The notes under the pieces were generated by a model that did not search any database, was not told the DNA's origin, and was given only the letters and a program-made list of their open reading frames with translations. A stretch of 38,063 bases of DNA from Myxococcales bacterium (lineage in GTDB: Bacteria > Myxococcota_A > Polyangia > Polyangiales > Polyangiaceae). How positions within the stretch are numbered: the stretch's first letter is position 1; the number at the start of each line of letters is the position of its first letter. Made by a program: the position numbers and the translations under genes. Below are positions 1 through 38,063 of the stretch, piece after piece. Location: positions 1-38,063 of the forward strand of contig SHZB01000013.1 in NCBI GenBank assembly GCA_009692485.1, written 5' to 3'.

Positions 1-279
1 GGGGACGTCTGGGAAATCGGTGTGATCGCGCCGGTCGCAAAGGAACGAACGGGCTACCCGACACAGAAGCCCGTCGTGTTGCTCGAACGGCTCATCGCTG
101 CCTGTACGCTGCCCGGTGACACCGTGCTCGACCCTTATCTCGGAAGCGGAACGACTCTCGCCGCGGCGGCCACGCTCGGACGACGAGGCATCGGCATCGA
201 CGCCAGCGAGGCGGCCATCTCGGTGGCGTCAAGCCGACTCTCGACGCTCACGGACTCTCTGACGGTCGAGTCCGCTTAG
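1..279 (+). CDS. DNA methyltransferase, C-terminal part (5' end outside window)
   Basis: The reading frame is open from base 1, so the gene starts upstream. The visible part has the TGYPTQKP motif, then LLERLIAAC, then the S-adenosylmethionine-binding motif I DPYLGSGTT, then GRRGIGID. This order, with motif I near the C-terminus, is typical of the beta-class N4-cytosine/N6-adenine methyltransferases (pfam01555). The catalytic DPPY-type motif would lie upstream, outside the window. It methylates DNA bases, either as part of a restriction-modification system or as a solitary enzyme; no restriction gene is visible here. It converges on trmL. Confidence 0.88.
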   Translation, partial: GDVWEIGVIAPVAKERTGYPTQKPVVLLERLIAACTLPGDTVLDPYLGSGTTLAAAATLGRRGIGIDASEAAISVASSRLSTLTDSLTVESA

Positions 280-280
280 T

Positions 281-306
281 ACCCCGATGTCATAGAATCG
301 AGGGGT
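281..306. terminator. Possible bidirectional hairpin between convergent genes
   Basis: The short gap between the methyltransferase stop and the trmL stop contains ACCCCGAT facing ATCGAGGGGT, which can pair with a small bulge (ACCCC/GGGGT plus GAT/ATC). There is no U-run, so this is only a candidate terminator for the two convergent genes. Confidence 0.3.
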
Positions 307-890
307 CATTCAACCGCAGTGCCCGCGTCGATGGCATCCGAACCAAGCGAATCGGTCGCGTTACCAGCGAGCGCGATCGACGCAAGTGAGTCGAAGGCGC
401 CGAGCTGGCGGTAGGCTTCGTAGAGGACGACGGCGACGGCATTCGCGAGGTTGAGCGAACGGATCGGCCCGATGGTCGGTATTGAGTAAACGTCGTCGGG
501 GTGCGCCGCCAAGAGTTCCTCCGAAAGGCCGACGCTTTCCTTACCGAACACCAACGCCGCGCCCGGCTCGAAGGGCACGTCGAGGTAAGAACGCGTCCCG
601 ACCGCGGAGAAAAAGTAGAGCCGCGCATCCGGGTGTTCGGCGCGAAAATGAGCGAGGTCGGAGTGTTGAGCCAGCGTGACGAGCGGCCAGTAGTCGAGCC
701 CGGCGCGACGCACGGCCTTCTCGTCGATGGAAAAGCCGAGCTTGCCGACGAGGTGAAGCGGACACGCAAGGCCCGCAGCGAGCCGCGCTACGTTCCCCGT
801 GTTCTGGGGGATTTCTGGCTCGACCAGCACGATCCGCAGCGGACGTGCAAGCGGGCTGGCGCGGAGGCGCGGTCGGTCGTCCTTGGCCAT
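306..890 (-). CDS. trmL: tRNA (cytidine(34)-2'-O)-methyltransferase, TrmL/SpoU family
   Basis: This is a SPOUT-superfamily RNA methyltransferase. It has the three SpoU signatures: EPEIPQNTGNVAR near residues 24-36, LVFGKESVGL near 113-122, and IPTIGPIRSLNLANAVAVVLYEA near 138-160, which form the trefoil-knot SAM site. TrmL 2'-O-methylates the wobble base (C34/U34) of leucine tRNAs. The protein has 194 residues, against about 157 in E. coli, because of about 17 extra N-terminal and about 30 extra C-terminal residues; the C-terminal tail is Ala/Asp-rich and unlike the family. The gene is transcribed away from the outer-membrane gene at 1115. Confidence 0.93.
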   Translation of the reverse strand: MAKDDRPRLRASPLARPLRIVLVEPEIPQNTGNVARLAAGLACPLHLVGKLGFSIDEKAVRRAGLDYWPLVTLAQHSDLAHFRAEHPDARLYFFSAVGTRSYLDVPFEPGAALVFGKESVGLSEELLAAHPDDVYSIPTIGPIRSLNLANAVAVVLYEAYRQLGAFDSLASIALAGNATDSLGSDAIDAGTAVE

Positions 891-1026
891 GCGCGACGCC
901 TCGGGTAGCTGGAGCGCTCGCGAGCGGCTACGAAAATCCGGCGAGCGGTGCTCGTGCCCCGAATCCGTCGAACCGCTGAGTTTTCCATGGCCCGCTCCTG
1001 GGCGATGGCATCGAAATAACCTCGCC

Positions 1027-1050
1027 GTGCAGTGCGATGTGCAGTGCGAT
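1027..1050. repeat. Two-copy 12-bp tandem repeat in divergent spacer
   Basis: GTGCAGTGCGAT occurs twice in perfect tandem between trmL and the outer-membrane gene. Function is unknown; it is one of several unrelated short repeats in spacers of this window. Confidence 0.7.
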
Positions 1051-1078
1051 TGACCCGGCGACTCGCACTATTTTCTCC

Positions 1079-1096
1079 TCGATTCATTTGAATCGA
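1079..1096. promoter_or_regulatory. 18-bp AT-rich palindrome upstream of outer-membrane gene
   Basis: TCGATTCATTTGAATCGA has perfect 8-bp arms around TT and ends 18 bp before the ATG at 1115. It is AT-rich in a GC-rich context and lies where an operator would be expected. The symmetry is seen directly; the operator role is inferred. It could also form a hairpin in the 5' leader. Confidence 0.5.
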
Positions 1097-1114
1097 AAGA
1101 CTAGCGTCAGGGCG

Positions 1115-2293
1115 ATGAATTGGCGCCGGCCGGCTCTGCGCGCGCGCTGGATTCGCGCGGTGCTCGCAACTTCGAGCGTGATGGCATGCTCGGGTGCCGC
1201 GCACGCCGAGTCGATGGATCCGGCGCTCGGCCGCCTCGTGTTGAACGAGAGGTGCCGCACGAGTGTCGGTGGCGTAGGCGAATACTACGACCCCGCCGCG
1301 GGATTTCAGCGCTGCCTCACCAACGATCAGGCCTTCGCCAAGCTCGTGGCTCAGCTTGGGGCGGGGATTGCGCCGATCCCGACGAGCGCCGCCCGAACGA
1401 CGGGCTTCGGCGGTTATCGCGTCGGATTTCAAGCCTCGTACACGACCATCGACTCGGATGCGCCCTATTGGAAAGACGGCACCGAGGGCGAGTTCGATTC
1501 GAGCTCCAAACAGTACTCGGTCCGTAACGGCAGCCCGGCGAGCGTGCTGCAACTGTATGCCGTGCGGCTCGCGAAGGGTCTTCCGTTCGGCTTCGAGGTG
1601 GCGGCCGGGTTTGGGTATCTCGGAAGTACGGGGATCGTGTCCGGCGGCGGAGACGTGCGGCTCGCGCTCTTCGAAGGATTTCGGCAATACGTGCCGGGTT
1701 TCTTGCCCGACTTCGCCGTCGGCGGAAGCGTGCGAACCATCACCGGAACGCCCGATCTCAGGCTCACGGTCGCGGCGGCCGAGGGCGTCTTGTCGAAGCC
1801 GATCCCGATCGCCGGGTCGGTCGTCCTCTCACCGCGTGTCGGCTACCAGTGGCTGCACATTTTCGGTGACTCGGGTCTCGTCGATCTCACTCCAAACACG
1901 GACGCGACGGCACTCTGCGGCTACCAGGGCGACAACACGCCGGCGCACCCCGACCCGTCGAAGACGGCGTTTGACGGGCAGCCCGTGTGCAGCGGCTCGG
2001 CCGCGGATTTCAACAACAGCGTGGTGTTCGACAACGTGCGAATGAATCGACACCGCATCTCGTTCGGCGCGGATCTGCGCTTTCAGATGATCGCGCTCGG
2101 TGTGAACGTGGTGACCGACGTGGTGCCGCCGGCAGAGGCCAATACGGACACCGTCGCGGCGACGGATCCGATCGATCCGAGCGGGCAAACGACCTTCGTG
2201 CTGAATCCTTTCGCCGACGATCCACGCACGCCCGAGCCAGACGAGGTCAAGTCGCAGTGGACGATCTCGGTCGAGCTCGGCGCTGTGTTTTGA
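1115..2293 (+). CDS. Exported protein, probable outer-membrane beta-barrel
   Basis: The ATG at 1115 is preferred over an upstream in-frame start at 1037 because it is followed directly by a good signal peptide: MNWRRPALRARW, a hydrophobic core, then SGAAHA before the mature ES. The mature part has alternating hydrophobic and polar strands rich in Gly, Tyr and Phe (for example GFGGYRVGFQASY, GFEVAAGFGYLGSTG, RISFGADLRFQMIALGVNVV) and ends WTISVELGAVF. A final strand with a C-terminal Phe is the classic outer-membrane barrel insertion signal. Four Cys residues are present (RCRTSV, RCLTN, LCGY, VCSG), which may form disulfides. No specific family was recognised. A palindrome lies just upstream. 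Confidence 0.75.
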   Translation: MNWRRPALRARWIRAVLATSSVMACSGAAHAESMDPALGRLVLNERCRTSVGGVGEYYDPAAGFQRCLTNDQAFAKLVAQLGAGIAPIPTSAARTTGFGGYRVGFQASYTTIDSDAPYWKDGTEGEFDSSSKQYSVRNGSPASVLQLYAVRLAKGLPFGFEVAAGFGYLGSTGIVSGGGDVRLALFEGFRQYVPGFLPDFAVGGSVRTITGTPDLRLTVAAAEGVLSKPIPIAGSVVLSPRVGYQWLHIFGDSGLVDLTPNTDATALCGYQGDNTPAHPDPSKTAFDGQPVCSGSAADFNNSVVFDNVRMNRHRISFGADLRFQMIALGVNVVTDVVPPAEANTDTVAATDPIDPSGQTTFVLNPFADDPRTPEPDEVKSQWTISVELGAVF

Positions 2294-2325
2294 GGCTACT
2301 CGCCGGACCCTCAGGGGCGCAGGCG

Positions 2326-2760
2326 TTACGGGAGCGTGTAGCCAAGCTCTCGGAGCAGCGCGCGGAAGGTGCTGTCCTCGCTTCGCGCTCGCTCGATGTG
2401 CTCGACGAATTTCTCGGAATGCCCTGAACTCGCCGCAGCATATGCGCGCTCGCAGTTCTCGAGCATGAGCAGAAGGTGCGGGTGCGCTCCTGCCACGGAT
2501 TTCGGCACGATCAAATCATGAGCCGCGTCGACTCTTGCTTTGGCGGTCGCGTGGACGAGCTTCATCAGCTCACGATCATCGGAGTGCTGCCGGACACGGT
2601 CTCGTTCGAGGCGTGCGGCTTCGAGCAAGAGCGATGCGCTGGTGAGATAGCTTCCGGCTGCCGCGAGCTGCGCCGTGAAGAAGAGCGCGGCGCCAACGAG
2701 CAGCCCCAGGGTGCGACGACGGCCAAATTTCCATAACGGAAGTGTTCGCGTGGAGGTCAC
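2326..2760 (-). CDS. Small membrane-anchored protein coupled to rnc
   Basis: This is a hypothetical protein of about 144 residues. A basic stretch (KFGRRR) is followed by one hydrophobic segment (TLGLLVGAALFFTAQLAAA), then a soluble, mainly helical, charged C-terminus (LLLEAARLERDRVRQ, LMKLVHATAKARVDAAH, NCERAYAAASSGHSEKFVEHIERA). This suggests an inner-membrane anchor with a periplasmic helical domain. A GTG at 2760 overlaps the rnc TGA stop as GTGA, a usual translational-coupling arrangement; an ATG at 2781 would give a 25-bp overlap and is the alternative start. No family was recognised. Confidence 0.6.
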   Translation of the reverse strand: MTSTRTLPLWKFGRRRTLGLLVGAALFFTAQLAAAGSYLTSASLLLEAARLERDRVRQHSDDRELMKLVHATAKARVDAAHDLIVPKSVAGAHPHLLLMLENCERAYAAASSGHSEKFVEHIERARSEDSTFRALLRELGYTLP

Positions 2761-3566
2761 GTTTCGGTCTCGGGCATGCATGCTGCGAACGCTTCAAGCG
2801 CATGGCGGGCCGCCGCTTGTTCGGCGAGCTGCTTCGAGCAGCCGCGGCCGCGCGTGACGATGGCGTAGCGTCGTGGCTCGTCGTTGGACCTTGGCTCCTC
2901 ACGGCACAGCTCGCTCGCGAGTGGCGCCGCTACCGACGCGGACACCTCGACGTCGAACTCTCGCGCGTGCACGGGACCGAGCTCCTCGACGACGATGTAA
3001 CGAGGAGGCGGAAGGCCGCGCTGTTGCACCAGCTCTTGAAGGCGACTCTTGGCGTCACGCTCGACGCCGCCAAAGGCGACCAAGCGACCGATCTCACCGG
3101 CGAAGACCGAGCGGACCAGAGCGCGCGCGCCATCGAGCCCGCAATCGAGAAACACACAAGCCACAAGCGCTTCGAGAGCGTCGGCGAGCACGTTGTCGCG
3201 ATGCCGGTCTCCGCTGCGAGCCGCTCCGCGACCGAGAAGCACAGCTCCGTCGAGCCCGATTTCACGCGCTCGTTGCGCCAGGGCAAAGGCGTTCACGAGT
3301 GCGGCGCGCATGAACGAGAGCTGGCCCTCATCGACGTCGTCAAAGGCCGCCATGACCTCCTCGGTGATGCACAATCCGAGCACGGCATCGCCGAGGAACT
3401 CGAGGCGTTGATTGTCGCGGACGTCGGCGCCGTGCTGCTCATTTGCGAAGCTCGGATGCGTGAGCGCCTCGGCCAGATGCGGCATTTCGGGCGCGAGGCC
3501 GAGCCGCTCGAGCAGCGCGCGTTGCGCCTCCGCGCGTGGCTTTCCGCCGCCATCACCCGTGCCCAT
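2757..3566 (-). CDS. rnc: Ribonuclease III
   Basis: RNase III cleaves double-stranded RNA in rRNA and mRNA processing. The catalytic domain has the family signature NQRLEFLGD at about 52-60 and the second acidic site ADALEALVACVFLDCG at about 128-143, with Asp129 and Glu132 matching the metal-binding pair. The dsRNA-binding domain starts at about residue 171 (DAKSRLQELVQQRGLPPPRY) and ends with KQLAEQAAARHALEAF. Between the second and third strands of that domain there is an insertion of about 24 residues (around 211-236) not present in E. coli RNase III. The protein has 269 residues, against about 226 in E. coli. The next gene overlaps its stop. Confidence 0.95.
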   Translation of the reverse strand: MGTGDGGGKPRAEAQRALLERLGLAPEMPHLAEALTHPSFANEQHGADVRDNQRLEFLGDAVLGLCITEEVMAAFDDVDEGQLSFMRAALVNAFALAQRAREIGLDGAVLLGRGAARSGDRHRDNVLADALEALVACVFLDCGLDGARALVRSVFAGEIGRLVAFGGVERDAKSRLQELVQQRGLPPPRYIVVEELGPVHAREFDVEVSASVAAPLASELCREEPRSNDEPRRYAIVTRGRGCSKQLAEQAAARHALEAFAACMPETET

Positions 3567-3682
3567 TGCGCATCACCTACTGCCGGCTAGCGTGCGGAGC
3601 AAGGTCTCGGCCGCGCGAAACCGCGCCGCGCTGGCCGCCGCGACGGTCCAACGCCCACAGCCGGCTGCTATGCTCGCGCAGC

Positions 3683-4315
3683 GTGAGCGAGCTGTATGCC
3701 TGTCCGTTTTGCCGGCAGTTGTTCGCCCGCGGCGAGGCGGCGGCGTGCCCCGATTGCGAGCTTCACGTACGGCCGCTCGCGGACCTGCCACCATCCCTTG
3801 ACGCGGACGCGGTCGAGCCCGAACCGCCGCTGCCGCCGGAGCACCAACCGCTGCCGTGGCATTTCGTCGACCGCGGGCGCGGACCGCTCATCGTCCTCGC
3901 GATCACGGGGATCGCGACGTTTTACGCGCCGTGGGTCGTTGAAACGGCGCCCGAAATTCGCACGCTCTCGGGCTTTCAGTTCGCGCGACTCTTGCCGTGG
4001 ATCTGGGCCGCTGGCATCGCGTGGTTCGTGATGTTCGCCATCGTCGCATCGCGCCGCACGATCTACGCGATGCGTGGCGCGCGGCTCGCCGTCGGTCTCA
4101 TGGCGACGATGGTGTTTGCGACTGTGGCGTTCCGACTCGCGTTGGTGCCAAGGTCCGTCCATCCGCTCGTGCCGCTGCGCTTCACGTGGGGTTGGGGACT
4201 TTACGCGGGCGGACTTCTCGCGCTCACCGCGCTGGTTTTCGCGTGGCGCTTCGGGGGCCGCCTCGATGACCTTCCGAGTCAGGAGCCGCGCCGCGGCGGC
4301 GAAACGCTCCACTAG
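3683..4315 (+). CDS. Zinc-ribbon, four-helix membrane protein
   Basis: The GTG at 3683 is chosen because the conserved-looking part starts there: SELYACPFCRQLF followed by AACPDCELHV, two CxxC knuckles forming a zinc ribbon at residues about 6-30. The upstream extension is Arg-rich and reads as non-coding. A Pro/Glu-rich linker (EPEPPLPPEHQPLP) leads to four transmembrane segments: LIVLAITGIATFYAPWVV, LLPWIWAAGIAWFVMFAIVA, LAVGLMATMVFATVAFRLAL and GLYAGGLLALTALVFAW. The protein ends in a charged tail. Function is unknown. The gene diverges from rnc. Confidence 0.75.
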   Translation: MSELYACPFCRQLFARGEAAACPDCELHVRPLADLPPSLDADAVEPEPPLPPEHQPLPWHFVDRGRGPLIVLAITGIATFYAPWVVETAPEIRTLSGFQFARLLPWIWAAGIAWFVMFAIVASRRTIYAMRGARLAVGLMATMVFATVAFRLALVPRSVHPLVPLRFTWGWGLYAGGLLALTALVFAWRFGGRLDDLPSQEPRRGGETLH

Positions 4316-4470
4316 CAGACCGTGATCGTCCAGGCCGCGCCCTGCCGGAGGGTCCACGATTGAGGTTCGTTGAGGCGAGCACGGCTTCGGGGATCGCTAT
4401 CTTCTCGATTTGAATCTCCGAACGCTTTGTCGCGAGCGTGAGCCCGGAGTAGGCTGGCCGCGGGTGATCA

Positions 4471-6231
4471 ATGCTGGACAGTCCAGGGGATGAGCGGCAA
4501 CGAGCGCGTGATGAGACGGTTAGTCTTGTTCACGAGATCCTCGTAAAGCTTGACAAGACGCTGCGCGCACGGCGCCTCTACAGTCCGGGCCATCCGGCCA
4601 TTGCAAGCTTCGCGGACGAGCTGAGCGGCGCGCTCAAGCACTATCTCAGGAGTTTCGGAGCTCTTCGCCTTCGGATTCGTCCGACCTCGTTCGAACTCGG
4701 AGATCGGGTCATCGACGGTGCCGGGCTCGACGAGCTCGCGCTCGGGTTTTTCCGTCGCGGCGTGCTCGCGCTGCGCATCGACGAGTTCATGTCGGACGCC
4801 GAGCTCGACATTTTCATCGACGTGATCAACCGCGGATTTTTCTCTCACAACGCGGCCGACGAGGATCTTCTCACGCTGCTCTGGCGGGCGAACCTTTCGT
4901 CCCTGAAGTACAGCGCCGTGCTCGGCTACACGGAGGATGACGGCAGCGGCGACGCGGCCGACGGACTGCTCGTGGACTCGGACACGATCGGGGACGCGCT
5001 CGGCGACGACGCGGGAAGCTTCGACGTCGAGGCGATGTCGGCGGAACTTCGCGCTGCCTTCGCAGAAAAATTTCAGCTCCTCAAGGGCAAGGACGAACAA
5101 CTTCCGAAAGAGGTCGTGGCGCTACGGAAAGAGACCGAGCTCGAGACCGAAGTCATCTTGCTCGAGCGGTTGCTGACGCTCACGAAGGCCACCCTCTCGC
5201 TTCGCGACCGCGAGAGCGATCTGCCGAGCGACGGGCTCACCGCGATTTTTACGACGCTGCGGCGCGGCTTCCTCGAAGGCGGCGACATCGAGGCGCTCGC
5301 GAAATTTGCGCAGGCCGTGCAGTCGCTCTCGGAAAACGTCGAGCTCTCGCCAGGCGATCAAGCAGCGGTTCAAGCGGTCCTCCAGTCGGGCCTCAACGAA
5401 CGCCAACTCACGTCCCTCATCAAGGCGGCACCAGGCGGAGCAGCGAAGCACGCCGCGGCCCTGGCCTTCGTAGTCAAGGTCTTCGCTCACAACGACCCCG
5501 AGTTCATCGCGCGCCTCGCGGATCAGGATGCGAGTGACGACGGACGTGCCGCGCTGAATCAGATGCTCGGCGACGTCACAGGCCAGGACCCGGACTATCT
5601 CGTCAAGCGCTTCCGCTCGCTCGAAGGTGAGCGCGCCATCGAAGCGCTCCGACTCTTGGCGAACCAGAATGTCGCGGCCGCGCGAATGGCCGTCGCCGTG
5701 CGTCTGCCCGCGGTCGGCGATGAGTTTCAGATCGAGCTGCTCGAAGCCGTTCGGTCCCTGCCTGGGCTCTACGACGCGCGGATCCGCTCGGCGCTGGTCC
5801 GGCTCGCCGAGAAGGGCGGCACCCTCCGTACTCACATCCTCGAAAGCTACGTCCTTCACCCTGATCCTGAAGTGACGAGCAGCGTGCTCGGGTGGGTCAC
5901 CGGCAAAGAGATCGACGGCTGGGACAGCAAGAGCCTCGAGGCCGCCTTCAAGGTGCTGTTGCGAGCCCACGAGGCCGCCGTCTTTCCCGTCGCAGAACGC
6001 ATCCTCGAACGGAAATCGCTGTTCCGTCGGCGCCCGCTGCTCGAGCTCAAGCTCGCCGTAATCGCGTCCCTCGCGGTGAGCGACACGACCGAGGCCCATG
6101 CCATCCTCGAGCGCCAGCTCACTTCGCGCGACGACGAGCTCCGCCGGGCAGCGCGGACCTCCCTCGATCAGCGTGCGCTCGACCACGCACGGTCGCGCCA
6201 CGACAGCCATCGTGGAGAAAGCCAGTCATGA
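4471..6231 (+). CDS. Helical-repeat (HEAT-like) protein with N-terminal module shared with next gene
   Basis: A predicted cytoplasmic protein of 586 residues. Residues about 17-125 form a mixed alpha/beta module (LDKTLRARRLYSPGHPAIASF ... LRIRPTSFELGD ... LALGFFRRGVLALRIDEFMSDAELDIFIDVINRG). The same pattern recurs at the start of the downstream protein. Residues about 280-580 are consecutive amphipathic helices with HEAT-repeat character (ALNQMLGDVTGQDPDYLVKRFRSLEGERAIEALRLLANQ, VRSLPGLYDARIRSALVRLAEKGG, HPDPEVTSSVLGWV, LTSRDDELRRAARTSLDQRALDHARSRHD), likely a protein-protein interaction scaffold. Its TGA overlaps the next ATG as ATGA, so the two are translationally coupled. No catalytic motif was seen. 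The function is unknown. Confidence 0.8.
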   Translation: MLDSPGDERQRARDETVSLVHEILVKLDKTLRARRLYSPGHPAIASFADELSGALKHYLRSFGALRLRIRPTSFELGDRVIDGAGLDELALGFFRRGVLALRIDEFMSDAELDIFIDVINRGFFSHNAADEDLLTLLWRANLSSLKYSAVLGYTEDDGSGDAADGLLVDSDTIGDALGDDAGSFDVEAMSAELRAAFAEKFQLLKGKDEQLPKEVVALRKETELETEVILLERLLTLTKATLSLRDRESDLPSDGLTAIFTTLRRGFLEGGDIEALAKFAQAVQSLSENVELSPGDQAAVQAVLQSGLNERQLTSLIKAAPGGAAKHAAALAFVVKVFAHNDPEFIARLADQDASDDGRAALNQMLGDVTGQDPDYLVKRFRSLEGERAIEALRLLANQNVAAARMAVAVRLPAVGDEFQIELLEAVRSLPGLYDARIRSALVRLAEKGGTLRTHILESYVLHPDPEVTSSVLGWVTGKEIDGWDSKSLEAAFKVLLRAHEAAVFPVAERILERKSLFRRRPLLELKLAVIASLAVSDTTEAHAILERQLTSRDDELRRAARTSLDQRALDHARSRHDSHRGESQS

Positions 6232-7586
6232 GCGGGCCCGACGAAGAACGCCAGCGCCAGGCCGAATCCGATGCGGCGCGCGATAGGACCTACGCCGCCC
6301 AGCTCATCGCGTGCTGCAACGCCTCGATGAAGATGATGCGCGTTCACAAGAGGGACAACGAAGCCGTCCTGAAGCTCGTTCATGCGCTGCAACAGAGCCT
6401 CGAAATGCTGAAAGAGCACTACGCCCCCCGCGTCGCGCTCGCCTACGTCGAGGGCGTTTATTACCTCGGAGACAATCGCCTTCGGCTCTCGCCAGCCCAG
6501 GAGCCCATCGCCGAGCAGCTTGCGCGTGAGTTCGGACGGCGCGGACTGGGCGGCTTCAGCTTTGAGGGAACGCCTTCCGAAGCGGAGCTCATGGATTTCT
6601 TCTCCGTGCTCGATAACCATCGCGAGGGGCAGAACGTCGCGGCGCTTCGCAACGAACTGCGCGTCAAGGGCGTCACCCACATCACGGTCTCGAAGGTGAT
6701 GCGCCCGATCACGGACGTGAAAGGAGAGGGCGGCAAGAAGGAGAACCTGCATCGCGCGGCCGACGTCTTTTCGATGGCGATTCGACACATGGCGGCGTCC
6801 CTTCGCGACAAGGGCGCAAGCTCCAACGCGCGCGGCAAGCGCATCGTTCACGAGTTCGTCGATCTGGCGGACAAAGACCCCCTCATGTTGCTGGGGCTCG
6901 CGGGCCTGCGCGGCACCGGCTCCGATGAAAGTGAGCACAGCGTCGCCGTCTCTGCTCTCTCGATCGCCCTCGGGATGCGCATCGGGCTAAATCGCAATCT
7001 CCTCGCCGATCTCGGCTTTGCCGCACTTCAGCATGACGCGGCGCTGATCGAGCTTGGTCCGGCGCACACGAACGACACTGCGCGCCATCCACTTCGGGCG
7101 CTGCGGGCTTTGACGCCGGCAAATCTCGATCTGCGCCAGCTGCGCCAGATCGTCAGCTCGTTCGAACACCATCGCGACTACGTCGGCGGAGGGGAGCCGC
7201 GCATCATGGGCGCGCCGCGGCCGCACCTGTTCTCCTTGATCATTCGAATCGCGAATGACTTTGACGGCGCGACACGCGGGCGGCGAGGGGCCAACCCCTG
7301 CGAAGTTCCGGAGGCCGTCGCACGCCTCTACCGTGGACGCGGCAACGCCTACCACCCGCAGCTCGTCGATCTCTTCGTCGACATGATCGGCGGCGTCGAG
7401 CTTGCCCCGCCTCCAGCTCCCGTCTCGACACGAAACGCCGGGCTCGATCTCATGCTCGCCGATTTTCTCGACAAGAAAGAAGAAGTCGAGGATGTCATCC
7501 GCGCATCCGCGAAAGCCCCGCCTCCGGCCAAGAAGAACGCCATCGGCATGCTCAAGCTGAAGAAGCTGGCCAAAAAGAAAAACTAG
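6228..7586 (+). CDS. Degenerate HD-GYP domain protein
   Basis: The start ATG at 6228 overlaps the upstream stop (ATGA). Residues about 22-133 match the pattern of the upstream protein's N-terminus (helical start, YVEGVYYLGDNRLRL, EFGRRGLGGFSFEGTPSEAELMDFFSVLDNH). Residues about 230-350 resemble an HD-GYP domain: EH at 236-237 in the first metal-ligand helix, QHDAA at 268-272 (normally HDIGK), EHH at 313-315 followed by GGEP where active enzymes have GYP, then RIANDFDGAT (normally the D-FD-T motif). HD-GYP proteins hydrolyse cyclic di-GMP. Here the HD pair and the second His pair remain, but GYP is GEP and the HDIGK Lys is lost, so it may be a receptor or an altered phosphodiesterase. It ends in a Lys-rich tail (KLKKLAKKKN). 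Confidence 0.75.
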   Translation: MSGPDEERQRQAESDAARDRTYAAQLIACCNASMKMMRVHKRDNEAVLKLVHALQQSLEMLKEHYAPRVALAYVEGVYYLGDNRLRLSPAQEPIAEQLAREFGRRGLGGFSFEGTPSEAELMDFFSVLDNHREGQNVAALRNELRVKGVTHITVSKVMRPITDVKGEGGKKENLHRAADVFSMAIRHMAASLRDKGASSNARGKRIVHEFVDLADKDPLMLLGLAGLRGTGSDESEHSVAVSALSIALGMRIGLNRNLLADLGFAALQHDAALIELGPAHTNDTARHPLRALRALTPANLDLRQLRQIVSSFEHHRDYVGGGEPRIMGAPRPHLFSLIIRIANDFDGATRGRRGANPCEVPEAVARLYRGRGNAYHPQLVDLFVDMIGGVELAPPPAPVSTRNAGLDLMLADFLDKKEEVEDVIRASAKAPPPAKKNAIGMLKLKKLAKKKN

Positions 7587-7743
7587 CTCGGCTGCCCGGC
7601 TACTCCGCAGCTCGGCTGCTCTGCTACTCCGCAGCTCTGCCTCCCGGCTACTCCGCAGCTCTGCCTCCCGGCTACTCCGCAGCTCGGCTGCTCTGCTAGT
7701 CCGCAGCTCTGCCTCTCGGCTACTCCGCTACTCTGCCGCACTG
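7585..7743. repeat. 24-bp tandem repeat, about 6.6 copies
   Basis: Six units start at 7600, 7624, 7648, 7672, 7696 and 7720, each beginning CTACTCCGCAGCTC (with small changes in the last two), preceded by a partial unit. Units 2 and 3 are identical, and units 1 and 4 are identical, which suggests duplication of larger blocks. The array fills the gap between two convergent genes and starts at the stop codon of the HD-GYP-like gene. Its period is a multiple of three and it is open in several frames, but no start or export signal supports a gene. Confidence 0.9.
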
Positions 7744-7773
7744 CCCCGCGCGGATCGGCAATGAGCCGGAAAC

Positions 7774-8052
7774 TCACGCGCGATAGTCGATGTAGTCGAG
7801 GCAGTCCCAGAGGTCGTCGCGCAAGGCTCCGTCCTTCGCGAGCACGCCGCAAACGGCATCCGTGGCTTTGTCGAGCTTGCCGCGCAGCGCCTTCAGCTTG
7901 GCACTCTCCCGCGCGCCTGCGATGACGCTCTCGACCGTGCGCCGACCCTCTTCGAGCACCTCATTCGAGCCGTTTTCATAGAGGGTCTTGTTGAGGGTCG
8001 CGAGGACCTGACCGAGGATAGCCTCGAACTCGTTGACGTTCATGATCGCCAC
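7774..8052 (-). CDS. Small helical protein of unknown function
   Basis: A 92-residue acidic, mainly helical protein (VNEFEAILGQVLATLNKTLYENG, VLEEGRRTVESVIAGARESAKLKALRGKLDKATDAVCGVLAKD). The GTG at 8052 is chosen because GAGG lies 7 bp upstream of it; an ATG three codons later (8043) lacks such a site. No transmembrane segment or signal is present. It converges on the HD-GYP-like gene across the 24-bp repeat array. No family was recognised. Confidence 0.65.
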   Translation of the reverse strand: MAIMNVNEFEAILGQVLATLNKTLYENGSNEVLEEGRRTVESVIAGARESAKLKALRGKLDKATDAVCGVLAKDGALRDDLWDCLDYIDYRA

Positions 8053-8131
8053 TGGTTTACCTCAGCGTGGACATCAGCGTGGACCCCCGAGTCGATCTCG
8101 ACGCGTTGCCCATGACGTCGCCGCGCTCCGA

Positions 8132-9247
8132 TCAATTTTCGACCTCATCGCCTACCGACGTCACCGGCGCTGGACTGACGCGGCGGTACGCGCGAAACCA
8201 CGAAATCTCTGTGTAGCCAACATCGCCTGAAATGTTGGCGAAGGGCACGCCCAAGAGCACCGGATCGACGAGGCCACTCAGACTTTGCGGCGAGCCGAGT
8301 GCGACCCAGTTCACGCCATCGTCGGAGTACGCGCAGCTGACCTCGGCCGCCTGTCTGCGAAGCTGGACCAGCTGCGGAAACGTCGATGGTACCGGCAACG
8401 AAGTCGCAGTCGCAGTGCCACCGGCGGTCGTTCTCGCGATGCTCCACCGCTCACGAGGCAGCTCGCGAATGGTGAGCATTCCGAATGCCGCGCTCGGATC
8501 GTCACTCGCCCGGAGCATGAGCCCGCCGAGCTTGGCATCGCCGCCGAGCGACCCGCCGCTCTTGGCGATCTCCACTTCAGCGACCAAGTCGCCGGACACG
8601 CTTCGGTGAAACAACACGCCACCATCGGAAGTGCTGCCGAAATCGCCCGATTTCCCGCTAATTCTGAGCACGCCGTCCTTGACCGTGAAAGATCCCTCGG
8701 CGCTTCCGAAGGGCGTCAGTGTCCAGGTCTCGGGCGTCACGGCTTCGTCGAAGGCGTCCCACAGGAGGTACACGTTGCGCGGGTCGTCGAGTGCGGCCTG
8801 GGGCGCATCGTTGCCGTAGAAAAGAAAATACTCGCCGCCGGCCGACGCGTTGTCCGGCGTCCGAAACCACAGGCGCGTCGCGTTCGTGTCCCAGCTGGAG
8901 CGCGGATCGAGCACGCGATCGAGCTCGATGCGTTCTTCGCCATCGACGTACGCGATCCGCACGTCACTTCCGACCTTGCTCGCCTTGCCATCCGCTACGA
9001 GCTTCGCGTGGTCGAGCGCGACCGTGAACGAATGACCGGGCAGGACCGTCCCCGTCACCCCGATGGCGCGGCGGTACGCATATGCGTCGAGTCCCGGCGC
9101 ACCCGTGCCCCCAGCGCCGCCTCCAGCTCCAGTGCTTGACGCGGTCGACCCACCGCTCGTGTTGGTCCTGGGCACGTCGCCATCGCCACATGCCAAGACC
9201 AGCACCGCCGAGACGAAGAAGTAGCCAATGCGCTCGAAGGGCTTCAT
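8132..9247 (-). CDS. Lipoprotein with DUF2341-like and lectin-like domains
   Basis: The start at 9247 (MKPFERIGYFF) gives a lipoprotein signal with lipobox VLAC and mature Cys followed by GDGD. A Gly/Ser/Thr-rich linker (STASSTGAGGGAGGTGAPG) follows, a style common in myxobacterial surface proteins. Residues about 54-155 resemble DUF2341: AYRRAIGVTG, GSDVRIAYVDG, LWFRTPDN and FLFYGNDAPQAALDD. The C-terminal part (about 170-360) has a jelly-roll/DUF1349-like pattern (FTVKDGVLRISGKSGDF, GGLMLRASDDPSAAFGMLTIR, VSCAYSDDGVNWVALG, DVGYTEISWFRAYRR), suggesting glycan or surface-ligand binding. An upstream in-frame start at 9286 would put extra residues before the signal and is less likely. Confidence 0.75.
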   Translation of the reverse strand: MKPFERIGYFFVSAVLVLACGDGDVPRTNTSGGSTASSTGAGGGAGGTGAPGLDAYAYRRAIGVTGTVLPGHSFTVALDHAKLVADGKASKVGSDVRIAYVDGEERIELDRVLDPRSSWDTNATRLWFRTPDNASAGGEYFLFYGNDAPQAALDDPRNVYLLWDAFDEAVTPETWTLTPFGSAEGSFTVKDGVLRISGKSGDFGSTSDGGVLFHRSVSGDLVAEVEIAKSGGSLGGDAKLGGLMLRASDDPSAAFGMLTIRELPRERWSIARTTAGGTATATSLPVPSTFPQLVQLRRQAAEVSCAYSDDGVNWVALGSPQSLSGLVDPVLLGVPFANISGDVGYTEISWFRAYRRVSPAPVTSVGDEVEN

Positions 9248-9381
9248 GTCTCTGACGACTACCACAATCCCATCATTGGATGCCAATGGCGCACCCGCCC
9301 AATGGGTCTCCCACTGGGGGCGTGCCGCGCCGAGGAGCTGCGCCGGCTCCTATCCGCGCAAAGCTCCTAGGCATGCAGCTC

Positions 9382-11166
9382 TTATTCACGGCGCGCGAAA
9401 CGCCGCCGCAAGCTCGCAAACGCGGCCACGCCAAATCCGAGCAGCCACGACAGCCCGCTAGACGCTCCTCGATGGCCAGGCTGCTCGCAGCCACACGCTC
9501 GCCCCGTCAAGGCAACGTCGTCCCCGCAGTAGCTGCAATCCGCGCCCGCGCCGAGCCCGCCTTCGCCGGCCGCTCCGCTCGTCATCGAAGCCTCGCCGCC
9601 TTGCGCTGCGCCGCCCTGGCCCGCGCCGCCAGCGCCAACGGTGGCACCCGTCCCAACGGTGGCTGTAGCGCCAGTGCCGACCGTCGCGCCCGGACCGACC
9701 GTCGCACTGCCACCCTGCCCCATCGGCTCGACGGTGCAATTCGCGGAACATCCGTCGCCATTCGCGATGTTTCCGTCATCGCAAGCCTCGTTGCCGACGA
9801 TGAGACCGTCGCCGCATACGGCCGTACAAGTGCTGGGGCCGCCGTTGCATTTCCAGCCCTTCTCAACACTGCAGTCGCTCGCACAGCCATCGCCGTTCGC
9901 GCCGTTCTGGTCATCGCAGCCTTCGTTGCCGACGATGATGCCGTCACCGCACACGGCCGTGCAGACACTCGGCTCGCCGGTGCATTGCCAGCCCTTCTCG
10001 ACAGCACAGTTGTTGGCGCATCCGTCGTTGTTCGCGCCGTTTTTGTCATCGCAAGCCTCGCTGGCGAGGAGCTTGCCGTCGCCGCAATCGCACGCATCGC
10101 CTTGGCCATCTTTGTCGAGATCGACCTGCGTCGCATTCGCGACGAGCGGACAGTTGTCGAGCGAGCTGGCGACTCCGTCTTTGTCCGGATCGGAGTCTTG
10201 CACGCGGAAATTTTCTGAAAACACGAAGAGCCCCGCGGCCTCGCCAACATGACTGCGCTCGGTGTCGAGGCACCCATCTTCGTCGACTGCGAGCCCGACG
10301 CCGGTCGTCGTAAACCCGAAATAGCGTAGCCACCCTCCGTCCGACTCATTGCGCGTCTGGGGCTTTGCTACAAAAAGGGGAGCCTTCAAGTAGGTCTGCG
10401 AAAATGGAACAGTGAAGCCTTGATTGTCCCAGCCATCGATGACGTTGCCCGTGAGGATCGTCTCGTAGCTAATGTTCTTGCCGTCCGAATCGACGAATTT
10501 ACTGATGGCGGCGCTGTCGATGGCCATCCAACCGACGCGCTCGTTGGTCCCGAGTGTGCCGCCCGGAAAGCACTCGCAACCGTCTAGCGCGAGCTCGAAA
10601 GTGGCGGCCGTGACGTTGCGAACCGACGCCGTCAGAAACGGATTGGAGGGTTGGCTCGGGATGTTGTTTTTCTCGTTGGCAATGCCTTGAATTTGCGCGA
10701 GCACTATCGGTTTCTTGAAGCCCGCGGGCAGCGGCACGGTGAAGAATCCGCCGCCGTTTTTGTAGACCACTTGTTTGGTGTCGATGGTGCCGGACGCGAT
10801 GAGCCGTCCATCCGGCAAGAGCCACGCGCCCGTCTCGACTGCGACGTAGGCGATCGTCATCGCGACGTGCGGGCCGTCTTCGCTCGGCGGCTCCGCTAGC
10901 GTCAGCTCGAAGGAGGTCTTGCCGACGTTGCGAAGCCGAAAATCAGCCGGATTGTTGCCGCTCGAATCCGGCACGGCGAACACGACGGGGAATTCGTACG
11001 CGTACTTGAGAGTGACGAGATCCCACGTCGGAGTGACGTAAGTGTCCTTCTTCGTGATCGTGCCGCCCTCGAGCTGAAACACGAACGGGGCAGCGTCGAG
11101 CACGCCCGCTGTTGCCATGAGCGCCAAGAAGATCGGGGTCGTCAGACTCGCGCGAATCTTAAGCAT
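9382..11166 (-). CDS. Cell-surface protein: lectin-like domains, TSP3, DUF4215 repeats, MYXO-CTERM-like tail
   Basis: A 594-residue exported protein. An N-terminal signal peptide (MLKIRASLTTPIFLALMATAGVLDA) is followed by two or three H-type-lectin-like segments (EFPVVFAVPDSSGNN..FRLRNVGKTSFELTLAE; KKPIVLAQIQGIANEKN..ASVRNVTAATFELAL; KAPLFVAKPQ). Then comes a thrombospondin-type-3 calcium motif (DSDPDKDGVASSLDNCP, DLDKDGQGDACDCGDG) and three DUF4215 Cys-rich repeats (CGDGxxxxxExCDDxNxxxxDGCxxxCxVE). A low-complexity Gly/Thr/Ala linker leads to the tail: a Cys-rich patch (CGCEQPG), a hydrophobic segment (LSWLLGFGVAAFA) and RRRFARRE, which matches the MYXO-CTERM sorting layout. It probably ends up anchored at the cell surface. 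Confidence 0.85.
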   Translation of the reverse strand: MLKIRASLTTPIFLALMATAGVLDAAPFVFQLEGGTITKKDTYVTPTWDLVTLKYAYEFPVVFAVPDSSGNNPADFRLRNVGKTSFELTLAEPPSEDGPHVAMTIAYVAVETGAWLLPDGRLIASGTIDTKQVVYKNGGGFFTVPLPAGFKKPIVLAQIQGIANEKNNIPSQPSNPFLTASVRNVTAATFELALDGCECFPGGTLGTNERVGWMAIDSAAISKFVDSDGKNISYETILTGNVIDGWDNQGFTVPFSQTYLKAPLFVAKPQTRNESDGGWLRYFGFTTTGVGLAVDEDGCLDTERSHVGEAAGLFVFSENFRVQDSDPDKDGVASSLDNCPLVANATQVDLDKDGQGDACDCGDGKLLASEACDDKNGANNDGCANNCAVEKGWQCTGEPSVCTAVCGDGIIVGNEGCDDQNGANGDGCASDCSVEKGWKCNGGPSTCTAVCGDGLIVGNEACDDGNIANGDGCSANCTVEPMGQGGSATVGPGATVGTGATATVGTGATVGAGGAGQGGAAQGGEASMTSGAAGEGGLGAGADCSYCGDDVALTGRACGCEQPGHRGASSGLSWLLGFGVAAFASLRRRFARRE

Positions 11167-11270
11167 AGGAACACCTCAATCCGATGTTACTACCGCGCCT
11201 GCGCCGCGCTCGGGACAATCATCAACGGCATTCGCGAACGGCCAAGGGACCGCGGCCATCATGCTGCTGT

Positions 11271-11326
11271 GAGAGCGGCTACACGAGCGGCTTCATGAGC
11301 GGCTAGATGAGCGGCTACGAGTGCGG

Positions 11327-11342
<16 letters not shown>
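11271..11342. repeat. 12-bp tandem repeat, six units, running into the ygfK-like 3' end
   Basis: Units of the form RnGAGCGGCTAC start at 11271, 11283, 11295, 11307, 11319 and 11331, with small changes. The last two units overlap the final codons and stop of the gene ending at 11327. Because the period is divisible by three, the stop codon (read on the minus strand) recurs in frame in several units downstream of the real stop. The array separates two genes on the same strand. Confidence 0.85.
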
Positions 11343-13306
<1,964 letters not shown>

Positions 13307-13390
13307 GGGCGCCATTTCTAGCAGATGTTGCCGAAGCACGGTGGCGAGGCACGGTGGCGCGGCGCGATCGAGTCCGTCGCCCAACGGGAG

Positions 13391-13402
13391 CCACGATCGT
13401 GG
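13391..13402. promoter_or_regulatory. 12-bp palindrome in the ygfK/xdh divergent spacer
   Basis: CCACGATCGTGG is a perfect dyad roughly midway in the 152-bp spacer between the two divergent starts. It could bind a dimeric regulator controlling both genes. It is GC-rich, so chance occurrence is not excluded. Confidence 0.3.
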
Positions 13403-13458
13403 TGGGATCGACGAGTGCCGGTCGCTTCGATGAACGCCGGGTAGTAGAGTCGCGGCGT

Positions 13459-16080
13459 ATGACCGCTGAGCTTGTCTCCGACGCACAAGAGACCGTGAGC
13501 TTCGAGCTCAACGGCAGCCCCGCCACCGTGCTGGTCTTCGAGGGGGAGACGCTGCTGCAGACCTTGCGCGATCGACTGGGGATCACGAGCCCCAAGGACG
13601 GCTGCAGTCCGCAAGGGCAGTGCGGCTGCTGTGTGGTGAACATCAACGGGCAGGGCGTCACCTCGTGCGCGATGTTGACGACGAAGGTCGCGGGCAAGCG
13701 GGTGGTCACCAACGAGGGGCTGCCCGAACAAGAGCGGACCATCATCGCGCGTGCGTTCGCGACCTCGGGCGGTGTGCAGTGCGGCTTCTGCATCCCGGGC
13801 TTCGTCGCTCGGACGGCGGCGATCTTGGGCCGTGACGCGAACCCTTCGCGCGAGCAGATCAAGAAGCAGCTTGGCGTTCATCTATGTCGCTGCACCGGCT
13901 ACGTGAAGATCCTCGATGCCATCGAGCTCGCGGGGGCCGTGAAACGCGGAGAACGCGAGCTGCCTCCACTTTTGACGCAGGCCTGTGGAGTCGGCAAGCG
14001 CCTGCCGAAATACCAGGCGGAGGCGTATGCGCTGGGGGACGTCCCCTATGTCGATGACATGAGCGTGCCGGGGATGCTGCACGGCGCCGTTCATTTGAGC
14101 GAGCATCCGCGCGCGAAGATCCTCCGCATCGACACGAGCCAAGCCGAGGCATTGCCGGGCGTCGTCGTCGTGGCGACGGCCAAGGACGTGCGGGGGCGGC
14201 GGCGCTACGGACTCATCGAGCAGGACTGGCCTAGCTTCGTGGCCGAGGGCGAGACGACCTGCATGGTCGGCGACGTGCTCGTGGCCGTCGCCGCGGTCGA
14301 TCGCCGCACCGCCCGCCGCGCCGCGGAGCTGTGCGTGGTCACCTATGAAGTCTTCGAGCCGATCGTCGATGGCCGGCTGGCCCTCGCGGACGACAGTCCC
14401 ACGGTGCATCCGGGGCGCAAGAATCTGCTGAGCACGTCGGCGTACGTACGTGGCGACGTCGACGCGGCATTGGCCAATAGCGCCTTTGTGGTGAGTGACA
14501 CATTTCGGACGCAGACGATCGAACATCTCTACATGGAGCCCGAGAGCTGCCTCGTCGTGCCCGAGGGCGACAAGCTGCACGTCTACTCGCAAGGGCAAGG
14601 GATCTACGACGATCGGCGCCAGCTCTCGCGCGCGCTCGATTTGCCAGAGGCGCTCGTCGAGGTGACGCTCGTGAGCAATGGCGGCGCGTTCGGCGGCAAA
14701 GAAGATCTCTCGATCCAGGCGCAGACGGCGCTCCTCGCGCAATTGACCCATAAGCCCGTAAAGCTAACCGTCAGTCGCGACGAGTCGATTCGCATCCACC
14801 CGAAGCGCCACCCGCTCGAAATGCATTACACGATGGCGTGCGACGCGAATGGCAAGCTCACCGCCGTCAAGGCGCGCATGCTGGCAGATAGCGGCGCCTA
14901 TGCGAGCGTCGGCGCCAAGGTGGTCGAGCGCGCGGTCGGGCATGCCTGCGGTCCGTACTACGTGCCAGCGGCCGACGTCCTCGGGCAAGCCGTCTATACC
15001 AACAACACGCCCAACGGAGCGATGCGCGGATTCGGGGTGAATCAATCGGCCTTCGCGGTCGAGCAGCTGATCGACCGGCTCGCCGAGAAGTGCGGGCTCG
15101 ACGCCTACCAGATGCGCGAGAGAAACCTCTTGCGCGACGGTGAACGCTTCGGCCCCGGGCAAAAGATGAAGAACTGCGGCGGGCTGTTGCGCACGCTCGA
15201 GGCCGTAAAAGACTGCTTTTATGGCGCAAAGATCGCCGGGCTCGCATGTGGCGTGAAGAACGTCGGGATCGGCAATGGCATGATCGACGTCGGTCGCGCG
15301 CGCATCGATGTCCTCAGTGGCGGGCGCTTGCGGCTCTGTCACGGCATGACCGAGATGGGCCAGGGGCTGCACACGATCGCCATCCAGGTGATGTACGAAG
15401 CGACCGGGCTCGCGCCGCAAGAGGGAGTGACGGTCGAGGTCACGACGGACGATGGGCTTGACTGCGGCATGACCACGGCCTCGCGCGCCACCGTGCTGGT
15501 CGGTAATGCCATGAAGGACGCGGGCGAGAAGCTGCGGGCGGAGCTCGACCTTCTTGGCGGAGAGCTGAGCGCGCTCGCGGGCAAGAGCTATACGGGTGAG
15601 TGGAAGTGCGATTTCACCGTAAAACCGGGGACGCCCGGAGATAACCCCATAACGCACCTGTCCTTCGGCTTTGCGACGCAGGTCGTGCTGCTCGACGAGA
15701 ACACCGGCAAGATCCGCCGCGTCGTTGCGGCGCATGACGTCGGCAAGGCCATCAATCCGACGTTGTGCGAGGGGCAGATCGAGGGCTCGGTGCACATGGG
15801 GCTTGGCTATGCCCTGAGCGAAGAGCTCGTGCTCGAGGGCGGCGTGCCAGTGGATCCGACGATGCGGAAGCTCGGCGTCCTGCGTGCGCACGAGACCCCC
15901 GATATCGAGGTGATCTTGGTGGAGGAGCCAGAGCCTCTCGGGCCCTACGGTGCGCGCGGCGTGGGCGAGATCGGCCTCGTTCCGACGGCGCCGGCGGTGG
16001 CCCAGGCGCTCTACAAGTTCGACGGAAGGTGGCGCACGACCCTGCCGATGCGCGACCACTACGAGAAGCCGAAGCGGTAG
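13459..16080 (+). CDS. XdhD-like molybdenum hydroxylase (2Fe-2S domains fused to Mo domain)
   Basis: An 873-residue xanthine-oxidase-family enzyme. The plant-type 2Fe-2S cluster uses C49, C55, C58 and C70; the second 2Fe-2S domain has CGFC (108-111) and CRC (143-145). After a linker follow the two molybdopterin-binding domains, with GGAFGGKE near 407-414, MRGFG near 520-524 and the catalytic Glu in GARGVGEIG near 832-840. There is no FAD domain, so the layout fits E. coli XdhD-type, selenium-dependent hydroxylases, or Mop-type aldehyde oxidoreductases. The divergent YgfK-like gene favours the XdhD group, which hydroxylates purines or related N-heterocycles. Selenium in that group is a labile Mo ligand, not selenocysteine, so the sequence alone cannot prove it. 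The ATG at 13459 is preferred; the upstream extension reads as non-coding. Confidence 0.88.
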   Translation: MTAELVSDAQETVSFELNGSPATVLVFEGETLLQTLRDRLGITSPKDGCSPQGQCGCCVVNINGQGVTSCAMLTTKVAGKRVVTNEGLPEQERTIIARAFATSGGVQCGFCIPGFVARTAAILGRDANPSREQIKKQLGVHLCRCTGYVKILDAIELAGAVKRGERELPPLLTQACGVGKRLPKYQAEAYALGDVPYVDDMSVPGMLHGAVHLSEHPRAKILRIDTSQAEALPGVVVVATAKDVRGRRRYGLIEQDWPSFVAEGETTCMVGDVLVAVAAVDRRTARRAAELCVVTYEVFEPIVDGRLALADDSPTVHPGRKNLLSTSAYVRGDVDAALANSAFVVSDTFRTQTIEHLYMEPESCLVVPEGDKLHVYSQGQGIYDDRRQLSRALDLPEALVEVTLVSNGGAFGGKEDLSIQAQTALLAQLTHKPVKLTVSRDESIRIHPKRHPLEMHYTMACDANGKLTAVKARMLADSGAYASVGAKVVERAVGHACGPYYVPAADVLGQAVYTNNTPNGAMRGFGVNQSAFAVEQLIDRLAEKCGLDAYQMRERNLLRDGERFGPGQKMKNCGGLLRTLEAVKDCFYGAKIAGLACGVKNVGIGNGMIDVGRARIDVLSGGRLRLCHGMTEMGQGLHTIAIQVMYEATGLAPQEGVTVEVTTDDGLDCGMTTASRATVLVGNAMKDAGEKLRAELDLLGGELSALAGKSYTGEWKCDFTVKPGTPGDNPITHLSFGFATQVVLLDENTGKIRRVVAAHDVGKAINPTLCEGQIEGSVHMGLGYALSEELVLEGGVPVDPTMRKLGVLRAHETPDIEVILVEEPEPLGPYGARGVGEIGLVPTAPAVAQALYKFDGRWRTTLPMRDHYEKPKR

Positions 16081-16225
16081 CGGTCTCGCGACGGTCGTTG
16101 CCGCGCGCGACGCCGCAGCTGGACGCGTGCCAGAAGCCGAAGCGGTAGCGCTCTGGCGACGCTCGTTGCAGTGCGCGACGCTCGTTGCAGTGCGCGACTG
16201 CAACACGCGCGACGCCGCAGCTTGA
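16064..16225. repeat. Compound direct repeat after the Mo hydroxylase
   Basis: AGAAGCCGAAGCGGTAGCG occurs at 16064 and 16132 (68-bp offset); the first copy encodes the last codons and stop of the hydroxylase. The following sequence of each copy is also similar (GCGACGCTCGTTGC, CGCGACGCCGCAGCT). The second copy contains an internal 19-bp duplication (units at 16156 and 16175). Thus the gene's end with its stop codon has been duplicated into the spacer. Confidence 0.8.
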
Positions 16226-16249
16226 CACGGGCGCGCTTCGCTCTAGAAT
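16222..16249 (+). promoter_or_regulatory. Sigma-70-type promoter of the tetR gene
   Basis: TTGACA at 16222-16227 and TAGAAT at 16244-16249 are separated by 16 bp. This is a near-consensus housekeeping promoter, rare to see so clearly in GC-rich DNA. It lies just upstream of the TetR start at 16277, giving a leader of about 20 bases. Confidence 0.65.
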
Positions 16250-16265
16250 TAGAATACATATTCTA
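16250..16265. promoter_or_regulatory. Palindromic operator candidate for TetR autoregulation
   Basis: TAGAATACATATTCTA is a perfect dyad (7-bp arms, 2-bp centre) directly abutting the -10 box and covering the expected transcription start. An overlapping dyad (CTAGAAT ... ATTCTAG, 16243-16266) is also present. Position and symmetry are as expected for a TetR-family autorepressor; binding is inferred. Confidence 0.6.
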
Positions 16266-16276
16266 GTTTTACCGAA

Positions 16277-17071
16277 ATGCGCCCGAATCCCAGCACCGCG
16301 ACGCGCGGCTCCAAGCCCGCACCAGCCTCTTCGAAAGCAGGCTCGGTGACCACGACGGCGCCGCTCGAGTGGGTGCGCCCGCCGCTTCAAGCGCGCAGCC
16401 GGGAGACCTTGGAGCGCCTGCTCGATGCCGCCGAAGAGGTCATCGAAGAACGGGGCGTCGAGGAGGCGACCGTGGCCGAGGTCGTTCGCCGGGCGGGCTC
16501 GAGTGTCGGCTCGTTCTATGCGCGCTTCCGCGACAAAGAGGGGCTCGTGCGCTCTGTGTTTGAGCGCTTCGCCGACCAGGCGCTGATGACGGCGACCGAT
16601 GCGCTGTCGCCCGAGCGCTGGGCGGGTGTAGCGATCGACCAGGCGATCGAGACCTTGGCGCGCTTCGTCATCGGCGTGCTCGAAAAGAAGCGCGGCATCG
16701 TGACCGCCTTGGTGGCACGCGCGCCGGTCGATCCGACCTTCACGCGCTTCGGAGAGCGGCTCATCGAGCAGATCGGCGCGCTCCTCGTCGGGCTCCTGGA
16801 GGCGCGAGGGCTGCGGGCGAATCATCCGCAGCCGCGGCTCGCCGTCGACGTGGCCGTGTGGCTCTTTCTCAGCGCCCTCGAGCTGCGCGCCCTCGCCACG
16901 ATGCACGGCGCCCCACGGCTCACGGACGCCGACGCCGCGCGTGAGCTAGCCCGGATGTGCACGCGCTACCTCGGGGTCGCAGAGACCGCCATCGCCAAAC
17001 CGGGCGCTCGAAGGTCACGCGCGAAGAGCAGCCAGGGCATTCGGCGTGCGCGCACGCGGTCGATTCGGTAG
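16277..17071 (+). CDS. TetR-family transcriptional regulator
   Basis: A 264-residue protein. Residues about 38-90 form the TetR helix-turn-helix: QARSRETLERLLDAAEEVIEERGVEEATVAEVVRRAGSSVGSFYARFRDKEGLV. An unusual 35-residue Ser/Pro/Thr-rich extension precedes it, and a basic tail (RRSRAKSSQGIRRARTRS) follows the ligand-binding domain. No Shine-Dalgarno sequence precedes the ATG, so a later start within the extension is possible. A strong promoter and palindrome lie immediately upstream, pointing to autorepression. The likely target beyond itself is the downstream diiron gene, or the upstream redox gene. The ligand is unknown. Confidence 0.88.
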   Translation: MRPNPSTATRGSKPAPASSKAGSVTTTAPLEWVRPPLQARSRETLERLLDAAEEVIEERGVEEATVAEVVRRAGSSVGSFYARFRDKEGLVRSVFERFADQALMTATDALSPERWAGVAIDQAIETLARFVIGVLEKKRGIVTALVARAPVDPTFTRFGERLIEQIGALLVGLLEARGLRANHPQPRLAVDVAVWLFLSALELRALATMHGAPRLTDADAARELARMCTRYLGVAETAIAKPGARRSRAKSSQGIRRARTRSIR

Positions 17072-17178
17072 TTCAGCACAGGAACTCAAAGAGCTAGTTC
17101 GGCGCCCGCGCTCGCAGCCTTCGCTCAACGCATTCACCACGAAGCATCGAGTCAGTTTCACGTCAACGAGGAGACACC

Positions 17179-18195
17179 ATGGGCATCGCAGGATTCGGCA
17201 AGACGGAGCTTCGTTACGACATGTTCGACTTCGTTCGCAACGCGGCCGAGGCAAAACGGCTCGTGAAATGCGAAGGGATCTATCACCGCGGTCAAGAGCT
17301 GGCCTGGGACGGCAAGGACATCCTCGCGATGCTGATCGAGAAGCACGGCGGCATCCACGTCGCGCCCGAGAAAAAAGAGGCGCTCAAGCGGGTCTTCGCG
17401 ATCATCCTGTGGGGCGAGCTCGCGGCGTGGAAAGTCTCCGCTCAGCTCGCGGATGGTCTGGTGCCGCTCGAAGCCAAGATGGCCGCGACGGGCCAGGCCT
17501 TCGACGAGGCGCGGCATTTCTATGTCATGCACGATTATCTCCTGCACCTCGGCTATGTCCCGGAGCGGCTCGACCGGGCCCCGCAGGCGCTGCTCGATCT
17601 CGTGCTCGACACCGATAACCTTGCCTACAAGCTGCTCGGAATGCAGCTCATGATCGAGACGCTCGCGCTCACCGTGTTTCAGACGGTGCGCGAGACCGAG
17701 GTAGAGCCCGTGCTCTGTGAATTGATGCGCTACTACGAACGGGACGAGGCACGCCACGTCGGGCTCGGGATGCAATACCTGCCAAGCTTGATTCAGCGGA
17801 TGAGCAAGCGCGAGGTCCATCAGCTCATCACGTTCCAGGTGCGCTTGTTGGCGTGGGCGCTTTGGGAGCTCAAGGTGCTAGCGCCAGACTTTGCCATCCT
17901 CGGAATCGATCCGCGCGAGGTGATCGACCGTGGGCGCAAGAAGCAATTGGCCGCGCTGTACGAGGCCTTCAACGCGCTCGGCTGGGCGTGGCAAGCGGAC
18001 CGAAACTATCCGGCCGCGGTGCTCAAATCGATCGTCGAATTCACGTTTCCGACCGACGCCTCGCGCAAGGACAAACGCCGGATGTTTGCCAATGCCTGGG
18101 AGGTATTCTGGAACAAGGACGAGATCCACACCGCGACCGAGTTCGCCGTGCACGACGGCCACCGTATCCGCACCGCGCGCGGCGTGGAGGTGTGA
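17179..18195 (+). CDS. Ferritin-like diiron protein
   Basis: A 338-residue helical protein with the carboxylate-bridged diiron pattern: E80 (WGELAAW), E110-A-R-H113, E160 (LMIETLAL) and E190-A-R-H193. This E / ExxH / E / ExxH arrangement is shared by ribonucleotide-reductase R2, R2-like oxidases and related oxygenases, so it is probably an oxygen-activating oxidase or oxygenase rather than a ferritin. Substrate is not predictable. GAGGAG lies 5 bp before the ATG, supporting the start. It follows the TetR gene by about 107 bp on the same strand and may be its target. Confidence 0.8.
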   Translation: MGIAGFGKTELRYDMFDFVRNAAEAKRLVKCEGIYHRGQELAWDGKDILAMLIEKHGGIHVAPEKKEALKRVFAIILWGELAAWKVSAQLADGLVPLEAKMAATGQAFDEARHFYVMHDYLLHLGYVPERLDRAPQALLDLVLDTDNLAYKLLGMQLMIETLALTVFQTVRETEVEPVLCELMRYYERDEARHVGLGMQYLPSLIQRMSKREVHQLITFQVRLLAWALWELKVLAPDFAILGIDPREVIDRGRKKQLAALYEAFNALGWAWQADRNYPAAVLKSIVEFTFPTDASRKDKRRMFANAWEVFWNKDEIHTATEFAVHDGHRIRTARGVEV

Positions 18196-18245
18196 CCCGC
18201 GCCTGATTTGCGGCGAACCGGAGAGACGCCCGCGCGGCGAAACCC

Positions 18246-18707
18246 TCAGTTGAGGCGCAAGGTCGAGAGCGCCAGGTCGAGTTCTTTTTGGCTGGCGGTG
18301 AACTGCTCTTTGGAGCCGCCAAACTCGATGAGATGAAGGTGATCTTTCGTGACGAAGACGGACACGTAGAAGAGATAGGGCTTTCCGTCCTCGTCGTGCC
18401 CGAATCGAAGCTGAGTGCCTTTGTGTCCGTCGCCGGTAGCGACCTCCACCGACTCGAGCAAGGCGTAGCCGCCCTGGTCACGAAGCTTGTTCTTGATGGC
18501 CTGTAGCCAGAATTGCGGCTCGCCCTTCGGCTTGTGTTCGAGTTCGCGGATGGCGATGACGAGCCCATCCGCGGTCGTCGCGCGAAAGTCGTAAGCGTCG
18601 TGCTCATCGTCGAGCTCGACGAAGCTTGGTGGCACCGTCGCCTCGAAGCGCGGGCCACACGCCGAGAGCGCAAGGGTGAGTCCGATCGTCGCGATTCTGT
18701 GGGTCAT
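18246..18707 (-). CDS. Small lipoprotein
   Basis: The start at 18707 gives MTHRIATIGLTLALSAC with lipobox LSAC and mature CGPRFEATVPPSFVELDDEHDAYDFRA. The rest (about 135 residues) has an alternating strand/helix pattern: GLVIAIRELEH, FWLQAIKNKLRDQGGYALLESVEV, GTQLRFGHDEDGKPYLFYVSVFV, HLHLIEFGGSKEQFTASQKELDLALSTLRL. This resembles the single-domain lipoproteins common in myxobacteria that assess lipids or stress, but no family was recognised. An in-frame upstream start at 18740 would place a 21-bp repeat inside the N-terminus; the later start is favoured by the signal peptide. Confidence 0.72.
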   Translation of the reverse strand: MTHRIATIGLTLALSACGPRFEATVPPSFVELDDEHDAYDFRATTADGLVIAIRELEHKPKGEPQFWLQAIKNKLRDQGGYALLESVEVATGDGHKGTQLRFGHDEDGKPYLFYVSVFVTKDHLHLIEFGGSKEQFTASQKELDLALSTLRLN

Positions 18708-18743
18708 TGCCAATCTCACGGGATGCATTGCCAGTTTCACGGA
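18705..18743. repeat. Two-copy 21-bp direct repeat at lipoprotein start
   Basis: CATTGCCAATCTCACGG (18705) and CATTGCCAGTTTCACGG (18726) are 21 bp apart with two differences. The first contains the start codon of the lipoprotein; in frame, the second offers another ATG upstream, so the duplication has duplicated a potential start. Confidence 0.6.
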
Positions 18744-18842
18744 GAGAATCGATTCAGGAGACGAGTGCTTATTTCACAAAGAAAGAGAGAGAGGCGCGGC
18801 TCGGGGGCTCGAGGGCAAAGCTCACGAGAAGAGCGGAGCGGC

Positions 18843-19736
18843 TCACAGGCTGAGCAAGCGCGAGAGGCCCAATGAATCAAGCCAGTCAAAGGGGAGCCGC
18901 ACGCGGGGCGTGATGCGCTGAACCTGTATGGGCCTGAACTGCACCGTGATCGTGGAAAAGCGGATGAGCTCACGCATGCGCTTGAGCTTGCCTTCGATCG
19001 CCTCGATCTGACCCGTGACGCGGCCAAGCTGCTCTTCCACCATGAGCGCCTCTGTCACGTCTTTCGCTTGGGCCATGAGCTGCTCGAGCCGGGCCCGAAC
19101 AGTGCGTGCATTCTTGAGCTGGGTCTCGAGATCGCGAAACTGATCGGTGACGTCTTGCACCGTTTCATTGCGATCGACGACGTCGCCGATCTTGGCGATG
19201 GCTGTGAGGGCCTCGCGGTAGCTCTCGGCGGGGACGCGAAAGGTCATCGTGGTGTTCGTGCGCCCCACGAGATAGCCGCCAAGCTCTTGCGCCACGGCGA
19301 ACACTTTGTCGAGCGATTGGGCGACCTCGAACACCGAGAGCGCCAGCGTTGCCGTGTAGATCAAGAGCGGCGCGACCGGCTTGAGCGCCTCGGCGCTAGC
19401 TGCAAGCGCAGGCTCACCCAGAGTGGGCGCGACGGCCACGACCGCGGCTCCGCTTGGCGTCGAGCCCGCCGCGGATGGCCTGCCACCGGACGCGTCGTTG
19501 CGAGTCGCCGGACGCCCAGGCGCGGGGCCAAGCATGGCAAGCTCGCCCGAGTCGGACCGGTCGCGCGCGATGCCAGCGTCCATCTCTTCCATCCCGGGAC
19601 TCATCATTGCCGGGCTTGTCGAGGCCACATCCATGTGCGGTCCCTGCATGCCGCCAGCCATCGCCGCAGAGTGGGCGCTGCACGCGGAAAGAAGCGCGCA
19701 AAATACCGCAAAGAGAAACCACCGACGCTGCCCCAT
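18843..19736 (-). CDS. DUF4349-type lipoprotein
   Basis: The start at 19736 gives MGQRRWFLFAVFCALLSAC, lipobox LSAC. A Met/Gly/Ser-rich low-complexity stretch (residues about 20-110) precedes a DUF4349 domain: LIYTATLALSVFEVAQSLDKVFAVAQELGGYLVGRTNTTMTFRVPAESYREALTAIAKIGDVVDRNETVQDVTDQFRDLETQLKNARTVRARLEQLMAQA, the coiled-coil helical pair, then VEEQLGRVTGQIEAIEGKLKRMRELIRFSTITVQF. In the family a C-terminal membrane segment is usual, but here the protein ends shortly after (LDSLGLSRLLSL), so only the lipid holds it. Function of the family is uncharacterised, with an envelope location. Confidence 0.85.
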   Translation of the reverse strand: MGQRRWFLFAVFCALLSACSAHSAAMAGGMQGPHMDVASTSPAMMSPGMEEMDAGIARDRSDSGELAMLGPAPGRPATRNDASGGRPSAAGSTPSGAAVVAVAPTLGEPALAASAEALKPVAPLLIYTATLALSVFEVAQSLDKVFAVAQELGGYLVGRTNTTMTFRVPAESYREALTAIAKIGDVVDRNETVQDVTDQFRDLETQLKNARTVRARLEQLMAQAKDVTEALMVEEQLGRVTGQIEAIEGKLKRMRELIRFSTITVQFRPIQVQRITPRVRLPFDWLDSLGLSRLLSL

Positions 19737-19853
19737 TTGCGACACGTTCACATCGGCGACCGTAGGCAACTAACTCTTTCGCTGCAACGAGCGATTGGCG
19801 TCGTGAAAAGGATGATGGGCACGTGCTTGTCGCCCTGCCAACGCGGCGAGTTG

Positions 19854-19899
19854 TTGGAGCGCGGCGATTCCTTGGAGCGCGGCGATTTCTTGGAGCCGG
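19854..19899. repeat. 18-bp tandem repeat, about 2.6 copies
   Basis: TTGGAGCGCGGCGATTCC (19854) and TTGGAGCGCGGCGATTTC (19872) are followed by a partial TTGGAGC (19890). They lie 13 bp before the ATG at 19912 in the spacer divergent from the DUF4349 gene. Confidence 0.75.
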
Positions 19900-19911
19900 C
19901 CCCCACGAAAA

Positions 19912-20985
19912 ATGGCGCTGTCCACTCGTCGATGGCTCTGGATTGCCAGCCGATACATGGCAATGGCCACGGCGCTTGGATTCCTCATGGCATTTATCGA
20001 GGCTGGTGTTCGCCAGAGCATCGAGCACCTCGGCGAGCTCGGCGACCTGCATGTCACCATGGGTGGCGCGCAGATGACTGTGATGTCGAGACACTGGCGT
20101 CACCGTGGCCCTTCACGGATCGAGCCCGGCGCTCCGTTCCTGGCGGCGTCCGAGCGTTTGGTCGAGACGGCGCTCGCTGTGGCTCGACTGCGCCCGCGCC
20201 CATTCACCGGCTGCGCGGCGTGTTCAATTCCACTCGACCGCGCCCCCACTTGGCAACGGCAGGCGACCGCCGTGCGCTGCGAGCGCTGCGGTCTCGACTA
20301 CCACCCGTCCTGCCGCACCAACCTTGTGCGGTGCTGGCGGTGGGGCTGCGAAGAGCGGACGCGCGTGCTGTGGTTGATGGCAAACCCGATGGCGGTCGCC
20401 AAGGCCACGGCGTCCAGCATGTCGTACGCGGCCAGGGTCGGGAACCCCTTTGGGGCGCCGGCGACGTCCGTGTGCGCTTCGGCAGGCCTCGACGCCTTCG
20501 CACTGCGGTGCCGCACGTGCGGAGAGCGCCGGCCCGTCGATCTCGGGGCGGGCACGCTCTGGTGTGCTCGGTGCGCCAACTTGGAGGGGCTCGATCCTGC
20601 GACGGGCCAGCGTCTTCACCACCACCTGGCGCTCGTCACGCAGCAGCGTTCGGGGGGAGGCAAGCCGACGTCCGCGTGGCGATTGTTCGTTCCGTTCATT
20701 GGCCTGTACGCGGTCGCGTTTGCGGGTTTCAAGCTGGCCGAGTCGTTGTATCCCTCGGCACAGCGCAGCTCGCCCGATGCAGGCGACGCTTCGGCCCTCA
20801 TTATCGTTGCGACGATGGTGTTCGCCGGCTTCGTCACCATGACGCTCTTCCGACTGATCATTCGGCCGCGCGAGAAACACCCGCTTCGACGCGCCGTGTG
20901 CGCGGCCTGCGGCAATGCGGCGCCGGTGAGACGCGGGTTTCCGATGCCCTGCCCGGTTTGTTCTCGGCTACTCGGGGCGATGTAG
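19912..20985 (+). CDS. RING/zinc-finger-like membrane protein
   Basis: A 357-residue protein with several zinc-binding Cys clusters. Cluster 1 (about 100-146) is CAAC, CERCGLDYHPSCRTNLVRC and WGC, with the spaced CxxC...CxxC..H..C...C order of RING/treble-clef fingers. Cluster 2 (about 197-224) is CRTCGERRP followed by CARC. Cluster 3 (about 331-351) is CAACGN ... CPVC. Transmembrane segments are likely at WIASRYMAMATALGFLMAFI, LFVPFIGLYAVAFAGFKL and ALIIVATMVFAGFVTMTLFRLII. The first segment falls in the N-terminus, so an exact start (19912 or an ATG 15 codons later) is uncertain. The function is unknown; a prokaryotic RING-like protein associated with a membrane is a plausible description. 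Confidence 0.7.
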   Translation: MALSTRRWLWIASRYMAMATALGFLMAFIEAGVRQSIEHLGELGDLHVTMGGAQMTVMSRHWRHRGPSRIEPGAPFLAASERLVETALAVARLRPRPFTGCAACSIPLDRAPTWQRQATAVRCERCGLDYHPSCRTNLVRCWRWGCEERTRVLWLMANPMAVAKATASSMSYAARVGNPFGAPATSVCASAGLDAFALRCRTCGERRPVDLGAGTLWCARCANLEGLDPATGQRLHHHLALVTQQRSGGGKPTSAWRLFVPFIGLYAVAFAGFKLAESLYPSAQRSSPDAGDASALIIVATMVFAGFVTMTLFRLIIRPREKHPLRRAVCAACGNAAPVRRGFPMPCPVCSRLLGAM

Positions 20986-21525
20986 CGCGATGCGGGGCCA
21001 TGGCCAGCTGCCGCCTGGCAGTCCGAATGCCGCGTACAGGTCGCGCACGCCCGAGAGAAACACGCCAATGGCCATGAGCGATAACACCCAGCGGAGCGGC
21101 TCGGGCCCGGCGGGCGCAATGGCAAGTCGCGATGGCATTGCCCACCAAGTGGCCACTACGGGTAAGAGATTGGCCATCATCGCGCCGTAGACGATGCCCA
21201 TACAAACGTGGCCGATTCGCTCGCCCGCGGGGACGTCGCCGAGGGGCTTCCGCACGCGGATCTCGACGACGAAGTCGGTCATCGTCATCGCGAACTCCAT
21301 CACCATCGCCGCGACCACGACCAGCACGGTATAGCCATGCCAGGCGACCCACGGCAGCGAGGCAAACAAGAGCGCATACGAGAAATCCCGCAGCGCATGG
21401 ATCTTCAATTCATCCGCGGCCTCGGGATAGCGCGCGGGCAGTCGCATTCGCCATTCATGGTAATACAAAGTATCGAAGGTCCCAATCGTCCCGAGTGCGG
21501 CCAATAGCCATAAAGCCGTGTTCAT
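20968..21525 (-). CDS. Integral membrane protein of unknown function
   Basis: A 185-residue hydrophobic protein with four or five transmembrane segments (ALWLLAALGTIGTF, FSYALLFASLPWVAWHGYTVLVVVAAMVMEFAMTMTDF, GHVCMGIVYGAMMANLLPVVATWW, VLSLMAIGVFLSGVRDLYAAFGL). Conserved-looking polar residues sit at membrane edges (TLYYHEWRMRLP, KIHALRDFSY, PAGERIGH), and such His/Glu/Asp patterns recur in proteobacterial homologues of this general type. The gene overlaps the convergent RING-like gene by 18 bp at the 3' ends, an ordinary tail-to-tail overlap. No function can be assigned. Confidence 0.7.
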   Translation of the reverse strand: MNTALWLLAALGTIGTFDTLYYHEWRMRLPARYPEAADELKIHALRDFSYALLFASLPWVAWHGYTVLVVVAAMVMEFAMTMTDFVVEIRVRKPLGDVPAGERIGHVCMGIVYGAMMANLLPVVATWWAMPSRLAIAPAGPEPLRWVLSLMAIGVFLSGVRDLYAAFGLPGGSWPWPRIALHRPE

Positions 21526-21580
21526 GATCGAGTGCCGACGATGTTCGCTCTACGGCAATTGGCAATCAATAGCCGCGAGC

Positions 21581-21690
21581 CCTCACGCCTCCCTCTCCCC
21601 AACGGGGGGAGGGCCGGGGGCCTCACGCCTCCCTCTCCCCAGGCCGGGCCGGGGGCCTCACGCCTCCCTCTCCCCAACGGGGGGAGGGTC
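21581..21690. repeat. Imperfect repeat with three copies of a 20-bp motif and hairpins
   Basis: CCTCACGCCTCCCTCTCCCC occurs at 21581, 21621 and 21656, separated by G-rich runs. The first and third copies are followed by AACGGGGGGAGGG, which pairs with the pyrimidine run; the middle one carries a variant spacer (AGGCCGGGCCGGGGG). The pattern resembles dispersed palindromic repeats in GC-rich genomes. It lies downstream of the minus-strand VIT gene and upstream of the next. Confidence 0.85.
21666..21688. terminator. GC-rich hairpin after the VIT-vWA gene
   Basis: CCCTCTCCCC and GGGGGGAGGG form a 10-bp stem with one G-T wobble and an AAC loop, about 25 bp past the stop of the minus-strand gene at 21713. 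No U-run follows, so it may act as an mRNA 3' stabiliser rather than an intrinsic terminator. Confidence 0.35.
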
Positions 21691-21712
21691 GGGGAGGGGG
21701 CCCGCGTTTCGT

Positions 21713-24700
21713 TCAAAGCTCGACGCGGCTCGTGCCGGCCGGCAGGGTCGCTGCACGCACTGCGACGGTGAAGTTCTTGTTGTCCCACCGTAGCTCGTGG
21801 ACGTGGACGCGGAGATCCTCGTCGCGCGGCTCGGTGCGGAGGCGGGCGCTCCATCGCGCTTGCGTCGCGGTCGGCGGCAGCAGCACCGAAGAGAGCCCGA
21901 CGGCGGCAGCGTCGGTGACTTCGCCGACGGCCGCGGCATCACCCGCAAGGACGGCGTCGAGCTCGAGCTGACTGACGAGATCTTCCCAGGTGAGCAGGAT
22001 GAGCGTGCCTGGGCCCGCGAACAGGCCAAGCTCTTTGAGCTCGCGCTCGATCGACGAGGTCGGCTGTCCGCCCGGCGGCTTGTCGAGCAGGCGCGCGAGC
22101 CTGGCGGCGGAGGCCAAGCGTGCGAAGCGGCGCGGATCTTCCGGACCCGGTCGCCCTTCACCCGAAGCGACTTTGCGTTCGAGTCGCAGCGCCTCGTCGG
22201 TGCGGCCCGCGCCCGCTGCTGCCGAGGCGAGTCGCAACCAGCTCAAAGGGTCATTCGGTGCCATCTCCGTCGCGGTCTTGAATTGGCGATAGGCCAGCTC
22301 GTACCAGCCGCGCGCGAGGTAGATGTCCCCAAGCAAACGCCGGGAATCGAGCTGTTTCGGGTCGAATTCGACGATCTCGGAATAGGTGCGAATCGCCTCG
22401 TCCTCATGGTTGTTACGGGACAACACATCGCCGAGCTGACGCGCCATTTGAATGGTGAGTATTCCCGAATCGCGCAGTCTGCGGCCGAGTCCGAGCGCCT
22501 CCTCGACGCGGCCCGCTCTTGCCAATAGCCGCACCATGCGAATCTCGCCGTTCGGATCGCCGGGGGCGCGCAAGATGGCCTCGCGCAGCTTCTCGATGCG
22601 GTCGTCGAGTTTCTCGCGCTCGGACAATTCGCGGTCGACCGCGAGCCAGTCCACGCGATTGCCAAATAGGGCAGATTGGAGTGCCGCGATGATGTGCGCG
22701 TCGGTGGTGCGACGGAGGATGAGCCGCGCGAGGAATTTCTGCACCTCGGGGCGCGGCGCGAAATGGCCGACGACGATGCGCGCGCTGGCCTCGGTGGCGA
22801 CGCGAAGCTGAAGGATGCGGAGAAATTCGCGCTCTGCCAGCCAGTCGTTCAGCTCGCACGCGCGCACGGCGGCGACGTAACGCTCGATCAACTCCGCCGC
22901 GTTGGTCGCGGTGCGAATGCGCTTACGCCACACCGGCAAGCGATGCTCGAGCGGGCGCGCCGCGACGTCGCTACACACGGTCGGGACGACGACGCCGGGT
23001 GGCCGCACCCCCCAGCCCGCATTGGTGCCTTGTGCCCCCCGCCCGAGGCCTTCGCCGACGCCCTTGCCGACGCCCTTGCCGTCGCGTGCCGCGGAGTCTG
23101 GAGCAGGCGTCGCGCTCGTGGGCTTCATCGTGCGCGGGGGCACCCCGGCCATGGGCGCGGCTCCCGTCGCCGTCGCGGAAGGTCCGCCGCCTTTGAAGCG
23201 CAGCCCGCCCGCGGCGTCGTCGAGGCTCGCGTCTGCCTCCTCGCTGTGTTTGCGGTCGGCGCCGCTCCGGCCGAGGCGCCCCTGCTCCCCGGTCGCGCCG
23301 GAGGGGCCGGCCAATTTCTCGGAGATCTGGTCGAGTGCATGTTTGTCTTCTCCGTCGCTAGGGCCTGCCGCCCCCTCCATCGCGGGCGAGGCGGGCACGT
23401 CATCACCCTCGGATCGCCTCGCACCGCTGCCGAGCGCACGGCTGCTGCCGCCCTCGCGCTCCCCGCCGCCTTCGGAATTGGCACGTGCGGGCTCTTCTTC
23501 GGAGGATTGTGATGCCTCTCGCTTGTCGCAGCCGAAGGCGACGCCCGTCGCGCCTGCGGGATGCTCGCGAGTGCTGCGTTCTTCTTCGAGCGGCGTGAGC
23601 AGGCCGAGGCGGATACCACGCAATCTCGACCTGCTGCGTTGGATATTCATGCGAGAGTAAGATGCCTCGCTGTCGAGCGCGAGGATGCTCGAGAAGGGCG
23701 TGACGATCCCATATTCGAGGCCGAGCGACGCGATGCGACCGCGCTCGGTGTCGGGTCCGCCGGCGGCACCGAGCAAGTGCCGCACGTACTCGGACGCCCA
23801 CAGTCGCGGCACGAACGAGGACACGATCGAGCGGTCGATGACGACCTTCGCCTTGCGCTCGAAGCTCTCGCCGGCGAGGCGGCCGCGCACGGTGACTTCG
23901 CTGGGCAGCTCGTGGTGGGTGCGCGCGAGCACGGTGACGCCACTGTCGCGCGAGATCTTGCCACTGGCGCTGGCGAAGGGCTCGTCGAGGCCCGCGCCGA
24001 GATCGAGCGAAAAGTCCGTAATTGTGGGCTCTTTTATGGCCGCGGCGAGCTCGAGCGCGGTCGGAGTTGCGCGTGCATCTTGGTCGATGCGAAACGAGCG
24101 GCCACCGCCGGACCGCGCGAGGGCATCGAGCAGCGCGTGGTCGGCATCCGCGCCGACGGCCACGGTGAAGAGGCGCGCGCGCGAGCTGGAGAGGGCACGC
24201 CGCAGTCGCTCGGCGAGGGCTTCCCCGGTCGTCTCGCCGCTCGTCGCGATGCCGTCGCCGACGTACACGACCGCGGGCTGCTCGCTGTCGTGCAAGAGCG
24301 CGAGCGAGGGCTCGAACATCGCCGCAAGATCAGTGGCGCCGCTGGGAGCGATGCCCGCGAGCGCCTCGAGCGCCTTGGCGATCTCGCTGTCGCTGGCGGG
24401 CGCGAGGCCCGCTTGCGGATAGAGCACGCGCGGGCGCACATCGAGCGCGATGACAGCGAAGCGGTCCTTGTCGCTGAGCGAGCGCGCGAGGGCCTCGACC
24501 GCGGCGCGCTGTAGCTGCCGCGCCGACTCGTCTCCGCCCGCCGACGTGTCCGCGACGATCACGACCGCGGCCGGAACCGGCTTCACCTTGGCCCAGTCGA
24601 CGTCGGGGACGTAGCGCGCCATCACGTAGTCGGCGCTGCCGTCTTGCGCCGCAAAACGCGCGACACTCAAGGTTGGGCGCGCTTCGAGCAGGGTCGCTTC

Positions 24701-25978
24701 GAGCTGAAAATCGGCCCGCGGCGTGAACCCGCTGCGGCGCATCGTCACGCGCGTGCCGCCCTGCTCGATGCGCGCGTCCGCGACGGTGGCAAGCTTCATC
24801 TTCTTGCCCTCCTCGCCGAGCTCCACCGTGAGGGACAATTCGCCGATGCGTACCGGTGATTGGCCGAGCGGATAAACGTAGGTGAGCTTCTTCTCGAGGA
24901 TCGGCCGAAGCTCGAGGTACCGGAGCACGACGCGTCTCGCGCCCGATGCCGGCACCGGATAAATGCGCGCGCGGTAGCTGCGACCATCGACCCACTCGAG
25001 GATCGCGGGCGAGAGCCCCGACTCGCGTGCGCCCACGTATTTTTGTGCGGCTTCGCGCTGCTCGACGAATTCACCTTCCACGAGCACGCCATTGGTCTCG
25101 ACCGCGAAGCCCGTGACGCTCGCGCCCGCCGGCACGCTGAACCAGTACCAACCCTCGACGGCGCGCGGATGCGGATTGAAGAAGGTTTGATCGACGGTGG
25201 TCTCGGCCAGGCCGCTCTTGATGACCGCGCGGATGGTTTGGCTCTTGAGCTGCATTCGCGAGGCGGGCGTGCCGGGCAAGGCACCCGCGTCGATGCCAAA
25301 GATCGTTCCGCTGCCGGCCCCGAGCGCGAGCCCACCGGCGACGTCGGCCATGCCGCCGGTCCAGTCGTCCCAGAACGCGACGGGCGTAACGGCGGGAGCG
25401 TCGGCGCCCTTCACACTCGCGCGGGTTCCGGCTGCAACCTCGACGCGACCGCCCTTCGCGGTCACGACGGCGAGCCCGCGCGCGACGTAGACCGCGGCGC
25501 CGTCGGCCGTGCGCGCCACGGACATCGCGGCGTCGGCGGCCGAGACGCTCACGTCCCCAAGTTTGTGCGTCAGCGGCTCGCGCTCGACCGGCGGGATGTC
25601 GAGCCAGTACTCGCCTTGCTCGAGCTCGACGCTCGTCGCGAGCAGTTTCAGCGTGGTGCCGGCGCGGAGAAATAACGTCGAGCCATCGGGCAGCCGCACG
25701 AGCGCGCGGGCTCCTTCACCGGCGCGCACGACTGAGCCTTCGAGCAGCGGCGTGCCCGAGCTTGCGCGCACACCATCGGCGCCGCCGAGGCTTGGATGCA
25801 CGACGACGACGTCGCCTGCCGCCAGCTCGAGCCGCGCCTGGATCGAGGCCGCGACGGTTGGCCCGACACCTTGCGATTTGATGATGACGACGATCGCGGC
25901 GATGGCACCGAGCGCCATGACGATGAAGAGAGCCCGCCGCAGCAGCAGCCTCCCGCTCGAGCTTTTCGAAGCTGTCAT
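21713..25978 (-). CDS. FecR-VIT-vWA-TPR multidomain membrane protein
   Basis: A 1421-residue protein. A signal anchor (ALFIVMALGAIAAIVVIIK, about 15-34) is followed by a FecR-like domain (about 55-190: SVVRAGEGARALVRLPDGSTLFLRAGTTLKLL), a VIT domain (about 240-360: VDQTFFNPHPRAVEGWYWFSVPAGASVTGF) and a von Willebrand A domain (about 468-620). A disordered Gly/Ser/Glu-rich linker (about 800-990) and TPR-like helices (about 1110-1270: AIRTYSEIVEFDPKQLDSRRLLGDIYLARGWYELAYRQFKTATEMAPNDP) follow. In the vWA metal site the first motif is DTSAG at 477-481 where DxSxS is usual; T549 and D575 are present. It is the second gene of an operon after another vWA gene (63-bp gap). It probably works in the periplasm or on the cell surface; ligand is unknown. 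Confidence 0.88.
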   Translation of the reverse strand: MTASKSSSGRLLLRRALFIVMALGAIAAIVVIIKSQGVGPTVAASIQARLELAAGDVVVVHPSLGGADGVRASSGTPLLEGSVVRAGEGARALVRLPDGSTLFLRAGTTLKLLATSVELEQGEYWLDIPPVEREPLTHKLGDVSVSAADAAMSVARTADGAAVYVARGLAVVTAKGGRVEVAAGTRASVKGADAPAVTPVAFWDDWTGGMADVAGGLALGAGSGTIFGIDAGALPGTPASRMQLKSQTIRAVIKSGLAETTVDQTFFNPHPRAVEGWYWFSVPAGASVTGFAVETNGVLVEGEFVEQREAAQKYVGARESGLSPAILEWVDGRSYRARIYPVPASGARRVVLRYLELRPILEKKLTYVYPLGQSPVRIGELSLTVELGEEGKKMKLATVADARIEQGGTRVTMRRSGFTPRADFQLEATLLEARPTLSVARFAAQDGSADYVMARYVPDVDWAKVKPVPAAVVIVADTSAGGDESARQLQRAAVEALARSLSDKDRFAVIALDVRPRVLYPQAGLAPASDSEIAKALEALAGIAPSGATDLAAMFEPSLALLHDSEQPAVVYVGDGIATSGETTGEALAERLRRALSSSRARLFTVAVGADADHALLDALARSGGGRSFRIDQDARATPTALELAAAIKEPTITDFSLDLGAGLDEPFASASGKISRDSGVTVLARTHHELPSEVTVRGRLAGESFERKAKVVIDRSIVSSFVPRLWASEYVRHLLGAAGGPDTERGRIASLGLEYGIVTPFSSILALDSEASYSRMNIQRSRSRLRGIRLGLLTPLEEERSTREHPAGATGVAFGCDKREASQSSEEEPARANSEGGGEREGGSSRALGSGARRSEGDDVPASPAMEGAAGPSDGEDKHALDQISEKLAGPSGATGEQGRLGRSGADRKHSEEADASLDDAAGGLRFKGGGPSATATGAAPMAGVPPRTMKPTSATPAPDSAARDGKGVGKGVGEGLGRGAQGTNAGWGVRPPGVVVPTVCSDVAARPLEHRLPVWRKRIRTATNAAELIERYVAAVRACELNDWLAEREFLRILQLRVATEASARIVVGHFAPRPEVQKFLARLILRRTTDAHIIAALQSALFGNRVDWLAVDRELSEREKLDDRIEKLREAILRAPGDPNGEIRMVRLLARAGRVEEALGLGRRLRDSGILTIQMARQLGDVLSRNNHEDEAIRTYSEIVEFDPKQLDSRRLLGDIYLARGWYELAYRQFKTATEMAPNDPLSWLRLASAAAGAGRTDEALRLERKVASGEGRPGPEDPRRFARLASAARLARLLDKPPGGQPTSSIERELKELGLFAGPGTLILLTWEDLVSQLELDAVLAGDAAAVGEVTDAAAVGLSSVLLPPTATQARWSARLRTEPRDEDLRVHVHELRWDNKNFTVAVRAATLPAGTSRVEL

Positions 25979-26041
25979 GAGATACCCCGTTGTGGAAAGC
26001 GCAGCGTGGCTCGCGGTGCCTGTGCTCCCTCGCCTTGCGGC

Positions 26042-27538
26042 TCAGAAGGAAAGACCGTCGGATGCGGCGCTGTTTCGTTTCATGCCGGCTTTACCACGTT
26101 GGATGTCCGCTGGCGCGGCATTGGCTGCTGCCGGCGGCGGCGCGGCGAAACCCTCCGAGGCCTGATGGAGGGCATCGTCTTGGCGCGCGAAGTCGCGGTC
26201 GAGCTCGGCCTTGCGAGGAGCGGACGCGCGGGGTGCGGCATCGGCTGCGACCTTCTTCAGCGCGGCCCGTTTGTGTTCGACGAGACGCCGCGCGCCCTCG
26301 TTGTCGCCGCTTGCGAAGCGGTCATTGGCCTCGATGAGCAGCGCCGCGGTTTGGCTACGCTCGATGCGACCGGCGACGAGCGGATCGATGGGGGAGAGCT
26401 CCGAATCATCGCCCGTGAGCTCTGCGACTAAAGAGCCCGTGCAGCTGCCCGGCTCGAGCGTGACGTGGTCGCGGAAGGTGAGCTTCGCCGTGGCGACGGG
26501 TCGCTCGCCAGCGGGACCGCGCGGCAGTCGCACGCGCACGAGCAGCGTCTTGTCGTCGGTCGTACCGAACGAGCCCATGGGCACGACGAGCGTGTCCCCC
26601 TCGCGCGAAAAAGCGCGGTCAAACACCTCGAGCACCTCGACCCCGCGGGCCAGCTCGACCCGCAACTCGGCTCCCGTCGCGATGGTGTTGGCGAGTGAAC
26701 GCTGCTCTTCCTCGAACACCGCCGCGAGCTCTGCCGGACTAGCGACGAAGGTGTGTCGCCCGTTCGAGCCGCGCGCGATCTGGCTCATGATGCGCTCGTT
26801 GTAGTCGACGTCGACACCGATGGCGCTGATACTCGCGCCGAGATTGCGCGCACGCGTGGCGATGGTGGCGAAGCCGCTCACGTCGCGCACGCCGGCCGTC
26901 GGCTCGCCGTCGCTCAAGAGCACGATGCGCTTCACACCGTCCGTTCGCGCTGCGAGCTGGCTCATGGCGCTCTCGAGCCCGCACGAAATGCACGTGTTGC
27001 CGCCGGCGACGATGCCGTCGATGCGCCGCAGAACATCGCTGCGGTTGAACGACGAGATGCGGGTCGGCGGCACGAGCAGCTCGCTGCGATCGTCATAGGC
27101 CGTGATGCTGACGAGGTCCCCGTCGCGCAGGCGGCTCACCAGTCCGCGCGCCGCTGCGATCGCGTTGGTGAGGCGATGGCCGCTCATCGAGCCGGAGCGA
27201 TCCACCACGATCGCGAGCTCGAGCGGGGGCGCCTCTTTCGGCACGACGCCGAGCGCGGCCTTCACATCGAGGAAGAGATACGTCTCGTTGTCGCGGTCGG
27301 CGGCGAGCTTGGCGTGGCCGAGGCGCCCCTCGACCGTGAGGGTGCGACCATCGACGAAGTTCCAGCGGTCGCCCGTGCGCGTGCGCCCCACAACTTTGTC
27401 TGAGCCTTGCAGATCACCGAGCTCGGCACCCGGCTCGGCGACCGCGAGCGCGCGACCGGACGGAGTCAGCGACCACACGGTCACGCTGGTGAGCATCATG
27501 GCGGCGACGGACACGAGGGCGACGGTCTTCAGCTTCAT
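26042..27538 (-). CDS. von Willebrand A domain protein, exported
   Basis: A 498-residue protein. GAGGAG lies about 8 bp before the ATG at 27538, and an N-terminal hydrophobic segment ([19 protein letters not shown]) follows, so this start is preferred over an upstream one. The vWA domain (about 106-290) has a canonical MIDAS: DRSGS at 113-117, then the Thr region ([14 protein letters not shown]) and LLSDGEP. Downstream is a beta-rich region (about 295-400: [36 protein letters not shown]) and a helical, Ala-rich charged tail, matching the YfbK/batB-like protein layout. Two close Cys residues (TCISC) sit in the metal-ligand loop. It is the first gene of the operon with the FecR-VIT-vWA protein. 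Confidence 0.88.
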
Positions 27539-27889
27539 GGCGGGCTCTCCTCGACGCGGGAACGCGCCGGTCGTGGGGTGACTTACAGCGGCTCGTGCCC
27601 GGTAATCGCGCAGGCTCGAGCAAGGTGGCGGCTTGGACGCCTGCCCCTCGGCGAAAGTTTCATTCGCTCGCGCACGCGGGGCATTTTGCGGGAATGCGAA
27701 CATCATCGCCGCGACTGCGACCATTCGCTCGCGCGCGCAGGGCATTTTCGTTTCAATCACCGGGAGCACGATCATCGCTGCGGCCGTGGCGGGAGCTTTG
27801 TGCCGCTCGCGGTTGTTTTCCCTTGCCCGATTTGGCGCGGGACCGTATCAGCACGGGCCCAACGCTCCCTTTCCTTCGCCCGGCGACCA
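27539..27889. other. Divergent spacer with a 61-bp-offset direct repeat
   Basis: This 351-bp stretch between the vWA gene and the EF-G gene holds no convincing ORF. CATTCGCTCGCGCACGCGGG at 27661 recurs as CATTCGCTCGCGCGCGCAGG at 27722, each followed by GCATTTT. No consensus promoter was identified, though both genes should be transcribed from here. Confidence 0.6.
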
Positions 27890-30037
<2,148 letters not shown>

Positions 30038-30058
30038 TTTCTCGGAAGATAAGGGGCG

Positions 30059-30106
30059 CGGAAGTTGAGCGTCGCGGAAGTTGAGCGTCGCGGAAGTTGA
30101 GCGTCG
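30059..30106. repeat. 16-bp tandem repeat, three perfect copies
   Basis: CGGAAGTTGAGCGTCG repeats at 30059, 30075 and 30091 without a mismatch, in the spacer between the EF-G gene and the ATPase-SLOG gene. Confidence 0.92.
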
Positions 30107-30154
30107 GCGTCGCGTCGATGGATGCGGTGCACTAGGGCAAGAGTGAACGTGGGC

Positions 30155-31693
30155 ATGTACCGCAAAGAAGTGAGCGAGCGGAGCCCCATGCGGGTATTCG
30201 AGCGCTCCATCCACGGCGGGCTCGGGCGCGGCAACGTGGGCGCCGTCGTGTCGCGCGTGGGGCTCGGCAAATCGGCGTTGCTCATACAGTTTGCGCTCGA
30301 CGATCTCATGCGCGACCGCAAGGTTTTGCATATCTCGCACGAAGCCCCGGTCGATCGCGTGCGCTCGTTCTACGACGAGATCTTCCACGAGATGTCGCTC
30401 GCCTATCAAATCGCGCAGCCACAGAGCGTGCGCCTCGAGATCGAGCGTAACCGGCTCATCTTCTCGCTCCTCGATACGGGCTCTGTTTCATCGGCGCCTT
30501 CCGACGAGCGTCCGTCGCAGCGTTCATCGGCGCCTTCCGACGAGCGTCCGTCGCAGCGTTCATCGGCGCCTTCCGACGAGCGTCAGTCGCAGCGTTCATC
30601 GGCGCCTTCCGACGAGCGTCAGTCGCAGCGTTCATCGGCGCCTTCCGACGAGCGTCAGTCGCAGCGCTCGCTCGTGGCGGGCCCAGTCTCGGCGCGCGGT
30701 GGCAGTTCCTCGGTGACGAAGATCGAACAGACCGTGCGCTTCGCTCGCGAGGTGGCGCAATTTCAACCCCACACGATCATCGTGGACGGCTTCGACTTCG
30801 ACGGCGCGACGCCTGGAGCGATGACGGCCCTCGGCGCACTTGCCCGCGAGGCCGGCGCGGAGCTGTGGCTATCGGCGAAGAGCGCGATGCACGCCTCGCT
30901 GAACGAAGGGACGGCCATGCCGCCCGCGCGCGCCTCGACCCCAGAGCCCCTCCGCCGCTTCTTCGAACATCTGCAGGTCATCTTGACCTTGGAGAGTGAC
31001 GGCGACGACGTGCGCCTTCAGCTCCTCAAAGATCACGACAACCTCGAGATCTCGGAGCTTCATCTCTCGCTGCATCCAACGACGATGCGCGTCGTCACGG
31101 ACGAGCTTCCGGTGGCGCAAGAGTCCCCGCGAGATCCGCGCCGGTTTCACTTGTTTTCAGGCGGCGCGCAGGGTGCGGAGGCTTCGTTCGGTGCGTGCGC
31201 CGAGCGCTGGGGATGCGAGGAGACGCACTTCAGCTTCGAGGGACATCCGTTCTGCGCACGCGAGCGCGGACGCGTCATCCTCGGCGAAGAAGAGCTCACC
31301 AAGGGCGACTTCAGCCTTGTCTACGTCGCGCATCGGCTCAAGCGCCCGCTGAGCCAGATCCCCAACATCAAGCGCATCCTTCAAACGGTGTGGCATCAGA
31401 TCAGCCAGGCCGAAGAGGTCTTCGTCGTCGGCTCGCTGCAAGAGGACGGCACCGTGCGCGGCGGCACCGGCTGGGGCGCCGAGCTCGCACGCCTCTGGAA
31501 CAAACCGATTTACGTGTTCGATCAGGAAAAGGCCGCGTGGCTCCGCTGGGACACGACCCGCTGGGAGCGAGACGAGAGGCCCATCATTCGACGCCACAAC
31601 TTCGCGGGGCTCGGCACGACTCGCCTCAGCGGCGAGGGAAAAAAGGCGATCGAGCAACTTTTCGCGCGGAGCTTCGGCGACTCGCAGCGCTGA
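30155..31693 (+). CDS. RecA/KaiC-like ATPase fused to a SLOG domain, with five 12-residue repeats
   Basis: About 512 residues from the ATG at 30155; starts at 30122 or 30188 are also possible (codons before 30143 look non-coding). The N-terminal P-loop region reads VFERSIHGGLGRGNVGAVVSRVGLGKSALL, a Walker A with GLGKS at 36-40, and a Walker B-like IIVDGFDFD at about 208-216, as in RecA/KaiC ATPases. Five copies of SSAPSDER(P/Q)SQR (about 112-171) separate them. The C-terminal domain (about 331-480) resembles SLOG nucleotide-binding domains: LFSGGAQGAEASFG, a middle region with EVFVVGSLQ, then VRGGTGWGAELARLWNKPIYVFDQ and a WLRWD motif. SLOG domains bind or process nucleotide-derived ligands. 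No standard defence neighbour is seen; EF-G lies upstream and PFK downstream on the same strand. The fold assignments are by pattern and not confirmed by structure. Confidence 0.72.
   Translation: MYRKEVSERSPMRVFERSIHGGLGRGNVGAVVSRVGLGKSALLIQFALDDLMRDRKVLHISHEAPVDRVRSFYDEIFHEMSLAYQIAQPQSVRLEIERNRLIFSLLDTGSVSSAPSDERPSQRSSAPSDERPSQRSSAPSDERQSQRSSAPSDERQSQRSSAPSDERQSQRSLVAGPVSARGGSSSVTKIEQTVRFAREVAQFQPHTIIVDGFDFDGATPGAMTALGALAREAGAELWLSAKSAMHASLNEGTAMPPARASTPEPLRRFFEHLQVILTLESDGDDVRLQLLKDHDNLEISELHLSLHPTTMRVVTDELPVAQESPRDPRRFHLFSGGAQGAEASFGACAERWGCEETHFSFEGHPFCARERGRVILGEEELTKGDFSLVYVAHRLKRPLSQIPNIKRILQTVWHQISQAEEVFVVGSLQEDGTVRGGTGWGAELARLWNKPIYVFDQEKAAWLRWDTTRWERDERPIIRRHNFAGLGTTRLSGEGKKAIEQLFARSFGDSQR
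30488..30667. repeat. 36-bp in-frame tandem repeat, five copies
   Basis: Units start at 30488, 30524, 30560, 30596 and 30632 and encode SSAPSDER(P/Q)SQR. Copies differ at only one or two bases, including the silent or P/Q changes, so the array is young or is being homogenised. It inserts a hydrophilic 60-residue segment into the ATPase domain between its P-loop and Walker B parts. Confidence 0.95.
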
Positions 31694-31775
31694 GTTTCGC
31701 CGCGGCGCGCTCGTGAAACCGTCGCTCGCTCGTTCCGCACCTACGCAGAGTGACCCATAGAAGAGCAGGTCCGCG

Positions 31776-33113
31776 ATGAGCATCTCGGTCAAGAAGGGCG
31801 ACCATATCAAGCGCGTGGGGATCGTCTTCTCCGGCGGGCCAGCGCCCGCGGCAAATGCGGTCATTTCCGCAGCGGCGGTGTCATTTCTCGAGGACGGGCG
31901 CGAGGTCGTCGGCTTCTTCCACGGCTACTCGTCCTTGCAAGACTACGACGCCGTCAAGTGCCCACTCTTGCCGGACGAGCACTTCCGACTGCTCCGAGAG
32001 AAGGACGTCTGCGGCATGAGCAACAGCCGCGGGATCCTCATCGGGACCGCCCGCGCCAACCCCGGCAAAGGCATCGATTCGCGGGACGACCTCGCCGACG
32101 ACAACAAGACGCGGGCCCTCCGCAATGTCTACCGCGCGCTCGTGGACCTCGACGTGGATGCGCTCATTTCGATCGGCGGCGACGACACCCTCAAGACCGC
32201 CAACTTTCTCGTCGAGTACCAAAAGCGGCTTTCTCCGGACGCTCCGCGCGTTCAAGTCGTCCATCTTCCCAAGACGATCGACAACGACTACCGCGGAATC
32301 GACTTCACGTTCGGATTCTTCACGGCTGTCGATTTCATGGCGAAAGAACTCCAAAACCTCAACGCGGACGCCGAGTCGACGCACTCGTATTTCATCGTCG
32401 AGACCATGGGCCGCAAGGCTGGGTGGCTGGCGTACGGGGTCGCGATCGCGGGGGAGGCCAATCTCGTCATCGGCGTTGAAGACGTGTCCGGCGAGCTCGC
32501 GCTGGCCGAGGCCGTGACGGATCAGGCGACGGGCGAAGTTCAGATCGAGACGCGGCTCAACATGGACGCGCTGATCGAGCGCATCGTCTCGCTCATTCTC
32601 ACGCGCGAGCGACGTGGCAAGCATCACGGCACGGTCGTGTTGGCCGAGGGGCTCGCCGAGATGTTGCCCGAGAGCTTTCTGCGTGGACTTCCTCGCGACG
32701 AGCATGGGCACATCTCGCTCGGACGCATCGACCTCGGTAAATTGGTCGCCGAGTTGGTCGGCGAGCGGCTCCAGCGTCGCACCGGCCGCAAGAAGAAGCT
32801 CACCGGCGTGCAGCTCGGCTACGAGTCCCGATGCGCTCCGCCACACGCCTTCGACGTCATGCTCGGCAGCCAACTCGGCATCGGCGCATACCGCGCGCTG
32901 GTCGAAGAGAACCTCGACGGTCACATGGTGAGCGTGAGCGGCCAGCTCAATCTCAACTACGTGCCGTTCAGCGAGCTGGTCGATCCGGTGAGCCTCACGA
33001 CGGAAGTTCGCTTCGTCAAACCCGGCAGCGATTACCACCGGCTCGCAGGCTTCCTCGAGACGCGCGGCGAGAAGACCCGCGAGTGGACTCCCAGCCGGCG
33101 CCCCGAAGGCTGA
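31776..33113 (+). CDS. Pyrophosphate-dependent 6-phosphofructokinase
   Basis: A 445-residue member of the phosphofructokinase family. GGDDT at 134-138 has Asp where ATP-enzymes have Gly (GGDGS), and PKTIDND at 165-171 has Lys in place of Gly; both are hallmarks of the PPi-dependent enzyme. Other family motifs are VGIVFSGGPAPAANAVI near the N-terminus, MGRKAGWLA at 211-219 and LAEGLAE. It phosphorylates fructose 6-phosphate reversibly with pyrophosphate, serving glycolysis and gluconeogenesis. AGCAGG precedes the ATG by about 7 bp. It is 82 bp after the ATPase-SLOG gene and ends 3 bp before the convergent lipoprotein gene. Confidence 0.9.
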   Translation: MSISVKKGDHIKRVGIVFSGGPAPAANAVISAAAVSFLEDGREVVGFFHGYSSLQDYDAVKCPLLPDEHFRLLREKDVCGMSNSRGILIGTARANPGKGIDSRDDLADDNKTRALRNVYRALVDLDVDALISIGGDDTLKTANFLVEYQKRLSPDAPRVQVVHLPKTIDNDYRGIDFTFGFFTAVDFMAKELQNLNADAESTHSYFIVETMGRKAGWLAYGVAIAGEANLVIGVEDVSGELALAEAVTDQATGEVQIETRLNMDALIERIVSLILTRERRGKHHGTVVLAEGLAEMLPESFLRGLPRDEHGHISLGRIDLGKLVAELVGERLQRRTGRKKKLTGVQLGYESRCAPPHAFDVMLGSQLGIGAYRALVEENLDGHMVSVSGQLNLNYVPFSELVDPVSLTTEVRFVKPGSDYHRLAGFLETRGEKTREWTPSRRPEG

Positions 33114-33116
33114 GCG

Positions 33117-33959
33117 TCACTTCACGACGTAGATGACGCCCTGCTGCAAGAGCGCCTTGCTGTTGTTGTAGAAGGGGTAGATCCCCACCTTCCATACCGA
33201 CTTCGGGTTCGTCTGCTGGGATGGCCACATGCCGCCCGTGAAGCAGGCGACCGCGTTCGGGTCGAAGGGCGTAGCGGCGTTCGGGTTGTAACAAGCCGGT
33301 TGGATCGGGCTCTGCTTGTCATAGAGCTTGACCCCGTCCCCATCGATGAGTCCGCCGAGGAACATCGGGCCACCGGTGGCGTTCGTCCCGTTGACGCTGA
33401 TGGTGGCTGTCGACGCGATCTTCAGGCACAGCGGGAAGGTGATGGTCGCCACCGTGAGTACGATTGGAGTGCTCGCGCCCGTGTGGTCGATCGCCTTCTT
33501 CACCGAGCAGCCGTGGATGAGAACCTCGGTCAGATCCGGACTGCAGATGCCGCTGTTGCAGTTGAGGTTGGGCGCCATGTTGCAGACGACGCCGCAAGCC
33601 CCGCAATGGTTCGAGTCGGTCTTGATGTTCGCGCACGATTGGCCGCAAGACTCGGTGCCCATCGGGCACATCGGACCGGGATCGCCACCCGTGCCTCCGC
33701 CGCCGCCCGCGCTGCCGCCCGCATCGCCGCCGCCCGCATCGCCGCCGCCCGCATCGCCGCCGCCCACGTCGCCGCCACCCGCCTCCGCACCACCAACCGC
33801 GCCGCCCGCGCCACCCGCTCCGCCCGCTCCGCCCGTGCTGCTCACCGTCGCGCTCGTGACAGTCAGTACGCCGCCATCCGTGCTCGTGGGACCGCAGCTA
33901 AAGGCTGCCGCGCTCGGAACGAGAGCCGCGACGCCGACAAGAGGGCTGAAGAAACGCAT
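33117..33959 (-). CDS. Exported Gly-rich protein with a myxobacterial Cys motif
   Basis: The start at 33959 gives MRFFSPLVGVAALVPSAAAFSCG, a signal peptide ending in a lipobox-like AFSC (Phe at -2 is atypical, so lipidation is uncertain). Residues about 30-95 are a Gly/Ala/Asp-rich repeat linker (GGDAGGGDAGG). The motif CPMGTESCGQSCANIKTDSNHCGACGVVC that follows resembles the 'stigma' Cys repeat of myxobacteria, in which C..C...(N/T)DxxNCGxCxxxC is the core. The remaining C-terminal domain of about 140 residues has several Cys and a beta-rich pattern (TPIVLTVATITFPLCLKIASTATISV, FLGGLIDGDGVKLYD). It is convergent with the PPi-PFK gene. Confidence 0.72.
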   Translation of the reverse strand: MRFFSPLVGVAALVPSAAAFSCGPTSTDGGVLTVTSATVSSTGGAGGAGGAGGAVGGAEAGGGDVGGGDAGGGDAGGGDAGGSAGGGGGTGGDPGPMCPMGTESCGQSCANIKTDSNHCGACGVVCNMAPNLNCNSGICSPDLTEVLIHGCSVKKAIDHTGASTPIVLTVATITFPLCLKIASTATISVNGTNATGGPMFLGGLIDGDGVKLYDKQSPIQPACYNPNAATPFDPNAVACFTGGMWPSQQTNPKSVWKVGIYPFYNNSKALLQQGVIYVVK

Positions 33960-34001
33960 GCCATGCAGCCTATCGAGAGCGGCCCGCGAATCCAAGGCTC
34001 A

Positions 34002-34113
34002 TGGCCATGCTCACGCTCGCGCAGTGCTCGCGCAGTGCTCACGCTCGCGCCATGCTCACGGCGGCGCAGTGCTCACGACGGCGCAGTGCTCACGGCGGCG
34101 CAGTGCTCACCCT
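34002..34113. repeat. 17-bp tandem repeat, about 6.5 copies
   Basis: Units of the form GCGCAGTGCTCACGNCG start at 34030, 34047, 34064, 34081 and 34098; related sequence begins at 34002, with one truncated unit at 34019. The array ends 7 bp before the stop codon of the carboxyltransferase gene and fills most of the gap between two minus-strand genes. Confidence 0.9.
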
Positions 34114-34120
34114 CGTGATT

Positions 34121-35770
34121 TCAGAGACGCTGCACGCCGTAGGTCGACGGGTTGGGTCGCCGCATGCGAGCCTCGAGGCACGTTTCGAGCAGGAAAATGA
34201 GCACGCGGCGCGTATCGCGTGGATCGATGATGCCGTCGTCCATGAGGCGCGCGCTCGTGTACATCGACTCGCTGATCGTCTCGAGCGCGAACTCGATCAT
34301 CCGGGCCTGGTTGGTGAGCTTGTCGATGGCCTTGTCGTCGGGCAGCACGCCGTTGCGCTCCCATTTTTTCTCGGTGACGATCTGGATGACCTTCGCCGCC
34401 TGCGCGCCGCCCATCAACGCTTGTCGCGCGGAGGGCCAGCTCATCACGAAGTCCGGTGCGAGAGCGCGGCTCGCCATCGCGTAGTTGCCGGCGCCGTAGG
34501 CGTTGCCGACGAGGATCGTGATCTTGGGGACGCGCGCATTGGCGACGTGCTGAATGAGCTTGGCCGAGTCCTTCACCTGCCCGGCGCGCTCGACCGCAGT
34601 CCCAACGAGGAAACCGGTGGTGTTCTGTAGAAACACGAGCGGCGCGTTCTTGACGCAGCACAGCTCGATGAACTGGGATGCCTTGTTCGCGCCGGCGGGC
34701 GTGATCGGACCGTTGTTGGCGAGGATGCCGACGAGCGTGCCGCCGATGCGCGCCATCCCGCACACGGTCGCGGCATCGAGCGACGCGGCGTGTTCGTCGA
34801 AGCGCGAGCCATCGACGATGCGGAGGATGATCTCCTGCGAGCGCAAAGCCTGTCGCCGATCTTCGGGGTACACGCCGATCAGCTCATCGGGGGATGAGCG
34901 CGGCGGCTCGGGTGGCGCATCACCGTCACGCTCGAGTTGCGGATCGGCCGGCAGCTGTTGGACGAGCTCACGGGCGATGCGGATCGCGTCCGCGTCGTCC
35001 TCGGCGATGTGCTCGCCGGTGCCTGAGACCGTGGCGTGCATCTCCGCGCCGCCCAGCTCTTCAGCGTTGGCATCCTCGCCGGTACCGGCCTTGAGTAGCG
35101 GCGGTCCCGCCAGGAAAAGCTGCGTCTTGCCGCGCACCAGCACGATGTGATCGCTGAGTGCGACCTGGTACGCGCCGCCCGCGGTCGCGTTGCCGTGCGC
35201 CACCGTGATCTGCGGGATCCCGGCGCAGCTGAGCTGTGCCTGCTGGCAGTAGACGCGGCCGCCGTCGACGAAGAGCGCGGCGCCCCACGGATCGCTCATC
35301 GCCGACGACTTCGCGAGATTGCCGCCGCCGCTCTCGTGCAAGGTGACGATCGGCAGGCGCGTGCGGAAGGCGACCTCTTGCAGCCGCAGCATCTTCTTCA
35401 CGTTGACGGAGTCGATCGTGCCGCCCTCGATGGCGTAGTTCCACACGATGACGAGGCAGCGCCGGCGCGCGACGTAGCCGATCCCGGCGATGAGCTTGCC
35501 GCCCGAGAGGCTCCCGTCCGAGTCATCGAACATTCCGTAGCCGGCGATCGACGCAAGCTCGAGGAACGGCGCACCCGCGTCCAGCAAGAGCCCGAGCCGC
35601 TCGCGAGGGAGGAGTTTGTTCTGCGCGCGGGCACGCTCGGCATGCTTGAGCTCGGTCTGGAGCTGCCGCTCTTCGACGCCGCGAACGCGCGCTACGTAGG
35701 CCTCCATGAATGCGCGATTTGCTACAAATTCCGGGCTATTCGTGTCAATTGCGCTCGCAAGCGGTTGCAT
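34121..35770 (-). CDS. Acyl-CoA carboxylase, carboxyltransferase (beta) subunit
   Basis: A 549-residue crotonase-fold carboxyltransferase. It transfers the carboxyl group from carboxybiotin to an acyl-CoA. Two typical halves are visible: N-half RERLGLLLDAG, GTIDSVNVKKMLRLQEVA and HESGGGNLAKSSAM with NATAGGAYQ; C-half NNGPITPAGANKASQFIELCC, FLQNTTGFLVG and GNAYGAGNYAMASRALAPDF, with WPSARQALMGGAQAAKV. These match the 3-methylcrotonyl-CoA/geranyl-CoA carboxylase group better than propionyl-CoA, so leucine or isoprenoid catabolism is likely, but the substrate is not fixed by sequence. Its ATG shares an A with the upstream TGA stop (TGATG), so it is translationally coupled to the biotin-carrying subunit. 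Confidence 0.9.
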   Translation of the reverse strand: MQPLASAIDTNSPEFVANRAFMEAYVARVRGVEERQLQTELKHAERARAQNKLLPRERLGLLLDAGAPFLELASIAGYGMFDDSDGSLSGGKLIAGIGYVARRRCLVIVWNYAIEGGTIDSVNVKKMLRLQEVAFRTRLPIVTLHESGGGNLAKSSAMSDPWGAALFVDGGRVYCQQAQLSCAGIPQITVAHGNATAGGAYQVALSDHIVLVRGKTQLFLAGPPLLKAGTGEDANAEELGGAEMHATVSGTGEHIAEDDADAIRIARELVQQLPADPQLERDGDAPPEPPRSSPDELIGVYPEDRRQALRSQEIILRIVDGSRFDEHAASLDAATVCGMARIGGTLVGILANNGPITPAGANKASQFIELCCVKNAPLVFLQNTTGFLVGTAVERAGQVKDSAKLIQHVANARVPKITILVGNAYGAGNYAMASRALAPDFVMSWPSARQALMGGAQAAKVIQIVTEKKWERNGVLPDDKAIDKLTNQARMIEFALETISESMYTSARLMDDGIIDPRDTRRVLIFLLETCLEARMRRPNPSTYGVQRL

Positions 35771-37800
35771 CACGCGCCTCCTTCCGCGGTGCTCTCCGCG
35801 ACGATTTCCGCCAGGAGCTGACGCCACCGCACCTGCATGCCGCACGCGATGTGAAGCGCGGTCACGGTGCCGCTCGTGTCGGCGACGATGCGGTGTTGCA
35901 TCTTCATCGCCTCGAGCACGCACATGAGCTGGCCGGAGCTCACCGTGTCGCCAACCGCGACCCGCACGTCGATCACCGCGCCGTCGAGCGGTGCGAGGAG
36001 CCGCCCGGTGCCGCGACCTTCACGGCGCGCGGGTTGGTGCGTCACCTCGTCGAAGGCGAGCACGGCCATGCCGTCGTCGAGCCACACGCGCGCGATCGGC
36101 GCGGCCTCGCTCGACGCACGCTCGACGGCGAAGCGCACGCGTCGACGAACGCCGTCGAGGACCACCGTGAGCGAGGCGCGGTCGTGTGCGGCGAGCTGGA
36201 GCTCGAGCGTCTCGGACCCCGGACCGCCCGCACCGCGGATCGCAAAGCGCCGGCCCTCGGAACCGCCGCCACACGCGAGGACGTTGACGGTCCGCTTCTC
36301 GGCGCGATGCGCGAGGACGATGGTCGCCGGCACCGGACCGCCGCTGCGCCAGCCGAGGAACGAAGGCTCCGGCACAAGACCAACGGCTGTCTCGAGACAG
36401 ACCACGAGCGCCGCGAGCGCGAAGCATCGACTCTCGGGCGCGGTCGGTGACAGCGACGGATCGCCCGCAAATTCCTGCGCGAGGAACGCCGTGGTCGCGA
36501 GCCCACGCGCGAAAGTCTCGTGCTCACAGGCATTGACCAACATGGTCTTGTTGCTCGCCACGCCAAACAGCGTCGTCTCGCGAAGCGCGCGGACGAGTGC
36601 GCGGCGGGCGTCGTCGCGGGTCTTGCCGTGCGCGATCACCTTGGCGAGCATCGGGTCGTAGTGCGGAGACACGACGAGCCCATCGGCGAGCGCGTGATCG
36701 ACGCGGACCGCCGACGTGGGCTCCCACCGGAGCACGGTGCCCGTCTGCGGGAGGTATCCGAGCGCGGGGTCTTCGGCGTAGAGGCGCGCCTCGATCGCGT
36801 GGCCGCGGATGGCAATCTCCGATTGACGGAGCGGCAGTGGCTCACCTTGCGCGACGCGAAGCTGCCACTCCACCAGATCGGTTCCGGTCACGAGCTCGGT
36901 CACGGGATGCTCGACTTGGATGCGCGTGTTCATCTCGAGGAAGTAGTAGCTACGCTCGCGATCGAGCAGAAACTCCACCGTTCCAGCGCCGACGTAGCCA
37001 CACGCCTTGGCGGCTCGAACGGCGGCGGCACCGAGCGCGGCGCGCAGTGCGGCATCGACCGCGGGTGAGGGTGACTCTTCAAGCACCTTCTGATGGCGGC
37101 GCTGCACCGAACAGTCGCGCTCGCCGAGGTGCACGATCTCGCCTTGCGCGTCCGCAAAGATCTGCACCTCCACGTGACGCGGCTCGAGGATGGCGCGCTC
37201 GAGCAAGAGCTCACCGCTCTTGAAGGCACGCAGGGCTTCCCCCCGCGCAGCGGCGAGGGCCTCGGGCAGCTCCGCCGCGCTCATGACGAGGCGCATGCCG
37301 CGACCACCTCCGCCGGCAGCGGCCTTCACCATGAGCGGGAAGCCGACGGACGCGGACGCGGCGCAGAGAGCCTCGTCGGTGGGGTCGTCACCTTCGAAGC
37401 CAGGCACGCACCTGACCCCGGCCGCATGCATGGCGCGCTTGGCTGCCCGCTTGTTCCCCATCAGCTCGATCGCGTCGCTCGGCGGTCCGACGAAGACGAG
37501 GCCAGCAGCCGTGCACGCGCGCGCGAACGCGGCGTTCTCGCTCAAGAACCCGTAGCCCGGATGCACGGCCTCGGCACCGGTCCTCTTCGCCGCATCGATC
37601 ACGCGCTCGACGACGAGGTAGCTCTCACTCGCGGGCGCGGGACCCAGCCACACGGCTTCATCGGCCGCATGCACGTGCGGCGCGCCGACGTCCGCGCTCG
37701 AATACACAGCCACGGTCGAGAGCCCGAGGCGCCGCGCCGTACGGAAGATACGAACCGCGATTTCCCCGCGATTTGCTACCAAAAGCTTTGAGAAGGCCAC
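35770..37800 (-). CDS. Acyl-CoA carboxylase, biotin carboxylase/biotin carrier (alpha) subunit
   Basis: A 676-residue protein. The GTG at 37800 gives the family-typical N-terminus VAFSKLLVANRGEIAVRIFRTARRLG; the longer open frame runs into unrelated sequence. The biotin carboxylase part has VHPGYGFLSENA, the ATP-grasp loop VKAAAGGGGRGMRLV, RHVEVQIFAD, ERDCSVQRRHQKVLEE and FLEMNTRIQVEHPVTE. The C-terminal biotinyl domain has the acceptor Lys in VLEAMKMQH. A central Glu/Gly/Arg-rich linker is less conserved, as usual. It forms the operon with the downstream carboxyltransferase. Regulation is not visible; upstream lies a transposase remnant. Confidence 0.92.
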   Translation of the reverse strand: MAFSKLLVANRGEIAVRIFRTARRLGLSTVAVYSSADVGAPHVHAADEAVWLGPAPASESYLVVERVIDAAKRTGAEAVHPGYGFLSENAAFARACTAAGLVFVGPPSDAIELMGNKRAAKRAMHAAGVRCVPGFEGDDPTDEALCAASASVGFPLMVKAAAGGGGRGMRLVMSAAELPEALAAARGEALRAFKSGELLLERAILEPRHVEVQIFADAQGEIVHLGERDCSVQRRHQKVLEESPSPAVDAALRAALGAAAVRAAKACGYVGAGTVEFLLDRERSYYFLEMNTRIQVEHPVTELVTGTDLVEWQLRVAQGEPLPLRQSEIAIRGHAIEARLYAEDPALGYLPQTGTVLRWEPTSAVRVDHALADGLVVSPHYDPMLAKVIAHGKTRDDARRALVRALRETTLFGVASNKTMLVNACEHETFARGLATTAFLAQEFAGDPSLSPTAPESRCFALAALVVCLETAVGLVPEPSFLGWRSGGPVPATIVLAHRAEKRTVNVLACGGGSEGRRFAIRGAGGPGSETLELQLAAHDRASLTVVLDGVRRRVRFAVERASSEAAPIARVWLDDGMAVLAFDEVTHQPARREGRGTGRLLAPLDGAVIDVRVAVGDTVSSGQLMCVLEAMKMQHRIVADTSGTVTALHIACGMQVRWRQLLAEIVAESTAEGGA

Positions 37801-37911
37801 CGCCTGGCGGTCATAACATGCCCCGGCGGCGGCGCGCCCCACGCAAGATCGCTTGCGCTTTGTCCGAGATCGAGGCACTCGGCGAATTGAACCTCCCCCC
37901 GTTCCGCGGAC

Positions 37912-38063
37912 AGTGTTGCGTTCGACGAGGTTCGGCGCGATGGGGTCGCCGTGCTTCGAGTCGGTCGTCGCGCGGAAGCGCTTCTTGGCTCGCGCCACGA
38001 GGAAGTCTTCCCGCATGATCTTCGCGACGGTCTTCTCGCTCACGATCACGCCGTCGGCCTGTA
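37912..38063 (-). pseudogene. IS3-family transposase (orfB) remnant, N-terminal fragment
   Basis: Reading from the window edge on the minus strand gives ADGVIVSEKTVAKIMREDFL, then ARAKKRFRATTDSKHGDPIAPNLVERN, which matches the HTH_21-like region of IS3-family transposases just before the DDE catalytic domain. After that point the sequence stops matching (TVRGTGGGSIRRV), so the catalytic domain is missing. It sits upstream of the carboxylase operon. The upstream end of the element is beyond the window, so whether the element is partly intact is not known. Confidence 0.72.

Follow-up and report, generated by a model that had tools for sequence, protein, structure and literature searches.

The question raised by this locus is what task is performed by a protein that joins a RecA-fold ATPase to a SLOG domain and is encoded directly behind a translation factor gene. 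SLOG domains, which bind nucleotide derivatives or cleave them, are known chiefly from signalling and conflict systems. The protein is encoded in a stretch of DNA of 38,063 nt (hereafter the window), and structure prediction, profile searches and gene-order comparisons were used to examine it.

Gene structure and domain layout

The reading frame of the fusion gene is open from 30122 to 31693 on the forward strand and its first ATG is found at 30122. The homologues start at the second ATG of this frame (MYRKEV...), which makes 30155 the likely true translation start. Both domains were modelled separately with AF2 rather than as one chain, because the joint alignment for a single model appeared misaligned. 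The models yielded a RecA-like and a SLOG fold and thereby confirmed the ATPase-SLOG fusion that a sequence-only reading of the window had proposed, with structure prediction as its check. The motifs on which that reading relied, a Walker A-like GLGKS, a Walker B-like IIVDGF, SGGAQGAE and a further C-terminal SLOG motif, were all recovered in the alignments (Table 1). Its author had recognised no described system with this architecture, and literature searches covering open-licence PMC papers likewise found none.

Table 1. Features of the fusion gene and of the adjoining EF-G gene (window coordinates)
Feature	Position	Strand	Basis
EF-G, subfamily spdEFG1 (translocase type), directly upstream of the fusion gene	27884..30037	+	TIGR00484, 917 bits; KDG insertion
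Codons of the spdEFG1 switch-I insertion	28016..28045	+	pattern match, switch I alignment
ATPase-SLOG fusion gene (likely start)	30155..31693	+	ORF reading; start placed by homologues
RecA-fold ATPase domain, repeat loop included	30155..31123	+	AF2 model, fold match, profile
Walker A, SRVGLGKS	30251..30274	+	sequence; GxGK kept in 145/146
Five 36-bp (12-aa) repeats, after the P-loop and before Walker B	30487..30666	+	TRF
Walker B, IIVDGF	30776..30793	+	sequence; acid kept in 145/146
SLOG domain, YpsA/cpYpsA-like	31154..31672	+	profile match, AF2, 3imk structural match
SGGAQGAE, contains the YpsA-clade GxD/E ligand motif	31157..31180	+	alignment
GGTGW motif of the SLOG domain	31460..31474	+	alignment

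Several other genes of the window were recorded. A phosphofructokinase-like gene (31776-33113; about 240 bits to the PPi-type model, below its cut-off) lies downstream of the fusion and also adjoins it in same-genus relatives. Two adjoining VWA genes are located on the minus strand (21713-25978 and 26042-27775), the larger of which has VIT, FecR and TPR matches, and a tandem array of 24/48/72-bp units (7585-7739) directly follows an HD-domain gene ending at 7586.

The RecA-fold ATPase half

The core of the ATPase model has a pLDDT of about 90, and its top structural matches are relatives of DnaB, T7 gp4, KaiC and RAD51 (Z 17-18.6; Foldseek, VIA-align). The alignment profile of the family matches a DnaB-like helicase (E 5e-11). 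No Pfam or NCBIfam model was matched above its cut-off, and the KaiC family PF06745 scored 17 bits where 26.6 are set by Pfam. The GxGK of the P-loop and the acid of Walker B are each conserved in 145 of 146 aligned ATPase domains and one His and one Trp are invariant in all of them, a conservation that places these motifs far above chance. As the P-loop and the Walker B acid are near-invariant, the domain likely binds ATP. The catalytic acid that follows strand 2 in DnaB, KaiC and RadA is not a family-wide feature; the respective column, located by alignment to these known families, holds G in 42, D in 37, E in 20 and R in 15 of the 146 sequences, the window protein itself having Glu. Since the hydrolysis acid is not conserved throughout the family, its members may be slow or ligand-gated ATPases or mere ATP switches.

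The window protein contains the P-loop, the Walker B motif and the RecA fold that the KaiC/RadA/DnaB group shares (KaiC CI domain, DnaB C-terminal domain, PH0284). In contrast to this group, its family consists of a single short domain without the helicase N-terminal part, has its own invariant His and Trp, varies in the catalytic acid, and is linked to EF-G. Weak ATPase matches (E 1e-3 to 1e-6, including loci L193, L194 and L196) resemble DnaB/RadA-type paralogues and were left out of all counts.

The sequence-only reading had also reported five near-perfect 12-residue repeats inserted in the core of this domain. The array is real (TRF: 5.0 copies of the 36-bp unit, 99% match, score 346) but is not a family feature, as only 1 of 146 members contains it. 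The linker that bears it measures 104 aa in the window protein versus 27-49 aa in the 145 other aligned ATPase domains, the loop is modelled with a pLDDT below 50, and the repeats are absent from same-genus relatives. A functional role of the array as a core element was rejected because it is present only in the window protein among the 146 aligned members; it is a private loop expansion, incidental and outside the system.

The SLOG half

The C-terminal 180 residues were modelled with a pLDDT of 96. The best PDB match of this model is 3imk (Z 14.1, rmsd 2.9, 141 of 158 residues), with the next among the matches listed at 5.8; ThsA, YpsA and DprA do not appear among the matches listed, which does not exclude them. 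We take 3imk to be a putative molybdenum carrier with a cpYpsA-type SLOG domain, linked to PF12694. The window domain stays below the Pfam cut-off and does not match PF12694, which was matched weakly by 2 of 24 members (best E 0.018). A search of PDB sequences with the SLOG profile returned nothing meaningful, and the search for a named family in Pfam, NCBIfam and PHROGs gave weak or sub-cut-off matches only, including PHROG 768 ('DprA-like DNA recombination-mediator', E 7e-4).

The YpsA clade has a GxD/E ligand motif (PMC6459960). At this motif, GxE is found in all 128 bacterial SLOG rows with a letter at this position, which SGGAQGAE of the window fits, and GxD in all 40 phage rows. The GGT and W of GGTGW are shared without exception by 129 bacterial and 40 phage rows. 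The fold and the GxD/E and GGT motifs are common to the cpYpsA/putative molybdenum carrier proteins (3imk, PF12694), whereas the window-type SLOG reaches PF12694 only weakly and has an ATPase as fusion partner or translational GTPases as neighbours. By its motifs and model, the domain is of the YpsA/cpYpsA type, and it is predicted to bind or turn over a nucleotide ligand.

Linkage of the ATPase to one EF-G subfamily

The EF-G subfamily spdEFG1 is specialised in translocation; its mitochondrial relative is EFG1. The EF-G encoded upstream of the fusion carries a three-residue KDG insertion in switch I and therefore belongs to spdEFG1 within the spdEFG1/spdEFG2 split EF-G system, as a KD-x insertion at this place marks the subfamily (PMC3150367). 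The sequence-only reading had overlooked this neighbour, which is the decisive piece of context. An ATPase or SLOG partner of this system is not mentioned in the consulted passages of PMC3150367 and PMC4342817, and no description of an ATPase/EF-G pairing was found in the open-licence PMC papers searched.

A first scan detected single-domain ATPase relatives in a Treponema MAG and in four Desulfobulbus/Desulfobulbaceae genomes; EF-G was the gene immediately before the ATPase every time. The wider survey found the ATPase in 141 genomes out of 377 from the window's own phylum (presumably Myxococcota) and in 127 out of 395 from the phylum to which Desulfobulbus rhabdoformis belongs (its name inferred from Desulfobulbus), with the provisos that the genomes are often incomplete MAGs and that the counts are not tree-independent. 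A comparison of gene neighbours across genomes, another check put forward in the sequence-only reading, revealed a nearly constant arrangement: the ATPase lies directly 3' of EF-G and on the same strand in 146 of 147 loci with a readable upstream stretch (median gap 26 bp), these being mostly better-scoring loci from both phyla and one Treponema MAG, near relatives included. The exception is genome G146 (locus L185), in which the ATPase is unlinked from EF-G, and locus coordinates suggest the same for other genomes of its genus.

The switch-I insertion was present in 75 of 75 readable EF-Gs adjoining the ATPase. In the window's phylum, the spdEFG1 marker pattern was found in 128 of the 141 ATPase carriers versus 79 of the 236 non-carriers (p 6e-30). 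The reverse does not hold, and spdEFG1 often occurs without the ATPase. Twenty such loci were taken, two of which were ended by contig edges, and in the remaining 18 nothing similar to the ATPase was found downstream. The ATPase goes with spdEFG1 while spdEFG1 often goes without it, and the ATPase thus appears to be an accessory of spdEFG1.

Two side observations concern such loci. In the window, the gap between the EF-G and ATPase genes contains three perfect 16-bp tandem repeats at 30057-30106 (CGCGGAAGTTGAGCGT). In a same-genus genome (L102; G003:C33, 5780-6325, minus strand), spdEFG1 is followed by no more than the latter half of the SLOG domain; both the ATPase and the SGGA motif are missing, which reflects either a deletion or an assembly fault.

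Fused and separate SLOG genes

The sequence-only reading had suggested that the fusion be searched for in relatives, and it was indeed detected in 78 of the 377 genomes of the window's phylum. The SLOG domain occurs in 125 of these genomes altogether; ATPase and SLOG are separate genes in 37, the ATPase alone is present in 26, SLOG alone in 10 and neither in 226. Among the fusion-free genomes of this phylum the two genes are associated with an odds ratio of 32 (p 2e-21) if kinship is ignored and of 6 (p 0.017) if the test is stratified by family. The second phylum shows a weaker association (odds ratio 3.7, p 1e-7), with fusions in 6 of 395 genomes, SLOG without ATPase in 48 and ATPase without SLOG in 67. 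In each of the four Desulfobulbus genomes whose ATPase stands alone, a lone SLOG is encoded elsewhere; no SLOG gene was found in the Treponema genome with the ATPase.

The neighbourhoods of the unfused SLOG genes were also inspected. No conserved neighbours were found in the window's phylum. In two genomes of the second phylum (L307, L308), SLOG, spdEFG1 and ATPase genes follow one another in a row, and in four genomes without the ATPase a lone SLOG gene lies directly upstream of TypA/BipA (L313, L315, L317, L318). The presence of lone SLOG genes beside both spdEFG1 and TypA indicates that both parts of the fusion are drawn to translational GTPases. Six further lone SLOG genes, all of one SLOG clade, are located just 3' of the XTP pyrophosphatase RdgB/HAM1 (L293, L295, L296, L300, L302, L303).

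SLOG domains in phages

A search of viral contigs with the alignment yielded 220 SLOG stretches, while a single SLOG sequence as query gave no match. The same domain is present in 55 records of deposited phages, either alone or within giant proteins, and both the phage 'DprA-like' SLOG of PHROG 768 and the SLOG segments of giant phage proteins represent it. PMC9503650 assigns most viral SLOGs to a YpsA-like clade and predicts that they act on derivatives of ADP-ribose. Phage and bacterial domains are 27-38% identical and differ in having GxD and GxE, respectively; a quick tree sets all phage rows, as a single group, apart from every bacterial row, and the ATPase partner was not found in the deposited phages. 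The giant proteins with a SLOG segment at L007, L010, L011 and L023 comprise proteins of crAss-like phages reading TAG as Gln and an N4-like virion RNA polymerase.

Alternative explanations

The sequence-only reading had leaned towards a nucleotide-signal defence function resembling Thoeris ThsA, and of its proposal the two-domain fusion stands while the lean towards defence is not supported. In such a system, the SLOG domain would sense a nucleotide made during infection and the ATPase would halt translation via EF-G1. SLOG domains do sense such signals in Thoeris (PMC7272460, PMC11204291), and large phages carry the same domain. Nevertheless, PADLOC gave no hit, plasmid searches gave no match, no recognised defence gene was seen in the 38,063 nt of the window, and the synteny with a core translation gene is fixed. 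A defence island was rejected on the empty PADLOC and plasmid searches, and we regard an anti-phage role as highly improbable. With ThsA the window protein has in common a SLOG domain of a type that binds nucleotide ligands, but ThsA is a SIR2-SLOG protein with a TIR partner. A SIR2 domain and a ThsB TIR gene were looked for at the window locus and are absent; the N-terminal part is the RecA-fold ATPase and the neighbours are EF-G and the phosphofructokinase. A role in DNA recombination, in which a DprA-like SLOG domain would handle single-stranded DNA for the RecA-like ATPase in the way that DprA serves RecA, is very unlikely: the resemblance of the ATPase to RadA, DnaB and RAD51 and the weak 'DprA-like' PHROG match would fit, but 3imk is far ahead of the other structural matches listed for the SLOG domain, and the recurrent neighbours are translational GTPases or HAM1 and no recombination genes.

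It seems somewhat easier to imagine, but still quite unlikely, that the gene is a passenger of the operon, co-transcribed with EF-G and serving another process. The linkage extends over two phyla and concerns spdEFG1 only, and the unfused SLOG reaches the neighbourhoods of spdEFG1 and TypA on its own and from the upstream side, which speaks against a passenger, even though some spdEFG1 genomes are without the ATPase and the genes are unlinked in G146. Doubtful, though deserving more weight, is an enzyme of nucleotide house-cleaning or small-molecule metabolism, in which the SLOG domain cleaves an N-glycosidic bond or similar, the ATPase assists and the position behind EF-G merely provides growth-linked expression. 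LOG-type SLOG enzymes cleave N-glycosidic bonds of nucleotides (PMC9503650), SLOG is found without the ATPase, and one SLOG clade lies next to RdgB/HAM1, which removes non-canonical NTPs. This explanation has to contend with an ATPase that, in both phyla, holds its position after a single EF-G subfamily and with SLOG genes that also adjoin spdEFG1 and TypA.

A candidate accessory factor of translation

The position of the ATPase behind one EF-G type in hundreds of genomes points to what is probably a helper or regulator of translation and not an anti-phage system. We give an even chance to the reading that the protein is an accessory factor of translation, not previously described, that works with spdEFG1. 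Against a translation factor speak the spdEFG1 genomes without the ATPase, the unlinked arrangement in G146, the SLOG genes next to RdgB/HAM1 in one clade, the 48 and 67 second-phylum genomes that have just SLOG or just the ATPase, the variable catalytic acid and the kinship among the genomes counted. In the proposed mechanism, the RecA-fold domain would bind ATP, probably as an oligomer, and serve as a switch. The YpsA/cpYpsA-type SLOG, fused or separate, would bind or cleave a nucleotide-derived ligand and in this way set the state of the switch. In turn, EF-G1, or the ribosome on which it works, would become more or less active or available. In this scheme the two domains, their fused or unfused pairing, the gene order and the limitation to spdEFG1 are observed; what is inferred is that the protein touches EF-G1 or the ribosome and hydrolyses ATP, which ligand it uses and in which sense it regulates. 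More tentatively, and as a possibility we would not favour over its negation, bacteria with the split, mitochondria-type EF-G1 may carry a two-part regulator, an ATP switch and a nucleotide-sensing SLOG, that gates translocation or EF-G1 availability and whose sensor half could also serve TypA/BipA.

Little attention has gone to what accompanied the splitting of EF-G into two factors. An ATPase family conserved right behind spdEFG1 in well over 200 sampled genomes, for which no Pfam or NCBIfam model scores above its cut-off, provides a testable candidate for a missing partner. SLOG nucleotide-ligand domains are now tied to translational GTPases and, if the more tentative reading is true, this would represent a new layer of translational control that responds to a nucleotide signal.
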